Below, one piece after another: positions 1 to 64,000 of a stretch of DNA of 64,000 bases. The position numbers and the translations under genes are program-made. The stretch lies in contig NZ_SMDQ01000022.1 in assembly GCF_012911975.1 (NCBI RefSeq), forward strand, positions 1 through 64,000, given 5' to 3'. The stretch is from Nodosilinea sp. P-1105 (lineage in GTDB: Bacteria; Cyanobacteriota; Cyanobacteriia; Phormidesmidales; Phormidesmidaceae). The stretch's first letter is position 1; each line of letters opens with the position of its first letter. A model generated the notes under the pieces. It did not search any database and was not told the origin of the DNA. It was given only the letters and a program-made list of their open reading frames with translations.

Positions 1-124
1 TCTGCTGGTCGCGATCCGATGGGCAAAATGAGGGAGGCTCTTGTTCTACCGTGCAAGCTCTAAAGGGCTTTAGGGTGCATCCAGAGTCACTCCTAGGTCT
101 ATTTTGGGCCAACCCTTACATACA

Positions 125-330
125 AGGGTGCATTAGCGGTCGGGGGCTGGGCCTTGGTGATCAACCGGGGGCCGCAATGCACCGGTCGAGGATGGGTGGA
201 TGGGTAATGGGGGTGACGTAGGGGCGGACCGAGGTGTCCGCCCTGGCAGGGGAATGGCACAGTGGGTGGGTGTTAGAAGAAATAACGTAGGGGCGGACCG
301 AGGTGTCCGCCCTGGCAGGGGAATGGTACG
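125..330. repeat. Dispersed repeat block A (left copy) with two identical 42-bp palindromic units
   Basis: Positions 216-257 and 285-326 are identical 42-bp units. Each contains the inverted pair GGGCGGAC/GTCCGCCC around a short loop, so each can fold into a hairpin. A leader at 125-188 (containing GTGCATTAGCGGTCGGGG and GCAATGCACCGGTCG) precedes them. The same leader and palindromes reappear in reverse orientation at 18646-18827. No coding frame across the block looks like a protein. It is best read as a REP- or MITE-like cyanobacterial intergenic repeat. The rest of 1-484 shows nothing recognisable apart from the likely leader of the TPR gene that follows. Confidence 0.85.
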
Positions 331-484
331 GTGGGCGGGGAAGGGGCGAGGAGACCTGAATCATGACTTGAAATCATGGGTTTTCCTGAAACCATTGGCC
401 GGGGAATGAAGTGTAATAGAAAAAGGGCATAACTAAGATAAAGACTGCCGACTCTGCCTGCCCCCGCCCTGCATCTTATCCACC

Positions 485-2779
485 ATGACCGTTGCTGTGC
501 ATCTGGATTCCCAAACCTTCTTGGGCCATAACCAAGAAACCTACCAAGAGCTGAGGTTGGCCCTGCAGCTGAATTTGCGTCGCCAGTTGCTGATTGCGGT
601 CTGTGACAATGGGGCCTTACAAGCCCAACTGGCCGAGCAGTTAGAAGCTCACTTTAGTCCCTATCCCGAGACGGTGCCCCTGGCAGATACGGTGCGATCG
701 CGGTTGTCCCCCATCGTTACCCTACGGCTGGATGCGCAGCATCCTGACCTGGTGCGGGAGGTGCTGGTTTGGTTAAAGCAGCAGCGATTACTGCAAGCCA
801 GTAGTCCTATCATTCCGGTGTTTCAAATTGTGGGGGTCGATCAACTTACCCGCCAGTCCCCTACCCTGCAAAACCGGTTTCTGGCCTCCCTGATTCGGGT
901 CGATGCCTTGCTGACCCAGCTGGACTGCCGTCTACTGGTGTGGGTGCCTCGGCCCTGGCTGACCAAAATTCGCCAGTCGGTACCTACCTTTTGGCGATCG
1001 CGCAGTGGTCTGTTTGAATTTGCCGGTGAACCGATGTCCCCGGATCCTTTCCCCAGCCGTGCTCCGACGGCCCCTGGCCCTGCTACTGGCCCTGCTACTG
1101 TCTCTGCCCCACCGGAAGCCGATGAGTGCGACGATCTGGCCGATTCAGATGACCCTGTTGATCAACCAAATCTGTGGACTGTCTTGCGGCAAGACTTAGC
1201 CACCTTGGAGCCAGATACCTCTGGGAAAAGCACCGCTGCCACCTCGGCTACCGCTGAACCTGACCCTGCTGGGACTGAGCTTCAGGGGGCGACATCCACC
1301 TCATCCCTGGGGGCTGTGCCGCCGAACCAGACGGCCTCAACCGTCCCAGTCACGTTTGCAGCCACGGACCATGAGGCATTTTCGGCCATGGTCATGCCCC
1401 CGTTGGGCACGGTCCCCCAGGACGTACTGGAGGAGTTGCGCCAGGCCGAGGCAGAAGCGGCAGCGGCAACACAGCCTCCCCATCCTCCTGCGGCAGCGAC
1501 TGGGGCCAATACCTCTGTTTTGCCGCCCTTGCCCTCAGAGTTGGCAGCTAGCGACGACATTAACCGTCTGTGGCAGTACATTCACACCTTGATTCGTCAG
1601 CAGGCTGGACCCTTGACCATTGCTCGGGCCTATCTGGCGTTGGGGCAAATGAGTCGCAATGTTATTGATCAGACTCCGGCGTCCCCAGCTCTGCTGGACT
1701 TTACTGTGACCGCCTATGAGCGGGCTAGCACCGGGCTGCTGGCGGGGGAGACCGACTGGTGTGACACGCTGAATGACCTGGCCAGTCTCTACTGGTTGCG
1801 ATCGCAGCAGGAGACTGGATCGGCCGCCGTCCCCTGGCTACACCGCAGCATTGACACTTACCAAACGGCCTTGGACAACTGTCAGCACACCGCTCCGGCA
1901 GATACCCTGGGGCGGCTCTATAGCAACCTGGCCACGGTGTATGGTTTACTGGCTAATCACGATGACCCACTCCCTTGGTTGGAAAAGTCACTGCATGCCT
2001 ATGATCAAGCGCTGGCTTGTGATCCAGGGGCGCGATCGCCCCAAGACTATGGCAACCTGCAAAACGGTCTGGGCACAGTCCACTGGGAGTTGGCCAAATA
2101 CCAGAATCCCCAGCACCATCTGGCCAGCGCCATCAAGGCCTATGAAGCCGCCCTGGACCAGCAATCGCCCCAGGCGGATCCTCAGACCTACGCCATGATC
2201 CAGAATAATCTGGGGATTGCTTACTGGAGTTTGGCCCAGCATGAGCGGCCGGTTTTGCTGTTAGAGCGGGCCATTGCCGCCTATACGGCGGCCCTGTCCT
2301 ACCGCACCATGGCTACAACCCCAACCGGCTGTGCCTCTACCCACAACAACCTGGGCACGGCCTGGTTTGATTTAGCCGAGCATGTACCCAACCGGCTACA
2401 GGCCCTCCAGCATGCCGCCAGGGCCTATGAGACGGCCCTCAAAGCGGCCGATAACGCTCTCCGGTCCTCTAACCCGCAGCCTCTGGGCTTTGACCTGTGG
2501 GCCACCTTCCACAGCTTTGGGGTGGTGCACGCTTACATCGCCCAGGCACTGCCCGAAGGTGAGTTACCGCAGCGCCAGAGTCACTTGCAGGTGTCTCTAC
2601 AACACTGTCTGCTCGCCTACGAAGGCTGGCGTGACAGCCCTGAACAATTAGATACGTTGGTGACGGCCCTGGTCTACACCGTGCACCTTCATTTTGAAAT
2701 TGTGGGCATTGCTGGGCAGCAAGCGGCCCTGTCCCAGGTGCCTGGGGAATTGTTGCCTCAGGTGCTGCGACGGTTATAG
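485..2779 (+). CDS. TPR-repeat protein with N-terminal degenerate NTPase-like domain
   Basis: The protein is 764 aa. Residues about 1-180 look like an alpha/beta nucleotide-binding fold: an LLIAVCDNG strand-loop sits where a P-loop would be but lacks GxxxxGK(S/T), IIPVFQIVGVDQL resembles a Walker-B strand, and LLVWVPRPW plus a WRSRSGLFEF segment follow. About 180-365 is a Pro/Ala/Thr-rich linker. About 370-740 carries repeated TPR-like helices (LYSNLATVYGLLA, LQNGLGTVHWELA, IQNNLGIAYWSLA, THNNLGTAWFDLA). No signal peptide or membrane segment is visible, so it is probably cytosolic. The TPR part suggests a protein-protein scaffold. The degenerate nucleotide site is inference from pattern only, and the function is unknown. 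Confidence 0.85.
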   Translation: MTVAVHLDSQTFLGHNQETYQELRLALQLNLRRQLLIAVCDNGALQAQLAEQLEAHFSPYPETVPLADTVRSRLSPIVTLRLDAQHPDLVREVLVWLKQQRLLQASSPIIPVFQIVGVDQLTRQSPTLQNRFLASLIRVDALLTQLDCRLLVWVPRPWLTKIRQSVPTFWRSRSGLFEFAGEPMSPDPFPSRAPTAPGPATGPATVSAPPEADECDDLADSDDPVDQPNLWTVLRQDLATLEPDTSGKSTAATSATAEPDPAGTELQGATSTSSLGAVPPNQTASTVPVTFAATDHEAFSAMVMPPLGTVPQDVLEELRQAEAEAAAATQPPHPPAAATGANTSVLPPLPSELAASDDINRLWQYIHTLIRQQAGPLTIARAYLALGQMSRNVIDQTPASPALLDFTVTAYERASTGLLAGETDWCDTLNDLASLYWLRSQQETGSAAVPWLHRSIDTYQTALDNCQHTAPADTLGRLYSNLATVYGLLANHDDPLPWLEKSLHAYDQALACDPGARSPQDYGNLQNGLGTVHWELAKYQNPQHHLASAIKAYEAALDQQSPQADPQTYAMIQNNLGIAYWSLAQHERPVLLLERAIAAYTAALSYRTMATTPTGCASTHNNLGTAWFDLAEHVPNRLQALQHAARAYETALKAADNALRSSNPQPLGFDLWATFHSFGVVHAYIAQALPEGELPQRQSHLQVSLQHCLLAYEGWRDSPEQLDTLVTALVYTVHLHFEIVGIAGQQAALSQVPGELLPQVLRRL

Positions 2780-3040
2780 AAACATGCGTCCAGGGCTAGG
2801 TTCAGGTGATTCAAACACAACTCCTGACCACTTTCTCAGGTATGCCCCTCAGATGCCATGGTTTTCAGCATTCCCCTCCGCCTGGCCAACCGCCTTGGTC
2901 AAGGTTATGGGCAGCGCCCCAAACATTAAGAACCGTCGCGCTTACCTTTTCAAGGCCAAACCCTTGCATAACAATGAAAAGCGTACTTAACGGTTTGAAA
3001 CATCCCCCAGCGTTTAACCCTCGGGATTTAAGGAAACACT

Positions 3041-3625
3041 ATGGCGTATTACTGGTTTAAAGCGTTTCATATTATCGGCGTAGTGGTATGGTTTGCCGGC
3101 CTGTTCTACCTGGTGCGGTTGTTCATCTACCATGTGGAAGCCGAGGCTGAGCCAGAACCGGCCCAGAGTATTCTCAAAAACCAGTACGAGCTAATGGAAA
3201 AACGCTTGTACAGCATCATTACCACCCCTGGCATGGTGGTAACAGTGGCCATGGCCATTGGCTTGCTGGTACAAATGCCCGAGTACCTCAAAGATGGCTG
3301 GATGCACATTAAGCTCGGCCTGGTGGCCATACTGTTGGGCTACCACTTTTACTGCGGCCGTTTAATGCGTCAGCTCCATCGGGGAGAATGCCAGTGGTCG
3401 AGTCAGCAGTTACGAGCGTTGAATGAGGCCCCTACTCTGCTGTTGGTGGCGATCGTGATGCTGGTGATCTTTAAAAATAATTTCCCGACCGGGGCAACCA
3501 CTTGGCTGATGGTTGGGCTGGTGGTGTTCATGGCGGCAACGATTCAACTCTATGCCCGCAAGCGTCGGTTGGATAAAGAGAAGGCGTTGGCCAATGCCGA
3601 GGCTCCGGAAGCTCAGGCTCTGTGA
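3041..3625 (+). CDS. hemJ: HemJ-type protoporphyrinogen IX oxidase
   Basis: This is a membrane protein of 194 aa with the HemJ opening MAYYWFKAFHIIGVVVWFAG, whose histidine at position 10 is a conserved haem ligand in the family. There are four predicted membrane helices (about 7-27, 61-80, 87-105, 131-165), the conserved Arg/Lys-rich YELMEKRLYSIITTPGM stretch, and WMHIKLGLV. In cyanobacteria lacking HemG/HemY it oxidises protoporphyrinogen IX to protoporphyrin IX, feeding haem and chlorophyll synthesis. An AAGGAAA ribosome site lies about 7 nt before the ATG. The gene stands alone between a TPR gene and strong hairpins at 3686-3749. Confidence 0.92.
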   Translation: MAYYWFKAFHIIGVVVWFAGLFYLVRLFIYHVEAEAEPEPAQSILKNQYELMEKRLYSIITTPGMVVTVAMAIGLLVQMPEYLKDGWMHIKLGLVAILLGYHFYCGRLMRQLHRGECQWSSQQLRALNEAPTLLLVAIVMLVIFKNNFPTGATTWLMVGLVVFMAATIQLYARKRRLDKEKALANAEAPEAQAL

Positions 3626-3685
3626 TAGTTACCCGGCGGTAAGCTTGGCGACTGTGGGCTACAGCTGTGCTTTGGGCATAAATCA

Positions 3686-3723
3686 GTCAGGAGCCAGAAG
3701 GTGGTTTGCCCTTGGCTCCTGAC
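3686..3723. terminator. Perfect 11-bp hairpin downstream of hemJ
   Basis: GTCAGGAGCCA (3686-3696) pairs with TGGCTCCTGAC (3713-3723) around a 16-nt loop, 60 bp after the hemJ stop. It is followed at once by a second hairpin. There is no long U-run, so termination is inferred from position and stem strength. Confidence 0.6.
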
Positions 3724-3749
3724 TTTAGGCAGCTGATAGCTGCCTAAAG
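3723..3749. terminator. Perfect 12-bp hairpin abutting the previous one
   Basis: CTTTAGGCAGCT (3723-3734), loop GAT, then AGCTGCCTAAAG (3738-3749). The stem shares its first base with the end of the preceding hairpin. It lies between the ends of hemJ (plus) and the CAADP-protein gene (minus), so it may end transcription in both directions. Confidence 0.6.
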
Positions 3750-3838
3750 ATAGTAAGCTTTCAGGTCTCAGCGGTATGGGCGCAGGTGCTCACGCAGGGG
3801 GTCTAGTCACCTTTCACTGGAGAGCCCCCTAGCTTCAC

Positions 3839-4027
3839 CTAGTTGGCAGCACAGGGGTCAGCGGCACAAGGATCGGCCGCACAGGGGTCAGCGGCACAGG
3901 GGTCAGCGGCACAGGGATCCCCTTGCTGCTCGGTAACCCCAGCACAGGGGTTGACCCCATCACAAGCAACGGTACCAGTGGCTAACAGACCGGCGATCGC
4001 GATCGCGCCTAAGTAATGAGTTTTCAT
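3839..4027 (-). CDS. Small exported cysteine-rich CAADP-repeat protein
   Basis: This 62-aa protein has an N-terminal hydrophobic signal segment (residues 5-20) ending in a lipobox-like GTVAC, so Cys22 could be lipidated. After a short spacer come five PCAAD/PCAAN pentapeptides in tandem up to the C terminus. The DNA is a matching 15-bp tandem repeat (3843-3914). An AAGGGA ribosome site precedes the ATG. Proteins with PCAANPCAA-type tails are widespread but uncharacterised in cyanobacteria. Regular Cys every five residues suggests metal binding or disulfide linkage outside the cytoplasm, which is inference. The repeat count may vary between strains. Confidence 0.7.
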   Translation of the reverse strand: MKTHYLGAIAIAGLLATGTVACDGVNPCAGVTEQQGDPCAADPCAADPCAADPCAADPCAAN

Positions 4028-4104
4028 GGATGAATCCCTTTTTAGAATGACCAGTCAGCATCAGTGGTGCCAACAGTAGGACAATATTGGCGGCAATGAT
4101 AGCC

Positions 4105-4126
4105 AGTTTCCTGAGAGTTTCCTGAG
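4105..4126. repeat. 11-bp tandem duplication upstream of the CAADP gene
   Basis: AGTTTCCTGAG occurs twice head to tail (4105-4115, 4116-4126), about 80 bp before the minus-strand CAADP-protein start. It could be a duplicated regulator site or slippage; nothing else distinguishes the two. Confidence 0.55.
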
Positions 4127-4351
4127 AATTTGGCCTCATTTGCGGTAGATTGCCGCAAATGAGGGCTTGGCCAGACCTCCCTGGGCTGGGTGGGCGACAA
4201 AACCAGGGCCGCTCCCAGCTGTATCTACGCCGCTTCCAGGGGGTTGGTACTCGCTCCTAACGACTGCTGTTTCACCATCGGCGCTGTCAGCGGCTAGGTG
4301 ATGAAAAAGCAAATACAGTACACTGCTGATGTTGTTGGCTATGGCAAATTC

Positions 4352-5062
4352 ATGGATGCAAGGGAGCTGTTGGCGCGCTACCGGGCGGGCGATCGCATTT
4401 TCTCCGGCCTGAGGTTGCTGGAAGTTGAGCTCCTGCAAGTGGACCTGAGTGGGGCCGACTTTAGCGGTAGTGATTTGCGCCAGTCGCGGCTGGGCCGCAC
4501 CCACTTTGTCAAAAGTAACTTTACCCAGGCTGACCTCAGTGAGGCGCTGCTGTGGGGGGCCAACTTTACCGCCGCTGACTGTACCCAGGTGCAATTGCGC
4601 GATGCCGATTTGAGTGGGGCCGTGTTTGTGCAGGCCCAACTTCCCCAGGCCAACCTGATTAAAGCGATCCTCTGCGGTGTTAATTTTCAAGGCGCTAACC
4701 TGGCCCAGGCCTGGTTGATAGACACTGACTGTCGCCCTACCTCTGACCAGCAAACCAACCTGCGGCGAGCCAACCTGCAAGGGGCTAACCTTAGCTATGC
4801 CGACCTCAGCGGCGCTCAACTGGCCCAGGCTGACCTCAGGGGAGCCAAGTTCTGCCGTGCTCACCTGGGTCAAAGTTTTCGCCCCGACTCCCTTAAAACC
4901 GACTTGACCGAGGCTAACCTAGAGGGGGCTGATCTCAGCTATGCCGATCTCACAGGGGCTATTTTGCGAGGGGCCAATTTAAAGGGGGCTGACCTCACAG
5001 GGTCCACCCTCCGCAATACTGATTTTACAGGGGCGATACTGCCCGATGGTAGCCACCCCTAG
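4352..5062 (+). CDS. Pentapeptide-repeat protein
   Basis: From ATG 4352 the protein has 236 aa, starting MDARELLARYRAGDRIFSG, which is the usual opening of cyanobacterial pentapeptide proteins; an in-frame GTG/ATG at 4298/4301 would add 18 poorly conserved residues. Nearly the whole chain is A(D/N)LXX repeats (ADLSGAD, ANLQGAN, ADLTGAI), predicting a right-handed quadrilateral beta-helix. There is a break near residues 110-150 (CRPTSDQQTN) and another at GQSFRPDSLKT. No signal peptide or membrane segment is seen. Such proteins are common in cyanobacteria and mostly of unknown role. No enzymatic motif is present. Confidence 0.9.
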   Translation: MDARELLARYRAGDRIFSGLRLLEVELLQVDLSGADFSGSDLRQSRLGRTHFVKSNFTQADLSEALLWGANFTAADCTQVQLRDADLSGAVFVQAQLPQANLIKAILCGVNFQGANLAQAWLIDTDCRPTSDQQTNLRRANLQGANLSYADLSGAQLAQADLRGAKFCRAHLGQSFRPDSLKTDLTEANLEGADLSYADLTGAILRGANLKGADLTGSTLRNTDFTGAILPDGSHP

Positions 5063-5080
5063 TCCGGGAGGCGGTGCATT

Positions 5081-5140
5081 ACGGCTCAACGGCTGAGTCT
5101 GTGATAGTAGGCTCTAGGCTAAGGAGCCGCCAATGCACGA
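5081..5140. repeat. Imperfect inverted repeat between convergent genes
   Basis: GGCGGTGCATTACGGCTC (about 5080-5097) is roughly complementary to the stretch around 5124-5141 containing GAGCCGCCAATGCACGACC. It lies between the end of the pentapeptide gene and the end of the minus-strand aminotransferase, and probably acts as a bidirectional terminator. Confidence 0.45.
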
Positions 5141-5157
5141 CCTCTAGTGCTGCAAGC

Positions 5158-6306
5158 TTAACCCAGCAAAATTTGCCCCGCAGCGCTGACCCCAGCCCCA
5201 GGGGTGAACTGGCTATAGCCCAACTTGGTCAGGGTGGCTTCGAGAGCACTTACCGCCGTCAGGATATCGCGATCGCCCACAAAGCCCAGGTGACCAATCC
5301 GAAAGATCTTGCCCTTCAGGTGGTCTTGACCGCCGGCTAAAGCAATATCAAACTGCTTTTTCATCACCGAGCGAATTTGCTCCGCCTCCACCTGTTGGGG
5401 CATGACGGCAGTAATCGCTGGGCTAGCACAGTCGTCTGCCCCAAACAGCGGCAGGTTGAGGGCCTGCATGGCGGCTCGGGTAGCGCGTCGCTGGCGATCG
5501 TGACGGGCAAAAATAGCCGCTAGCCCTTCTCTTTGCATCATTTGCAGGGCGGCGTGCAGGCCAAAGAAAAGATTCACCGGTGGGGTAAACGGCGTCGTGT
5601 TTTTAGCCGCCCCCTGGCTATAGGGCTTTAGATCCAGATAGAACTTGGGCAAGGTGGCCGTTTCATAGGCATCCCAGGCTTTAGGGCTGACGCTGACGAA
5701 GGCAAGCCCTGGGGGAAGCATATAGCCTTTTTGGGAGCCAGAGGCCACCACATCTAAGCCCCACTCGTCCACAGGCACGGAGCAGGCTCCCAGGCTGGTG
5801 ACGGCATCTACCATGATCAGGGCCCCATGGGCTTTAACATGGCGGTTAATAGTCTCGAGATCGTTGAGTACCCCAGTGGAGGTTTCGCTATGGGTAACAA
5901 TCACCGCCTTAATCGCTTTGGCGGTATCAGCTTCCAGGGCCGCTTTAAAGTCATCGGGGTTCAGCGGCTTACCCCATTCAGCGGTAATTTCCTGGGTGTC
6001 CAGGCCATAGGCGCGGGCCACTTTGCCCCAGCGCTCACCAAATTTGCCGTTATTGCCCACCAGCACTTTATCGCCTGCACTCAAAAAGTTGATCATGCCT
6101 GCTTCCATCGCCCCGGTGCCGCTAGCCGCCAGCACCAGTACATCATTCGTGGTTTGGTGCAGCCACTTTAGACCTGCGGTCACCTCGCCCATCAGGGCGC
6201 TAAACTCACCACTGCGATGTCCCATAGGGTGCTTGGCCATGGCCAGCAACACCGGTTCGGGAACCGGGGTTGGCCCCGGAATCATTAGCATTAATTTGTT
6301 TTCCAT
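5158..6306 (-). CDS. Class-V aminotransferase (alanine/serine-glyoxylate type)
   Basis: The protein is 382 aa from ATG 6306; an in-frame start at 6339 would add 11 non-conserved residues, while MENKLMLMIPGPTPVPEPV is the family opening. Motifs seen are GHRSGEFSALM, GTGAMEAGM (phosphate binding), VDAVTSLGACSVPVDEWGLD, and SGSQKGYMLPPGLAF carrying the PLP lysine. In cyanobacteria this family is often misnamed soluble hydrogenase 42 kDa subunit. The reaction is more likely transfer of an amino group from alanine or serine to glyoxylate, which would serve photorespiratory glycine formation. It is divergent from ndhM, with about 130 bp between starts. Exact substrate preference cannot be read from the sequence. 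Confidence 0.88.
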   Translation of the reverse strand: MENKLMLMIPGPTPVPEPVLLAMAKHPMGHRSGEFSALMGEVTAGLKWLHQTTNDVLVLAASGTGAMEAGMINFLSAGDKVLVGNNGKFGERWGKVARAYGLDTQEITAEWGKPLNPDDFKAALEADTAKAIKAVIVTHSETSTGVLNDLETINRHVKAHGALIMVDAVTSLGACSVPVDEWGLDVVASGSQKGYMLPPGLAFVSVSPKAWDAYETATLPKFYLDLKPYSQGAAKNTTPFTPPVNLFFGLHAALQMMQREGLAAIFARHDRQRRATRAAMQALNLPLFGADDCASPAITAVMPQQVEAEQIRSVMKKQFDIALAGGQDHLKGKIFRIGHLGFVGDRDILTAVSALEATLTKLGYSQFTPGAGVSAAGQILLG

Positions 6307-6432
6307 GCCTTGCCACCCAACTCTGCAATCAAAGAACAAACCTTCAGCTTACCAAGCAAAATTCCACTTCTGGACTTGGATAAGGTTTAATACAAAGACA
6401 GAACGATGTAGTCCTATAGGCAATGTCTGGCT

Positions 6433-6795
6433 ATGATGCTCAAGTCTACAACCCGTCATGTTCATATCTATACCGCTACGGTGGAGAACAACGAGTTGGT
6501 CCCCAGTGACGATCTGCTGACCCTTGATGTAGACCCTGACAACGAGTTTAACTGGTCCGATCAGGCTCTCCAAGAGGTTTACGGCGAATTTGACCGGCTC
6601 GTGGATGCCGCTGAAGGGGAAGATCTAACCGACTACAATCTGCGGCGCATTGGCTCTGATTTAGAGCACTTCATCAGGCAACAGTTACAGGCCGGGAAAA
6701 TTAGCTATAACCTCAAAACCCGGGCTCTGAACTACAGTATGGGTTTGCCCCAAGTGGTAACGGCTGAGTCCTCAGACGCCGCTGACAGCGAGTAA
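6433..6795 (+). CDS. ndhM: NAD(P)H-quinone oxidoreductase subunit M
   Basis: The 120-aa product (119 if the second ATG is used) matches cyanobacterial NdhM from end to end: [72 protein letters not shown]. NdhM is an oxygenic-photosynthesis-specific subunit of the hydrophilic arm of thylakoid NDH-1, needed for cyclic electron flow and respiration. It is a stand-alone gene, divergent from the aminotransferase. Two consecutive ATG codons (6433, 6436) leave the start open by one residue; homologues favour the second. Confidence 0.96.
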
Positions 6796-6987
6796 TCTAT
6801 CCCCAGTCCAGAGCCAGAGCTTTCCCATAGGCAGAACTCCATGGCTGGTCGTGGGTTGGATTTATGACTTATTTAGACAACAGTGCCAGGTGTTAGGCCA
6901 ACCCAAAACCCAAAATCTGCATCTGCCACGTTGCACATACGTTAGATAGACTTGTATCTCTAGCCCTTTAGTCATGCCTGAGGGATT

Positions 6988-9294
6988 GTGATTCAGTGCT
7001 TTAACCCGACCTGCCAGGCGGTGGCCACTGGTTTGACCAGTCGTTGTCACGTCTGTGGAACTCCGCTGCTATACCGGTTTTTGCTGGCGGTGGGGGCCGA
7101 TGTGACGCGGGCGAAACTCGGTAGCCTGATAGCTGGTCGCTACCAAGTTTTATCTGACCAGATTTGGCTCGATATCCAACCCTATGGGTCAGTCCCTACT
7201 CTCGATCAAATTCCGCCATTTCTACTGCCCTATTTGCGGCTTTCGGAATTAGCTCAGCACATGCCTCGGCCTTATGCTTATCTCGCCTCTGACGAGAGTG
7301 GCATGCCCAATCCAGTGTTGCTGCTGGATGCGGCACCCCTGGGGGTAGCGGTAGACGATCGCGACCAGATCAAGCCTTACCTGCTGCCTTCCCTGGCGGA
7401 GCGGTGGTCTCAAGGGACCGCCCTGCAACAACTGCATTGGCTGCGCCAAGTGGCGGCCCTATGGACGCCCCTCAACCAGGAACAGGTGGCGGCGACGCTG
7501 CTGGATCTAGACCAACTACGGGTGGATCAGGCGGTGTTGCGATTAACCACGCTCACCGCTGACAGCGATCGCCCCAAGGCCGCAACCCTAACCCAACTAG
7601 GGCAACGGTGGCAGGCCTTGGTCCCCACTGCCCAACCCGAATCGAGGGCTTATTTAGACTGGGTCACCCAGGCCTTGATCCAGGGGGCTATTTCCGCTGG
7701 CACCGAACTAGCAGCTGAGGTCGATCAAGCGATTCAAACCTTGGGGCAGGGGTTGAAGGTGGCCATAGACTGGGTGGCCTACACTGACCAAGGCCCAGCC
7801 CGCGATCGCAACGAAGATGCCTGTTACCCCGAGGCCCAAGTCCAGCAGCAGGTGCTCGCGGGCACGTCCGGCTCCCATGCCCTACCCCTGTTACTCGTCT
7901 GTGATGGCATTGGCGGCCATGAGCAGGGCAAGGTAGCCTCAGAAATGGCCATTCAACGCCTGAGGGAAGAGCTCCTGCCCCTAGGGGAACAGCCCAACCT
8001 CAGTCCAGATATGGTCAGCCAACGGTTCAAGCAGGCGTTGGCCTCAGTCAATGATGCGATCGTCAACCGCAACAATCATGAGCAGCGATCGGCCCGGGCT
8101 CGCATGGGGACAACCGTCGTTGCGGCTCTGGTGCATTTTCCCTATGTCTCCATTGCCCATTTGGGCGATAGTCGAGCTTATCGCATCAGCCCTGATACCT
8201 GTACCCAAATCACCCTGGATGATGATGTGGCCTCCCGAGAAGCCCATCTTGGTTATGCCCTTTACTCTGAAGCGGTACACATGCCTGGGGGCGGTGCATT
8301 GATCCAGGCTCTGGGGATTAGCGACTCAGGCTATCTTTACCCCACCGTGCAACACTTGCTGATTGACGATCCCAGCGTCCTGCTACTGTGCTCAGACGGG
8401 CTATGCGATTACGATCGCGTCGACGCGCTATGGCGCCATACCATCCAGCCTTTGACCAGGGGCCATGGTCCGATTCAGTCCGTCGCCCAAACCTTAATTC
8501 ATGACGCTAACCGACTGAATGGCCACGATAATGTCACCGTCGGGCTGATGCGTTTTATCCCCCAATCTGCCCCACTGCCCACCTTGCCAGGGGCCAGATT
8601 GCGAGCTGCTGGGGCAGGCCGAACCGCCAACTCAGCGATCGCAGTAACGGCCCAGCCCACCGCTGTGCCCACCGCAATTGGAGACCCTACGCCCCCCCCT
8701 CCTAAGCGCTTGCCCTGGGTTACCCTGGGACTAGTCAGCCTTGCCGCTTTACTGACCGCCGGAAGTGCGGCCTGGTTCTACCACCAGCGACAACCCGCAC
8801 CAGCCGCTCTCCGACCTGTAACCCTGTCTTGGCCGTTGGCCAGCCTTGCCGGGGATGAGCTACCGGCAAACGCTATGGCCATCACCGCTGACGTGGCAGT
8901 GGGCTCATTTTGGCAGATTGGATCAGGCCTTGCCCCAGCGGATACCAGCAACCCTCTGCGGTTGACAGCAGCGGTGAATCAGGCCGAAATGGATAACGGG
9001 CGGGTGGTAGCTACCGGCAGTATTGTCAACGTTACCAGTCGGCAAACCACCGCTGACGGCCGCCGCTGGGTGCGGCTACAGGTGTGTTCCATTCCATCTG
9101 GGGCATCTTTAGACCGAGTCCCTACCGAATCTGGTTTACCTCCGGCGGCGGATCTATCTCCGGCTGCTACAGACTTGGAACAGCAGTTGGCGTCACCAGG
9201 GCAACAGGGCTGGGCTAGGGTTAGCCACCTCTACCGCACCGCTTCTGCCCTGGAATCCGTTACTCTGGCCCAGGGGGAAGCCTGTAGGTTTTAG
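6988..9294 (+). CDS. PP2C-type protein phosphatase with N-terminal zinc ribbon, kinase-like remnant and C-terminal membrane anchor
   Basis: The product is 768 aa from a GTG start preceded by GAGGGA; no ATG fits. A four-Cys ribbon (C4, C9, C20, C23) is followed by GRYQVL, the arrangement seen at the N terminus of cyanobacterial Ser/Thr kinases. Residues about 50-250 show a weak kinase-like outline (LQQLHWLRQVAALW..., then DLDQLRV...LRLTTL) with no HRD, DFG or VAIK lysine. The PP2C domain runs from about 265 to 520: DQGPARDRNEDA, CDGIGGHEQGK (metal Asp306), GTTVVAALV, AHLGDSRAYRI, LLLCSDGLCDYD, GHDNVTVGLM. One membrane helix lies at about 577-598, then about 170 aa with an SH3-like look. The metal Asp residues are kept, so it should be active. 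The CHAT-FHA gene starts 43 bp downstream. Confidence 0.9.
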   Translation: MIQCFNPTCQAVATGLTSRCHVCGTPLLYRFLLAVGADVTRAKLGSLIAGRYQVLSDQIWLDIQPYGSVPTLDQIPPFLLPYLRLSELAQHMPRPYAYLASDESGMPNPVLLLDAAPLGVAVDDRDQIKPYLLPSLAERWSQGTALQQLHWLRQVAALWTPLNQEQVAATLLDLDQLRVDQAVLRLTTLTADSDRPKAATLTQLGQRWQALVPTAQPESRAYLDWVTQALIQGAISAGTELAAEVDQAIQTLGQGLKVAIDWVAYTDQGPARDRNEDACYPEAQVQQQVLAGTSGSHALPLLLVCDGIGGHEQGKVASEMAIQRLREELLPLGEQPNLSPDMVSQRFKQALASVNDAIVNRNNHEQRSARARMGTTVVAALVHFPYVSIAHLGDSRAYRISPDTCTQITLDDDVASREAHLGYALYSEAVHMPGGGALIQALGISDSGYLYPTVQHLLIDDPSVLLLCSDGLCDYDRVDALWRHTIQPLTRGHGPIQSVAQTLIHDANRLNGHDNVTVGLMRFIPQSAPLPTLPGARLRAAGAGRTANSAIAVTAQPTAVPTAIGDPTPPPPKRLPWVTLGLVSLAALLTAGSAAWFYHQRQPAPAALRPVTLSWPLASLAGDELPANAMAITADVAVGSFWQIGSGLAPADTSNPLRLTAAVNQAEMDNGRVVATGSIVNVTSRQTTADGRRWVRLQVCSIPSGASLDRVPTESGLPPAADLSPAATDLEQQLASPGQQGWARVSHLYRTASALESVTLAQGEACRF

Positions 9295-9337
9295 CCAATC
9301 TGCCTCCCTTGCTAGGCTTAGTCTTGATCACTGTCTT

Positions 9338-10954
9338 ATGTTTTCGTCTAACTCCCTGACCTTATGCCTAGCTGTGGAACGCCTTTCGGGGTCGAGTGCT
9401 AATCACTACGCCATTTGGGTATTAGACAGCCCTTTTCCCGGTGGGGCGGCCCACCACGATCGCCTCTGGGACGAGACAATGGCCCAGCTTTGGAGTAGTT
9501 GGCAGCAGTTTTTCTCCCTGCGGGAACTGCCCTGCGTCCCCCATGTACCTTCCGCCTTTGTGCCCCAGTTTCACCTAGATGATCTGCTGAACCAGGTGTC
9601 TCCGCCCTCCTCTCAAGCGGGGGGCTACACGGGGCGGTTGATGCAGGGACTGGGCATTAGCCTATGGGAATGGCTATTTGATGGCCCGATTCGTCACACC
9701 CTCGATCGCAGTCAAGGGATTGCCATTGGTCAAAATCGGCCGTTGAAGCTGCGGTTAGACATTCGCGCCCCAGAGCTGATTAGCTTGCCCTGGGAAATTA
9801 TGCAGCCCCAGCCTGGACGCCCGGCCCTGGCCCTGGGACCGCAGATTTTGTTAAGTCGCACCACTGATGCTGTGGATCCTCTACCCCTGAGCGAATTGGA
9901 TACATCCCTACGGATTTTGCTGGTGTTGGGGCAAGATAGCAGTAGCACCGGGCCTGGGGGTGAGCTCCAGTTAGCCCAAGAGGCGGCAGTACTCAAAGAC
10001 TTACTAGAACTGAGTGCCTCTCGCCTGACCCCTCGGCTGGGTAGCCCAGCCCCCTGCCAAGTGCAAACCTTAGTGGAACCAGATCCCAAAACCCTGGTCA
10101 CCACCTTGGAAACGGGGGGATTTAACGTCTTTTTTTACAGCGGGCACGGGGTGCCAGCCCCCGATGGCGGTCTACTGTTTTTGCAATCAGGGGTAACCCT
10201 CAGCGGCATTGAACTGGCCCAGGCACTCTCCCGTAATGGCATTCGTTTAGCTGTTTTTAACACGTGCTGGGGGGCTCAACCTGACCAACAGGGACAAGGG
10301 GTGATTCCTCGCAGTAGCTTAGCTGAGGTGTTGCTCCACCACGGGGTGCCAGCGGTACTCGCCATGCGTGACTCGATTGCTGACGAAGAGGCCCTGAGCT
10401 TCATTCAGGTCTTGGCCCAGGGATTAGCCGAACGGCAGCCCATCGACCAAGCAATGGCTCGGACCCGGCAGCACCTGCTGACAGTGTATCGGTTTAACCA
10501 TGCCGCCTGGACGTTGCCCGTGCTTTATCTGCATCCTCAGTTTAATGGGCACTTGTTGCGTCTACCGGCCCAGGAGGTGACCCAGATTCCAGGGCATGAC
10601 CTGCCCCCAGCGGAAGTGGCGGTGTTGCGATCGGTAGAGCCCCCCCACCGATTAGGCCGCTTGTGTGGTGGCCTAATGCGGGTCGGGCGGCTGCCCGACA
10701 ATGACTTGGTTATTTTGGAACCTTGGGTCTCGGGGCAGCATGCCGAAATCTTTTGCCGAAATCTGACTGGCCCTGATGGTCACGAGCCCTGCTATTACCT
10801 GCGGGATATTTCCCGCAATGGGTCCCATTATTTTGATGGCCACACGTGGCAGCATATCCATCGTCAGGAGGTGCCCCTGGCCCTGGGGACTTTGGTACGA
10901 TTCGGAAGTCTGGAAGGTCAGTTGATGGAATTTACCCTGGAGGGTAATGCTTAG
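9338..10954 (+). CDS. CHAT-domain (caspase-like) protease fused to an FHA domain
   Basis: The protein is 538 aa. After an N-terminal helical region, a CHAT domain (about 130-410) shows the clan-CD dyad: FFYSGHG with His270 and AVFNTCWG with Cys310, plus VPAVLAMRDSIADEEA. The C-terminal FHA domain (about 430-535) has the phosphothreonine-reading pattern VGRLPDNDLV, SGQHAEIF and ISRNGSHY. No signal peptide is visible. The likely role is proteolysis controlled by recognition of a phosphothreonine partner. It lies 43 bp after the PP2C gene on the same strand and is probably co-transcribed, giving a phosphatase/phospho-reader/protease set. Substrates are unknown. Confidence 0.9.
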   Translation: MFSSNSLTLCLAVERLSGSSANHYAIWVLDSPFPGGAAHHDRLWDETMAQLWSSWQQFFSLRELPCVPHVPSAFVPQFHLDDLLNQVSPPSSQAGGYTGRLMQGLGISLWEWLFDGPIRHTLDRSQGIAIGQNRPLKLRLDIRAPELISLPWEIMQPQPGRPALALGPQILLSRTTDAVDPLPLSELDTSLRILLVLGQDSSSTGPGGELQLAQEAAVLKDLLELSASRLTPRLGSPAPCQVQTLVEPDPKTLVTTLETGGFNVFFYSGHGVPAPDGGLLFLQSGVTLSGIELAQALSRNGIRLAVFNTCWGAQPDQQGQGVIPRSSLAEVLLHHGVPAVLAMRDSIADEEALSFIQVLAQGLAERQPIDQAMARTRQHLLTVYRFNHAAWTLPVLYLHPQFNGHLLRLPAQEVTQIPGHDLPPAEVAVLRSVEPPHRLGRLCGGLMRVGRLPDNDLVILEPWVSGQHAEIFCRNLTGPDGHEPCYYLRDISRNGSHYFDGHTWQHIHRQEVPLALGTLVRFGSLEGQLMEFTLEGNA

Positions 10955-11077
10955 TTGCCAAGGCTGTGCTACGTAATTGTACTGAATCGTGCCTGGCTTA
11001 CGGAATTGTAGCAAGTTATGCTGTAGCGTCTATTATCAACCTGATTACCATCCAGTGCATCGTTCATAGATAATCCC

Positions 11078-11701
11078 ATGACTCAGCCATCCTCGCCTTC
11101 TAACCTCCCCTCTACCCCTGCGAATCGTCCTATGGCCGCTGATCACGATTTTGTCTCCCATCTGTTCACCCCTGATGCGCCTTACCCTTGGGATCACGAT
11201 AGTCCCGAGGCCGAGGCGTATCTCGCATCCCTCGATACCGCCGCCGATGAGTTGCTGAATCATCCCACCATTGATGCCACCCTCCGGGCTGGATGGTCCA
11301 CCTGGTCTGAGCAGGTCGAAGCTCAATGGCATGCTGATGCAACCTCGTCATCTACGCCACTGCTGGCTCGCCTTAACCAGCAGTTCCAAGAGCGGGTGCC
11401 CGCCACCCTGCTGCAAACGATCGCCACAACAGCCAGTCACCTCGCCCGCAGTGGTCGTCCCTTGATTGAGCAATTGGTTGGCTGTGTGAACGAGGCCTTA
11501 CCGGGGTGGGAAAGCGATGACCTGGCGGTGTTAGCCCGTCCGCTGGCCTATTCTTTGCGGGATGGTCGCAGTGAAATTCTGGCCCTCAACCTCCGCTCCA
11601 TTTCCCAGGCCGACTGGAATGCCCTTTCCGACATTGAGCAAGCCCGATTAAGCTTAGCGATCGCCTCTGTTGCCCTGAAGGCGGCTGAACAGGAGAATTA
11701 A
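11078..11701 (+). CDS. Conserved hypothetical protein, 207 aa
   Basis: I do not recognise the family. The first 35 residues are Ser/Pro-rich and disordered. The rest is predominantly helical (LASLDTAADELLNH, LLARLNQQFQERVPATLL) and ends in LEQARLSLAIASVALKAAE-like helices. There is no membrane segment, signal peptide or catalytic motif. It follows the CHAT-FHA gene by 123 bp on the same strand, so it could be a partner in that module, but the spacing also allows its own promoter. Its codon use resembles its neighbours. Confidence 0.75.
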   Translation: MTQPSSPSNLPSTPANRPMAADHDFVSHLFTPDAPYPWDHDSPEAEAYLASLDTAADELLNHPTIDATLRAGWSTWSEQVEAQWHADATSSSTPLLARLNQQFQERVPATLLQTIATTASHLARSGRPLIEQLVGCVNEALPGWESDDLAVLARPLAYSLRDGRSEILALNLRSISQADWNALSDIEQARLSLAIASVALKAAEQEN

Positions 11702-11949
11702 CCAAGATCGGCATGTTTAACCATAATCAATCTATTCTAGCCAAGGTCTTGAGTAGGGGTCTAGCTGGTCTGGCCATGGCTCTTTTCTAACCCCCCTGAC
11801 TCAGTCTGTTGCCAGCGCAAACCTCTACAATTCGCTGTGTCGTTGGCTACACAGAACCAGCTTTTCTATAAAGATCTGATCATGCCCCCCTGACATCCCC
11901 TGGATGGCACAGCAATGATGGATAGTAATGTCCCTTTTTGATCACGCCT

Positions 11950-13155
11950 ATGGCCTCTTCTATGCCCGTTTGGTTTTATCGGCAGCAGGCTCGCTACGAC
12001 TATCGGCGGGCCTTGGTCCAACTGAGAAAAGGTAACTTGGATCAGGCCCTAGACTCCTTGTCCAGAGCCCTGGACCACTATCCCTACCCGGCTCAGATTC
12101 ATGTTGAATTAGGGATTGTCCATTGGCAGAGAGGACAGATTGAAGCGGCGATCGCGGCCTTTAGTGAGGCGATCGCCCTTGACCCCACCCAGGTTAGAGC
12201 CTACGGTAACCGAGGGCTGCTGCACTCACTGCAGGGGCAAGTGGCCGCCGCCCTAGCCGATTGGCAGCAAGCCCTAGAGCATCAACCGGGTCACGCCCTG
12301 ATTCACTATAATCGAGGGCTGTTATATCTCCAGCAGCAAGACTATGCTGCAGCCCTGGCTGATTTCGATCAGGCCATTGCCACTGACCCCAACCAGGCCG
12401 AAGCTTACCTGCATCGGGGCAATGTCTATGACCAGTTAGGACGCCAGACGGAAGCTGTCCGAGATTGGGAACTGGCCCTGTGCAACGACCTTAACCTAGA
12501 GCAGGCCAGGCTGAAGTTGAACCAGATACTGCAAGCAAGCGGCGATCGCGCCTTGGCCGAAAAGCTGCAAGTCGCTTTGGATCTAGACCAAATTACGGTG
12601 GTGGCCCGGCAGCAAGCCAGTGAACTCACCGTCGAACTCTCCCGCCCTGTAGGGGTAGGGATCAACTATTTTGCGCTGCCCGATCAGATCCGACAGGTAT
12701 TGATCAGCTGGCAGCCCCTGAACTTGAGAACATTTCAGCTCATCGCTCGGGTTAGTGGCGCTGATCAACGCCCTGGGGTGGTGGAATGGCAAGGGCGATA
12801 CCCTGTGTTTCAGGGACAGTCCTGCCCTTCAGCCCAGTGGTATCGGGTGCTGCTCACGGCCTTTGTGATCTTTCCACCCCTGGGAATTCCGGCCTTGGTT
12901 TACGCCATCAACCTGAAGCAAGCCTACCAACGGGGGGACTACCTGACGGCTGTGCAAGCCTCGAAAACCATCAAGGCCCTATGCCGTGCCGGTGGGGCCA
13001 TTTCCCTAACCTTAGTTACCCTGGTGGCAGGCTACTGGGGATACCAGCAGCTCCATGACTCCAGGGTTAAAGACTTGCCCTCCCAGGCTCAACTCAACCC
13101 TTCCCCTACAGGCCCTGCTGCTAAACAACCGCCTCTGAGTGAGCCTGATGATTAG
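11950..13155 (+). CDS. TPR protein with C-terminal CD225/dispanin-like membrane domain
   Basis: The start was taken at ATG 11950 (401 aa); the frame is open from a TTG at 11938. Residues about 15-185 form five TPRs (ALDSLSRALDHYP, AIAAFSEAIALDPTQVRAYGNRG, ALADFDQAIATDPNQAEAYLHRG). About 185-280 is a soluble spacer. The C-terminal part holds two hydrophobic helices joined by a polar loop, with PPLGIPALVYAINLKQAYQ, RGDYLTAVQASKTIKALC and a second helix to GYWGYQQL. The P-x-x-I/A...GD...A..S...K layout is that of the CD225/dispanin family. A Pro/Ser tail follows. The role is unknown; a TPR platform anchored at a membrane is the simplest reading. The 3' end overlaps the convergent phosphoribosyltransferase by 35 bp. 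Confidence 0.82.
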   Translation: MASSMPVWFYRQQARYDYRRALVQLRKGNLDQALDSLSRALDHYPYPAQIHVELGIVHWQRGQIEAAIAAFSEAIALDPTQVRAYGNRGLLHSLQGQVAAALADWQQALEHQPGHALIHYNRGLLYLQQQDYAAALADFDQAIATDPNQAEAYLHRGNVYDQLGRQTEAVRDWELALCNDLNLEQARLKLNQILQASGDRALAEKLQVALDLDQITVVARQQASELTVELSRPVGVGINYFALPDQIRQVLISWQPLNLRTFQLIARVSGADQRPGVVEWQGRYPVFQGQSCPSAQWYRVLLTAFVIFPPLGIPALVYAINLKQAYQRGDYLTAVQASKTIKALCRAGGAISLTLVTLVAGYWGYQQLHDSRVKDLPSQAQLNPSPTGPAAKQPPLSEPDD

Positions 13156-13651
13156 CTACCAGGGTTGGTAAGTCCATGGTTTCGTACTTTTCAAAGGGTT
13201 GATGAATCCAGGGATTGTCGGGCAAATACACCACATGGTAGTCAGGCTTGATAATGGAATCAGCCTTGTACCACAGCACTGCGGTGCGGATCTCGTCGAT
13301 ACTAAAACCATACTTATGCTTGAGCCAGCCAATCGAGCGTTCCAGGCTGTGGCCTGAATCGACCAAATCATCCACCAGTAAGACTTGGCTGCCTAAACCC
13401 AAAGCCGTCATACTGAGGTCACGGGAAAAGGTAATGGTCCCCCGGGTGCGCCCATCGGCCCCCCCATAGGAGGCGGTGGACAAAATGGCCAACGGCACGT
13501 CAAATAGACGGCATAAAACATCCCCAACTCGCAACCCCCCTTTGGCCAGACAAACAATCTGGTTAAACTCCCAACCCGATTCGTAAATCTGGATGGCAAG
13601 CTTTTCAATATCTTGGTGGTATTCGTCCCAGCTTACATAAAAATCAGCCAT
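13121..13651 (-). CDS. Phosphoribosyltransferase (PRTase type I, cyanobacterial)
   Basis: The protein is 176 aa. The PRPP-binding motif VLLVDDLVDSGHSL sits near residues 90-103, after the hydrophobic strand QIVCLAKGGLRVGDVLCRLF typical of type I PRTases. The opening MADFYVSWDEYHQDIEKLA resembles xanthine/hypoxanthine-guanine PRTases, so purine salvage is likely. The exact base is not deducible. Its last 35 bp overlap the end of the convergent TPR-CD225 gene, in an antisense arrangement. Confidence 0.85.
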   Translation of the reverse strand: MADFYVSWDEYHQDIEKLAIQIYESGWEFNQIVCLAKGGLRVGDVLCRLFDVPLAILSTASYGGADGRTRGTITFSRDLSMTALGLGSQVLLVDDLVDSGHSLERSIGWLKHKYGFSIDEIRTAVLWYKADSIIKPDYHVVYLPDNPWIHQPFEKYETMDLPTLVANHQAHSEAVV

Positions 13652-13772
13652 AGTCCCGCCCTATGCAACCAACTAAACTATAAAACCTACCCGTAGAATG
13701 CCAGATATGGTTGATGGGGAAATCATACACTGAGCCCGTCCTTTGAGTTGTTGACCACCGAACCCTTAATTT

Positions 13773-15197
13773 ATGGCCGCAAACTTTTCTGATTCAGTCA
13801 CGGCTGCCGACCGTCCTAAGCCGTTTTCCCTGTTGGGCAAGCTGGCTTTTGGGGCCGGGGATATTGGCCCAGGTATGACCGCTAACCTGCTGGCCTTTTC
13901 CTTCCTGATTTTCTTAACCACGGCGGCTGGCCTTAGCCCAGCCATTGCAGGGTCAGTACTGGCGATTGGCCGAATTTGGGATGCGATCAATGACCCGTTT
14001 ATTGGTTATCTGAGCGATCGCACCCAAACCCGCTGGGGTCGTCGCTACCCCTGGATGGTGCTGGGGGCCATACCGTTTGGCATTAGTTTTTTCTTGATGT
14101 GGGTGGTACCCGCCTGGGATAGCGAAATGGCCCGGTTTGCATACTATGTGGTGATCTCGCTGCTGTTCCAGGTGTTTTATACCGTCATTAACCTACCCTA
14201 TGCGACGTTGACCGCTGAACTGAGCAAAGATTATGACGAACGGACTGAACTCACCGCCTTCCGTCTGGCATCATCCTTGTTTGGGGCAATTTCGGCCCTG
14301 GCATTGGGGCTGCTGATTACCCAGGTGATTGATGATGTGCAGCGACAGTATTGGATCCTGGGGGGCGTTGTCAGCCTTTTAGCGGTGATCCCCTTGTTGC
14401 TATGTGTGGCCGGGACATACCCCTATGCGGTGCAGCGGGAGGCTTTACAACCTACTACCAGTAGTAGCGACACAGACTTAACCCTGTTTCAGCAGATCAA
14501 AATTGTGTTTAGCAATCGGGCCTTCCTGTTTGTGGTTGGCCTTTATCTGTTTGCCTGGCTGGCCCTGCAAATGACCGCCAGTATTATTCCCTTTTATGCC
14601 ACCTTTTGGATGGGGTTAGACAACTACTTTCTAGCGGCACTGCTGGTGCAGGGAACAGCGATCATCATGATGTATTTTGTCAACCGCCTCAGCCGCCGCC
14701 TGGGCAAGCAAGAAATTTTTTATATCGGTATTGGCACCTGGGTAATTGCTCAGATTGCCCTATTCTTTATTCAGCCAGGGCAGGTGGCCGCCCTGTACTT
14801 ACTATGTGCAGTGGTCAGTTTTGGGGTGGCCACCGCCTACGTGGTGCCCTGGGCCATGTTGCCCGATGTGATCGAACTGGATGAACTGCAAACTGGCCAG
14901 CGGCGAGAAGGGGTGTTTTATGCCTTTATGACCCTGTTGCAAAAGGTGGGCCTGGGCCTGGGGTTGCTCCTGGTGAGTTTGGCGCTGCAGTTTTCTGGGT
15001 TTGAGTCTGGGGCCACTGAGCAACCAGATTCGGCCCTATTGACGATTCGGATTTTTATTAGTCTTGTGCCTATGGTGCTGCTGCTGTTGGCGATGCTTCT
15101 GGCTAAGTATTACCCGATTGATCGCCAGGCTCACGAAGCCATGCTGCTGCAACTGGCAGAGCGCCACCGCATAGAGGACCAGGAACGTTCGGACTAG
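13773..15197 (+). CDS. MFS transporter of the glycoside-pentoside-hexuronide:cation symporter family
   Basis: The 474-aa protein has about 12 predicted membrane helices. The opening KLAFGAGDIGPGMTANLLAFSFLIFLT and the loop DPFIGYLSDRTQTRWGRRYPWM are GPH-family signatures (MelB/YicJ-like), and PDVIELDELQTGQRREGVFYA is the conserved C-half motif. GPH carriers usually move sugars or glycosides with H+ or Na+. In cyanobacteria the substrate is usually unknown, and nothing nearby (no glycosidase) points to one. It is divergent from the PRTase gene by about 120 bp and ends before a hairpin at 15265. Confidence 0.9.
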   Translation: MAANFSDSVTAADRPKPFSLLGKLAFGAGDIGPGMTANLLAFSFLIFLTTAAGLSPAIAGSVLAIGRIWDAINDPFIGYLSDRTQTRWGRRYPWMVLGAIPFGISFFLMWVVPAWDSEMARFAYYVVISLLFQVFYTVINLPYATLTAELSKDYDERTELTAFRLASSLFGAISALALGLLITQVIDDVQRQYWILGGVVSLLAVIPLLLCVAGTYPYAVQREALQPTTSSSDTDLTLFQQIKIVFSNRAFLFVVGLYLFAWLALQMTASIIPFYATFWMGLDNYFLAALLVQGTAIIMMYFVNRLSRRLGKQEIFYIGIGTWVIAQIALFFIQPGQVAALYLLCAVVSFGVATAYVVPWAMLPDVIELDELQTGQRREGVFYAFMTLLQKVGLGLGLLLVSLALQFSGFESGATEQPDSALLTIRIFISLVPMVLLLLAMLLAKYYPIDRQAHEAMLLQLAERHRIEDQERSD

Positions 15198-15264
15198 TTG
15201 GACTTGACCCCCAAAGCAGCCCCCTGGGATCTTGGCATGCTGCATCGGAGAGCTAGGACTTAGG

Positions 15265-15305
15265 GACCCCGTTCACTCCCGCCATTGTCGGCCGCGAACG
15301 GGGTC
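15265..15305. terminator. Hairpin between convergent MFS and HCP genes
   Basis: GACCCCGTTC (15265-15274) pairs perfectly with GAACGGGGTC (15296-15305) around a 21-nt loop. It lies between the two convergent stops at 15197 and 15339, so it can terminate both. Confidence 0.6.
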
Positions 15306-15338
15306 GGTATGCACTGAACCGCAATAATGCGACTACCC

Positions 15339-15866
15339 TTAGAGACTGTTGGTTTTGCCGGTTTCAGCCTGGGAAGGCGGGTTGCTGACCTGGCTATAGC
15401 CCATTTGGGTGGCGGCTTCCCGCAGCAGAGTAATCTGTTCTTGGAACTCGATCCCTTCGATTAACGACAACATGGTTTTGACATCGGCAGACGCCTTATA
15501 GCCCTTGGGTAGATCGACGACGCGATCGCCCATGGCTTCGGCCCACACGTACCACACCAACAGCTGATTGTTAGGGCTAAGACCGCCATAGCGCTTTGAC
15601 AAAGGCGCATCTTTGCGAGCCACAATGGCGCGCATCGCTTCCAACTGGTCATCCTTGGACAGGGCAAACAGTTCCTCCGCCAAAGGTCGCGCCAGGTCGG
15701 GATCCGCAGCACTGGGCGCAGCTGGGGTAATTGAATCGCCCATGTCCTCATAAACGTAGTACAACAGCGCCAACTTGTCATCTACGCTGAGGGCGTTATA
15801 GCGCTCAAATAGCTGCTGGGTCGATTGATTGGTAATTTGGGTTGTGCTGATTGTAGAAGCAGCCAT
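15339..15866 (-). CDS. Helical carotenoid protein (OCP N-terminal-domain family)
   Basis: The product is 175 aa from ATG 15866; the frame extends upstream to 15923 with residues unlike the family. It consists only of the all-helical carotenoid-binding domain of orange carotenoid protein, without the NTF2-like C-terminal half. Anchors seen are LSVDDKLALLYYVYEDMG, ITPAAPSAAD, YGGLSPNNQLLVWYVWAEAMG, LPKGYKASADVKTMLSLIEGIEFQEQITLLREA. Relative to OCP, the Trp41 equivalent is Tyr36, while Tyr39 (Tyr44) and Trp105 (Trp110) are kept. HCPs bind keto-carotenoids and act as singlet-oxygen quenchers or carotenoid carriers. No OCP, CTDH or FRP gene is next to it. The HCP subclade cannot be fixed by eye. 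Confidence 0.9.
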   Translation of the reverse strand: MAASTISTTQITNQSTQQLFERYNALSVDDKLALLYYVYEDMGDSITPAAPSAADPDLARPLAEELFALSKDDQLEAMRAIVARKDAPLSKRYGGLSPNNQLLVWYVWAEAMGDRVVDLPKGYKASADVKTMLSLIEGIEFQEQITLLREAATQMGYSQVSNPPSQAETGKTNSL

Positions 15867-15973
15867 AACACCTCGTTTTTGTAACAATACTTTACCTATC
15901 AAAACAGTTAATAGCGCAATCATCGTCCATCGGCGGAAGGAGATGCTCTCAGCCTTTATGGGGAGAAACTGAC

Positions 15974-16075
15974 TTAGAGCAGGCCGATAAGGGTGGCGAT
16001 CGCGGGCAGCACCCGATTCATCTCATCTAATGTGGTGTTCGACAAGTCTGCTGCTGGTAACCGCAGAGCTCCGAA
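15974..16075 (-). pseudogene. Possible leftover C-terminal gene fragment
   Basis: After an in-frame TAG, 33 codons read FGALRLPAADL, then SNTTLDEMNRVLPAIA and TLIGLL before TAA (stop at 15974-15976). The composition looks like a helical protein C terminus, but there is no start or homologous upstream part. It could be a decayed gene end or chance. The remainder of 15867-16254 shows only the probable ctaA promoter region. Confidence 0.2.
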
Positions 16076-16254
16076 CTATTGACAGTAGATGACGCTACCT
16101 CTAAGGGTACAGGTATTAATTCGGCTCCAAGGCGATCGCGATTACCGCTTGAAATCTTTTCTCTTCAATAAAGAAATACCTTGCACTGCCTAGAGACTTG
16201 ATAGGCTGAGAGTAGTATTGTCGCCCCTCCACATTTCCAAGGGTTTCGTTGTCT

Positions 16255-18651
16255 ATGCCGGTACTATCGTCCCAGCCCCAGTCTTCTGTGGTCAGTCCTG
16301 CCCCGTTACCCACGGGGCAGACCATCGTGCTCAACGTCAGCGGCATGAAATGTGCCGGCTGTGTGCGGGCAGTGGAAAATCATCTGGCCGGGGTGGAGGG
16401 GGTACGATCCGCAACGGTCAACCTGATCACCGAAGTGGCGGTGGTAGAAGCGGAAGCGGGCCAGGTCACCGCCGATGAGCTGGCGGCCCAGGTGGCCCAG
16501 GCTGGGTTTACAGCCACCCCCAGACCTGGGGATGGGACCGACTCGGCCGACCTGACAGACTGGGTAGAGCGCAAGCGTCAGGAGCAACAGCAACAGGGGC
16601 GGCGGCTGGCGATCGCGATCGCCCTGCTCATACTTTCCACTATTGGCCACCTGAAGCATTTCGGCTGGCTGACGGTACCGATACTCAGCGACCTGTGGTT
16701 CCACGCCCTGCTGGCCACCGTCACCCTGGTTGGTCCGGCCCGGCAAATTTTAGTGGACGGCTGGCAGGGGATGCAGCGACTGGCCCCCAACATGAATACC
16801 CTGGTAGCCCTGGGCAGTGGCAGTGCCTACCTGGCCAGTGTGGTCGCCCTGGGCTTTCCCCAGCTGGGGTGGGAATGCTTCTTTGACGAGCCGGTGATGC
16901 TGCTGAGCTTTATTTTGCTGGGGCGCACCCTAGAACAACGGGCTCGGTTTCAGGCGGCGGATGCCCTGCGATCGCTGGTGGAATTACAGCCCGCTGTGGC
17001 TCGGTTGATTGGGGATCCGACCAGTGCTGAGACGGCCCAAGCCGGGGTTGAGGTGCCCGCCCACTCGGTGCAGAAGGGGGAATGGGTCCAGGTGCTGCCC
17101 GGCGAGAAGATCCCCGCCGACGGTACGGTGGTGGCCGGACAGGGGACTGTGGATGAGTCCATGCTGACCGGCGAGTCCATGCCGGTGCTCAAGCAGCCGG
17201 GGGACACGGTGGTCGCTGGGACCTTAAACCAGTCAGGGGCGATCGCCCTACAGGTGACCGGCACCGGTCAAGACACTGTGCTGGCTCAGATGATTCGCCT
17301 GGTGGAAACGGCCCAGGGCCGCAAAGCGCCGATCCAGCGACTGGCGGATGTGATTTCTGGCTACTTTACCTACGGGGTAATTACCCTGGCGACCCTCACG
17401 TTTCTATTTTGGTATTTTGTCGGGCTGCCTGCCTGGCCCCAGGTGATGGATGCGGCTCTGGGCATGGCCCATGCAGGGCACCAGATGACGATGACATCAT
17501 CCACCCTGTTAGTCAGTCTGAAACTGGCGATCGCGGTGATGGTGGTAGCCTGCCCCTGTGCGTTGGGGTTAGCCACCCCCACGGCGATTTTGGTGGGGTC
17601 TGGCCTTGGGGCTGAACGGGGCCTGCTAATTCGTGGGGGTGATAGCTTAGAGACCATTCACCACCTGGATAGGGTGGTGTTTGACAAGACTGGCACCCTC
17701 ACCTCAGGTTCACCTGAGGTAACGGCCATTCACTGTGTTGATCGAGGGCTGACCGAGGCGGACCTGCTACAATTGGCCGCCACTGTAGAAAGCGGTACCC
17801 GCCATCCCCTGGCCCTGGCAATTCAGCAGGCGGCCACCAGCCGAGATTTATCCCTTTTACCGGCTGATGATTTTCAGACCCAACCGGGGCTAGGGGTTAT
17901 GGCCCAGGTCACTTGGCAAGGGCAGGGGGTTGCCTGTGTCCTAGGCAATCAGGCCTGGATGACAGAACAGAGCCTTGATCTGTCTGCGGCGGTGCAAACC
18001 CAGGTCACTGACTTAGCCAATGCCGGGCAAACAGTGGTGTATGTGGCACTGGGGGACCAGGTGGTGGGGCTATTGGCGATCGCCGATCAGCTGCGACCAG
18101 ATGCGGCCCAGGTGGTGCAAGGGTTGCAGCAGCAGGGGCTACAGGTGCAGGTGCTAACGGGCGATCGTCCCGAAGTGGCTAGGGCGATCGCGGCCCAACT
18201 GAACTTGGATCCCAACCAAGTGCAGGCCGATGTGTCGCCCCAGGACAAGGTCGATGCCATTCGCCAACTCCAAGCCGCCCAGCACACTGTCGCCCTGGTG
18301 GGGGATGGCATCAACGATGCCCCGGCCCTGGCCCAGGCCGATGTGGGAATCAGCCTCCATTCCGGCACCGACATCGCCATGGAAACGGCTGACGTCATTC
18401 TCATGGGGGATCATTTGTCCGGGGTGCTGGATATCCTGGTCCTCAGCCGAGCCACTTTCAATAAAATCCGTCAGAACCTCGCCTGGGCCTTCGCCTACAA
18501 CCTGGTGGCGATTCCCCTGGCGGCAGGGGTACTGTTGCCCACCGTCGGCATTAGCCTCAGCCCAGCCGCAGCCGGGGGTATGATGGCCTTCAGTTCGGTG
18601 GCGGTGGTGGTCAATTCGCTGCTGCTGCGGCGGCACGCTGCCCTGACGTAG
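16255..18651 (+). CDS. ctaA: Copper-transporting P1B-type ATPase CtaA
   Basis: The protein is 798 aa from ATG 16255; a TTG at 16249 would add two residues. One N-terminal metal-binding domain carries GMKCAGC (Cys33, Cys36). Eight membrane helices are expected, with the CPC motif (Cys433, Cys435) in [13 protein letters not shown], the phosphorylated Asp477 in [15 protein letters not shown], and the hinge [14 protein letters not shown]. The stretches [20 protein letters not shown] and [20 protein letters not shown] closely match cyanobacterial CtaA rather than PacS. CtaA loads Cu(I) across the plasma membrane for delivery to plastocyanin and cytochrome oxidase. Its stop codon lies inside a dispersed repeat (18646-18675). 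Confidence 0.88.
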
Positions 18652-18827
18652 CGGACACCTGGGTTCGCCCCTACGTCGCCTCCCTCACGTTGCCATTTCC
18701 TGGGGTTATCATTCCCCTGGCAGGGCGGACACCTGGGTCCGCCCCTACGGCATTCCCCCCTCCCCGACCGGTGCATTGCGCCCCAGGTTGACCACCAATA
18801 TCTAGACCCCGACCGCTAATGCACCCT
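18646..18827. repeat. Dispersed repeat block A (right copy, inverted)
   Basis: Read on the minus strand this segment repeats the block at 125-330. The GTGCATTAGCGGTCGGGG leader is at 18807-18827 and GCAATGCACCGGTCG at about 18766-18780. A full palindromic unit (GGGCGGAC/GTCC GCCC type) spans 18711-18749, and a second diverged unit spans 18646-18675, with GACGTAG/CTACGTC ends. The TAG at 18649-18651 is the ctaA stop codon. The two blocks lie about 18.4 kb apart in opposite orientation. Confidence 0.85.
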
Positions 18828-18829
18828 AC

Positions 18830-18950
18830 AATTTCAATTCAAAATTCAAAATTCAAAATTCAAAATTCACCCCCCCCACCTTCCCCATCACCCCATCACC
18901 CCACTTCCCCATCACCCCACTTCCCCATCACCCCACTTCCCCATCACCCC
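18830..18950. repeat. Low-complexity tandem repeats upstream of the DUF427 gene
   Basis: An AAAATTC heptamer array spans about 18834-18868. It is followed by a C-rich array of a roughly 16-bp unit (CCCCATCACCCCACTT and variants) to about 18950. The frame is open through it and would add a Pro/His-rich N terminus to the next protein, but it is more likely non-coding slippage DNA. Confidence 0.75.
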
Positions 18951-18953
18951 ACC

Positions 18954-19457
18954 ATGCCCACCCCAACCAACCCCATCCCCCCCGGTCCCGGTCAAGAATC
19001 CGTTTGGGACTATCCCCGTCCTCCCCGAGTAGAGGAGTCATCTCGTCATATTCAGGTGCTCTTTAATGGCGTGGTAATCGCCGACTCTCGACAGACGAAG
19101 CGGGTTCTAGAAACCAGCCATCCGCCGGTTTACTACATGCCGCCAGTGGACGTACAAATGTCCTATCTGCACCCCAGTCCTCGCCGGACCTACTGCGAAT
19201 GGAAAGGCAGCGCCCAATACTTTACGGTGGTTGTGGGCGATCGCCAGGTGGCCAATGGGGCCTGGTGTTACCCGCAGCCCACGGCAGAGCGATTTCTGGG
19301 TATCGCTAACTTTATAGCGGTTTACCCTGGCTTAATGGACGCCTGCTATGTGGATGGAGAGCAGGTTCAGGCCCAGCCAGGGGATTTCTATGGCGGTTGG
19401 ATTACCCAGAATATCGTGGGGCCTTTCAAAGGGGGGCAGGGTACCTGGGGGTGGTAA
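18954..19457 (+). CDS. DUF427 domain protein
   Basis: From ATG 18954 the product is 167 aa; an earlier in-frame ATG at 18819 lies inside repeat DNA and is rejected. The DUF427 core is clear: HIQVLFNGVVIADSRQTKRVLE, PPVYYMPPVDVQMSYL, TYCEWKGSAQYFTV, ANGAWCYPQP, and GIANFIAVYPGLMDACYVDGE. DUF427 proteins are small soluble beta-tent folds of unknown activity, common in cyanobacteria and actinobacteria. No partner gene is evident: the neighbours are ctaA with repeats upstream and a convergent hypothetical gene downstream. Confidence 0.88.
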   Translation: MPTPTNPIPPGPGQESVWDYPRPPRVEESSRHIQVLFNGVVIADSRQTKRVLETSHPPVYYMPPVDVQMSYLHPSPRRTYCEWKGSAQYFTVVVGDRQVANGAWCYPQPTAERFLGIANFIAVYPGLMDACYVDGEQVQAQPGDFYGGWITQNIVGPFKGGQGTWGW

Positions 19458-19487
19458 CTAAACCCCTAAGGCGAATTATGTCTGTCT

Positions 19488-19555
19488 AGATCCCAGGGTT
19501 CTGCCCTGGGACCTCCCAAAATTTATGATCTATAAACCTAAGAACCCTGGGATCT
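19488..19555. terminator. Overlapping inverted repeats between convergent genes
   Basis: AGATCCCAGGGTTCT (19488-19502) is a perfect 15-bp inverted partner of AGAACCCTGGGATCT (19541-19555). In addition, TCCCAGGG (19491-19498) can instead pair with CCCTGGGA (19504-19511) as a tight hairpin, so two exclusive structures compete. The position between the stops at 19457 and 19579 suggests a bidirectional terminator. Confidence 0.6.
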
Positions 19556-19578
19556 GGAGCGGCGTTTTAGTGGGGGTC

Positions 19579-20358
19579 TCAGTCGAGGGGGGAGTCTGGC
19601 ACGGAACTACAGGTGGGGGCAATGCCCAGGGTATCGCGGCTGTTGGTGAGGACGTCTACGGCTCGCTTTAGCTTGGCCTCTAGGAAGCGTTTTTGATCCA
19701 GCAGTTGCCTGAGCTTTTGGTGTCGAGCAATGGCCAAGCTAATGGTGGATAGCTGTTCAGGCGGGCAGGGGAAATAGTGGACCCGGCCGTCTGAATCGAG
19801 ACTACACAACCGGTAGGAGGGCGCATTGATCTCTGCGTTGGGGGCTAGGGCAGGGGGAGATCCACCAGCTTGCTCCACGGACTCGCACAGCTGATCGACA
19901 TAACCTGATAGGGCCTGGGGATCACCATGACGTAGTAAAGCGGCATCAACCCCAGCCAGTCCCGCGTTGCTGTCGATAGTTTCTAGCCAGCCATCCACGA
20001 TGGGGCCTTCCAAATAGAGGTCTTGAATCTGCTGCATCGTTTGCTTCAGGTCGTGGTGCCAGGTGTTAACCGCCATCTGAATATCTTGTAACACCTTGAT
20101 CGCCAGCGCTGGGTTGGCATCGTGGCGATGGCGACTAAAGCTAGGTCGCTTGCGCCGGGGTAGGGCGGGCAGTTGGGAGGATGGGGGTTGGGTTGGGAAA
20201 GCAGTGACTGGGGTTTTGCTGGTCGTCTTGGCTGGGCCATGGCTGGCAATGTTGAAGGAGACAGTTCGCCGTGGTTCTGCCGCCACCGAGGGGGGCTGAC
20301 CTGGGGCAGTAACGGGGGCCAGGGAGGGTAATTCAATCGATTCTGACGGATAAGCCAT
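19579..20358 (-). CDS. Conserved hypothetical protein, 259 aa
   Basis: I do not recognise a named family. Residues 1-85 are Pro/Ser/Thr-rich with a basic patch (LPRRKRPSFSRHRH) and look disordered. Residues about 90-130 form a helix (KVLQDIQMAVNTWHHDLKQTMQQ), and residues about 185-245 include a short beta segment (YRLCSLDSDGRVHYFPC) then a coiled-coil-like helix (ISLAIARHQKLRQLLDQKRFLEAKLKRAV). There is no signal peptide or membrane segment. It precedes nothing on its strand closely; moaA lies upstream on the same strand with about 115 bp between. Confidence 0.7.
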   Translation of the reverse strand: MAYPSESIELPSLAPVTAPGQPPSVAAEPRRTVSFNIASHGPAKTTSKTPVTAFPTQPPSSQLPALPRRKRPSFSRHRHDANPALAIKVLQDIQMAVNTWHHDLKQTMQQIQDLYLEGPIVDGWLETIDSNAGLAGVDAALLRHGDPQALSGYVDQLCESVEQAGGSPPALAPNAEINAPSYRLCSLDSDGRVHYFPCPPEQLSTISLAIARHQKLRQLLDQKRFLEAKLKRAVDVLTNSRDTLGIAPTCSSVPDSPLD

Positions 20359-20473
20359 GGTGGTTGGACCCAGTAACGCCAGGGCGAAGGTTGGAAACCC
20401 ATTGACGCGATCGCCCTCGATTCAATTTATACCTAAAATCGCTGGGTTTGAGCCACTCCCTATACATCTTCAC

Positions 20474-21460
20474 CTAACCGCCAATTTGGGACATGGTACG
20501 GCTGTAGGCCCCCGTCACCCCCGAGTCTCGCATTTTGAAGTTAATGTCGGGCTTAGCCGCCAGCAGGTCTCCCACCTGGCGACGCAATTGCACCAAGTCT
20601 CCCCCCTGGCGCAAAGGTGTCTTGAGATCAAGTTGGCCGGTTTCGTTCAGCAGGCAGGGACGTAGCCACCCATCGGCCGAGAGGCGCATCCGGTTGCAGC
20701 GATCGCAAAAACATTCCGACATTTGACTAATGAACCCTACGGTGCCCATGGCCCCGGGAATTTGAAAGACATCGGCAGGACCGTTGCCAGTGACGGTACC
20801 GGCTTGTAGGCCCCAACGCTGACGAATGCGATCGCGAATCTGTTCCGAATCCACCCAGCCGCGGTGCTTAAATAAACTATCGTTACCAATCGGCATGAAC
20901 TCAATAAACCGCACGTGCCACTGGCGATCCAGCGTTAACGCCGCCAGATCCAAAATCTCGTGATCATTCACCCCAGGGATCACCACCACATTCAGCTTTA
21001 GGGGGGAAAACCCAACCCGGTGCGCCGCCTGAATCCCTTGCCAGACGTCATACCAGCGCGATCGCCCCCGGCCACCGACAATCTGCTGAAACACCTCAGG
21101 CTCTAACGAATCTAAGCTGATATTAATCCGTCGCAGTCCTGCCTCCCAAAGGTCCTGGGCCAGCTTGCTGAGGAGAAAAGCATTAGTCGTCATAGCCAAA
21201 TCCTGGGTCCCCGGCAACTGGGAAATGTCTCGCACAATCTCCACCACATCTGGTCGAATCAAGGGCTCTCCCCCGGTCAGCCGAAAGCGGCAAAATCCCA
21301 GGGGTAGAAATACCTGCTGCAGCAGAGTATTTAACTCGTCCCGAGTCAGCCAATCCCGCTGCTGCACATACTGCAAATCAACCCCCTCCGGCATGCAGTA
21401 CTGACACTGAAAATTACAGCGATCAATCAGGCTAATGCGTAGGTAGTCAATGGTAGGCAT
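20474..21460 (-). CDS. moaA: GTP 3',8-cyclase MoaA (molybdenum cofactor synthesis)
   Basis: The 328-aa protein is a radical SAM enzyme with CNFQCQYC (Cys15, Cys19, Cys22) binding the SAM cluster and the second 4Fe-4S site at Cys252, Cys255 and Cys269 ([18 protein letters not shown]). [11 protein letters not shown] is the SAM-binding GGE motif, and the conserved Gly-Gly C terminus (SQIGG) is present. It converts GTP to 3',8-cyclo-GTP, the first step of molybdopterin synthesis. No other moa/moe gene is in the window, so it stands apart from its pathway. Molybdopterin would serve nitrate reductase. Confidence 0.95.
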
Positions 21461-21609
21461 TGGGTTAGCGGGGGGGATGGTTCAGGGAGTGCAGGATCAG
21501 TTTAGCAACAGATAGATTGTTAAAGCAGGCTGTGGCACTCTCATCCAGTGAAGACAATGGGGAAAGCTGCCTTTTGCCTTTGCCGCCGCCGAGGGTCGGT
21601 TATCGCGAC

Positions 21610-21636
21610 TTACCGAACGGTTCTGGCAACGATAAT
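21610..21636 (+). promoter_or_regulatory. Candidate groEL promoter
   Basis: TTACCG (21610-21615) and GATAAT (21631-21636) could serve as -35 and -10 boxes, although the 15-bp spacing is short. The -10 box ends 9 bp before the CIRCE element, so repressor binding would block initiation. Confidence 0.35.
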
Positions 21637-21645
21637 CTAGCGAAG

Positions 21646-23380
<1,735 letters not shown>

Positions 23381-23434
23381 TCCCAGGCGCTAGCTATTCT
23401 GCCACAGGCGTCAGCCAGAACCATGGCTAGGGAG

Positions 23435-23462
23435 GCAGGAGGTTGCGATCGCAACCTCCTGC
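23435..23462. terminator. 28-bp perfect palindrome with HIP1 at its centre
   Basis: GCAGGAGGTTGC (23435-23446), GATC, GCAACCTCCTGC (23451-23462), followed by TTTCT. The centre reads TGCGATCGCA, so the HIP1 octamer forms the tip of the hairpin. It lies 54 bp after the groEL stop and 20 bp before the end of the convergent exonuclease gene, and probably terminates both. Confidence 0.7.
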
Positions 23463-23481
23463 TTTCTGCTATGGGTATCAG

Positions 23482-24303
23482 CTATAGATTCAGTAGCAAC
23501 TGTTGGGGATAAAGCTCTTGATACAACGTCTCAAGGTCGCCACGGCGATATAGATAACGGTTGCTGCGGCGGGAGGCGCGATACTCGCAACCCCGTTGAT
23601 CCAGCTGCTGTTGTAGCTCTCGTTTTGTGCAGGTAAACGCCTTAGCAGCCTCCCGCAGGGGAATCCACTGCTGGGCAAATTGCTGACGCAGGGCACTATC
23701 GCTCAACTCCCCCAGTTGGGTGAGGAGTACATTGGCCAATAGCCAGCAAGCTTTCGTGTCTGCTAGGGCGCGATGCGATCGCCCTACATCAAAGCCAAAA
23801 TGTTGAACCAGTTGGGGTAAGCTGCGAGATGGCAAATCTGCCAGCAGTAGCCGAGACAACAGGACCGTACAAAATTGCTGGCGATCGGGGCGTTGGAACG
23901 TTTTTCCTAAGCGATGATACTCCGACTGAATAAAGCTGTAGTCAAAAGTCAAATTATGAGCGGTCAAAGTTCCCTGGTTAAGCCGTGGCTGCAGCCCTGA
24001 CCACACCGCCTCCGCCGTTTGCCCTTGACGCACCATCGCCGTTGTGATTCCGGTTAGTCGAGTAATCATGGCAGGCACAGACACATTGGCATTGACCATG
24101 ACGCTAGTCTCATAGGTGATTCCCGCTTGCAGAGAGCCCTGAATCACCGCGATTTCAATCACCCGCCCATCTCTTGCACGGGAACCAGTCGTTTCCACGT
24201 CCACAACCGTCAACTGAGCTTCAGTAAGCTGTCGGTAATAGGTCAATAAATGGTCCGATAACAGGGTTGACTGAGCAATGCCAGAAGCAGAAACAGGAAT
24301 CAT
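23482..24303 (-). CDS. DEDDh-family 3'-5' exonuclease (DnaQ-like)
   Basis: The product is 273 aa from ATG 24303; a TTG at 24315 would add four residues. The exonuclease domain (about 30-195) shows ExoI VVDVETTGSRARDGRVIEIA (D-x-E), ExoII LTAHNLTFDYSFI with Asp, and ExoIII HRALADTKACWLL with His and Asp, the DEDDh set. The last 70 residues are a separate basic region (LREAAKAFTCTKRELQQQLDQRG, RRSNRYLYRRGDL) that may bind DNA or RNA. It is probably a stand-alone proofreading or repair nuclease. It is convergent with groEL. Confidence 0.87.
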   Translation of the reverse strand: MIPVSASGIAQSTLLSDHLLTYYRQLTEAQLTVVDVETTGSRARDGRVIEIAVIQGSLQAGITYETSVMVNANVSVPAMITRLTGITTAMVRQGQTAEAVWSGLQPRLNQGTLTAHNLTFDYSFIQSEYHRLGKTFQRPDRQQFCTVLLSRLLLADLPSRSLPQLVQHFGFDVGRSHRALADTKACWLLANVLLTQLGELSDSALRQQFAQQWIPLREAAKAFTCTKRELQQQLDQRGCEYRASRRSNRYLYRRGDLETLYQELYPQQLLLNL

Positions 24304-24399
24304 GACCGATGCCAAGGAGGATAGTCCCTCTAAGGTGCCACAAAATTCGAGACCTGAAATATCTCCCAGAATATTTGGGGAGACTCGTCCCAGCGTAGC

Positions 24400-24580
24400 T
24401 CAGCTAAATACTAATCCAAACTAATCCAAGGTTTTAGCTGAATCAGCGGGAAGCCCCGCACTCTAGGTGTTAGCGTAAGCTTGCCGCAAGTAGAGCCTGA
24501 ATGTCGGGATGTAGGCCGTAGTGAAATCTCCTGTGGTAGCGACAAAACTAGCTAGGGGTGAAATATCCCTAGCATTAAGA
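24400..24580. other. Structured intergenic segment, possible IS200/IS605-type end remnant
   Basis: The gap 24304-24659 has no gene. It contains GAATCAGCGGGAAGCCCCGC (about 24441-24460), then CTCTA...TAGAG bracketing a CTTGCCGCAAG palindrome (about 24462-24498), then CTAGGG/CCCTAG (about 24550-24575). GAATCA-CGGGAAGC-type motifs followed by a hairpin resemble what I recall from the right end of tnpB-bearing IS605-family elements in cyanobacteria. No transposase or TnpB codons are present. The assignment is inference. Confidence 0.3.
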
Positions 24581-24659
24581 AGCTGATTGAATTTGTCGGG
24601 CTTAAGCGACTGACCGCCCCCCCCACTCAAGGGAAAACCGTTATCTTCTTTGTGCTTGA

Positions 24660-25616
24660 TTAACGGATAGAGTTGGCATCAATGACTTCGTCAGCTTCGT
24701 CACTGACCTTTGATTTACGCCATAACCTTGTCCACCGCTCTTTCACGATCAACCATAGAAATGGCAAGTCATCCAGCAGATAGCGCTTCCAAAGGCGTTT
24801 AGGCTCAGACATCAACCGGTATAACCATTCTAACCCCAACTGGCTAACCAACTCGGGTGCGCGCGGCTTATGACCAGCTTCAAAGTCAATGGCAGCCCCC
24901 ACAGCTAAGAAAATATCAATGTTAGGCAGTTGATCCTTATGCTTAGCGATCCACTTTTCCTGCTTAGGAGCTCCAACCCCAACCACCAGTACATTAGCTG
25001 AGGATTGGCGAATCATGGTAAGGATTTTTTCACATTCTGCCTCATTTTTTTCAAATCCAAAGGAAGGAGAGTGGGCTTGCACGATAATCTGACGACCAAT
25101 GCGTTGGTTAATCCGGGACTGAGCCTGGCGGGCCACTCCCTCTCTACCTCCTAACAGGAAGATCTTAATATGTTCGTTGTGGCGGTGGTGCTCACAAAAC
25201 ATGGGGAAGAGGTCGGAGCCGGAAATCTTGGCTTTGATAGGTGTGCCTAGGAATTTAGAAGCAAGCAATAACACCTGGCTGTCACAAACACGGAAGTCTG
25301 CCTGGCTGTAAGCTTTTACAAAATCAATATCCTTTTGGAGCTTCATTAAATGATCAACGTTAGGGGTAAAAACAACTCCTTTTTCTAGCTGCTCCAAGAA
25401 ATCACTGACAGAAATATTATCAATCGGAATATTTAAAATCTCGACCTGATTTTGGATGCGCTCATACTGCTGCTTTCTCAATTCACGAGCAGTCGATTCT
25501 AAAGCAGCTTTACGAAACTGCTTGTAAAGTTGCTTTACATCCTGAGCTGGAACCTGCCGCGAACCGGCTGATTCTAGTTCAGGTGGTGAGATTGACTCGG
25601 TGGACAGTGGCTCCAT
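24660..25616 (-). CDS. WecG/TagA/CpsF-family glycosyltransferase
   Basis: From ATG 25616 the protein has 318 aa; an ATG at 25685 in frame would add 23 residues. TagA-family anchors are NVDHLMKLQKDIDFVKAYSQADF, a ligand-binding GSDLFPMF, IKIFLLGGREGVA, GVGAPKQEKWIAKHKDQLPN, VGAAIDFEAG, and the C-terminal LEWLYRLMSEPKRLWKRYLLDDLPF, a membrane-associating segment in this family. These enzymes add an N-acetylmannosaminyl- or glucosyl-type residue to a lipid-linked glycan, so a role in extracellular polysaccharide or cell-surface glycan is likely. An extra helical region at about 20-75 is less usual. No other glycan genes are adjacent. The DNA here looks slightly more AT-rich than its neighbours. 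Confidence 0.88.
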   Translation of the reverse strand: MEPLSTESISPPELESAGSRQVPAQDVKQLYKQFRKAALESTARELRKQQYERIQNQVEILNIPIDNISVSDFLEQLEKGVVFTPNVDHLMKLQKDIDFVKAYSQADFRVCDSQVLLLASKFLGTPIKAKISGSDLFPMFCEHHRHNEHIKIFLLGGREGVARQAQSRINQRIGRQIIVQAHSPSFGFEKNEAECEKILTMIRQSSANVLVVGVGAPKQEKWIAKHKDQLPNIDIFLAVGAAIDFEAGHKPRAPELVSQLGLEWLYRLMSEPKRLWKRYLLDDLPFLWLIVKERWTRLWRKSKVSDEADEVIDANSIR

Positions 25617-26107
25617 AGGGCTATCTGTATTCAGGACTCTGTGCAAATATAGATTTAGATTTCTTTTAATAGCTATCCAGGGCAAATTGTTGGTCAGCGA
25701 TCATAGGAGCTGACTAAACGCTACCCAACAGAACTTTGAATGTGTTTAGAAAGCCCCGATTAATCTAATGTCCAGCTCTTCCAGAAAGACAGGGCATATA
25801 ACCTAAGCCAGATAAGAGGGGCGACATCACATGTCGAACGGTATCATAATTGTCAGTGAGGTAACACTATCGGTAAAGAAACTGTGTGTTGATCCTAAAC
25901 GAGGGACTAACCCATGCCCTGTCTTTCACATCGGGTTCATAAAAGCTGAATAAGTGTGTAAAGTCTAAATAACTTGAGATTTAAAATCGGTGCATGTTCC
26001 CTAAAGGGACATGGGCTGCGGGATAGGCCGTCAAACGGGTATGTCTAGGGCGACCTGGGTCGACGGTCTACCTGACGTTAGCTCTGTACTCACTGTGTGG
26101 CTTTCCC
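25617..26107. other. Intergenic region upstream of flv1
   Basis: About 490 bp separates the divergent glycosyltransferase and flv1 genes. It contains a near-perfect stem CATGTTCCCT-AA-AGGGACATG (about 25992-26012) and AT-rich stretches that could hold promoters for both. No coding frame is convincing. It is probably a regulatory region with a long flv1 leader. Confidence 0.4.
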
Positions 26108-27820
26108 ATGACAGCTCAACCTCGCGATGTGCAAATCTATCAAATTGCGGCTGGCACGACGGTAATGCGGTGCCGCAGTTGGAACCGGCTGCGTTTTGAG
26201 ATTGAATACGCCCTGGAACGGGGCACAACGGCCAATAGTTATTTGATCCAGGCAGATCGCACAGCCCTGGTTGATCCGCCGGGGGAGTCTTTCTGTGAGA
26301 TGTTTGTGACCGCCCTGGAACGTCATATCGATCTCTATCAGTTGAATTTTGTGATTCTTGGGCATATCAACCCTAACCGGGCTGCAACTTTAAAGATTTT
26401 GTTAGGACGGTTGCCAGATATTACCGTTATCTGCTCTAACCCTGTGGCCTTGGCCCTTAAGGATTTATTGCCCGAAGCATCTCCTCGGGTGCGAGTAATT
26501 CGCAGCAGCGATGATCGATTGGATCTGGGGCAGGGCCATGAGTTACAGTTTGTTCCTATTCCCACCCCCCGTTATCCAGGCGGGCTAGCCACCTTTGATC
26601 CCTATGCTCAGGTGCTGTATTCCGATAAGCTTTTTGGCGCCCATCGCTGTGATGATGCCGTGTTTGATTTGGGCTGGGAGGCTCTGCTTGATGATCGTCG
26701 CTATTATTTTGACTGTTTGTTTGCCTCGGGTACGCGCCAGGTGCTGGCTGCCCTTGACCGATTAGAGGCGATTCCGTTTCAGGTGTTAGCCCCTGGTCAT
26801 GGGCCAGTGGTGCGCTACAGTGCCCGAGAACTTTTCCACAGCTATCGTCAGTGGAGTCAGGCCCAAACAGCCCAGGACTTATCTGTAGCTTTAATCTACG
26901 CTTCCGCCTATGGCAACACGGCGACGATTGCTCAAGCCCTGGCCCGGGGGATAACCAAGTCAGGGGTCGCTGTGGAGGCGATCAATGCTGAACATGCGGA
27001 TCCAGAAGAGATCAAAGCGGCTGTGGAGCAGTCTGCTGGTTTTTTGATGGGGTCGCCTACCCTGGGAGGCCATGCGCCAACTCAGATGCAAACGGCCCTG
27101 GGCATTGTGCTCTCGACCGCCTCTAAATCTCAGCCAGCCGGGGTCTTTGGCTCTTTTGGGTGGAGTGGGGAGGCGATTGACCTGCTGGAACGCAAGTTGA
27201 AAGATGGGGGTTACTCCCTGGCGTTTGAACCGATTCGGGTTAAGTTTAAGCCTACAGATGTCACCCTGAAATACTGTGAAGAGGTGGGGACGGACTTTGC
27301 CCAAGGACTGAAAAAAGCCAAGCGAGCAAAGCAGCCTCGCACCCCTGCTTCGGGGGTGGAACAGGCGATTGGGCGGATTGTCGGGTCTCTGGGGGTGGTC
27401 ACAGCCCACCAGGGGGAGGTATCCAGCGCGATGTTAGCGTCTTGGATTTCCCAGGCTTCGTTTACGCCTCCTGGCTTTACAGTGGCTGTGGCCAAGGACC
27501 GGGCCATTGAGTCTTTGATGTATCCAGGTAGCTCGTTTGTGTTAAATATTTTGGCTGAAGGAAAACACCTGGGGCCAATGAAGCATTTTCTTAAGCCGTT
27601 TTCCCCAGGGGAAGATCGGTTTCAAGAGATTGATATTGACGTGGCTGACCATGGAGCACCAATTCTAAAAGATGCGATCGCCTACCTTGACTGCACTGTA
27701 GCCCAGCGCATGGAGTGCGGTGACCACTGGCTAGTGTATGCCACCGTCAACGCTGGGCAGGTGCTGGATAGCGACGCTAAGACTGCGGTGCATTTCCGTC
27801 AAACCGGTACCCACTACTAA
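26108..27820 (+). CDS. flv1: Flavodiiron protein, Flv1 type
   Basis: The protein is 570 aa with three modules: a metallo-beta-lactamase-like domain (1-250), flavodoxin (about 255-405, VALIYASAYGNTATIAQAL) and a C-terminal flavin reductase-like domain (about 420-565, GVVTAHQGEVSSAMLASW), the cyanobacterial class C layout. The diiron motif HxExDH is replaced by LGHINPNRAATLK, so Glu and Asp ligands are Asn and the next His is Arg; this is the Flv1/Flv2 pattern, and the flanking GTTANSYLI and DRRYYFDCL fit Flv1. Flv1 pairs with Flv3 to reduce O2 to water at the expense of photosystem I electrons, protecting against light fluctuation. No Flv3 gene is adjacent. The assignment to Flv1 over Flv2 is by recall. 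Confidence 0.88.
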   Translation: MTAQPRDVQIYQIAAGTTVMRCRSWNRLRFEIEYALERGTTANSYLIQADRTALVDPPGESFCEMFVTALERHIDLYQLNFVILGHINPNRAATLKILLGRLPDITVICSNPVALALKDLLPEASPRVRVIRSSDDRLDLGQGHELQFVPIPTPRYPGGLATFDPYAQVLYSDKLFGAHRCDDAVFDLGWEALLDDRRYYFDCLFASGTRQVLAALDRLEAIPFQVLAPGHGPVVRYSARELFHSYRQWSQAQTAQDLSVALIYASAYGNTATIAQALARGITKSGVAVEAINAEHADPEEIKAAVEQSAGFLMGSPTLGGHAPTQMQTALGIVLSTASKSQPAGVFGSFGWSGEAIDLLERKLKDGGYSLAFEPIRVKFKPTDVTLKYCEEVGTDFAQGLKKAKRAKQPRTPASGVEQAIGRIVGSLGVVTAHQGEVSSAMLASWISQASFTPPGFTVAVAKDRAIESLMYPGSSFVLNILAEGKHLGPMKHFLKPFSPGEDRFQEIDIDVADHGAPILKDAIAYLDCTVAQRMECGDHWLVYATVNAGQVLDSDAKTAVHFRQTGTHY

Positions 27821-28030
27821 ACCGGTAGTCACGATTAATCTGTTATCTAGGGATCCAGCCTATCTCAGACTATTAAGCTGCATGAACGACTGGCCCCGAA
27901 ATGGCTACGCCCCAGCCGAATATGCTACCAGTAGGAATACTGGCTGAATGCCCGAGGTCATTGCCTGGACTACTTTTCAGCCAATTGTTACTAAAACGTG
28001 AATTTCAACCGCTTTAATACCTCTGAATTC

Positions 28031-29470
28031 ATGCCAGTTGCTCCCTACTGCCCATCCTCCAGCCAGGATCTTCAGGCCGTTCATCAGTTTATAACTACCT
28101 GCTTACCTCAAGTTGCGCCATCCCAACCTACTCAACTGGTTAGCATTACCCTGGCTGTACCTACCGTTGATCCATTGTTGGTGCTAACCCACCTAGCCCA
28201 TAGCCCAGACGTGCATCTCTATGTGGAGAATGCTGCGACTCAGACCGCTGCTGTAGCGTTAGGGAGCGTCCTTAACCACCAGGTTTTTGGGGCAGATCGC
28301 TTTGCCCAGGCCCGTCAGTTTATTGATCATTGGGGGCGTCGCACTCAGCATTATCAAGCCCCAGAGGTACCGATCGTAGCCCTGGGCTGCACCAGCTTGC
28401 CCAGGTTCTTCTGTACGTTCACCTTCTTTGCCCAGAGTAGCCACAGTCGAATCGGCTTCCCTGGGGCCACCGTGGTCTTACCCCAGTGGCAACTGCTACG
28501 TCAGGGGAACCGCTGCACCTTGACCTTGAATGTGCATCTCACCCCTAGCACAACTCCCGCTGCTGTTCTCTCAGATCTAGAAACCAGCATTCAGGCTATC
28601 GATCGCCTCAGCCAACAGCAGTGGCACAATCCCTTACCCTTGCAACCCCAACCCATAGAACCAACGGGCCAGGCGGAAAGCCAGTTTAAGGCGGCCGTGG
28701 CTACAGCTTTAGGGCATATTGCGCACCACAGACTCCAGAAAATTGTCTTAGCCCATGCTTTTGACTGGATCCGGCCAGAACCGTTCCAACCTTTACCGTC
28801 CCTAGGGCAGCTCCGCCAGCGCTACCCTGACTGCTATGTCTTTTCGGTGGGAAATGGCCAGGGGAAGCGATTTATGGGGGCTAGCCCTGAACGGTTACTA
28901 AGTGTACGTCAAGGGAATCTGATCACCGATGCGTTAGCTGGTTCGGCCCCTAGGGGACATAGCCCCCATGCCGATCGTCAGTTGGCCCTGCAGCTGTTGC
29001 GGAGTCCTAAAGAACAGGGGGAACATCGCCTGGTAGTTGAATTTTTAGCCCAAAAGCTGATGGATCTAGGTCTGCATCCCATTTATCCTAAGACCCCCAC
29101 CCTACGACGACTATCGAATATTCAGCACCTGCATACTCCCATTCAGGCCCAACTATCCGTGGGTACCCACCCCCTACAGTTGGTAGAGGCGCTCCACCCC
29201 ACCCCAGCTGTAGCTGGCGTCCCCACCTACGATGCCTGCGAACAAATTCACCGGTTTGAGTCCTTTGATCGGGGACTGTATGCGGCTCCCCTCGGGTGGA
29301 TTGGTGCGAATGGTGATAGTGAGTTTATTGTGGGCATCCGCTCGGCGCTGATTGATCACAACTGGGCTCGACTCTACGCAGGAGCTGGTATTGTGGCAGG
29401 GTCGAACCCAACTCGCGAATGGGCCGAGATTCAGCTGAAATTTCGGGCCCTGGGCGAGGCGTTATTGTAG
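28031..29470 (+). CDS. menF: Isochorismate synthase MenF
   Basis: The product is 479 aa from ATG 28031 (MPVAPYCPSSSQDL); a GTG at 27998 would add 11 residues, and neither has a clear ribosome site. The C-terminal chorismate-binding half shows KIVLAHAFDW, FSVGNGQGKRFMGASPERLL, ALAGSAPRGHSP, HRLVVEFLAQKL, LHPTPAVAGVP, FDRGLYAAPLGWIGANGDSEF and YAGAGIVAGSNPTREWAE. It converts chorismate to isochorismate for phylloquinone, the photosystem I quinone. menD begins 7 bp after its stop, so the two are an operon. Confidence 0.93.
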   Translation: MPVAPYCPSSSQDLQAVHQFITTCLPQVAPSQPTQLVSITLAVPTVDPLLVLTHLAHSPDVHLYVENAATQTAAVALGSVLNHQVFGADRFAQARQFIDHWGRRTQHYQAPEVPIVALGCTSLPRFFCTFTFFAQSSHSRIGFPGATVVLPQWQLLRQGNRCTLTLNVHLTPSTTPAAVLSDLETSIQAIDRLSQQQWHNPLPLQPQPIEPTGQAESQFKAAVATALGHIAHHRLQKIVLAHAFDWIRPEPFQPLPSLGQLRQRYPDCYVFSVGNGQGKRFMGASPERLLSVRQGNLITDALAGSAPRGHSPHADRQLALQLLRSPKEQGEHRLVVEFLAQKLMDLGLHPIYPKTPTLRRLSNIQHLHTPIQAQLSVGTHPLQLVEALHPTPAVAGVPTYDACEQIHRFESFDRGLYAAPLGWIGANGDSEFIVGIRSALIDHNWARLYAGAGIVAGSNPTREWAEIQLKFRALGEALL

Positions 29471-29476
29471 TCGTCC

Positions 29477-31213
29477 ATGACCCTTGACTTTCGCAATACA
29501 AATACGCTGTGGGCCTCAGTGTTAGCAGAGACCCTGGCGCGTTTGGGTATGCAGACTGTGGTGATTTCGCCAGGGTCCCGTTCGACACCGCTGACAGTGG
29601 CTTTAGCCAGTCATCCCCGTCTGGAGTCGTTGCCCATCTTAGACGAGCGATCGGCGGCATTTTTTGCCCTAGGCCAGGCCAAGGCCACGGGGCGACCGGT
29701 GGGGTTGGTCTGTACATCGGGCACGGCTGGGGCTAACTATTACTCGGCTGTGATTGAAGCGAAAGAAAGTCGAGTCCCCTTGCTGGTGATGACGGCCGAT
29801 CGCCCGCCGGAACTGCGAGACTGTGCCTCCGGCCAAACCATTGACCAGCAGAGGCTGTTTGGTCAGTTTGCCCAGTGGTATGCCGAACTGGCCTCCCCCA
29901 CTGCTGATCTAGCGATGTTACGTTACCTGCGTCAGGTTCTGGTGCAGGCCTGGCAGCGATCGCAGTGGCCTGTACCGGGGCCAGTCCACCTCAACTGTCC
30001 TTTCCGTGATCCCTTGGCCCCAGTGGCTGATGGCTCGGTGGCGGGGCTAGAGGCTACATGGGCTAGGGACTTTTTTGAGCACTTGAGGACGGTTGATCAA
30101 TCCAGTTTTCCCCAGCCAGTTGGGCCTATCCCTGGGTTAGATACCTGGCTGAGCTGCGATCGCGGTCTGATCATTGCCGGCCCAGCCCAGCCCCCTAACC
30201 CTAGGTCATACAATACGGCTGTAGCCCGTCTGAGCCAGTATTTGGGTTGGCCGGTGTTGGCTGATGCCCTATCGCCTCTACGCCATGCGGCTTCCCAGCA
30301 TCCCTACTTGGTGACCACCTATGACCCGATTCTCCGGCAGGCTTTCTGGACCCAACCCCTCGACGCTACTCAGGTGATTCAACTGGGTTCCCTGCCCACC
30401 AGTAAAGTCCTGCGCCAATGGCTGGACCAGACCCAGCCCTACCGCTGGGTGTTGGATTCTCTGGGGGCTAACCTGGATCCCCTCCATGGTTCGGTAACCC
30501 CGGTGCCACTCGGGATCGAGGCCATCACCGCAGTCCTGCCAATGACGACATCTGTGCCCCCCCTGTCGGTCTACGGTGAGCAGTGGTTGCGGCTAGAGGG
30601 CAAAGTTAGGCGACAGTTAGATACGGCCCTGGCTGATTTAACCCATTTATTTGAGGGCAAAGTACCTTGGCTTATGGCCCACTGTCTTCCCCCAGGCACC
30701 CCTGTTGTAATCGCCAATAGCCTGGCAATTCGCCAGATGGAATGGTTTTGTCCGCCCAGCGATCGCGGTCTACGGCCCTGGTGTAATCGCGGTGCCAACG
30801 GTATTGATGGCACCCTCTCTACCGCCCTGGGAATTGCCCACCAGGGGCCACCAACGGTGCTGCTAACGGGGGATCTGGCTCTGCTCCACGACACCAATGG
30901 TTGGCTTACCCTGCCCCAGTTTCAGGGACATTTGACGGTGGTGTTAATCAATAACCAGGGGGGCGGTATTTTTGAAATGCTGCCCATTTCCCAGTTTGAG
31001 CCACCGTTTGAGGATTTCTTCGCCACCCCCCAGCAGGTGAACTGGAGCCATCTCTGTGCCACCTATGGGGTGAATTATGAACAGATCAAAACCTGGGCTC
31101 AGTTGCAGGCCACCCTGGAGTTTTTGCCAACCCGGGGAGTGCGCTTGCTGGAAATTCGCTGCGATCGCCACCAGTCCCTGACCCTTACTCAGCAGTTGCT
31201 GAATCTGGAGTAG
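29477..31213 (+). CDS. menD: 2-succinyl-5-enolpyruvyl-6-hydroxy-3-cyclohexene-1-carboxylate synthase MenD
   Basis: The 578-aa protein is thiamine diphosphate-dependent. The N-terminal part shows VVISPGSRSTPLTVAL, LDERSAAFFALGQAKATGRPVGLVCTSGTAGANY and MTADRPPELRDCASGQTIDQ. The C-terminal TPP domain has NRGANGIDGTLSTALGIA, LLTGDLALLHDTNG and VVLINNQGGGIFEMLP. MenD condenses isochorismate with 2-oxoglutarate, the committed step toward phylloquinone. It directly follows menF. Length and motifs are complete, and no other men gene is present in the window. Confidence 0.96.
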   Translation: MTLDFRNTNTLWASVLAETLARLGMQTVVISPGSRSTPLTVALASHPRLESLPILDERSAAFFALGQAKATGRPVGLVCTSGTAGANYYSAVIEAKESRVPLLVMTADRPPELRDCASGQTIDQQRLFGQFAQWYAELASPTADLAMLRYLRQVLVQAWQRSQWPVPGPVHLNCPFRDPLAPVADGSVAGLEATWARDFFEHLRTVDQSSFPQPVGPIPGLDTWLSCDRGLIIAGPAQPPNPRSYNTAVARLSQYLGWPVLADALSPLRHAASQHPYLVTTYDPILRQAFWTQPLDATQVIQLGSLPTSKVLRQWLDQTQPYRWVLDSLGANLDPLHGSVTPVPLGIEAITAVLPMTTSVPPLSVYGEQWLRLEGKVRRQLDTALADLTHLFEGKVPWLMAHCLPPGTPVVIANSLAIRQMEWFCPPSDRGLRPWCNRGANGIDGTLSTALGIAHQGPPTVLLTGDLALLHDTNGWLTLPQFQGHLTVVLINNQGGGIFEMLPISQFEPPFEDFFATPQQVNWSHLCATYGVNYEQIKTWAQLQATLEFLPTRGVRLLEIRCDRHQSLTLTQQLLNLE

Positions 31214-31253
31214 TCACCCGCTGCCAACCAGAGCATCGGTCTCCCTGCCCTTG

Positions 31254-31793
31254 TCATGGGGATCGTGCCGGTCGCTGACGCAAGAAATCCCGAATGTGCC
31301 GGGGGGTGCGGTGCTGCGCCCGAGTATTATCTGAGTAATAGGGCGTTAGAGCTAAATATCCTCCGGCGGCTAATTCTAAAATGATGCAGCTACTATTGAC
31401 GCCACTCGGGTTAACCACAACCTGCCTGGTTCCCGTCGCTGGTCGCAGGCTAACAGCCTTGATATGCACCAAGGGGCAGTGGGTCGTTTGAATCTGCCAC
31501 AGCCGTTGCCGACGAATGGTGACCTGTCCTTGTCTGGTGACCTGTCCTTGTCGCCGATCGAAGATGCAGCGTACCGTTGGGCGATCGCCCAACACCAGCA
31601 TTCCTGTCAGTGCCAGTAGACCACTCAGCCAGGCTAAGGCCCATGCCGCATTGGCATCGCCCCAGTTTCTCAGCAATCCCAGCCCCAAAACTGCCATCGC
31701 ACTGACCAAAAGGCCGAAGCCGACCCACCATAGCAGCCAGGGGCGATCGCCAATCACCAGATGGGTATCACTATGGTTGAAAACATGCATCAA
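31254..31793 (-). CDS. Hypothetical membrane protein with two helices
   Basis: The protein is 179 aa. Two hydrophobic helices (about 19-40 and 48-68) are followed by a cytosolic beta-rich domain of about 105 aa (IFDRRQG..., VHIKAVSLRP..., SSCIILELAAGGYLALTPYY) that resembles small PH-like bacterial domains. The family is not recognised. An in-frame tandem duplication (RQGQVT twice, from an 18-bp DNA repeat at about 31517-31552) lies in the domain. It starts 33 bp after the histidine kinase stop on the same strand and is probably co-transcribed with it. Confidence 0.72.
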   Translation of the reverse strand: MMHVFNHSDTHLVIGDRPWLLWWVGFGLLVSAMAVLGLGLLRNWGDANAAWALAWLSGLLALTGMLVLGDRPTVRCIFDRRQGQVTRQGQVTIRRQRLWQIQTTHCPLVHIKAVSLRPATGTRQVVVNPSGVNSSCIILELAAGGYLALTPYYSDNTRAQHRTPRHIRDFLRQRPARSP

Positions 31794-31825
31794 TCATCCA
31801 CTCCAGGCAGAGTAACAGCGCCCTA

Positions 31826-32923
31826 TTAGTCAACCTGGGGCAACCAAAAGATAAATTCACTCCCTTCGCCCACCTGGCTTTTAACCTCAATTTGCCCCCC
31901 TTGTACCTCCACCAGACGGCGGCAGATGGTCAGCCCTAACCCGGTACCGCCCGATCCACGATTACGGGAGCGGTCCGCCCGCCAAAATCGCTCAAATACA
32001 TAGGGTAAGTCCGCCTCAGCAATGCCAATCCCCGTGTCAGCGATACTGATATAGACCCGCCGATTATCTGGCCAGGCGGTGACTGTAACTCGCCCCTTTT
32101 CGGTATAGCGCAGGGCATTACTCAGCAAGTTGATCATAATTTGTTCAACTCGAATCGGGTCAGCACAGACGGCCGGTAAATCCTCAGGACAGTCTAAGGT
32201 CAAGATCACCCGATCATCACTGGCGAACTGGTCCGCAAAGGCCCGTACTAGCCCCGTCAATAGGGCAGATAACTCTACAGTTTGAGTCTGAATCGGTAAA
32301 TACCCCGCCTCCAGCTTAGAGAGCTCTTGCAGGTCATTGACCAATCGTTGCAGCCGGGTTGTTTCATCGGCCAGCCGCTGATACAGGTCAGTTTCAGCCG
32401 GGACGGCCCCATCGGCCAACCCTTCTAGATAGCCATGCAAAATGGTCAGGGGTGTGCGCAGCTCGTGGGTCAGATCGCCAATCAGTTCACGGCGACGCTG
32501 CTCCACATTTTCTAGATCAGTGGCCATCCGGTTAAAGCTATTGGCTAATCGCTGGATTTCCATAATTTCTGAGGGAGGAACTCGCTCAGACAGCTGTCCC
32601 GAAGCAAATAGCCGGGTGACGTCTTCCATCTGATCTAGGGGCCGAATAATCCAGCGGGAAACCCAATAACTGAGTCCAGCCGCTGTACTACCCCCCATCA
32701 AAATCGCCCATAACATGCCCCGGCTCCAAGCGGCCTCAAACCCTTTGACTAACTGCGTACGATGACGCTGAACGCTAAGCACACCGTTCTCGTAGCGCTC
32801 TAGGGAAATGACAAAAAGACGAGGGGAATACAGTCGGCCAATAATCACCAGGGTAATGATGCCCACCGCCATTACCGCCAGGTGAGATAAGAAGAGGCGA
32901 CTGCGTAGGGTAATCTTGGCCAT
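31826..32923 (-). CDS. HAMP-domain sensor histidine kinase
   Basis: The protein is 365 aa. Membrane helix 1 lies at about 9-31, a short periplasmic loop of about 35 aa follows, helix 2 is at about 67-87, then HAMP (about 90-140), the HisKA box GDLTHELRTPLTILHGYLEG with the phospho-accepting His, and the ATPase domain with QIMINLLSNALRYTEKG (N box), IADTGIGIAEADLPYVFERFWRAD (G1/F) and GTGLGLTIC (G2). The tiny sensory loop suggests it senses membrane or lipid state or an accessory protein. No response regulator is adjacent. It lies between a ferredoxin gene (44 bp upstream) and a membrane protein gene (33 bp downstream), all on the minus strand. Confidence 0.9.
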   Translation of the reverse strand: MAKITLRSRLFLSHLAVMAVGIITLVIIGRLYSPRLFVISLERYENGVLSVQRHRTQLVKGFEAAWSRGMLWAILMGGSTAAGLSYWVSRWIIRPLDQMEDVTRLFASGQLSERVPPSEIMEIQRLANSFNRMATDLENVEQRRRELIGDLTHELRTPLTILHGYLEGLADGAVPAETDLYQRLADETTRLQRLVNDLQELSKLEAGYLPIQTQTVELSALLTGLVRAFADQFASDDRVILTLDCPEDLPAVCADPIRVEQIMINLLSNALRYTEKGRVTVTAWPDNRRVYISIADTGIGIAEADLPYVFERFWRADRSRNRGSGGTGLGLTICRRLVEVQGGQIEVKSQVGEGSEFIFWLPQVD

Positions 32924-32967
32924 AATAGACGTGTTCTAAGGAGTGTGCAGCTGTCTCCACCGAGCCC

Positions 32968-33195
32968 TTAGGCCGGGGTATTCTGCAACTCTGGCTGTTC
33001 TTCTGGCACAATCGCCCCCTCTACAGGGCAGACCTGTAAACAAATGCCACAGTCAATGCAGGTGGAAAAGTCAATCCAATACCAATCCGTACCCTTGGTA
33101 TTCTTTCCAGGCCCCTCATGGATACAAGCGACTGGGCAGGCATCGACGCAGTCTGCCACCCCTTCACAAACATTGGTCACAATTGTGTGAGCCAC
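32968..33195 (-). CDS. Bacterial-type 7Fe/8Fe ferredoxin
   Basis: The 75-aa protein has MAHTIVTNVCEGVADCVDACPVACI followed by WIDFSTCIDCGICLQVCPVEGA. Cysteines at 10, 16, 20, 24 and the CxxCxxCxxxCP set match the Azotobacter FdI type, which carries one 3Fe-4S and one 4Fe-4S cluster, because the second Cys of the usual first CxxC is missing. It is a low-potential soluble electron carrier. The function in cyanobacteria is mostly unclear. A histidine kinase gene follows 44 bp downstream. Confidence 0.88.
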   Translation of the reverse strand: MAHTIVTNVCEGVADCVDACPVACIHEGPGKNTKGTDWYWIDFSTCIDCGICLQVCPVEGAIVPEEQPELQNTPA

Positions 33196-33322
33196 AGTGT
33201 CTCCTCACCGATGATCAATTGGCAGTAGGGTAGGGACTGGCAGCCAGGAACCCACCCCACATTAGGTATCGTAACCGTTCAACCGATGGATGTGTCCCCG
33301 CGCCCCACGGTTGATGTGGCCG

Positions 33323-33352
33323 GTGGCTTGATCGCGCGATCGCTCAAGCCAC
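33323..33352. terminator. hisZ terminator overlapping its stop codon
   Basis: GTGGCTTGA (33323-33331) pairs with TCAAGCCAC (33344-33352), and the loop holds the palindromic GATCGCGCGATC with HIP1-like bases. The hisZ stop codon (33344-33346, minus) is inside the stem. Confidence 0.55.
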
Positions 33353-34609
33353 TGGTATTGGGCTGTAACTCAAGGCTTCGACCGTGGGCTGGCCGGTTGT
33401 ACTAATCCAAGCAATATGGCTAATTTGTCGCTGTCGGGCTAAGGTGCGAATACTGGCCTGAGAATCCACCGGAGCCAGGTGCACTTCGGCTCGGACTAAA
33501 TTGGCAGAGGTGCGTAGGGTTTGGGCATAGGTAAAGGCGGCTGCCGCTGCTTGGGGGGCCATGGGTACCACCAGCCAGTCACTGGGGGGAGTGTTTTGGG
33601 GTAAACAGCCCATCGGTAACAGGGCCTGGTGTAAGGCCTCGGTTTTAAGCACAAAGCCCACCCCTGGGAAGCCTTGCCCTTGGGGGTGAAACACCCCCAG
33701 TAGGTGATCGTAGCGCCCTCCTTGGCCTAGCACCTGGCAGCCGGTTTCTGGACTAGTGACCACTTCAAACACCAGTCCAGTGTAGTAATCAAAGGTTTGA
33801 ATCAAGCTCAAGTCTAAGATTAATCGAGGCTTTGGGGTACCTCGGTGGATACTTTGCTCGTCGGTGACGCCGCGCACCAAATCAATTAGCCCTTTTAGGC
33901 GCTCGACTTCAGCGGCGGTATCAGTGGCTAAGTCCATCTGCTGAACGGCTGCCAAGACAGCATCCGGGTCACCCCGTAGATCCAACAGCGCCAGAGCTTG
34001 TTGGTAAAGGTGATCGGGTAGGTCCAAGCGATCTAAGGCGACTCGATCTAACTGGGCGATCGCCCGTCGTACAGCCTCCCGCACCGCGATAGGAAACGGC
34101 TCAAGTAAGGCCCGGGTAAGTTGAGCGTCTCCTAACACCAGTGACCAGGCAGTTAGGTTCAAACTGGCCAGGCAATCGATCAACAGCAGTAGCACCTCCC
34201 CGTCGGCGACGGATGATCCCGCCCCCAGCAGTTCTACCCCAGATTGATAAAATTCCCGTTGCCCGTCTAGACTGCCCTGGGTGTTGTGGCGAAAGACGTT
34301 GGCGTTGTAGTACAACCGCTGGGGATAGGTCACTCGCGCTAGTCGGGTGGCTGCAGCCCGAGCAATGGAAGCTGTTAACTCTGGCCGCAGGCCCAAGCGT
34401 TGCCCCGCCGCCTGATTTAGCTCAATCACCGCACTTTGGTCGATCGCCCCCCCGGCCATCAACGTATCCATACGTTCCACCGTGGAGGTAATAATCCGGT
34501 GATAGCCCCAGCGCTGAAAAACTTGTTCCAGACGGTCCTCAATCCAGTGTTTTTGAGCCACATCCAGGGGTAATAAATCCCGGGCTCCGGTGGGTGGTTG
34601 GTAGATCAT
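33344..34609 (-). CDS. hisZ: ATP phosphoribosyltransferase regulatory subunit HisZ
   Basis: The 421-aa protein is a histidyl-tRNA synthetase paralogue. It starts MIYQPPTGARDLLPLDVAQ and keeps the class II core (LGLRPELTASIARAAATRL, YNANVFRH, REFYQSGVELLGAGS, LSLIQTFDYYTGLVFEV, GGRYDHLLG), but the C-terminal anticodon-binding domain is replaced by a short beta-rich tail. HisZ activates the short HisG for the first step of histidine synthesis. Its ATG overlaps the stop of the upstream J-domain gene by 4 bp (34606-34609), giving translational coupling. hisG is not in the window. Confidence 0.92.
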   Translation of the reverse strand: MIYQPPTGARDLLPLDVAQKHWIEDRLEQVFQRWGYHRIITSTVERMDTLMAGGAIDQSAVIELNQAAGQRLGLRPELTASIARAAATRLARVTYPQRLYYNANVFRHNTQGSLDGQREFYQSGVELLGAGSSVADGEVLLLLIDCLASLNLTAWSLVLGDAQLTRALLEPFPIAVREAVRRAIAQLDRVALDRLDLPDHLYQQALALLDLRGDPDAVLAAVQQMDLATDTAAEVERLKGLIDLVRGVTDEQSIHRGTPKPRLILDLSLIQTFDYYTGLVFEVVTSPETGCQVLGQGGRYDHLLGVFHPQGQGFPGVGFVLKTEALHQALLPMGCLPQNTPPSDWLVVPMAPQAAAAAFTYAQTLRTSANLVRAEVHLAPVDSQASIRTLARQRQISHIAWISTTGQPTVEALSYSPIPVA

Positions 34610-35553
34610 GACTTCTTCTTACCCCCAAACAGACCAAAAAAGCCCCCACTGCTTTTGTCCGATCCCTTGGCAGTTGTGCCAGATTTACCGGACGCTCCCC
34701 CCGCTCGATCAAGGCGAGTCTGAATGGTTTTAGCTAATTCATTGTCAGGGGTAATTTCTAAGGCTCGCTTGGCATGGACCCGGGCCATCGTGACCTGGCC
34801 AGTCTTCAAATACAGGCTGGCTAGGTAACTATGGCATCGGGCGCTTTGGGGATAAGTCTTAATGGCTTCCCGCATCTCTAAAACGGCCTGACCATAATCT
34901 TGGGACTGCTCATGCTCCTGGGCTCGGTTAATGTAGCTATCTAAAATAGTGGACTGGGAGCGGCGGGGCGGGGGCGGTGCTGTCCCTGATTTAGGGGGTG
35001 GGGCCGCGGGTGTGGCGGTCGGGGAAGTAGGTGACGCTTGGGCTTTAGGCGTTACGCCCGATCGCTGGCTGGCAGCAGCAGAGCTAGCGGTTCGGTATAG
35101 ATACATCATATTCAGTTCGCTAAGCTGGCCGATTATCTGTAACACCGAATCGAGTTTGTCGTACTGTTCGCTAGCCAAGGCATTGACCGCTTGCCGGTAG
35201 GCAGCATCCACATGGGGAGCTTTGATCAACTGTTTGGCCGGCTCAGAGTCAACCTCTGGTGGTTTGGTGGCCCGGCCTAGGGTCTGCCCCTTTAGCTTGA
35301 GCACCAGCTGATGCTCAGTGCTGGGCTTGTCTTGGCTGAGGACCTCATAGGCTGGATTCACCCATTTAGACAAAAGTTCGCTAGCCCTTTGTTTATCAGC
35401 AGTTGAGGCCGTTGATAAACTATCGGGATGCAATTTTCGAGCAATGGTCAAGTATCGTTTGCGAACGACTTTGGCATCTGCGGAAACCGGGATCCCTAGC
35501 ACAGCGTGATAATCACTAAAATCCAGCTTAAACAGCCCTTGCTCCAGTTGCAT
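34606..35553 (-). CDS. J-domain protein with C-terminal TPR
   Basis: The protein is 315 aa. The N-terminal J domain (about 8-70) reads DYHAVLGIPVSADAKVVRKRYLTIARKLHPDSLS with the HPD motif intact, so it can stimulate DnaK. About 75-190 is a charged, Ala/Pro-rich linker (TPAAPPPKSGTAPPPPRR), and about 205-285 has two TPRs (QDYGQAVLEMREAIKTYPQSARCHSYLASLYLK). A Lys/Gly tail ends in GLFGGKKKS. No zinc-finger or substrate-binding domain of DnaJ is present. Co-chaperone specificity is unknown. It overlaps hisZ by 4 bp. Confidence 0.88.
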   Translation of the reverse strand: MQLEQGLFKLDFSDYHAVLGIPVSADAKVVRKRYLTIARKLHPDSLSTASTADKQRASELLSKWVNPAYEVLSQDKPSTEHQLVLKLKGQTLGRATKPPEVDSEPAKQLIKAPHVDAAYRQAVNALASEQYDKLDSVLQIIGQLSELNMMYLYRTASSAAASQRSGVTPKAQASPTSPTATPAAPPPKSGTAPPPPRRSQSTILDSYINRAQEHEQSQDYGQAVLEMREAIKTYPQSARCHSYLASLYLKTGQVTMARVHAKRALEITPDNELAKTIQTRLDRAGGASGKSGTTAKGSDKSSGGFFGLFGGKKKS

Positions 35554-35662
35554 GCTTACCTACCCGTAAACCCCCATAGCTGGGGGTAGAAATACGTTTT
35601 ACGCGACTTAACCACCCCCAGTTTAACCAGCCCTTGCCCGATTATGCCCAGCTTTTATCCCC

Positions 35663-36511
35663 TCACTGGCGAATTTCAGGGACAGGGGCAAACTCGGGCA
35701 AGGGAGTAACCTGCTGCAAAACCTGGCCCATGGCCTGATGAATTTTGCCATTGGTCGCGAGCAAGCGCCCAGTGGTAACCAAGACAGGACTGCCATCATA
35801 AGCCGTTACGGTACCCCCTGCTTCCCGTACGATCGCAATTCCCGCTGTAATATCCCAAGGGGATAGTCCCCGTTCCCAGTAGCCGTCTAAACGGCCACAG
35901 GCCACATAGGCCAGATCCAGAGAAGCTGCCCCGCCCCGGCGTACCCCCTGGGTAAGATGGGTAAAGGTACAAAACTCAGCATAGTTGTTGTCTAGGGTTT
36001 CGCGGCGATCGTAGGCAAAGCCCGTGACCAGCAGACTGTTAGCTAAGTCTGTGGTGGTCGATACGGCGATCGGTTGACGGTTAAGGGTTGCGCCTAACCC
36101 TAGCCCTGCCCGAAAAAGGTCTCGGTGGATGGGGTCATACACCACCCCAAGCACTGGGTCACCATCCAGCAGTAAGCCAATGGAAACGGCACAGAAGGGG
36201 TACTGGTGGGTGTAATTGGTGGTGCCATCTAGGGGGTCAATGGCCCAAAGCAGTCGACTTTGCTGGTTTCCCCTGGCCCCAGACTCTTCTGCCAGAAACC
36301 CGTGGTCCTGGGGCAAATGGCGTAGCATTACCGCCATCACTGCCGCCTCAGCGGCCTGGTCGGCTTCGGTAACTAGATCCCCAGATCGTCCTTTTTCTTG
36401 AATCGAGGTTAGGTTGCCCCAGTAATGCTCCAGAATGACGCCGCCAGCTAAAGCCGCCTCTGTAGCAATGTCGAGCCAAGTTTGTAAATCTGTCGATGTC
36501 GGAAACGACAT
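35663..36511 (-). CDS. Inositol monophosphatase family phosphatase
   Basis: From ATG 36511 (MSFPTSTDLQTW, preceded by GAGGA) it is 282 aa; a further in-frame ATG at 36556 is less likely. Metal-site motifs are complete: TEADQAAEAAV, LAEESGA, WAIDPLDGTTNYTHQYPF and WERGLSPWDITAGIAIVREAGG. Members hydrolyse inositol-1-phosphate or histidinol phosphate (some cyanobacterial and actinobacterial HisN) or bisphosphonucleotides. The neighbour hisZ makes a histidinol-phosphatase role worth testing, but no residue here proves it. Confidence 0.9.
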   Translation of the reverse strand: MSFPTSTDLQTWLDIATEAALAGGVILEHYWGNLTSIQEKGRSGDLVTEADQAAEAAVMAVMLRHLPQDHGFLAEESGARGNQQSRLLWAIDPLDGTTNYTHQYPFCAVSIGLLLDGDPVLGVVYDPIHRDLFRAGLGLGATLNRQPIAVSTTTDLANSLLVTGFAYDRRETLDNNYAEFCTFTHLTQGVRRGGAASLDLAYVACGRLDGYWERGLSPWDITAGIAIVREAGGTVTAYDGSPVLVTTGRLLATNGKIHQAMGQVLQQVTPLPEFAPVPEIRQ

Positions 36512-36668
36512 GAAGTATTCCTCATGCAAGTTGGTGGATGGGGTTGCCTGGCGCAAAAAGGCAACAGGCAGAAGGCAGAAAATGACTTTCCTGTCTCTAA
36601 GAGGTTTTAGCGTCGGCAGGTGGGTGGGTTATGCCTGCCATCCGGTATGACTACCCTGCAGCATAAAC

Positions 36669-36743
36669 CGGCCAACCACTCCTGATACCTGATACCTAAA
36701 ACCTGACACCCTTAGCAACGGTGGTCATATTTCTGCCAGGCAG
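36669..36743 (-). repeat. Dispersed repeat family B, copy 1
   Basis: Reading minus, the segment runs from GGCAGAAATATGACCACC through a GTGTCAGGTTTTAGGTATCAGG core to GTGGTTGGCC. It is homologous to 37520-37590, 40000-40070 and 51222-51295. It lies downstream of FdC2 and upstream of the IMPase gene, with no coding potential. Confidence 0.7.
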
Positions 36744-36745
36744 CC

Positions 36746-37114
36746 CTAGTCATCTTCTATGGGCAGGCCAAATCGTACTTTACCCTTGCCAAAATATCGA
36801 CCAAATTGCAGTTCGTAGACTTCATCTTCATCCTGGGTTTCGACCCGTAGATCGCTACGGGGGTAGCTAACGCATAACAGGGCATACCCTTGACGCCGCA
36901 GATCGGGGGAAAGGCCCATGGCCTCTGGCTGGTCAACCTCCCCTTCCAGAATGCGCACGGCACAAGTGGTGCAGGCCCCGTTGCGACAAGAAAAGGGTAG
37001 ACTAGCACCCTGGTTTTCAGCGGCTTGCAGGATGTAGCGGTCTTCGGGTACCTCTACGGTGTAAGTCTGGTGTAGATCGCGGTGATAAATGGTAACAGTG
37101 TGGGTGCAGGCCAT
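36746..37114 (-). CDS. FdC2-type 2Fe-2S ferredoxin
   Basis: The protein is 122 aa with a plant-type ferredoxin fold. The cluster ligands are SCRNGACTTC (C-x4-C-x2-C) and the distal Cys in YALLCVSYPRSDL. The C-terminal extension EDEVYELQFGRYFGKGKVRFGL is the mark of the FdC2 group found in cyanobacteria and plants. FdC2 is a low-abundance ferredoxin implicated in chlorophyll synthesis, iron response and photosystem maintenance in other systems. It is monocistronic. Repeat B copy 1 follows its stop. Confidence 0.85.
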   Translation of the reverse strand: MACTHTVTIYHRDLHQTYTVEVPEDRYILQAAENQGASLPFSCRNGACTTCAVRILEGEVDQPEAMGLSPDLRRQGYALLCVSYPRSDLRVETQDEDEVYELQFGRYFGKGKVRFGLPIEDD

Positions 37115-37325
37115 AAAACCTTAGAACGTGTCGGCATGTCCCCATAGTCGCACGAATCCAGTGGTCATAGCTGTAGGATCCAGGGGCCCAACTTATTTCT
37201 TTGGAATTCGCCTTTGGGGCTGTCCGAGCATCGTTGACTGCGTTACTAATCAATCTCCAGGTAAAGGTGGTGTCAGGGAACATTGTTTGCTACGATAGCT
37301 TTTCGGTAGAGTAATTCTGCCCCCT

Positions 37326-37412
37326 GGAGAGATGGCCGAGTGGTTGAAGGCGCAGCACTGGAAATGCTGTTTAGGGGAAACTCTAACGAGGGTTCGAATC
37401 CCTCTCTCTCCG
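37326..37412 (+). tRNA. tRNA-Ser (GGA)
   Basis: This is an 87-nt cloverleaf with a long variable arm. The acceptor GGAGAGA pairs with TCTCTCC (37405-37411) with discriminator G. The anticodon loop CTGGAAA puts GGA at 37360-37362, and the T arm reads GGTTCGAATCC. The CCA is not encoded. A repeat B copy lies 110 bp downstream. Confidence 0.97.
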
Positions 37413-37519
37413 TTTGATGAAACCTGCGTCGGCTACCGAGTACGAGTGCTCGACAGCAGCAATAATCTACCTACTTGCTCAAGCGGAACTCTGCCCAACC
37501 CCTACTATTGCCTGCTGAA

Positions 37520-37590
37520 GCCTGACCACCTTGGCTAAGGGTGTCAGGTGTCAGGTTCTAGGTGTCAGGAAGGATTGACGGACTAATGTT
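37520..37590 (+). repeat. Dispersed repeat family B, copy 2
   Basis: The segment CCTGACCACCTTGGCTAAGG, then tandem GTGTCAG GTGTCAG and TTCTAGGTGTCAGG, ends in ATTGACGGACTAATG. It is homologous to the copies at 36.7, 40.0 and 51.2 kb and here lies between tRNA-Ser and the end of the minus-strand transporter gene. Confidence 0.75.
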
Positions 37591-37609
37591 GACATACTGT
37601 ACCGGTGCG

Positions 37610-39496
37610 CTAGGGCAACTCTCCCGGAACGGCCGTTGGTGGCATCGATGGCGGCCCCTGGCGTCGCTGGGTAGACAGGCGTTCTAGGCTGAGGCAGATC
37701 ACCCCTAGGGTGACTAAAATCACCCCCATCCACTGAATAAAGAGTAGGGAGGACTTTTCCCCAGGAACAATAATGTAGGCCAAAATAGCAGTTACCACTG
37801 GGCCGCTGGCCGCCACAATCGAGGCCTGGGCCGCTCCCATCAGCTTCACCCCGTAGTTGTTAAACAGGTAACCCAATAACGTCAGCAAGCCTAGTAGGCC
37901 AGCTCCGCCATAGAGACCCAGGCGGCTACTGGGCTCGCCTACGTCTAGCCCCACCAACGATCCCACAATTAAAATCACACTAGTGAGGGCAAAAATTGTA
38001 CAAAACTGGGTCAGGCTGACGGGGACAGGATGGAACCGTCGAAAACAAAGCTGCATCGAAACTAAAAACAGGGCAAACGCTACACTGGCCAGTAAAGCTG
38101 ACCCTATGCCCCACAGGGAAATGGAGGCTCCACTGAGGTCGCTATATATTCGGGGTAAAGCCGTAAACACAATACCCATACTGATGGCAAACATGACAAC
38201 CAGGCGCAATGGCGTTGGCCGATCGCCAAATAAAGCCCAGGCTAGGGGCACTGTAATCAGGGGATACATAAACAGCAGGGTGACGGCAACCCCGGGTCCG
38301 ACATCAGAGATGGCTTTGTAGATTAAAACTTGGGATAAGAATAAAAAGCTGCCACTGGCTATAGCCTGGGCCAGGGGGCGCTTATCGCGACTGTGAAACA
38401 TTTGGCGCATATCAACCCAGACCCGAGGATAAAGTTGGGCGGCTACCAATGCCAGCAAGGGCAGGACAACCACCATCCGCAGCCATAGCAGCATGAGCGA
38501 ATTCGGAATGGTTAGGGGTAAGGTGGGGCTGATGGGGATCCGCCCGAACAATTCGCCCCCGTAGCCGATAATGCCTACCAGGACGTTGTGGAAAGAGAGG
38601 GCCAGGGTTGATAGCCCTACCAGCAGGAGTCCCAACTGAACTTGGCCATTGCTTTTAGAACGCTGGGGCGGTTGGGTCGAGCGCCCCTGGGGGGGCATGC
38701 TAGCCGACTGGACGGATGGAGTGGGCTGATACTGCAATGAACTTGACAGCGGCAATTGAATGCCACGGTCGGTTGTTGGGTAGCCAGCAGGTGGGGCATT
38801 CGGGTTAGGGCGATCGCCGCTCCCCCCGCTGCCTGCATCAGTGCTAACAGGCAGCCCGTTAGCACGCTGGTCATAACCAACGCTCGGGGGCATGAGTGAT
38901 GGCTGCACCATCTGCTGCTGGAGCTGTTGGCTCAGCCGAGTTACTAGCGCGTCTAAAATCGCCTCCCCCTGCTGCTCGATGGTTTGCATACGGTTTACCT
39001 GCGTGGACAGGGTGCTGTAGTAGCTGTTGAGATCTTGCTGTAGCGATCGCAGGGTAGTGTGCAGGGTGGCATCTAGGGCGGCTAGGCTTTGGTTGGCTTC
39101 CGCAATGGTCGATAGGGCGTTACTATCGCTAGTCGTCGTTGTTAATCTTAATGAGGCGGTCAAGTGGGCCTGCAAGTGGGTGGCCAGAGCCTGGGCCAAA
39201 CGCTTCGCCCACAACTGTTGTTGAGCCAGTTGCTGCTGACTTAATGCCTGGGCATGATCAGCCTGAAGTTGCCGATGCTGTCCCTTGAGACTGTCAAAAT
39301 CTTGTTCCAACGCCTCAATATCAGCCATAAGGCGCTGTTTGTGGGCCTGTAAGTAGGCAATATCCCCAGTCAGCTGAGTTGACACGTTGTGTCGCAGGCT
39401 TTCTAAGTCCTGGCTCAATACCCGTAGAGCATCTTCAGCCTGCTGAGGCCGCCACCGGGGTTGGGAATCATCGGAGGAATGGTCAATCGGCCCCAT
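37610..39496 (-). CDS. DMT (EamA) transporter with long N-terminal coiled coil
   Basis: The protein is 628 aa. Residues about 15-190 are strongly coiled-coil (Leu/Gln/Glu/Ala heptads, for example YLQAHKQRLMADIEALEQDF) and then Pro/Gln/Ser-rich to about 280. Ten predicted membrane helices from about 290 to 605 form two EamA domains (VGLSTLALSFHNVLVGIIGY, then LLFMYPLITVPLAWALFGDRPTP and ...IVAASGPVVTAILAYIIVPG). DMT carriers export amino acids, metabolites or drugs. The coiled-coil extension is not typical and may mediate self-assembly or anchoring. No substrate can be assigned. Confidence 0.86.
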   Translation of the reverse strand: MGPIDHSSDDSQPRWRPQQAEDALRVLSQDLESLRHNVSTQLTGDIAYLQAHKQRLMADIEALEQDFDSLKGQHRQLQADHAQALSQQQLAQQQLWAKRLAQALATHLQAHLTASLRLTTTTSDSNALSTIAEANQSLAALDATLHTTLRSLQQDLNSYYSTLSTQVNRMQTIEQQGEAILDALVTRLSQQLQQQMVQPSLMPPSVGYDQRANGLPVSTDAGSGGSGDRPNPNAPPAGYPTTDRGIQLPLSSSLQYQPTPSVQSASMPPQGRSTQPPQRSKSNGQVQLGLLLVGLSTLALSFHNVLVGIIGYGGELFGRIPISPTLPLTIPNSLMLLWLRMVVVLPLLALVAAQLYPRVWVDMRQMFHSRDKRPLAQAIASGSFLFLSQVLIYKAISDVGPGVAVTLLFMYPLITVPLAWALFGDRPTPLRLVVMFAISMGIVFTALPRIYSDLSGASISLWGIGSALLASVAFALFLVSMQLCFRRFHPVPVSLTQFCTIFALTSVILIVGSLVGLDVGEPSSRLGLYGGAGLLGLLTLLGYLFNNYGVKLMGAAQASIVAASGPVVTAILAYIIVPGEKSSLLFIQWMGVILVTLGVICLSLERLSTQRRQGPPSMPPTAVPGELP

Positions 39497-40138
39497 GGTT
39501 ATCTGGCTCTAAACTGATGTAGATGGACTGATACAGATGAAGTCATGCCTGGCCGTGGCCAAACCTGTCAGCTAAAGGTGAATGTTAGTATTGTGCTCAA
39601 AAAACTCAAAAAGATCTCATCAAAAACTAGACCAACACCCATAGCGCCCCTAGATTTTAGCGCCTGGCTTCCATCCTTTCCCCTGATTTTGGGCATTGCA
39701 GGCCCGATGATAGACCGGTAATCGGTAGGGCAGTCTAGGGGACCCTTGCCCAGAGCAGTGCTGCTATCAACGCCTTAGGCAAAAGGCTGCCGTTAGCCTT
39801 AAACCAGGTTTAGTGTATCGAACCGGCACGATCCCGACCAGAGTCCTAACATCAGGACGATTGACCTGGGCAGATGAGGGACTCGTCCTGGTTCCGAGTT
39901 TGGCCCAGAACAGTCTGCCATGGTCAGCCTAGGCGACTAGTCCCTGTCACCACCAGTCTGGCCAACGGCCAACACCCTGCTCATACTTTGCGACGTAAGT
40001 CAGCCAACCGTTCCCGACACCTGACACCTAGGCCCTGCCCCCCTGAGCAAAGGTAGTTATTTCTGCCAGCCAATACCAAATCGATGGGGGCCGAGGCTGA
40101 GAGTTAAAATGCACAGATAGTTTTCTCTAAAGCAGTTC
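39497..40138. other. Non-coding region with repeat B copy 3
   Basis: This 640-bp gap between divergent genes has no convincing frame. It holds repeat family B at 40000-40070 (on minus: GGCAGAAATAACTACC... GTGTCAGGTGTCGGG), and an imperfect repeat around CAGGACGATTGACCTGGGCA (39853-39872) with GGACTCGTCCTGG (about 39882). Promoter elements for the kinase gene at 40139 probably lie in its right end. Confidence 0.5.
40000..40070 (-). repeat. Dispersed repeat family B, copy 3
   Basis: On the plus strand it reads CAGCCAACCGTTCCCGACAC, CTGACACCTAGGCCCTGCCC, then CTGAGCAAAGGTAGTTATTT and CTGCC. The same layout in the same orientation is found at 36669-36743. Confidence 0.7.
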
Positions 40139-41941
40139 ATGGCCAAGGTTGCCTACCAACTCCGCTCTCTCCTGGAGTTCCTGAACGCCAGGCTGTCTCG
40201 ACGGATTACCTACTGGGTTTTTCTAAGTATCATTGTGATTGAAATTATTATCCTGGTGCCTTCTGTACTACGCCGGGAACGGGAACTGTTGGCTAATTTG
40301 CGCGCCCTATCAACGGCTGAAGCCAGGGGGCTACTCTATGGCCAAGCGCTTGATCAATCTGGCAGCGATGGCGTTTTGGAGGCCTTACGGGCTCTAGAAA
40401 CCAGCGGTGTTGTTTTGGGCGGAGCCCTTTACGACGCTCAAGCGCAACTGGTGGGCACATTTGGAGAACCCCCCGCCCTCACCAGCGAGGGCGGCCAGGA
40501 TCGTTATTATCGTTGGCAAAATCGATATGACGCGCCCTGGGACATGGACCTGCTGGAGGATCGCTATTGGTTGATTATCCGCCATGACGCCAGCGGGGTA
40601 CAGCGAGAGTTTTTCGCCTTTATTGGCCGGATTACTGGGCTGGTGATCATTATTTCTGCCTTTGTCACCGGCACCACCCTCTATGTGCTGCGTTGGTTAC
40701 TGATCAAGCCTGTGCTACAGCTAAGACAGGATCTCCTCACCGCTGGAACGGCCATTAGCCAAGGAACAGATTCTCTCACCTTAGACTTTAAAACCCTGGA
40801 TCTGGCCAGGGATGACGAACTGGGGGATGTGATTACCGCCTTTGGGCAAATGCTGCGGCAAATTAGCCACGCCATTACCACCAGGCAGCAGAGTGAAGCC
40901 CGCTTTCGTACCCTGGTGGAACAGGCAGTAGATGCGTTTTTTGTGGTTGATCAGCAGGGGCAAATTATCGATGTCAACCAAACGGCCTGTCATAACCTGG
41001 GCTACAGTCGAGACGAGCTATTACGTCTAGCGGTACCTGATGTTCAGAAGGCTTTTACCGCTGCCGACTTTGAAAAAATTTGGCAGCAGCTGCAACCGGG
41101 GCTGCCTCAAACTCGGGAAGGCTGGCACCAACGCAAGGATGGCACAGGATTTCCAGTGGAAGTGCGGTTGGGCTTACTCGAGACCAATCAAAATCACTAC
41201 ATTTTGGCCTTAGCCAGGGACATCACAGAACGTAAGGCGTCGGAAAAGACCCGGGCACGGTTGGCTGAAATTGGTGAACTGGCGGCCATGATCGTCCATG
41301 AAGTACGTAGTCCGTTAACCACCATTCTGCTGGGGCTGAGCTCATTTCAAACCTTGGCGTTATCAGAGCGAGCCCAACGACGATTATCCCTAGCCTTGGC
41401 AGAGGCTCAACGGTTACAGCAATTGCTGAATGAAATTCTGATGTATTCCCATGAGCCCATCCTAGAACGCGAGCCCATCCCGCTGCAGGCGTTGATGCAA
41501 GAAGTTGTCAGCAACCTGGAAGCCCATCTGGCGGATAGCCATAAGTCTTTGCGGTTGGGGCCGAGCCAGACTGGAATTACCCTATGGGGCGATCGCAACA
41601 AGCTCAAACAAGTTTTCATTAACCTGGTTAGCAACGCCATAGAGGCCTGCCCTGCCGGGGAATCGGTAACCTGGCAAGTGGATGCCTCCACCCCTCAACA
41701 GGTTACCCTGTCCATCCATAACGGTGGCGCCCCCATTCCCCCCGATATCCTGCCCAAATTAACGGTACCGTTTTTCACCACCAAGCCCAGCGGTAATGGG
41801 TTGGGGCTCGCTATTACCAAACAGATTATCGATGCCCACGGGGGCGAATTAACCATCACCTCATCTGCCGACCAAGGAACAGTGGTGACCGTAACATTAC
41901 CCCTAGCCGGGCCTGGGAAAGAGAGATTAGCAGAGGTTTGA
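40139..41941 (+). CDS. Membrane sensor histidine kinase with PAS domain
   Basis: The protein is 600 aa. Membrane helices at about 20-42 and 163-188 frame an extracytoplasmic sensor of about 120 aa. A HAMP-like linker (about 190-255) precedes a PAS domain (about 260-365: AVDAFFVVDQQGQIIDVNQTACHNLGYSRDELL). The HisKA box has IVHEVRSPLTTILLGL, followed by the ATPase domain (GDRNKLKQVFINLVSNAIEAC, SIHNGGAPIPPDILPKLTVPFFTTKPSGNGLGLAI). The G1 Asp is replaced by His in HNGG, which also occurs in NtrB-like kinases. No response regulator gene is nearby. The input signal is unknown. Confidence 0.9.
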   Translation: MAKVAYQLRSLLEFLNARLSRRITYWVFLSIIVIEIIILVPSVLRRERELLANLRALSTAEARGLLYGQALDQSGSDGVLEALRALETSGVVLGGALYDAQAQLVGTFGEPPALTSEGGQDRYYRWQNRYDAPWDMDLLEDRYWLIIRHDASGVQREFFAFIGRITGLVIIISAFVTGTTLYVLRWLLIKPVLQLRQDLLTAGTAISQGTDSLTLDFKTLDLARDDELGDVITAFGQMLRQISHAITTRQQSEARFRTLVEQAVDAFFVVDQQGQIIDVNQTACHNLGYSRDELLRLAVPDVQKAFTAADFEKIWQQLQPGLPQTREGWHQRKDGTGFPVEVRLGLLETNQNHYILALARDITERKASEKTRARLAEIGELAAMIVHEVRSPLTTILLGLSSFQTLALSERAQRRLSLALAEAQRLQQLLNEILMYSHEPILEREPIPLQALMQEVVSNLEAHLADSHKSLRLGPSQTGITLWGDRNKLKQVFINLVSNAIEACPAGESVTWQVDASTPQQVTLSIHNGGAPIPPDILPKLTVPFFTTKPSGNGLGLAITKQIIDAHGGELTITSSADQGTVVTVTLPLAGPGKERLAEV

Positions 41942-42018
41942 GCCGCAGGCCTGTTTTTCCATCGTGGGGCGGGCCGGGAGTAGGGAGCCGCGATCGCCTT
42001 AATGCCGTTTTCCCTCAG

Positions 42019-42384
42019 CTAGAAAACATCCAGGTCCAGAGCTTTAGATCCCCCTTGTTCAATCATCACTAAAATTTTGCCCAACTGAGACCAAATCAGT
42101 AGGCCAATCAGCACGGTCATGGGCGCTCCCAAGGCGTAGGCTATTTTGCCAGAAAACCCAAATAATTGAATGCCAGACGCCAGAAAGACGCAAATCCCTG
42201 CATTAATACCGAAAAAAGGAATTTGCAACTGTGGTCCGCGCAGCTTGGCCAAAATTCTAGTGGAGCGGTTGGCGTTCCATTCACCAACGGATTGCTGCAA
42301 GACAATACTAAAGGCGTAGCCAGACGAAATGGCGGCTAAGAAACCGGCAAATAGCAGAATGTAAGGGGGTTGTGAGTACAGCAT
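42019..42384 (-). CDS. Conserved cyanobacterial small membrane protein
   Basis: From ATG 42384 (MLYSQPPYILLFAGF) the protein has 121 aa; a TTG at 42402 gives six more. There are three hydrophobic segments (about 9-30, 55-77, 85-105) with RILAKLRGPQLQIPFFGINAGICVFLASGI between them, and a polar C terminus (EQGGSKALDLDVF). I recognise it as a cyanobacterial hypothetical without known function. It lies downstream of, and convergent with, the PAS kinase gene. It is 119 bp downstream of UbiB on the same strand. Confidence 0.72.
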   Translation of the reverse strand: MLYSQPPYILLFAGFLAAISSGYAFSIVLQQSVGEWNANRSTRILAKLRGPQLQIPFFGINAGICVFLASGIQLFGFSGKIAYALGAPMTVLIGLLIWSQLGKILVMIEQGGSKALDLDVF

Positions 42385-42502
42385 CTTAACCACGCGAAAC
42401 AATTATTAATCTTTTGCAATTATAAAGGAGAGTCATCCCCAGGGTAAGACGATCAACCCAGGATTAATGACTAGCCAGGACTGATCACCTGCGGCAGGCA
42501 AG

Positions 42503-44209
42503 CTAGACCTTCAATACCTGACGCAAGTCCCCAACCACGGGCACCACCTGCTCAGCCCGTTCTAGGGAATATCCAGCCAGGGCACCCCAGGCGGCTTCCA
42601 GTACACGGTCAAAGGTAATGTCATCTTTGACTAAAGTCCATAGCCGCTGGACTTCTTCGGTATGTAAGCGATCGTTCTCGGTCAGGGCTAAAATCAACAT
42701 CTGTCGCAGGTGTCGACCTTCCTCAGAAAACAGATAACGAATGCCAACTTCAGCCGTTGGTATAACATTAAACCCAGTTTCTCCCCGGGCAATGGTTAGC
42801 ATGTTTTCTAGTCGTTGCCACTGGAGTTGTCCATCCTTAAACAGCACCTCCAGTAGTCGCTGGCGCAGGGCCGGGGTTTCCCCGAGTAGCAGTCGACGGG
42901 CCACATAAGGGTAGGCCACATCCACGATTTTGAAGTCTGAGTTCAGACTGAGGGCCAACCCTTCTTGGGTGACAAGGGAGCGAATAATCAACGCAAACTT
43001 AGCGGGTACCCGAAAGGGGTACTCATACATCAGCTCAGAAAATTGATCGGTAATAGTTTTAAAGTTGAAGTCCTTGACCTTAGCCCCCAGTGCATCCCCT
43101 AATACCCGCTGTAGGGCAGGAATGATCGGGTCTAGGTCTGTGTCAGGGGTAAGGAAGCCAAGCTTAACAAATGCTTTCCCTAGCTGCTCAAAGTCGTGAT
43201 TAATTAGATGAACGACTGCATCAACCAAGGTTTCTTTGGTCAGTTGATCTAACTGATCCATCATGCCAAAGTCGATATAGGCCATACGGCCATCGGCCAT
43301 GGCAAACAAGTTGCCTGGGTGGGGATCGGCATGGAAGAAACCAAACTCGAGCAACTGGCGCAGACCGGAGATGACACCCACCTCTATCAGCTGATCGGGG
43401 TCCAGGTTAGCGCCCTCTAGCTGGGCGGCATTAGTGAGCTTGTAGCCATCAATCCACTCTAGGGTTAGGACCCGATGGCTACAATAGGGCCAACAAATGG
43501 CTGGAACCTTGATGGTAGGGTCTGATTTAAAGTTTGCGGCAAAGCGTTCTGCATTGCGGCCTTCGTTTAGATAGTCGATCTCTTCAAACAGTTTGGTGCC
43601 AAACTCTTCTACGATCAGGGTTAAGTCGTGGCCAAGGTTAAGGGGTAAAAATCGAGCTAACCATCCTGAGGCCCAATGCATCAAGTAGAGATCACGGCTG
43701 AGGATAGGTCGTAGATTGGGTCGTTGAACCTTGACGGCGACTATTTCGCCACTCATGAGCTGAGCTTTATAAACCTGACCAAGACTAGCAGCGGCTACTG
43801 GGGCCGGAGAAAAGCTCTGGAAAATTTCTTCGGGAGGGTAGTCTAACTCTGCGGCAATGATGGCTCTGGCTTCAGCATTAGGAAAAGGGGGAAGTTGATC
43901 CTGGAGTTTGGTCAACTCTTCCAAAAAATCTTTACGGACCAGGTCAGGACGAGTTGAGAGCGCCTGCCCTACCTTAATGAAGGTTGGGCCTAGATTGGTC
44001 AAAATGGTGCGTAATTGAATTGCCCGCCGTTGTCGGTTAATGGTTTCCCGCTTGAACCAGCGATCGAGCTGTAACCCAAGGGCAAAACTACCCAGCCACC
44101 AAAGGATTTGAAATACTCGCCAGCCTAGGGTCCACAAGCGCCAGCGAAAATACTGGGCGATCGCCTCAGCGTCATAAGCCCTAAATGAACTTGGATCTGT
44201 AGCAGTCAC
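42503..44209 (-). CDS. ABC1/AarF/UbiB-family atypical kinase
   Basis: The product is 568 aa from GTG 44209, preceded by GAGGTAA; the frame continues to a TTG at 44260 with unconserved residues. Family motifs are KVGQALSTRPDLVRKDFLEEL (KxGQ), ASLGQVYKAQL (Ala-rich loop), VAVKVQRPNL, GFFHADPHPGNLFAM and YIDFGMMDQL (DFG). A membrane-near segment LWTLGWRVFQILWWLGSFALGL lies at the N terminus. In cyanobacteria this family probably supports plastoquinone or prenyl-lipid homeostasis; some members associate with plastoglobule-like bodies in plants. The substrate is not settled. Confidence 0.92.
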   Translation of the reverse strand: MTATDPSSFRAYDAEAIAQYFRWRLWTLGWRVFQILWWLGSFALGLQLDRWFKRETINRQRRAIQLRTILTNLGPTFIKVGQALSTRPDLVRKDFLEELTKLQDQLPPFPNAEARAIIAAELDYPPEEIFQSFSPAPVAAASLGQVYKAQLMSGEIVAVKVQRPNLRPILSRDLYLMHWASGWLARFLPLNLGHDLTLIVEEFGTKLFEEIDYLNEGRNAERFAANFKSDPTIKVPAICWPYCSHRVLTLEWIDGYKLTNAAQLEGANLDPDQLIEVGVISGLRQLLEFGFFHADPHPGNLFAMADGRMAYIDFGMMDQLDQLTKETLVDAVVHLINHDFEQLGKAFVKLGFLTPDTDLDPIIPALQRVLGDALGAKVKDFNFKTITDQFSELMYEYPFRVPAKFALIIRSLVTQEGLALSLNSDFKIVDVAYPYVARRLLLGETPALRQRLLEVLFKDGQLQWQRLENMLTIARGETGFNVIPTAEVGIRYLFSEEGRHLRQMLILALTENDRLHTEEVQRLWTLVKDDITFDRVLEAAWGALAGYSLERAEQVVPVVGDLRQVLKV

Positions 44210-44494
44210 AGCACCTATTACCTCGCATTGCAGCTGGCTAAGGGCAAACACCAACGTCAAGAATCAGTCGTTAGACCGTGAAAACTGAATTCTTTGATAG
44301 AACTATAAATCCTAGTTTGACCTAGGCGGATCCCCATTAGCGTTACACATAGTATAGAAAACTACAAATAACTTTAGCAGAAAAGAACCACGGCCCTGGC
44401 TAGACAACAGACCCAGTTGAGACCCAGGCGCACCCCTGGGAGCGCTACCGTAGTTGCCCAGCCCCTAACCCTAATATCCACCCATAACACTGAG

Positions 44495-45670
44495 CTAATA
44501 ACACTGAGCCGTCTTCGGCATCACCTCAGCCAAAACTTCAGTGAAGATTTGCACCACCTGCTTTTGTCGAGCCAGGTCAAGCTCAGGGAACATGGGCAGA
44601 GAGAGCACCTGGTGGGCGGCAAGTTCAGTTTGGGGGAGGCGGCCAGGTTGGTAGCCAAGATGGCGATACACCGGCTGCAAGTGTAGTGGCAAGGGATAGT
44701 AAACCATGGCAATCACCCCGGCTTGGCGCATGAGTTGCTGGATGCGATTTCGATCTTCACCGCTAGCCGTTGCCTGGGTCAGTCTTAGGGTGTATTGGTT
44801 CCATACCGATTGGCCAAAGCCAGGGGCTTGAGGTCGCTGTATCCCATGGCAATTGGCCAGCAGGGTGTCATATCGCTGGGCTACCTGGGCCCGCTGGCGA
44901 TTCCATTGGTCTAAATGCTTCAGCTTGACGGCCAAAATGGCCGCCTGCAGGGCATCGAGACGGCTATTGATGCCGATCGCTTCATGGTGATACTTAACCC
45001 GACTGCCATGTTCCCGCAGCATCCGCAGGGTATCCGCCAGGTCTGAATTGTTGGTGGTGATGGCCCCGCCGTCGCCGCAGCCCCCTAAATTTTTAGTAGG
45101 GAAGAAACTAAAGCAGCCCACATGCCCCACACTACCCACAGATTTACCTTGCCACTGAGCCCCAGTCGCCTGGGCACAGTCTTCGATCACGGTTAGCTCA
45201 TGACGAGCCGCAATCTCCAATAATGGCCCCATATCCACCGGGCGGCCAAACAAATGGACAGGCATAATGGCGCGAGTGCGATCGCTAACGGCTGCTTCCA
45301 CCTGGGCCACATCCAGATTAAAGCTGTCAAGCTCAATATCGACAAAAACTGGGGTGGCGCCAGTGGCACTAATGGCTTCCGCCGTCGCAATAAACGTAAA
45401 CGACGATGTAATCACCTCGTCCCCAGGACCAATGTCTAAAGCCCGCAAGGCCAGATACAGGGCATCAGTGCCGGAGTTGCAAACAACACACTCTTGGGTG
45501 CCCACATACGCGCCAAACGCTTGGGCAAAGCTTTCGACCACGGGTCCATTAATGTACTGGCCAGAGGCAAGCACCTCAGCCACAGCAGCATTAACGTCGG
45601 TTTGAATCTGTTTGAATTGCTCCGTTAAATCAACGGGAGGAATGACAGTCACTCGCTCGCTCACACTCAC
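44495..45670 (-). CDS. DegT/DnrJ/EryC1/StrS-family sugar aminotransferase
   Basis: The protein is 391 aa. PLP-site motifs are CVVCNSGTDALYLALRAL, DEVITSSFTFIATAEAI, VIEDCAQATGAQW and the lysine in CFSFFPTKNLGGCGDGGAI. RMLREHGSRVKYHHEAIGINSRLDALQAAIL is the family C-terminal core. It is a full-length transaminase acting on nucleotide-bound keto sugars for cell-surface glycan or glycolipid synthesis. It lies alone, about 230 bp from UbiB on the same strand and divergent from ribD. Confidence 0.93.
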   Translation of the reverse strand: MSVSERVTVIPPVDLTEQFKQIQTDVNAAVAEVLASGQYINGPVVESFAQAFGAYVGTQECVVCNSGTDALYLALRALDIGPGDEVITSSFTFIATAEAISATGATPVFVDIELDSFNLDVAQVEAAVSDRTRAIMPVHLFGRPVDMGPLLEIAARHELTVIEDCAQATGAQWQGKSVGSVGHVGCFSFFPTKNLGGCGDGGAITTNNSDLADTLRMLREHGSRVKYHHEAIGINSRLDALQAAILAVKLKHLDQWNRQRAQVAQRYDTLLANCHGIQRPQAPGFGQSVWNQYTLRLTQATASGEDRNRIQQLMRQAGVIAMVYYPLPLHLQPVYRHLGYQPGRLPQTELAAHQVLSLPMFPELDLARQKQVVQIFTEVLAEVMPKTAQCY

Positions 45671-45865
45671 TCACTGGATAGGCTTAGTGTAACCTACCGT
45701 TGGAAGACAAAGGTGGCCTGTCAGCTGACTAGCGATCCTAGGACAAGGGGTTGAAATAGGTTGAGAGGCTGGCAATTGCCGGTAGCCCTGAGCCCCTTGT
45801 CATTCTCAAATAGAATAAAGCATTGGTGACAATACCCCTTCAGCCGTTCCCCAAACCCTGATGCC

Positions 45866-46972
45866 ATGATCCAGTCCCTGCCCATGGAGGTTCATACCCG
45901 GTGGATGAACCGGTGCCTAGAAATCGCCCAAAAGGCCGCTGGCCACACCGCTCCTAATCCCATGGTAGGGGCGGTGATTGTAGATCAGGGTTTGGTGGTC
46001 GGGGAAGGCTTTCACCCTGGGGCAGGACAACCTCACGCCGAGGTGTTTGCCCTCCGCCAGGCGGGAGACAAGGCCAAAGGGGCGACCCTTTACGTCAACT
46101 TAGAACCTTGTAACCATACTGGACGAACGCCCCCCTGTACCCAGGCTTTAATTCGGGCTGGAGTCGGTCGCGTGGTCGTCGGCATGATTGATCCTGACCC
46201 TAGGGTAGCCGGAACCGGAGTTCAAACCCTAAAAGCCGCCGGTATTGATGTGATCGTCGGAGTGGAGGAAGCCGCTTGTCAGGCCCTCAATCAGGCTTTT
46301 GTACAACGAATTATTCATCAGCGTCCCCTGGGCATTTTGAAATATGCCATGACCCTTGATGGCAAAATCGCCACCACCACCGGTCATAGCCATTGGGTGA
46401 CTGGCCCCCAAGCCCGAGCCAAGGTGCACCAGCTACGAGCCATCTGTGATGCTGTGGTGGTGGGGGGAAACACCGTTCGCTACGATAACCCTCACTTGAC
46501 TACCCATGGCCACAGTGCCCATAACCCGTTGCGGGTGGTTCTCAGTCGGCGACTGCAGTTACCCCTAGAGGCCAACCTGTGGTTAACCACCACGGCCCCA
46601 ACCCTGGTGCTCACAACTCCCCAGGCTGACTCAGAGCGATCGAAAACCTTAACCGCATCTGGAGTTGAGGTGATCCCCCTACCAACCCTAACCCCCGCTA
46701 CCACTACCCAGTACCTCTATGATCGAGGCTGTGCCCAGGTACTGTGGGAATGTGGCGGAACTCTTGCAGCTTTGGCCATTCAGGATGGTGTGATTGACAA
46801 GGTTTGGGCATTTGTGGCCCCAAAGCTGGTGGGCGGAACCCAGGCTCCAGGACCAGTAGGGGATTTAAACATTGCCACAATGACCAGCGCCAAACAGCTT
46901 AGTGACGTCACCTGGCACGCCCTAGGCGATGATCTCTTAATTGAGGGCTACCTGCGAGCTGTGCCCCAGTAG
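45866..46972 (+). CDS. ribD: Bifunctional riboflavin biosynthesis deaminase/reductase RibD
   Basis: The protein is 368 aa; the ATG at 45884 (MEVHTRWMNRCLE) fits homologues as well as the first ATG. The deaminase domain has NPMVGAVIV, HAEVFALRQA (zinc His plus proton-shuttle Glu) and EPCNHTGRTPPCTQAL (zinc Cys pair). The reductase domain (about 150-365) has KYAMTLDGKIATTTGHSHWVTG, DAVVVGGNTVRYDNPHL and VWAFVAPKLVGGTQAP. It performs steps two and three of riboflavin synthesis from GTP. It is convergent with the thioredoxin gene, with 9 bp between stops. Confidence 0.95.
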   Translation: MIQSLPMEVHTRWMNRCLEIAQKAAGHTAPNPMVGAVIVDQGLVVGEGFHPGAGQPHAEVFALRQAGDKAKGATLYVNLEPCNHTGRTPPCTQALIRAGVGRVVVGMIDPDPRVAGTGVQTLKAAGIDVIVGVEEAACQALNQAFVQRIIHQRPLGILKYAMTLDGKIATTTGHSHWVTGPQARAKVHQLRAICDAVVVGGNTVRYDNPHLTTHGHSAHNPLRVVLSRRLQLPLEANLWLTTTAPTLVLTTPQADSERSKTLTASGVEVIPLPTLTPATTTQYLYDRGCAQVLWECGGTLAALAIQDGVIDKVWAFVAPKLVGGTQAPGPVGDLNIATMTSAKQLSDVTWHALGDDLLIEGYLRAVPQ

Positions 46973-46981
46973 CCCTGGGGC

Positions 46982-47356
46982 TTAAGCCTGGGGATAAACC
47001 CGCACTAGCCGTGGGACATCCTGGATAAGCTGGCGGCTGCGCATGACAGCATCTAACGCCAACCGTAACTCTTCTTTGCCTCGAAAGGTATCAAAGCGCT
47101 GCTGCACTTCGCCTTGGTCAAATAGCAGTAGGGTAGGCAGGGTGGATAACCGATAGGTGTTGGCTAAGCGCAAATTTTCATCGGCGTTAACGTCTACCAG
47201 CTTCACATAACCAGCCCACTCGGTTTGAAAATGGTTAAGCACTGGGGCAATCATCCGACACAAGCCACACCAGGGAGCCCAAAAATGGACTAGTACCGGC
47301 ACGTCAGATTCTAAAACGGTGGCACTAAAGGTGGTTTCAACAACAGAAATTGACAT
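46982..47356 (-). CDS. Thioredoxin with CGLC active site
   Basis: The 124-aa protein has the thioredoxin fold (VPVLVHFWAPWCGLCRMIAPVL, VDVNADENLRLANTYRLSTLPTLLLF with the cis-Pro, GEVQQRFDTFRGKEELRLAL). The active site is WCGLC instead of the usual WCGPC; Pro to Leu shifts redox potential and partner choice in other thioredoxins. A short C-terminal tail of about 17 residues (RQLIQDVPRLVRVYPQA) extends past the fold. It is a probable disulfide reductase of unknown target. Confidence 0.88.
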   Translation of the reverse strand: MSISVVETTFSATVLESDVPVLVHFWAPWCGLCRMIAPVLNHFQTEWAGYVKLVDVNADENLRLANTYRLSTLPTLLLFDQGEVQQRFDTFRGKEELRLALDAVMRSRQLIQDVPRLVRVYPQA

Positions 47357-47777
47357 TTAGATCAGTAAAAACTTTGTTAACAGGGTAAGAAGCTGGACTC
47401 AAAAAGTTCAGTAAGGTGAATCTGACGGATCAATCATCACCTCCAGTAACTTTACTTAGAAAAATTGCAAAGGTTTTAATAGGGATCATTGTAGAACAGT
47501 TGAGATTGGAAGTTAATGGGCAAGATCGGAGATTTTTCACGATCCGTAACACAAGCTACCGATAAAGCCCCACTGGGTACCAGATCTGGGAGTAGATCTA
47601 CTCATTACTGCTGGCATTGTAGGGAATATCCTAATGATGGAAAGTGGATGACCAGATGATGCCAGGAGCCTAGCGTACCGCTACAGGTCTCAGATTATGC
47701 CTTGGGATACCCTACGGGTGTCGCCTATGAGCTAAATAACTCTGGGGTCTTGGCGTACTGTACTGACGCGATCGCGG
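47357..47777. other. Gap without a recognised gene
   Basis: This 420-bp stretch between the thioredoxin start and the CHASE2 gene end has no convincing frame. A stretch GATCTGGGAGTAGATC (about 47583-47598) has complementary GATCT/AGATC ends. Otherwise nothing stands out. The thioredoxin promoter is expected at the left end. Confidence 0.3.
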
Positions 47778-50333
47778 TCAGCAGAGGTGATGAATTTGGC
47801 TAGGCTGATGATTCTGTAGCAAGGCCAGGGCTTCATCGCTGGGTAGGGGCTTAGCGAAAAAATAACCCTGGCCATAGTCGCAGTGCTCTCGCTGTAACAT
47901 GGCTACCTGGGCCGCTGTTTCCACCCCTTCAGCAACCACGTCCATACCTAATTGCTGCCCTAGGGTCAGGATCGTATGGATAATGGCTTGATCCTCATGG
48001 CTTTTTTCTAGGCGCCCGACGAAAGATTTATCGACTTTCAGGGTATCCATGGGAAAGCGGTGAAGATAGCTTAAAGACGAATAGCCAGTACCAAAGTCAT
48101 CAATAGCTAACCGTAGATCCAGGGCCTTTAGTTTTAGCATTAGGTCAATAGCGGCATCCACATCTCCCATCACCATGCTTTCGGTAATTTCAAGCCGGAT
48201 GCAGTTTCCCCTGACTTTGGTGTCCTGGAGGGCAGCTTGAATGTGGGCCACCAGATCGGGCTGACTAAACTGTCGGTTAGATAAATTAATGCTCATGGTC
48301 AAATGCTGATATTGGGGGAACATGTCGTGCCAACGGCGCAGTTGGCAGCAGGCTTCCCGAAAAATCCACTGACCTAGGGCCATAATCAATCCAGTTTCTT
48401 CAGCAGCGGGAATAAAGGCACTAGGCAATACAAACCCTCGATCTTTTTGGTGCCAGCGTACCAGCGCCTCAAATCCAGCAATCATGCCCGTTCGCAGGTT
48501 AATAATGGGTTGGTAATACAGCAGAAATTCTTGGTTATCGAGAGCGCTGATTAAATCACTCTCTAACTGTAGGCGATTAACAGCCTCAGTTAACATCCCA
48601 GCAGCAAACACCTCAAAGCGTGATTGCCCAAGGGCTTTAGCGCGATACATAGCTGTGTGGGCATCCCGCAACAGGTCAGCAGGTTTGTGCTGAAACCCCG
48701 GCTGGGTGATCGCCACGCCCAAGCTAATTGTGCTTGGTAGTTTTTGTGTCCCCAGCATCAGGGGCGCCGACAGGTTATCTTGCAGAGTATCCATCAGCGC
48801 TCCGGCGGCATTAGCGTCTACCCCTTTCAGTAGTAGAGCAAATTCATCGCCGCCAACCCGGGCCACCTGACTGTCGTTGGGCCGGTGCTGCTTCAACCGC
48901 TGGGCGATCATCTGCAATACCATATCCCCAGCTTGATGGCCTAAACTTTCGTTAATCACCTTAAACCGATCGATGCCCAAAAATGCCACGATTACGGGGG
49001 CGGCATCGGCCTCTTTAGTCGATTGTTTGAGGGCCTGTTGCACTCGGTTGATAAAAGACTCTCGGTTAGGTAAGCCAGTCAGGGGGTCATGGGTACTGCG
49101 GTAGAACAGTTTGTAGCCTAAGACTGTGATCAGCGTAACCACAACCCCGGTGACGGGTTCAGCCAAAGGTACCCAGATTAAATTAGCAACCCCAACCCAG
49201 CCTAAGCCCGCCAACGCAATGAACAAGAAAGCCCCAGAAATCGGTAGCAAGCTAGGCCGTTTGAGGGCAGTGGCCAGGCTAGCGGCAGTCAAACACCAGC
49301 CCCATAGCCATATTACTTCTAGCCAAAGGGGCATAAATTGGTATAAGGCTGGCTCCCCTTCAAGCACATCTAAGAGTTGGCTGACCATATGACCGTGAAT
49401 AACGACTCCAGCCATAGTGAGATCGTCATCTTGATTAAAGCTAAAAGGGGTATAAAATCGGTCTTTCAAACTGGCTGCGATCGTGCCGACGAGTACCACG
49501 TTGTCAGTCAACCAGTCTGGGTCAAATTGGCCGCTGAGCACCTGACTAATGGAAAGCTCCCGGGCCGGGGAATAGCGTCCTCGATAGCGCAGCAAGATTT
49601 GATAGCCGCTGCTATCGACCCCATGGTATCCCCCTTCATTGCCAGATAGAACCCGAATGGCCGTGTCTCCGGCAAAGAGATGGTCATAGTCGTAGGTGAG
49701 AGACAGGGGGGGCGAGTCACCATAGGCTAGGGCAACTCGCAGGGCAAATGAGTAGTAGCCCCCATCAGGCCCCTGAACAAACATCAGATTTCGGCGAATA
49801 ATGCCGTCTGTGTCGGTGGGAATATCATTAAACCCAACCCGTTCTGCTTCAACCGTAGGAGGGGCAGGGACCTCCCCTTGTCCTCCTGGCGCACTGCCTA
49901 CGTTGTAGATGGCAATCAGGTTCTCTGCGGCCAGTTGTTCGATTAAGGCATCAGATCCTGGGGGGCGGAAACTACTGCGGTATAGATCTAGCCCTACGAC
50001 CCGGGGTTGGTGCACTTGAATTTTGGCGAGTAGGTCTGCCATCACCGCATCTTCCAGCGGCCAACCATACTGTTGGACATCGGCTTCGGTAATGCCGACG
50101 ATGGTAATACGCTCATCTGGAGGACGATCAGCCGTGGAGCGCACCAAGTGATCAAAGATAAATAGTTCGGCTGGTTCTAAGAGCCTTAACACTTTAACCC
50201 CGGTGACTAAAGAAGCCGCCGCCAGGCTGGACAGCAGCACGATTTTGCCACTGATGCTCAAGATTGTGGGCCACCGGTGAGTGGTCCTAAGCTGTTGAAA
50301 CCCACGATAAATAGCGTTCAAAATGGCATTCAC
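47778..50333 (-). CDS. CHASE2-GGDEF-EAL cyclic-di-GMP signalling protein
   Basis: The protein is 851 aa. A first membrane helix lies at about 25-48, an extracytoplasmic CHASE2 domain at about 50-315 (ERITIVGITEADVQQYGWPLEDAV, RVVGLDLYR), and three helices at about 335-405. The GGDEF domain (about 415-570) has the intact catalytic motif VARVGGDEFALLL and DRFKVINESLGHQAGD. The EAL domain (about 585-840) keeps GFEALVRWHQKD and DDFGTGYSSL with the Glu/Asp metal ligands. It may both make and degrade c-di-GMP in response to an external signal. It is monocistronic. Confidence 0.93.
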   Translation of the reverse strand: MNAILNAIYRGFQQLRTTHRWPTILSISGKIVLLSSLAAASLVTGVKVLRLLEPAELFIFDHLVRSTADRPPDERITIVGITEADVQQYGWPLEDAVMADLLAKIQVHQPRVVGLDLYRSSFRPPGSDALIEQLAAENLIAIYNVGSAPGGQGEVPAPPTVEAERVGFNDIPTDTDGIIRRNLMFVQGPDGGYYSFALRVALAYGDSPPLSLTYDYDHLFAGDTAIRVLSGNEGGYHGVDSSGYQILLRYRGRYSPARELSISQVLSGQFDPDWLTDNVVLVGTIAASLKDRFYTPFSFNQDDDLTMAGVVIHGHMVSQLLDVLEGEPALYQFMPLWLEVIWLWGWCLTAASLATALKRPSLLPISGAFLFIALAGLGWVGVANLIWVPLAEPVTGVVVTLITVLGYKLFYRSTHDPLTGLPNRESFINRVQQALKQSTKEADAAPVIVAFLGIDRFKVINESLGHQAGDMVLQMIAQRLKQHRPNDSQVARVGGDEFALLLKGVDANAAGALMDTLQDNLSAPLMLGTQKLPSTISLGVAITQPGFQHKPADLLRDAHTAMYRAKALGQSRFEVFAAGMLTEAVNRLQLESDLISALDNQEFLLYYQPIINLRTGMIAGFEALVRWHQKDRGFVLPSAFIPAAEETGLIMALGQWIFREACCQLRRWHDMFPQYQHLTMSINLSNRQFSQPDLVAHIQAALQDTKVRGNCIRLEITESMVMGDVDAAIDLMLKLKALDLRLAIDDFGTGYSSLSYLHRFPMDTLKVDKSFVGRLEKSHEDQAIIHTILTLGQQLGMDVVAEGVETAAQVAMLQREHCDYGQGYFFAKPLPSDEALALLQNHQPSQIHHLC

Positions 50334-51304
50334 AATAGCTACAGCTGTTGACGACAGCGACAGTCAGAGGTAGCTGCATCCTGAGGAATTAAGAGACCGT
50401 TGTTATTATCTCAGCCCAACAGAATGGTTGGGGGACATTCGACTAAGAGTAATTCATGACAATAATTATCCGTCTGGCCCACCCTGCGGGAAGAGCAAGC
50501 TCTACATCCCCCAACCCCTGCCACGCACGTCCTACGGACTACTCCCAGGACGGGAGAAGGGGAGCCGGACAGCCCCAAAGTCCCTCTCCCGCTCTGGGAG
50601 GGGGATTCAGGGTGTAGACGCGTTTCGCAAGCGACATGGAACGCGAAGCGTGTGCAGAGCACGTAAGCGGCTTCTCTGGGAGTGGGCACCAATTGGATAT
50701 TTTATTAGTTGAACTACTCTAAGTTGAGGCTGGACTTGATATAGCATGCCCAAATTGAGTGAGTTAAGCGTATTCGATCTAAAGAAAGATTCGCCAACAA
50801 CTTTGGGGGGTATGGGCTGGATTCAGCAGGATAGACAGAGCTTGCCGATACTCTGGATAAGATAGGGGGACCTGGTGCCGTTAACCTCCGATGGATAGGT
50901 CGCGCTAATTTACGTTTATGCTGGGCAGCGGCCATAGCCACCGATAACAAGACAGCAGCCTCTTGGGTGAGACTGCTGCTAAAGAACAATACGGCATTTA
51001 AAGCCAGGCTATCGGTGTAAACCCACGCCAGTTGGACAATGAACTGTCTGCTGAATGTCGATTCAGGGCTGAGATCTTAGGCAATCTCTGGATAACAAAA
51101 TACCCCCGTAGGATGGGCAAAGCTTGCTTGCCCATCAGGTATCGAGCTACATCAAGGGAAAATCTTTCCTAGAGATCGCCTTAACTAGGGCGCTGAAGAG
51201 CGACTCATTTCTCATATCGACTGGCAAAAGACCACCTTTGCTGAAGGTGCCAGGCTCTAGGTGTCAGGCACCAGGAATGGTTGACCGACTGATGCCGTAT
51301 CGTC
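50334..51304. other. Repeat-rich non-coding region of about 1 kb
   Basis: No frame here resembles a protein. It contains a C/G-rich dispersed cyanobacterial-type repeat (about 50540-50610, with GGGAGAAGGGGAGCC and CCCTCTCCC arms), followed by an alternating segment rich in GCGAAGCG and GTAAGCGG motifs (about 50620-50670). It also has a 9-bp hairpin GATGGGCAA/TTGCCCATC (51112-51136) and repeat B copy 4 (51222-51295). An earlier element may have decayed here; nothing proves it. Confidence 0.5.
51222..51295 (+). repeat. Dispersed repeat family B, copy 4
   Basis: The copy runs GGCAAAAGACCACCTTTGCT, then GTGCCAGGCTCTAGGTGTCAG, and ends GGTTGACCGACTGATG. It matches copy 2 at 37520-37590 in the same orientation and is the reverse of copies 1 and 3. 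Confidence 0.75.
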
Positions 51305-51517
51305 CTAGTGCTGATAGTCCACCATTGCAGGAGATGGGGTGACCCAATGGGTGCCCCCTCCCTGACGTCGCCCAGGAAATTCATCTCGACTACTAGCACT
51401 GGCCATGGATGATGTACCGAAGGCCTGGAACATGATCATCAGCAGTAGCGACAGCGTGCCGATGGCTAGCAGCCCAATGGACGGAGAGTTGGTGTAATAC
51501 CTTGGCGAATTTTCCAT
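51305..51517 (-). CDS. Small single-helix membrane protein
   Basis: From ATG 51517 (MENSPRYYTNSP) the protein has 70 aa; the frame is open to 51628 but with unlikely residues. One hydrophobic helix (GLLAIGTLSLLLMIMFQAFG, about 14-33) is followed by a polar tail SSMASASSRDEFPGRRQGGG. The family is not recognised. It resembles small cyanobacterial thylakoid-associated proteins only in size. The rest of the gap to 51893 shows no other gene. Confidence 0.5.
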   Translation of the reverse strand: MENSPRYYTNSPSIGLLAIGTLSLLLMIMFQAFGTSSMASASSRDEFPGRRQGGGTHWVTPSPAMVDYQH

Positions 51518-51893
51518 ATGACTTTCGTTATTACCCCAGACTGATCTAACTAGGGGAATCAAATCTGTCTGAGGGTAGACGCTCCCTAAACAACAGTAGC
51601 AACCGAAATGGCTTAACCCTATGTCCATTAAGGCCGAGGACGCTAACCGGATCGACAGAAGACCTACGGAATTCCGAGATGGTCATTTCTACTGCCCTGG
51701 GGACAAGGGCTGCGTAAGCTTAATGAAGCTGGCGTAAAGTCTAGTGAATTAATCGGAGGCTTGAGGGATGTTATTTACACCATTCTCGATATGGCTATCA
51801 AAACAAGAATAATTACCTAGCGGCATCCGTAGGCTTACTTAGATTTTCTTAAGATTTCATCCATCTGGAGGTAGATTAGTTAACCCTAGCTGC

Positions 51894-52607
51894 CTATCGG
51901 GCTACCCCTTGCAATACCGCTTCACCATTAACAAACTCAATGCCATCTAGGGTGATGCCGGTTTGGGTTAGGGTCAGGTTGATATGGGCATTAATTTGGG
52001 CCGGGCTAATGCCCGTCAACCGAGACAGATCAGCCACTGTCAAATTAATGCGGCCAATTTGTACCCGGGTGTCGTCGCTGAGCACTAGACGGCCATTATC
52101 AACTCGGGGACTGCCTTCAATACCAATATAAACAGGGCGATCGCTTAGCATAGGCACTGTCTTCAAGGCCTGCTCGACGGCTCGCTGGGCTTGGGGCGGC
52201 AAGTCTTGAATCGGCAAGTCGGCTGGGTTAACCACGACCCCGCCTGTTATTTGATTACCGTTGATACTAGCCTGGATCCCTGGAGTTTCCTGTAATAACC
52301 GAGAGGCCTGGGAATGCTGCGAGAGGCCTTCTGCAATCACCTGGGTGAGTTCTGCTTCGGTGAGAGAAATAGTAACTCGGTTGTTACCTTCATAGTTAAC
52401 CCCTTCTCCGCTGGCCAGCTTGGCCTGCAACAAACTCTGGCCGCTGTGATTGAGGCTTTCTGTTAGGGTGCTTTCAGCTGTACTGCTGTTGTACCAAGTG
52501 GGTATGGCTGTGGCCCGGTTGACGTAGTAAGCCACGGCGGCGCCGGTCCCCGCAGCGGCCCCGCCAATTAATATCAACACTAGAATGGCAACTTGCTTGG
52601 CACGCAT
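51894..52607 (-). CDS. Exported or membrane-anchored hypothetical protein
   Basis: From ATG 52607 (MRAKQVAILVLILIGGAAAG) the protein has 237 aa; an upstream ATG at 52634 adds nine residues. A single hydrophobic helix at about 5-30 anchors or exports it. The rest is a soluble alpha/beta domain with RVTISLTEAELTQVIAEGL, GVVVNPADLPIQDL and LRLAR-free C terminus ending VNGEAVLQGVAR. It resembles the LmeA/DUF2993-like lipid-handling fold in outline only. The family is not certain. No neighbour suggests a role. Confidence 0.7.
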   Translation of the reverse strand: MRAKQVAILVLILIGGAAAGTGAAVAYYVNRATAIPTWYNSSTAESTLTESLNHSGQSLLQAKLASGEGVNYEGNNRVTISLTEAELTQVIAEGLSQHSQASRLLQETPGIQASINGNQITGGVVVNPADLPIQDLPPQAQRAVEQALKTVPMLSDRPVYIGIEGSPRVDNGRLVLSDDTRVQIGRINLTVADLSRLTGISPAQINAHINLTLTQTGITLDGIEFVNGEAVLQGVAR

Positions 52608-52812
52608 GAGTAATTCTTTCTTCCCATCAACCACTAAGGCTTTATACCGGTCATATCTGGGTAATCAGGACAGTGTTTAGGATTCTATCCCAGGATAGAG
52701 CATGTGATCGAGATCCCCTCCATCCAAATCCCCTTAGTCCGAGCATCATTAACCACCTCAACAGGGCTGAAGGATTGTCTTAAGCCCCGGCAGAGCAGGT
52801 GTTCCGATCGCA

Positions 52813-52847
52813 AAAGCCAGGAATCCAACGTCAGGATTCCTGGCTTT
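52813..52847. terminator. Strong hairpin downstream of class II aldolase
   Basis: AAAGCCAGGAATCC (52813-52826) pairs perfectly with GGATTCCTGGCTTT (52834-52847) around a 7-nt loop. It lies 56 bp past the minus-strand fba stop, and on that strand its stem ends in a short T run (CTTTTG), as expected of an intrinsic terminator. Confidence 0.75.
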
Positions 52848-52903
52848 GATCTACTTAACCAGCCGAACTTGAGCAGTCAGCCTGGCTCGATTTGAACAGA
52901 ACC

Positions 52904-53986
52904 CTAGACAGTAGCAGGGGTCTTGGCAATTTTGGCGTCTAGCTCACCCTTCGCGTACATAGCGGCATAAACCTCAATGGGTTGTTGCTTGATCTTGCTA
53001 GCGTTACCAGCGGTGCCAAAGGCCTCGTAACGTGCAGAGCACACTTCCATCATGTACTTGATGGAGGGCTTCATGAAGTGGCGAGGATCAAAGTTAGACG
53101 GATCTTTAGCGGCTGCTTCACGAATCGCGGCCGTGATGGCGAGGCGGTTATCGGTGTCAATGTTGACCTTACGCACACCGCTCTTGATGCCCTTCTGAAT
53201 TTCTTCTACAGGTACGCCGTAGGTCTCAGGAATCTGACCACCGTATTCGTTAATCATATCCAACCACCGTTGGGGTACCGACGAAGAACCGTGCATCACC
53301 AGGTGGGTGTTAGGCAGGCGACGGTGAATTTCTTCAATCCGGCTGATGGCCAAAATTTCACCTGTGGGCTTACGAGTGAACTTGTAAGCACCGTGGCTGG
53401 TGCCAATAGCTACAGCTAGGGCATCCACTTGGGTCGCTTCGACAAACTGAACTGCTTCGTCAGGGTCGGTCAACAGTTGATCATGGCTGAGAGTGCCATC
53501 AAAGCCATGACCATCTTCCTTGTCACCTTTCCCAGTCTCTAGGGAACCTAGGCAACCAAGCTCACCTTCAACGCTGCAGCCGATGGAGTGGGCTACTTTC
53601 ACCACTTCACTGGTAACTGCCACGTTGTATTCAAAGCTAGCTGGAGTTTTAGCATCAGCCTCCAGGGAGCCATCCATCATGACGCTGGTGAACCCGTTCC
53701 GCAGCGCTGAATAGCAGGTGGAGGGAGCATTCCCATGATCTTGGTGCATGACCACAGGAATATGGGGATAGGTTTCAACCGCTGCTAGAACTAGATGCCG
53801 TAGAAAGTTTTCGCCAGCGTAGGAACGAGCCCCACGGGATGCCTGCAGAATCACAGGACTATCAGTTTCGTTGGCGGCCTTCATGATGGCCAAAATTTGT
53901 TCCAGATTATTTACGTTATAGGCCGGAATGCCATAACCGTTCTCAGCGGCATGATCCAGCAGCAGCCTCATTGGGACAAGCGCCAT
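52904..53986 (-). CDS. fba: Class II fructose-1,6-/sedoheptulose-1,7-bisphosphate aldolase
   Basis: The 360-aa protein starts [25 protein letters not shown], preceded by a good AGGAGG. Zinc-site motifs are VVMHQDHGN, the active-site [18 protein letters not shown], and [10 protein letters not shown], then [16 protein letters not shown]. It is the CbbA-type class II aldolase of cyanobacteria, which condenses triose phosphates to fructose-1,6-bisphosphate and sedoheptulose-1,7-bisphosphate in the Calvin cycle and in glycolysis. It is monocistronic with a terminator at 52813-52847. Confidence 0.95.
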
Positions 53987-54419
53987 AAAATCCTCCTAGG
54001 GTGTTCTCGCCGTTAGGCCATCAAGACGTTCAAGAGCATTCAACCTAAGCTACGTCCTTTTTAGAATGGATAAGCTAAACCAAGAAACGGTTGCGTCACC
54101 ATCCTGGTTGGACTATGAGTTGCATACTCTAAGTAGGTAGCCTTACTCACTCAATCTTAGGACAGATTGATGATGTATGACGAAATGTTTTGACAATCTA
54201 AAGCTAAGCTTAAAAGATTTGACTACCCGTTCCAGATAAATAGATAACATCTTAGGAACCATCATAAAACACTTTGGCAGGTCTGCTATGGCATAAACAT
54301 GTATCTAAAGAGATACCTGGAGGTTAAAGTCAGTCAAAATTTTTATGTTGAGCTTAGATCTGAGTCTATCTCTATGAGCCCGTCTCTATGAAGACGCGCC
54401 TTTGTGACGATGACCAAAA
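53987..54419. other. Intergenic region upstream of fba
   Basis: This 430-bp, AT-rich stretch lies between the fba start and tRNA-Lys. It includes GTATCT-AAAG-AGATAC (about 54301-54316) and a near-duplicate TCTCTATGA pair (about 54368-54392). It is probably the fba promoter and leader; no coding frame is evident. Confidence 0.4.
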
Positions 54420-54491
54420 TGGGTCGCCTGGGATTCGAACCCAGGACCAATCGGTTAAAAGCCGAGTGCTCTACCGCTGAGCTAGCGACCC
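54420..54491 (-). tRNA. tRNA-Lys (UUU)
   Basis: This is a 72-nt cloverleaf on the minus strand. The acceptor GGGTCGC (54485-54491) pairs with GCGACCC, the D arm is GCTCAGCGGTAGAGC, the anticodon loop CTTTTAA puts UUU at 54458-54460, and the T arm is CCTGGGTTCGAATCCCAGG, with discriminator A at 54420. Confidence 0.97.
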
Positions 54492-54725
54492 GTATATTGA
54501 GGCCAGACCGACGTTGCACTTAACGTTTGTCAGACACGGTTAATGATAGTAGCACATGTAATGGCGCTGTTTGTCGATCGCGGCCAAACAAAATTGGTAA
54601 AGGGGCAAATTTAAGCATTGGGATTGGGATCTGAGCAATCTGAGCTGACTGGCTGGGCATGCTGAAGCTAGATGAGGCTCCCTGTTCAGATAGGTGGTCT
54701 GAAATAACTGTTTCTGGCTGTGATA

Positions 54726-54983
54726 ATGATGACCCCTGACGATCACCCCCAGGCTGCGTCTGCCAAGGCTGAGTTAGCCCTTAATCGTTTATTGCAAATG
54801 ATGCCCCCTGCGGTCGCCGCGTCCTTCACCCCTATACAGCGTGAGGCTCTGCAGCAGGCTCTGGTGGCCAACGCTTGGCGACGTCATCCCTTGGATATTC
54901 GTTTGACGCTGCCCCTCCTGGTGAAGCGACTTTATGTGGTGTTACTGGTGGGAGAGGAGCGGCGATCGCGAAAGCGGTCCTAG
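54726..54983 (+). CDS. Small conserved hypothetical protein
   Basis: The product is 85 aa from ATG 54726; a GTG two codons upstream is possible. It is a soluble, helical-then-beta protein with LALNRLLQMMPPAVAASFTPIQREALQQAL and a conserved-looking WRRHPLDIRLTLPLLVKRLYVVLLVGEERRS. I recall related short proteins in cyanobacteria without known function. It lies 116 bp upstream of hemB on the same strand. Confidence 0.65.
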   Translation: MMTPDDHPQAASAKAELALNRLLQMMPPAVAASFTPIQREALQQALVANAWRRHPLDIRLTLPLLVKRLYVVLLVGEERRSRKRS

Positions 54984-55099
54984 GGCCTATTGCTACCCCG
55001 GCGATCGGTCTACTGTCGCGACGTAACGGAACGTTACTAACGCTTGTTTTCGGCCTTAAATAAAGGTTTAGTCTTAGATAAGCTTCTTCATCTAGAACT

Positions 55100-56080
55100 A
55101 TGTTTCCGACCCATCGTCCTCGCCGCTTGCGCCAGCACCCTCAGATTCGCCGCATGGTGCAAGAAAACCTGGTCACCCAGGCTGATTTGATCTACCCCTT
55201 GTTTGCGGTGCCGGGCGATCAGGTGGCCCAGGAGGTGACCTCGATGCCGGGGGTCTACCAACTGTCCATTGACAAAATTGTGGAAGAAGCCAAGGAAGTT
55301 TATGACCTGGGCATTCCAGCTATTATTTTGTTTGGCATTCCAGAAGATAAAGACATCGAGGCGACCGGGGCCTGGCATGACTGTGGCATTGTGCAAAAGG
55401 CCACAACCGCCGTTAAAGAAGCGGTGCCTGATCTGGTGGTGATCGTAGACACCTGTTTATGTGAATACACCTCCCATGGTCACTGCGGCTACTTAGAAAC
55501 CGGGGATCTGAGCGGTCGGGTGCTGAACGACCCCACCCTAGATCTGCTCAAGAAGACCGCTGTATCCCAGGCCCAAGCGGGGGCTGACATCATTGCCCCC
55601 TCTGGCATGATGGATGGGTTTGTCCAGGCGATCCGTACAGGCCTGGATGACCAAGGTTTTGAGGAGATCCCCATTTTGTCCTACGCCGCTAAATATGCGT
55701 CGGCCTACTATGGACCCTTTAGGGATGCGGCGGATTCGGCCCCGCAGTTTGGCGATCGCCGCACCTATCAAATGGATCCATCCAATGGCACTGAAGCTCT
55801 GAAAGAAATAGAGTTGGATGTGGCCGAAGGGGCTGACATGCTGATGGTGAAGCCAGCCCTGGCTTACATGGATGTGATTTGGCGGGTGAAGCAGGCCACT
55901 AACCTGCCCGTGGCCGCTTACAACGTCTCTGGGGAATATTCCATGGTCAAAGCAGCCGCCCTCAATGGTTGGGTCGATGAGCAAAAGCTGGTGATGGAGA
56001 CCATGACAGGCTTCAAGCGAGCCGGGGCCGATTTGATTTTGACCTACCATGCCAAGGATGTAGCCCGCTGGTTGGCATAG
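55100..56080 (+). CDS. hemB: Delta-aminolevulinic acid dehydratase (porphobilinogen synthase)
   Basis: The 326-aa protein has the zinc-type site [14 protein letters not shown] (three Cys), the Schiff-base lysines in [19 protein letters not shown] and [12 protein letters not shown], and the family opening [15 protein letters not shown]. It condenses two 5-aminolevulinate to porphobilinogen, the first common step of chlorophyll, haem and phycobilin synthesis. The site differs from the Asp-rich plant and many proteobacterial types. hemJ is also in this window but about 51 kb away. Confidence 0.95.
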
Positions 56081-56095
56081 GGTTTTACCCACCCA

Positions 56096-56980
56096 TTAAG
56101 GGGCCGCTACAGTTTCTAATAGCCACCCATACCAGTGATCCAGTCCCTCGCCACTGGTGGCTGACACCAAAAACACCTCAATGTCGGGGTTAACCTGCCG
56201 GGCATAGGCAATACAGCGATCCACATCAAAGTTGACGTAGGGCAATAGATCGACTTTGTTCAGGAGCATCAGGGAACTGGCTCGGAACATATGGGGATAC
56301 TTGATCGGCTTATCGTCCCCCTCGGTGACAGACAAAATGGCCACCTTGGCCCGCTCTCCCAGGTCGAACAGGGCAGGACAAACTAGGTTGCCTACATTTT
56401 CAATCATCAGCACCGAGTTAGCAGCAGGATTCAGACTGTGAATCCCCCGTTGAATCATGGCGGCTTCTAGATGACAGCCGGTGCCTGTGTTGACTTGCAC
56501 GACGCCGCAGCCCGTGGCCCGGATGCGTTCAGCGTCATGGGCTGTGGCCTGGTCCCCTTCGATGACACTGAATTGTAAGCGATCTTGCAGGTCACTAATG
56601 GTGCGGGTTAACAGGGTGGTCTTCCCTGCCCCTGGGGAACTGACTAGGTTCAGGGCCAGTACGTTGCACCCCTCGAACCAGCCCCGGTTTTGGGCGGCAA
56701 TCAGGTCATTTTTGGCCAACACATTGATTTCTAGGGCCGTCGATTGTAAGGATTGCTTCCTTTCGGGGTGGCGGGGCGGGGGGGCTGTCTCCAGGGCGGC
56801 ATGGCTGGATGGGTGATGGTGCTCGTGGGTCTGCTGCCTAGTCTCTTGGGGATGGCTGTGGGTGATCACCTGGCCATCGGCTAAGACATGGCTATGGGTG
56901 AGGGCAGCGGCCGCAGTATGAGCCGCCAGATGGGTAAAGGTGGGGTTGGCATCGTCAGAGCAGCCGCAGGTTACACACAT
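56096..56980 (-). CDS. hypB: Hydrogenase nickel incorporation GTPase HypB
   Basis: The 294-aa protein starts MCVTCGCSDD, the high-affinity Ni motif, then a His-rich segment of about 60 residues (HSHVLADGQVITHSHPQ, QTHEHHHPSSH), typical of Ni-storing HypB. The GTPase domain has the P-loop LVSSPGAGKTTLL and switch residues to VNTGTGCHL; MLLNKVDLLPY is the NKxD base-recognition motif. It inserts Ni into NiFe hydrogenase with HypA. Its start overlaps the end of hypA by 10 bp, so the two are translationally coupled. Confidence 0.95.
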   Translation of the reverse strand: MCVTCGCSDDANPTFTHLAAHTAAAALTHSHVLADGQVITHSHPQETRQQTHEHHHPSSHAALETAPPPRHPERKQSLQSTALEINVLAKNDLIAAQNRGWFEGCNVLALNLVSSPGAGKTTLLTRTISDLQDRLQFSVIEGDQATAHDAERIRATGCGVVQVNTGTGCHLEAAMIQRGIHSLNPAANSVLMIENVGNLVCPALFDLGERAKVAILSVTEGDDKPIKYPHMFRASSLMLLNKVDLLPYVNFDVDRCIAYARQVNPDIEVFLVSATSGEGLDHWYGWLLETVAAP

Positions 56981-57312
56981 AGGGCGGTCTCCATGGTTTT
57001 AATCACAAGGTCTTGGCCGGCAATGATGTCGATGGCTAAGCTGTCGCAGCGGTCACAGATACCGTAGGGTATCTCTAGGGACATTTCGTGGCCACAGTGG
57101 CGACAGCGTCCTCGCCCAGGGATTTCGATAATCTCTAGGATTGCCCCTTCTAGGGGGGTGTCTTGGGCACAAACATCAAAGCAAAACTGGATTGAGTCGG
57201 GCAGGATAGCAGCAAGCTGACCGATCTCTAGAACGACTCGCCGCACTGGGACACCGTTGGCCTGTTGAGCGACGGTGTCGATGATGGTTTGGGTGATGGC
57301 CAGTTCGTGCAT
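56971..57312 (-). CDS. hypA: Hydrogenase maturation nickel metallochaperone HypA
   Basis: The 113-aa protein starts MHELAITQTIID with the N-terminal His2-Glu3 nickel site. Zinc is held by CRHCGHEMSLEIPYGICDRC (two CxxC). It delivers nickel to the hydrogenase large subunit with HypB. It is downstream of hypE (13 bp gap) and upstream of hypB, so the order of transcription is hypE-hypA-hypB. Confidence 0.95.
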   Translation of the reverse strand: MHELAITQTIIDTVAQQANGVPVRRVVLEIGQLAAILPDSIQFCFDVCAQDTPLEGAILEIIEIPGRGRCRHCGHEMSLEIPYGICDRCDSLAIDIIAGQDLVIKTMETALCV

Positions 57313-57325
57313 GAGGATAGGTTAG

Positions 57326-58405
57326 CTAACAGATGCGAGGGAGTTGATCGCCAATTAGTTGGTCGAGGACGCGATCGCAACCAAAACCAGTGTGCAGGGT
57401 CACCAGACCGGGGGATTCGACCTGGGCTGTGCCAATAATTTGGCTGTGGTGGCCTGCCGGGTGCGATCGCATTGCCACTAGTACGGCTTCAGCCTGATCC
57501 GGTGGCACCACCACCACCAATGTCCCCTCATTGGCCAGATACAGCGGATCCAGGCCCAGCAGCTCACACAGACCATTCACCGCTGGGCGAATCGGAATTT
57601 GGGTTTCATCGAGGCTAATGGAGACCTGGGATGCGATCGCGAACTCATTGATCACCGTGGCCAGACCACCCCGGGTGGCATCCCGCATGGCCCGCACCTG
57701 GGGGCAGACGGCCAGAATAGTGTCGACTAACCGATGCAGGGGCTGACAGTCACTGGGGATATCGCTATCTAAGGCCAGATCTGCCCGGGCCACCATAATC
57801 GCTGCCCCGTGGTCCCCCACCGGCCCATTCACCAGCACCACATCCCCTGGCTGAATCTGGTCTGCCGCCGGGGCAACGCCAACCGGTACTACCCCGACTC
57901 CAGCGGTATTAATAAACAGCTGGTCAGCTTTGCCACGGGGGACCACCTTCGTGTCCCCCGTCACCAGCTGCACCCCCGCTGCCGTTGCCGCCTGGGCCAT
58001 GCTATCGACCACCTGTATCAGGGTGTCGATGGGTAACCCCTCTTCTAAGATAAAGCCGCAGGTGAGGTACAGGGGGGTAGCGCCGCCTACGGCCAGGTCG
58101 TTGACCGTACCGTTCACCGCTAAGGTCCCAATATCGCCCCCAGGGAAAAACAAGGGATCGACCACATAGGAATCGGTGGTCATCGCCAGGCGATCGCCCC
58201 GCTTGATCAGTGGCCCTAAGTCAACCAGGGCCTGGTCATTCAACGGTCCAGGGCTCCCCTGACCAAACCGGCTGACAAATACCTCAGTAATCAGGTCGGC
58301 CATGGCTTTGCCACCGCTACCATGGGCCAGAGTAATGCAGCTATCCCGGAACTGGGACCGCGAGGAGGAAAGGGATTGACGAGGCCAGGAATTGGTTGTG
58401 GCCAT
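57326..58405 (-). CDS. hypE: Hydrogenase maturation protein HypE
   Basis: From ATG 58405 (MATTNSWPRQSL) it has 359 aa; ATGs at 58417 or 58447 are possible. It is a PurM-like ATPase: LAHGSGGKAMADLI, DLGPLIKRGDRLAMTTDSYVVDP, FFPGGDIGTLAVNGTVNDLAVGG, VTGDTKVVPRG and the C-terminal Cys in LPRIC, which accepts the carbamoyl group and becomes the thiocyanate that supplies the active-site CN. It works with HypF, absent here. It is divergent from the transketolase-like gene, with 438 bp between starts. Confidence 0.95.
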   Translation of the reverse strand: MATTNSWPRQSLSSSRSQFRDSCITLAHGSGGKAMADLITEVFVSRFGQGSPGPLNDQALVDLGPLIKRGDRLAMTTDSYVVDPLFFPGGDIGTLAVNGTVNDLAVGGATPLYLTCGFILEEGLPIDTLIQVVDSMAQAATAAGVQLVTGDTKVVPRGKADQLFINTAGVGVVPVGVAPAADQIQPGDVVLVNGPVGDHGAAIMVARADLALDSDIPSDCQPLHRLVDTILAVCPQVRAMRDATRGGLATVINEFAIASQVSISLDETQIPIRPAVNGLCELLGLDPLYLANEGTLVVVVPPDQAEAVLVAMRSHPAGHHSQIIGTAQVESPGLVTLHTGFGCDRVLDQLIGDQLPRIC

Positions 58406-58843
58406 ATCTCTGCCCATTACTGACAAGACTAACTTATAGGATGCCAAGACTATGGGGCGAGGCAGGGTTTTGGGAGGGCTTTCTTAAGGTTTGGGGGACG
58501 AGAGGGGTGATCTTTGACCATCGCAGCGGTAGGCACTAGATTGCAGAACCAACGGTTCAGGCGACAGGTTTTGTGCATCCTTGGTCCTCGGCGGGTTGCC
58601 TACGGTAATGGGGAGATTCAGATGGACTATCCCACGATAGAGGTAAGCTGACTCACTTCAAGCTAAACCCTAAATAGCGGTATCTTCTTAACTAACGCTG
58701 ACCGAAAAGCTTCACACCGATCCCACAGTATTGAATGATAGGAGTAACGGATCTTAATATCCGGACTCAGGCGATGGACTTGTTTCGGAGCACACTTAAC
58801 TTCTGCCACGCTTTTCTGCACATCAGACCCTAGGACAACTACT
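58406..58843. other. Divergent intergenic region of hypE and the transketolase-like gene
   Basis: The gap is about 440 bp. It holds the promoters of the hypEAB operon and of the gene at 58844; I cannot name the boxes. An AT-rich segment with a short minus frame (58663-58860) is not convincing as a gene. Confidence 0.35.
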
Positions 58844-60745
58844 ATGACCAGCTTTCCCATTGATCTGGGCGCTTACCAGCGAATTTCTTTAGACGCGTCG
58901 ACCCCTACCCTGACCGACGACCAACGCAGTGCGCTTAAAGCCAATATTCAGCTTTGCCGTGACGCCATTGTGTTTTTCACGGCCACTGGGGCCGCCCGGG
59001 GAGTGGGTGGACACACTGGTGGTCCCTACGACACGGTACCTGAAGTGATGATTCTGGATGCCCTGTTTCGGGGAGCTGGGGAAAAGTATGTACCCATTTT
59101 CTTTGATGAAGCCGGTCACCGGGTTGCCACCCAATATCTGATGGCGGTCTTGAATGGGGATATGCCCGCCGAACAGCTGATGCGCTATCGGGAAGCCCAC
59201 CAAAAGCTACCGGGTCACCCTGAACTCGGGCTGACCCCTGGTGTCAAGTTTAGCTCCGGGCGTTTGGGGCACATGTGGCCCTATGTCAATGGTGTGGCCT
59301 TGGCCAATCCCGGCAAGACTGTCTTTTGCCTCGGGTCGGATGGGTCTCAGCAGGAGGGCAATGATGCGGAAGCGGCTCGGTTTGCAGTAGCTAACCATGT
59401 CAATGTCAAGTTGCTGATTGACGACAACGATGTCACCATTGCCGGTCACCCCTCTCACTACATGGGGGGCTATAGCGTCAAGCAAACTCTGGAAGGCCAT
59501 GGCCTAACTGTCCTGGAAGGGGATGGGGAAGACATTGATAGCCTTTACGCCAATATTTGTCAGGCGATTAATACCCCTGGTCCTGTGGCATTGGTTAACA
59601 AGCGAGCCATGGCCGTGGGCATTGATGGTGTAGAAGGTACGACCCATGGTCATGATGTGGTGCCTGTGGATGCTGCCATCACCTATCTAGAGGCCAAGGG
59701 ACACACCGCCGCCGTTGACGTGCTCAAGGGGATCGAGAAGCCCAAGAACACCTATCAATTTTTGGGCTCTAGCGACAAACTGGGGTCTAACCGTAACGTT
59801 TTTGGCGATGCGGTGGTTGAGGTATTGGGGACCATGGACGAAACTACCCGCAAAGCCAGCGTGCTAGTGGTGGATAGCGATCTAGAAGGCTCCTGCGGAT
59901 TGGCCCAAATTCGCAAAGCCCACCCAGAAGTGTTCATTAGCGGTGGGATTCAAGAGCGGGGTAACCTGTCAGCGGCAGCTGGTTTTGGCATGGAGAAGGG
60001 TAAGCAAGGGATTTTTGCCACCTTCAGTGCCTTTTTGGAAATGTGTATTTCCGAAATCACCATGGCCCGATTGAACTATTCCAACCTGTTGTGCCACTTC
60101 TCCCATGCTGGCATCGACGACATGGCCGACAATACTTGTCACTTCGGCATCAACAACATGTTTGCCGATAACGGCCTAGATGATGGCTACGAAACCCGTC
60201 TCTATTTCCCGGCCGATGCTAACCAGATGAAAGCCTGCGTCAAAGGGGTCTTTAACCACCCTGGCCTGCGGTTCATCTTTTCGACTCGCTCGAAGGTGCC
60301 GATGATTCTTGATGCCGATGGCAATGAGATGTTTGGCGGCGACTATACCTTTACTCCGGGTCAGGACGAGGTGATTCGAGAAGGGACAGCTGGTTACATT
60401 GTGACGTTTGGTGATTCCCTCTATCGCGCTCTAGATGCGGTGGAGCGCCTAAAGCAAGAGGGGATTGATGTGGGGCTGGTGAACAAAGCCACCCTTAATG
60501 TTGTGGATGAAGCGATGATGGCTAAACTGGGCCAAGCCCCCTTTGTCCTGGTCACGGAGGCCTTTAACCGCCGCACTGGCCTGGGTAGTCGGTTTGGCTC
60601 CTGGCTACTAGAGCGGGGCTATACCCCCAAATTTGCCCATTTGGGCACTCACGAAGAAGGTAGCGGTGGGCTGTGGGAGCAGTACCCCCACCAGGGGATT
60701 GACCCGGCGGGCATTATTGCCAAGGTGAAAGAGTTGGCGAGTTAG
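58844..60745 (+). CDS. Transketolase-like thiamine diphosphate enzyme
   Basis: The protein is 633 aa. The TPP-binding stretch is FCLGSDGSQQEGNDAEAARF...LLIDDNDVTIAG (GDG...N layout with DDN, as in transketolase), and the substrate channel His is in GHTGGPYDTVPE. The middle TK-type Pyr domain (about 310-490) has GRNVFG-type entry then GIQERGNLSAAAGFGMEKGKQGIFATFSAFLEMC; the C-terminal regulatory-type domain is at about 500-630. It lacks the opening sequence of the Calvin-cycle transketolase and differs along its length. It could transfer two-carbon units on a different acceptor or be DXS-like. A separate Calvin transketolase is expected elsewhere. Confidence 0.8.
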   Translation: MTSFPIDLGAYQRISLDASTPTLTDDQRSALKANIQLCRDAIVFFTATGAARGVGGHTGGPYDTVPEVMILDALFRGAGEKYVPIFFDEAGHRVATQYLMAVLNGDMPAEQLMRYREAHQKLPGHPELGLTPGVKFSSGRLGHMWPYVNGVALANPGKTVFCLGSDGSQQEGNDAEAARFAVANHVNVKLLIDDNDVTIAGHPSHYMGGYSVKQTLEGHGLTVLEGDGEDIDSLYANICQAINTPGPVALVNKRAMAVGIDGVEGTTHGHDVVPVDAAITYLEAKGHTAAVDVLKGIEKPKNTYQFLGSSDKLGSNRNVFGDAVVEVLGTMDETTRKASVLVVDSDLEGSCGLAQIRKAHPEVFISGGIQERGNLSAAAGFGMEKGKQGIFATFSAFLEMCISEITMARLNYSNLLCHFSHAGIDDMADNTCHFGINNMFADNGLDDGYETRLYFPADANQMKACVKGVFNHPGLRFIFSTRSKVPMILDADGNEMFGGDYTFTPGQDEVIREGTAGYIVTFGDSLYRALDAVERLKQEGIDVGLVNKATLNVVDEAMMAKLGQAPFVLVTEAFNRRTGLGSRFGSWLLERGYTPKFAHLGTHEEGSGGLWEQYPHQGIDPAGIIAKVKELAS

Positions 60746-60811
60746 CCATTGGCTTGGCCGGTTTTAAAGGCTACTTGATACACATAAGTTGTGCTAGACT
60801 TCATCCCCTCG

Positions 60812-60939
60812 CTTTGGCCCCCTTTTCTGGTATGCCCGTAGGGCTATAATCCCCCAATTCTGGGGGACTTTGATTCCGATCCCCCCCCGAATTTGCCCTC
60901 CGGGCACGCTGCGCGAACGGGGGGCTAGGGGGGCCAAAG
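60812..60939. repeat. MITE-like element with 11-bp terminal inverted repeats
   Basis: CTTTGGCCCCC (60812-60822) is repeated inverted as GGGGGCCAAAG (60929-60939). The 128-bp interior is G/C-rich with CCCCCCCCGAATTTGCCC and TTCGCGCAGCG-like segments (on minus), common in cyanobacterial dispersed repeats. It lies in the 318-bp gap between the transketolase-like gene and the CPBP protease, where no gene is visible. Confidence 0.6.
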
Positions 60940-61063
60940 TTGGCAATTCGGAGCTGCTCACACGATATGTGTACTTAGCAGGGTTTAAAGGGGAAGGGGT
61001 AACCCATAGTTAGCTGGCCTGATTGGCTGACATGGGCGGCCCCTAATCCCTACTGATGAATCC

Positions 61064-61915
61064 CTACTGAGGTGGTTGAGACCAGCGGAAAAATATGCCG
61101 CCTAGCAAGCTCAAAAGGGCTAAGCCCAATAGACCTGCCAGAGGATTATCGTCTAGCCCTGTGACCCAGGCGGGAACCGCCCCAGTGGGGGTAATCAGGT
61201 GTCCCACGTTCACTAGATAGTAGCCCCACACTAAGCCACTATGGAGTCCTACCGGGTGGCCGAGTCCAGTTGTGGCAGCTGAATCCAGGGGAATGCGTCG
61301 GGCCCAAACTAGGACGATGCCCAATAACAGTAGCCCCACGAACTGGGGCAACATCGCCAAAAGCACATCTAGGGGCTTAATAAAATGAGCCAGGGCAAAA
61401 ATCAGGCTGCTGATGGCTAACGCCCAACGGAGCGAGCAGCCCTGTTCTAGTTCCCACAACAGCCAGCCACGAAACAAGATTTCTTCTGACCAGCCTACGG
61501 CAAAGGCCGTGATTGCCCCTGCTAAGCCGATGCCAACTAAGCCCCAGCCTAGGTCGGGCCTGAGTCTAGCCCAACCTAACCCCAGTTGCACCAGCACCAG
61601 CAACGCTAGACTCAGTACACCGATGATCCCACCAAGCCCCATGCCCCGCAGTAAAGGCTTTAATCCGGCAAAGCCTATCTGCCGCCAGGGCTGAACCACC
61701 CCATGCACCCGTCGCTGCCATCGGGGGAGCACGATCAGAAACACGAGATAGAGTAGCGCGGTGGGAAATAAATCGCCGCCGGGTAATCTTCCCTGGGCCG
61801 AAAGCCAATACAGGGGCAGGGCGGCTGGGGCCCAAACCGTAGCCACTAACCCTAAGAAGGCGAAGACCCGCACTGGAGAGGACGACTTGGCTAATTTCGA
61901 GGCCGCGATCGCCAT
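61064..61915 (-). CDS. CPBP-family intramembrane metalloprotease
   Basis: The 283-aa protein has about eight membrane helices. Catalytic motif 1 is WSEEILFRGWLLWELE (EExxxR), motif 2 is LIFALAHFIKP (FxxxH), and motif 3 is the conserved His/Asn-type segment GLHSG...WGYYLVN. CPBP (Abi/Rce1) members cut prenylated proteins in eukaryotes and peptides in bacteria; some process bacteriocins. It lies 13 bp after clpS on the same strand, so the two are probably co-transcribed. Confidence 0.9.
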   Translation of the reverse strand: MAIAASKLAKSSSPVRVFAFLGLVATVWAPAALPLYWLSAQGRLPGGDLFPTALLYLVFLIVLPRWQRRVHGVVQPWRQIGFAGLKPLLRGMGLGGIIGVLSLALLVLVQLGLGWARLRPDLGWGLVGIGLAGAITAFAVGWSEEILFRGWLLWELEQGCSLRWALAISSLIFALAHFIKPLDVLLAMLPQFVGLLLLGIVLVWARRIPLDSAATTGLGHPVGLHSGLVWGYYLVNVGHLITPTGAVPAWVTGLDDNPLAGLLGLALLSLLGGIFFRWSQPPQ

Positions 61916-61928
61916 TTATGCACTCATA

Positions 61929-62216
61929 CTATTCGTCTGGTTCGATGGTACTGGTTAACCCTAAATTCTTCAGCCCTTCGCTATAAAATTCAGCATGTTC
62001 TAGGGCACAGGTAATCACAAGGGCAACGCCAGCGGTGTGAGCCTGCATCATAATGTCGACTGCTTGGGGCATGGTTAAGCTGGGTACAACCTTCAGCAGT
62101 GATTCCACCACGTACTCCATCGAGTTGAATTCGTCATTATGGAGTAGCACCCGGTAGCGGGGCGCTGGCTTGCGGACAGTGGAGGTTGTACTTCGCTCTA
62201 TAGTTTCGACAGACAC
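61929..62216 (-). CDS. clpS: ATP-dependent Clp protease adaptor ClpS
   Basis: The 95-aa protein has the ClpS core PRYRVLLHNDEFNSMEYVVESLLKVV, and the Met/His N-degron pocket in MMQAHTAGVALVITCALEHAEFYSEGLKNLGL. It delivers N-end-rule substrates to ClpC or ClpA with ClpP. Cyanobacteria often carry two clpS paralogues and a short one like this could be either. The CPBP protease gene is coupled downstream. Confidence 0.93.
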   Translation of the reverse strand: MSVETIERSTTSTVRKPAPRYRVLLHNDEFNSMEYVVESLLKVVPSLTMPQAVDIMMQAHTAGVALVITCALEHAEFYSEGLKNLGLTSTIEPDE

Positions 62217-62487
62217 GACAATCCCTCTTCAACTGGGTAAAGGATTAACTCCAGGGACATCTCCCTCTGCTCATAAAACTTTACCCTAGGCTGAGTGTCG
62301 CCCTTGGGTCAAGGGTAAATTCTAACCCACGGGAATGTTTTGAAGACGGCGACGGCTTTACCTGGCCTGATGGGGGACCACCTATCCCTAAGATCAAGTG
62401 GCCCATTGTCAGGGCAGGGAGTGATTGAGGGCAATGGATACTTAGGCGCGAATTTTTTTTACCCGAATTTTTTCTACCATAGAGGGT

Positions 62488-63006
62488 ATGTCGGATCGTC
62501 ACTTTGATACCGCTGTGCCAGAGTCTTCTACCCCAAATCTTAAGTCGTCCCTTGGTCCGACCTGGGAGAGTCCTAGTGCCGAGACCTTGGTCCCGCATCA
62601 AATTGTATTTTTGGAATGGCAAGGGACCCGATTGTATGCTGAAGTTATTCAGGTGATTCGCGATCGCCAGGTCTGCTGGGTACGCCCTTTGGTCTTGGCG
62701 GCCCCCCAACGGTCGCCCATCTTGTATGCGTCCTCATGGTTTGATGCTTCGGATGTCAGCGATGCGACCAGACAACCGGTTGTCCCCGACTTGATCTGGC
62801 CCATCCACCAGTTTCGCCTGGCTTTGGATGAGGATGTGCTACCGTTTTTGAGCTTGCAGGGCCAGAAGTTCTCTATCCCTGGTCAACCTCGACCGGCTGA
62901 TGCCACGCCTTTGCATCAACTGCAGCAGTTTGTCGCCAGCTTTTGCTCACCTCAGGCGTCCAATGCTTCAGATACTACTGTTTCAGATAACTGCGATCGC
63001 CCCTGA
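62488..63006 (+). CDS. Conserved cyanobacterial hypothetical protein
   Basis: The 172-aa protein has a mostly beta core: LVPHQIVFLEWQGTRLYAEVIQVIRDRQVCWVRPLVL, then SSWFDASDVSDATRQPVVPDLIWPIHQFRLALDEDVLPFL. The N-terminal 30 and C-terminal 30 residues are low-complexity. I recognise it as a cyanobacteria-wide unknown family. No signal peptide or membrane helix is seen. It is divergent from clpS. The following gap to 63332 shows no gene. Confidence 0.72.
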   Translation: MSDRHFDTAVPESSTPNLKSSLGPTWESPSAETLVPHQIVFLEWQGTRLYAEVIQVIRDRQVCWVRPLVLAAPQRSPILYASSWFDASDVSDATRQPVVPDLIWPIHQFRLALDEDVLPFLSLQGQKFSIPGQPRPADATPLHQLQQFVASFCSPQASNASDTTVSDNCDRP

Positions 63007-63331
63007 CCCAAGACCCGATCTAAGCAGCACCCTGTCATTATCCTGGCGAGCCCAGTGATGGTGCCGACCAGTATGCTCAGGCATCAGCCGATCAGTTGTT
63101 GCTGCCCCCTGGAACTTGAAACCCTAAGCCAGGGTTGTCATCTGTCTGCCAACCAGGGCTAGCGCCTGTCTTTGCCAACGCTGGGTAGAGTCAGCGGTCT
63201 AGGTGACACCAGCGCTAGACCCTCGAGTTTGATAAATTTTTTATGAAGATAGCTAAGCTAGGGTGATTAGCTCTTTGCCCCTCATTAATAATGCAGGCTA
63301 CAAGACAACATCTATGGGGTTTCACCTAGGG
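63007..63331. other. Gap without a recognised gene
   Basis: About 320 bp after the hypothetical gene shows nothing I can name: no clear terminator, repeat or frame. Confidence 0.3.
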
Positions 63332-63371
63332 GATATCACTGGGGGAATGTCACTGGGGGGATGTCACTGGG
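63332..63371. repeat. Three-copy 14-bp tandem repeat at a gene end
   Basis: Units of the form (G/A)ATATCACTGGGGG and (A/G)ATGTCACTGGGGG stand head to tail at 63332-63371 in three copies. The last copy contains the stop codon of the minus-strand gene ending at 63364, so changes in copy number would affect its 3' end. Confidence 0.7.
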
Positions 63372-63615
63372 CCAGTTCCCAAGCATCATCCCAAAGCGGG
63401 TTTAGCGTATTTCTTGGAACTAAGCGAATCCGGCCAGCGTCCATTTCGCTCATGAGCAGTTCTAGGGCTTCTGAGTCACCTATGGGTAAATACCCCAAGC
63501 GAGAGAGCTCGGTGTTGATGCCCTGCTCAATATCAGGAGTTAAGAGCCCCATATGGAGGGCCTTTTCAACCAGATGACGAATAGAGAAGGTTTGATGCAT
63601 AGAGATCTGACTCAT
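63364..63615 (-). CDS. Small conserved cyanobacterial protein
   Basis: The 83-aa protein (78 aa from the second Met) is soluble and helical: SIRHLVEKALHMGLLTPDIEQGINTELSRLGYLPIGDSEALELLMSEMDAGRIRLVP. The even charge and conserved-looking Leu pattern suggest a compact domain. I recall this kind of short protein in cyanobacteria without known function. It is divergent from the partial gene at the right end. Confidence 0.65.
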   Translation of the reverse strand: MSQISMHQTFSIRHLVEKALHMGLLTPDIEQGINTELSRLGYLPIGDSEALELLMSEMDAGRIRLVPRNTLNPLWDDAWELAQ

Positions 63616-63721
63616 AGATATTAGCCATATAAGTGAATGTTGTACTGATATTGTCTGAAGCTTTAGCCATTAAGGAGGTGATAGCCTGCATGATCTAATG
63701 TGAGCCTGGTTCAGGAAATAA

Positions 63722-63735
63722 GTGATTTAAATCAC
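63722..63735. promoter_or_regulatory. 14-bp perfect palindrome
   Basis: GTGATTTAAATCAC (63722-63735) is a perfect palindrome in the AT-rich divergent region between the 83-aa gene and the gene starting at 63948. Dimeric regulators bind such sites; no regulator is known here. Confidence 0.4.
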
Positions 63736-63947
63736 CAAATGAATCAAGGTATACCAGTATAGTCAGTAAATTCACGGAGGCAGATGGTTAACAAGATCTG
63801 CACACGATCAGCAGTTTTATCAAGATCAGGCCAATTTCCTGGATAAAGTTAGGTGTTTTACAGTGAAAGCACTTACTGTCGTAGATATTAGACCGTAGCT
63901 TTAACAGTTGTTAACAATTTTCTTGGGCTGACTAGGAGTATAGGAAT

Positions 63948-64000
63948 ATGCAAACTATGACTAGACCTATGGCTGTCGTACAAGCTCAGGGCTCTCTCAA
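63948..64000 (+). CDS. 5' end of a gene, possibly a STAS-domain anti-anti-sigma protein (partial)
   Basis: The frame from ATG 63948 reads MQTMTRPMAVVQAQGSL and runs off the window. GGAATA lies just before the ATG. MAVVQAQGSL matches the first beta strand of STAS (anti-sigma factor antagonist) domains, but 17 residues are too few to be sure. An internal ATG at 63957 is also possible. Confidence 0.4.
   Translation, partial: MQTMTRPMAVVQAQGSL

Follow-up and report, generated by a model that had tools for sequence, protein, structure and literature searches.

A conserved cyanobacterial gene unit of a PP2C phosphatase, a HetF-related CHAT-FHA protein and the helical protein P207 as a possible proteolytic switch under phospho-control

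The closest described system is that of HetF, a cyanobacterial protease of development and division, which is reported in the passages cited here to cleave PatU3 (PMC12288457). In its published layout, the CHAT domain of HetF is accompanied by a transmembrane segment and TPRs (PMC8406250). HetF and PatU3 pair a regulatory protease of cyanobacteria with a partner of its own, a logic that would be common to the CHAT-FHA protein and the 207-residue protein P207 described below (PMC12288457, as far as its cited passages go). A second point of comparison is the Pseudomonas PpkA-PppA-Fha1 set, in which, according to the sections cited, a PP2C phosphatase and an FHA protein act in one phospho-circuit as proposed here; that set includes a kinase and its output is Hcp1 secretion (PMC6213207). 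In the present cluster, by contrast, a kinase was not found, and the FHA domain belongs to a caspase-like protease. Among the openly licensed papers searched (CC0, CC BY, CC BY-SA) no paper was found that joins a CHAT domain and an FHA domain with cyanobacteria or caspase.

The locus lies in a window of 64,000 nucleotides, by which we mean the whole stretch of DNA analysed. An earlier note on this DNA had described four plus-strand genes in a row, encoding a PP2C phosphatase, a CHAT-FHA protein, an unassigned protein of 207 residues and a TPR protein with a CD225-like tail. All four open reading frames were found (Table 1), separated by 43, 123 and 236 bp, and the profile searches recovered the domain reading for each of them, i.e., PP2C_2, CHAT and FHA in one protein, a 207-residue protein lacking a match above cut-off, and TPR with CD225.

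Table 1. Positions of the genes and protein features discussed in the text.
Feature	Position	Strand	Basis
ndhM, conserved neighbour, outside the proposed mechanism	6433..6795	+	PF10664; at most 5 kb upstream in 50/63 loci
PP2C phosphatase, 768 aa (zinc ribbon, pseudokinase-like domain, PP2C, membrane helix, SH3-like tail)	6988..9294	+	ORF and profile matches
Zinc ribbon (Cys4, Cys9, Cys20, Cys23)	6997..7056	+	sequence
Kinase-like fold without catalytic residues, about residues 45-255 (predicted)	7120..7752	+	model, pLDDT 94.5; Foldseek, VIA
PP2C catalytic domain, about residues 262-525	7771..8562	+	profile matches; motif Asp
Predicted membrane helix, residues 578-596	8719..8775	+	hydropathy, 55/58 proteins
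SH3-like tail, two conserved cysteines (Cys700, Cys766), probably outside the membrane	8797..9291	+	SH3_3
CHAT-FHA protein, 538 aa	9338..10954	+	ORF and profile matches
CHAT (caspase-like) domain	9656..10510	+	PF12770
Catalytic-type His270	10145..10147	+	47/47 and 80/80 orthologues
Catalytic-type Cys310	10265..10267	+	47/47 and 80/80 orthologues
FHA domain	10679..10906	+	PF00498
P207, 207 aa, helical partner protein, family unassigned	11078..11701	+	adjacency and joint occurrence with CHAT-FHA
Conserved Tyr-Pro-Trp motif of P207, residues 36-38	11183..11191	+	Tyr 62/67, Pro 62/67, Trp 61/67
TPR-CD225 protein, clade-specific neighbour outside the conserved unit (CD225: 12850-13023)	11938..13155	+	14/68 loci

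Both domains of the CHAT-FHA protein score well above their gathering cut-offs in the window (PF12770: E 4.5e-19, 69.4 bits against 24; PF00498: E 1.1e-9, 39 bits against 20.7), and both models match 22/22 members of alignment A1 (rows used of those fetched: A1 22/47, A2 49/55, A3 57/66, A4 43/58). The His270/Cys310 dyad, which had been read as kept, is present in every orthologue of both sets. On sequence comparison HetF appears as the closest CHAT relative found. The CHAT region matches the HetF model NF045509 with E 3.1e-47 and 161.4 bits, under the curated cut-off of 1200, and the HetF homologue of the same genome (L006) also stays under this cut-off with 640.1 bits; an alignment of L006 and the CHAT-FHA protein over 318 columns has 36% identity and pairs both residues of the dyad. 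Although the CHAT domain with its His/Cys dyad is shared, the CHAT-FHA protein differs from HetF in that an FHA domain follows CHAT instead of a transmembrane segment or TPRs, and in that it sits in a PP2C cluster. In the window protein no TPR match was found and the highest 19-residue hydropathy mean is 1.28, i.e., there is no transmembrane segment. Four genomes (G043, G051, G052 and G146) lack P207 and have as their best match to the CHAT-FHA model a protein, with E 2e-54 to 1e-69, that is presumed to be HetF-like.

The FHA domain of the window protein carries Arg451, Ser465, His468 and Asn494, which we take to be the residues of the phosphothreonine-binding loops. Among the orthologues Ser and His are present in 80/80 and Arg in 70/80; Asn is found in 14/79 and is replaced by Tyr, Phe or Trp in the other 65. 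The expected conservation of these residues therefore stands for Ser and His and fails for Asn. It follows that the window protein may plausibly read phosphothreonine, with less certainty for the family as a whole. A phosphorylation-gated protease, as suggested earlier, may still reasonably be proposed. Loss of the Arg showed no clear link to loss of the PP2C neighbour: it is missing in 5/65 loci with adjacent PP2C, in 2/8 non-adjacent ones and in 3/7 near a contig end.

The PP2C part of the phosphatase (PP2C_2, E 6.3e-9 in the window) retains the motif residues Asp306, Asp394, Asp470 and Asp514 in 61/61 proteins, a set that fits an active phosphatase. It matches PRK14559 (NF011149) and the Stp1-type family (NF033484) with E 5.6e-69 and 9.2e-41, motif residues intact, staying below the curated cut-off in each case (233.5 bits, cut-off 374; 139.9 bits, cut-off 230). 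The best stretches of both matches span the PP2C part only; the kinase-like fold, membrane helix and SH3-like tail of the window protein come in addition. The kinase-type zinc ribbon of the earlier reading was borne out by its four visible cysteines and by Pfam zinc-ribbon models that match 30/49 family members at E<=1, the window copy being unmatched, and the membrane anchor was recovered by hydropathy. The tail is matched by SH3_3 in 9/43 members, the window copy again being unmatched.

The N-terminal part of the phosphatase is a predicted pseudokinase. The Foldseek and VIA matches listed for it are kinases or pseudokinases, PknG and PAN3 being the best structural neighbours, at an identity of only about 8-14%. 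The Foldseek matches have TM-scores of about 0.3-0.5 with large rmsd, only five of them passing E 0.001, and for the modelled fold the VIA alignment is the stronger support. Unlike PknG and PAN3, the window protein lacks the catalytic Lys and the HRD Asp, has a variable DFG position and is fused to a phosphatase: position 62 is Asp and position 170 is Thr, Ser, Cys or Ile in 49/49 members, and position 188 (DFG) is Asp in 2/58, these positions being tied to the kinase motifs by reading the model topology and not by residue-level superposition. PknG likewise has a metal-binding domain ahead of its kinase domain. The earlier note mentions neither the pseudokinase fold nor the SH3-like tail, and it also lacks the relationship to HetF and the exchange of the FHA Asn across most orthologues.

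For P207, no Pfam match above cut-off was found for the window protein, and weak matches concern one or two members each among the 25 of 35 families listed. No known fold was found (Foldseek best E 1.4; VIA best Z 5.3, below the level that the tool takes as meaningful for helical proteins), which does not make the fold new. From about residue 40 on the protein is mostly predicted to be folded, and a loop of low confidence holds the Tyr-Pro-Trp motif. With neither fold nor family match, its role has to be read from its occurrence.

Synteny was assessed in 80 named loci, of which 17 have too little flank upstream and 12 too little downstream. Of the remaining loci, 55 of 63 have PP2C directly upstream of CHAT-FHA and 63 of 68 have P207 directly downstream, and both adjacencies exceed chance. 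The TPR-CD225 gene (TPRs plus CD225, 36.9 bits against a cut-off of 27.1) follows in 14/68 loci, i.e., in 14/16 of the window's clade and in 0/52 elsewhere, and is ruled out as a member of the unit; three weaker TPR matches scanned elsewhere are TPR proteins with no CD225 at E<=0.01 among the matches listed. Of the four-gene neighbourhood proposed earlier, three genes hold as a conserved unit, and the fourth fails outside one clade.

Genomes nearly always have both CHAT-FHA and P207 or neither. Each was found in 148/290 genomes, both in 147 and each alone in one, at a CHAT-FHA presence threshold of E<1e-90 that was chosen in this analysis (strongest match failing it: 1.2e-69). At least six of the 147 genomes hold the two genes apart, with certainty G032, G038, G208, G265 and G287 (single contig) and G026 (from its P207 region); assembly breaks account for some of the 24 cases on different contigs, as in G036, where P207 shares a contig with the end of CHAT-FHA and the pair is really adjacent. 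G069 has retained PP2C and has an intact P207 beside a probable CHAT-FHA remnant, showing that P207 can outlive the protease. In a tree of MenD, P207 follows CHAT-FHA in three or four of four independent switches on well-supported branches, too few to reach significance; this is a single-gene tree with long branches (G034) and 25/51 forks open, covering 54 of 60 genomes hand-picked for families and within-family contrasts, six being without a match. The module distances track those of NdhM (r 0.82), and trio genomes span 2.5 Mb (G046) to 9.4 Mb (G027). The phosphatase is more widespread: its N-terminal part occurs in 236/290 genomes, which rules out that PP2C strictly depends on CHAT-FHA, and 14/14 PP2C regions from genomes without CHAT-FHA and P207 hold PP2C alone.

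The conserved adjacency of the three genes and the near-perfect joint keeping and loss of CHAT-FHA and P207 suggest a signalling switch acting by protein cutting. The reading we prefer, at somewhat under even confidence, is that the trio forms a cyanobacterial proteolytic switch of the HetF type under phospho-control, with P207 as dedicated partner. The CHAT-FHA protein would be a soluble cysteine protease using His270 and Cys310, whose FHA domain would recruit, or respond to, a phosphorylated partner. The membrane-bound PP2C, probably oriented with zinc ribbon and pseudokinase inside and the SH3-like tail outside, would set the phosphorylation state of this partner, so that PP2C and FHA may form a single phospho-circuit, and its tail may sense the envelope. 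P207 would be the dedicated partner of the protease, most likely a substrate or a regulator removed by cleavage, like PatU3 for HetF. What was observed in its favour is the gene unit, the joint occurrence, the intact dyad and PP2C motif residues, and the relationship to HetF. Counting against it are the exchanged FHA residues (Asn in 65/79, Arg in 10/80 orthologues), the wider spread of the phosphatase, the survival of P207 in G069 and the small number of independent switches in the tree.

The joint occurrence would suit any obligate partner, and P207 might instead be stable and serve the protease as a cofactor, chaperone or adaptor that it needs to fold, to localise or to be activated, the true substrate lying elsewhere. 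This appears rather unlikely to us; the mostly folded prediction fits it, and so does the placement of Tyr-Pro-Trp in a low-confidence loop, where docking motifs are often found. Our results do not separate cofactor from substrate, and only the HetF-PatU3 precedent, as given in the cited passages, favours the substrate (PMC12288457). For the phosphatase, shared function with the pair may be questioned, as ndhM is a conserved neighbour as well (50/63 loci) and PP2C could be an old ndhM neighbour acting alone, CHAT-FHA and P207 being merely beside it. The 236 genomes with its N-terminal part would agree with such gene order without shared function, as would G172 (L176), where ndhM lies beside a PP2C of the same family without CHAT-FHA or P207. 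However, PP2C stays beside CHAT-FHA where P207 has moved away (e.g., G208 and G032), and in G146, where both CHAT-FHA and P207 are missing, the N-terminal part has two matches with a best E of 1.1e-64, compared to three with a best of 1.1e-98 in its genus-mate G208. We consider independence of the phosphatase improbable.

A role in anti-phage defence or programmed cell death would have a triggered CHAT protease kill the cell, with TPR-CD225 as target or sensor; the earlier note had pointed to CHAT proteases that elsewhere act in defence or cell death with TPR partners. The passage cited describes CHAT domains as effectors in bacterial defence systems (PMC10907252). However, the PADLOC models gave no family at E<=1 for CHAT-FHA, PP2C or P207 and a single weak generic TPR match (E 0.0093) for the TPR-CD225 protein, which is itself confined to one clade. 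Furthermore, the position next to ndhM is widely conserved (50/63 loci), the distances track NdhM as under vertical inheritance, CHAT-FHA is present in about half of the sampled genomes, and the nearest relative found is HetF. A defence role is therefore very improbable, and this part of the earlier proposal is not upheld.

Cyanobacteria commonly have caspase-like proteases as well as Ser/Thr phosphorylation, but to our knowledge the two have seldom been linked mechanistically in these organisms. The compact set described here unites a caspase-like protease, candidates for Ser/Thr phospho-control and a partner kept or lost with the protease. It is conceivable, though unlikely in this full form, that it represents a second widespread HetF-like pathway, in which an envelope-sensing transmembrane phosphatase with a pseudokinase would act via FHA on a caspase-like protease that cuts the obligate P207 and thereby releases a signal. 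If true, about half of the sampled Cyanobacteriia would carry a bacterial caspase-like enzyme that is switched through Ser/Thr dephosphorylation. The trio may also exemplify the HetF-PatU3 logic in a general form, beyond heterocyst development.

Four plus-strand genes follow each other in the window, as an earlier note had described when it joined them into one signalling neighbourhood: a PP2C phosphatase (PP2C, 768 amino acids), a fusion of a caspase-like CHAT domain with an FHA domain (CHAT-FHA, 538 amino acids), a helical protein of 207 amino acids (P207) and a TPR protein with a CD225 tail (TPR-CD225). The window sits in contig C111 of a 6.0 Mb genome, the nearest named relatives of which include Nodosilinea, Leptolyngbya and Phormidium strains.

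Features of the four-gene row, its flanks and a further protein of the window
Feature	Position	Strand	Assignment
PP2C (ORF 1)	6988-9294	plus	PP2C by Pfam
CHAT-FHA (ORF 2)	9338-10954	plus	CHAT and FHA by Pfam
P207 (ORF 3)	11078-11701	plus	no Pfam match above cut-off
TPR-CD225 (ORF 4)	11938-13155	plus	TPRs and CD225 by Pfam
ndhM	upstream of the four-ORF row		Pfam
phosphoribosyltransferase	downstream of the four-ORF row	minus	Pfam
764-aa protein	485-2779		weak TPR signals, below cut-off; long Pro/Ala/Thr-rich stretch

A CHAT-FHA orthologue was found in 47 of 57 genomes, a count leaving out five genomes with weaker CHAT matches only (52/57 including them). Gene surroundings were retrieved for the 46 other orthologue-bearing genomes and for 80 named loci (the top 80 among 415 related stretches), and neighbours were counted wherever a named locus had sufficient flanking DNA (63 upstream, 68 downstream). 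PP2C lies directly upstream of CHAT-FHA in 55/63 and P207 directly downstream in 63/68, and ndhM is located at most 5 kb upstream in 50/63. TPR-CD225 is found downstream in 14/68, comprising 14 of the 16 loci of the window's clade (L085-L102) and 0 of 52 elsewhere; for three weaker TPR matches scanned outside this clade, CD225 is absent among the matches listed. Of the proposed four-gene neighbourhood, PP2C, CHAT-FHA and P207 (the trio) almost certainly form a real genomic unit. The fourth gene, whose product is a bacterial TPR protein bearing a domain of IFITM/CD225 type, is kept beside the trio in the window's clade only.

With CHAT-FHA called at E < 1e-90 among 290 genomes of the class, CHAT-FHA and P207 occur in 148 genomes each and together in 147, counts that are not independent trials because the genomes are related. 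P207 was detected in 0/38 genomes of the phylum outside the class. In the one genome with CHAT-FHA and without P207 (G201), CHAT-FHA ends 135 bases from the contig end, on the side expected for P207. In the reverse case (G069), 711 bases separate PP2C from P207 (locus L165, 7233-7945); judged from one weak tblastn match to CHAT-FHA residues 485-533 (37%, E 0.003), this gap probably holds a decayed end of CHAT-FHA between intact PP2C and intact P207. Both genes are at the shared place in 118 of the 147 genomes, far apart on one contig in 5 and on different contigs in 24, the latter including at least one assembly break (G036). Around five moved P207 genes that were retrieved, PP2C, CHAT-FHA and ndhM are all absent within about 5 kb, and a Tyr-Pro-Trp motif is present in four and Val-Pro-Trp in the fifth (L184).

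The best MenD tree, built on 54 genomes picked by hand, shows 13 changes of the CHAT-FHA label. Four independent CHAT-FHA switches fall on well-supported branches, and P207 follows in 3 or 4 of these (mean 3.5) and never in the opposite direction, significance being out of reach with four pairs. The clearest case is a well-supported sister pair, in which the two genes lie about 550 kb from each other in G208 and are both missing from G146. The partner relation of P207 to CHAT-FHA is well supported, and P207 is likely an obligate functional partner. Among 45 loci where NdhM and all trio proteins are present, the pairwise distances of the trio proteins correlate at 0.93-0.94; correction for NdhM gives 0.82-0.84, a weak control because NdhM is short; these correlations fit mainly vertical inheritance.

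In contrast to CHAT-FHA and P207, the PP2C N-terminal part is present in 236/290 genomes, and all 14 PP2C regions fetched from genomes without the other two genes contain PP2C alone. PP2C is therefore the more widespread element and probably the older one. One of these regions (L176, G172) adjoins ndhM directly, suggesting that the ndhM-PP2C neighbourhood may predate the trio.

The four PP2C-motif aspartates are retained in 61/61. The first 262 residues of the protein give a confident model (pLDDT 94.5, pTM 0.89), for which all 50 rows listed by Foldseek are kinases or pseudokinases, with PknG at the top (E 1.7e-4, TM-score 0.48, rmsd 11.8) and the PAN3 pseudokinase second; 5 of 973 matches pass E 0.001. 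Similarly, all 50 rows listed by VIA are kinase entries (PknG 7mxj: Z 11.3, 188 residues, rmsd 3.3). At the positions assigned by topology, the catalytic Lys is replaced by Asp and the HRD Asp by Thr, Ser, Cys or Ile, each in 49/49 proteins, and just 2/58 have Asp at the DFG position; by these replacements the N-terminal part is a predicted pseudokinase. The membrane anchor described before recurs as a hydrophobic helix after the phosphatase part in 55/58 proteins. The following tail, presumably outside the membrane, has two conserved cysteines (59/59 and 57/59 rows with a residue) and a bacterial SH3_3 match in 9/43 members (best E 1.1e-4); the window's own tail gave no SH3_3 match, and comparison with solved structures by sequence gave none.

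The CHAT dyad is kept as noted earlier, His270 and Cys310 being present in 47/47 and in 80/80 orthologues. CHAT matches the model of HetF, a CHAT protease of heterocyst development and cell division, with E 3.1e-47 and 161 bits, below the cut-off of 1200, as is the own genome's HetF homologue L006 (640 bits), to which CHAT shows 36% identity with both dyad residues aligned. In the literature, HetF is a putative protease that loses its function on active-site mutation (PMC8406250) and is reported to be able to cleave PatU3 (PMC12288457). HetF carries a membrane segment and TPRs, whereas CHAT-FHA has FHA in their place, which rules out that it is HetF itself. The own genome (6 Mb) holds twelve CHAT matches, including these two proteins.

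The window's FHA domain carries Arg451, Ser465, His468 and Asn494 (codon 10817-10819). Across orthologues, the expected retention of Ser and His held (80/80 each; Arg451 70/80), but Asn494, which we take to contact the bound peptide, is Tyr, Phe or Trp in 65/79. So consistent an aromatic substitution of this loop residue may mark a changed ligand. P207 is modelled as all-helical (pLDDT 83.5, pTM 0.60; local values of about 50 up to residue 20 and 65 between residues 31 and 40), and Foldseek and VIA returned no convincing match to its fold. Its Tyr-Pro-Trp motif, in a low-confidence loop, is retained in 61-62 of 67, and Asp148, Arg154 and Arg161 are invariant (67/67).

The most economical account would be a proteolytic switch of HetF type, partnered by P207 and placed under phospho-control; phospho-gating, the substrate and the way control runs within the set are what we infer. 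That P207 is a substrate, or a regulator removed by cleavage, has a little under an even chance, and gating of the protease through FHA, as proposed earlier, is possible at slightly longer odds. A link of the module to cell envelope or division, drawn only from the kinship with HetF and from the SH3-like tail, is rather unlikely. The probable natural loss of the protease in G069 could reveal what P207 does without CHAT-FHA.
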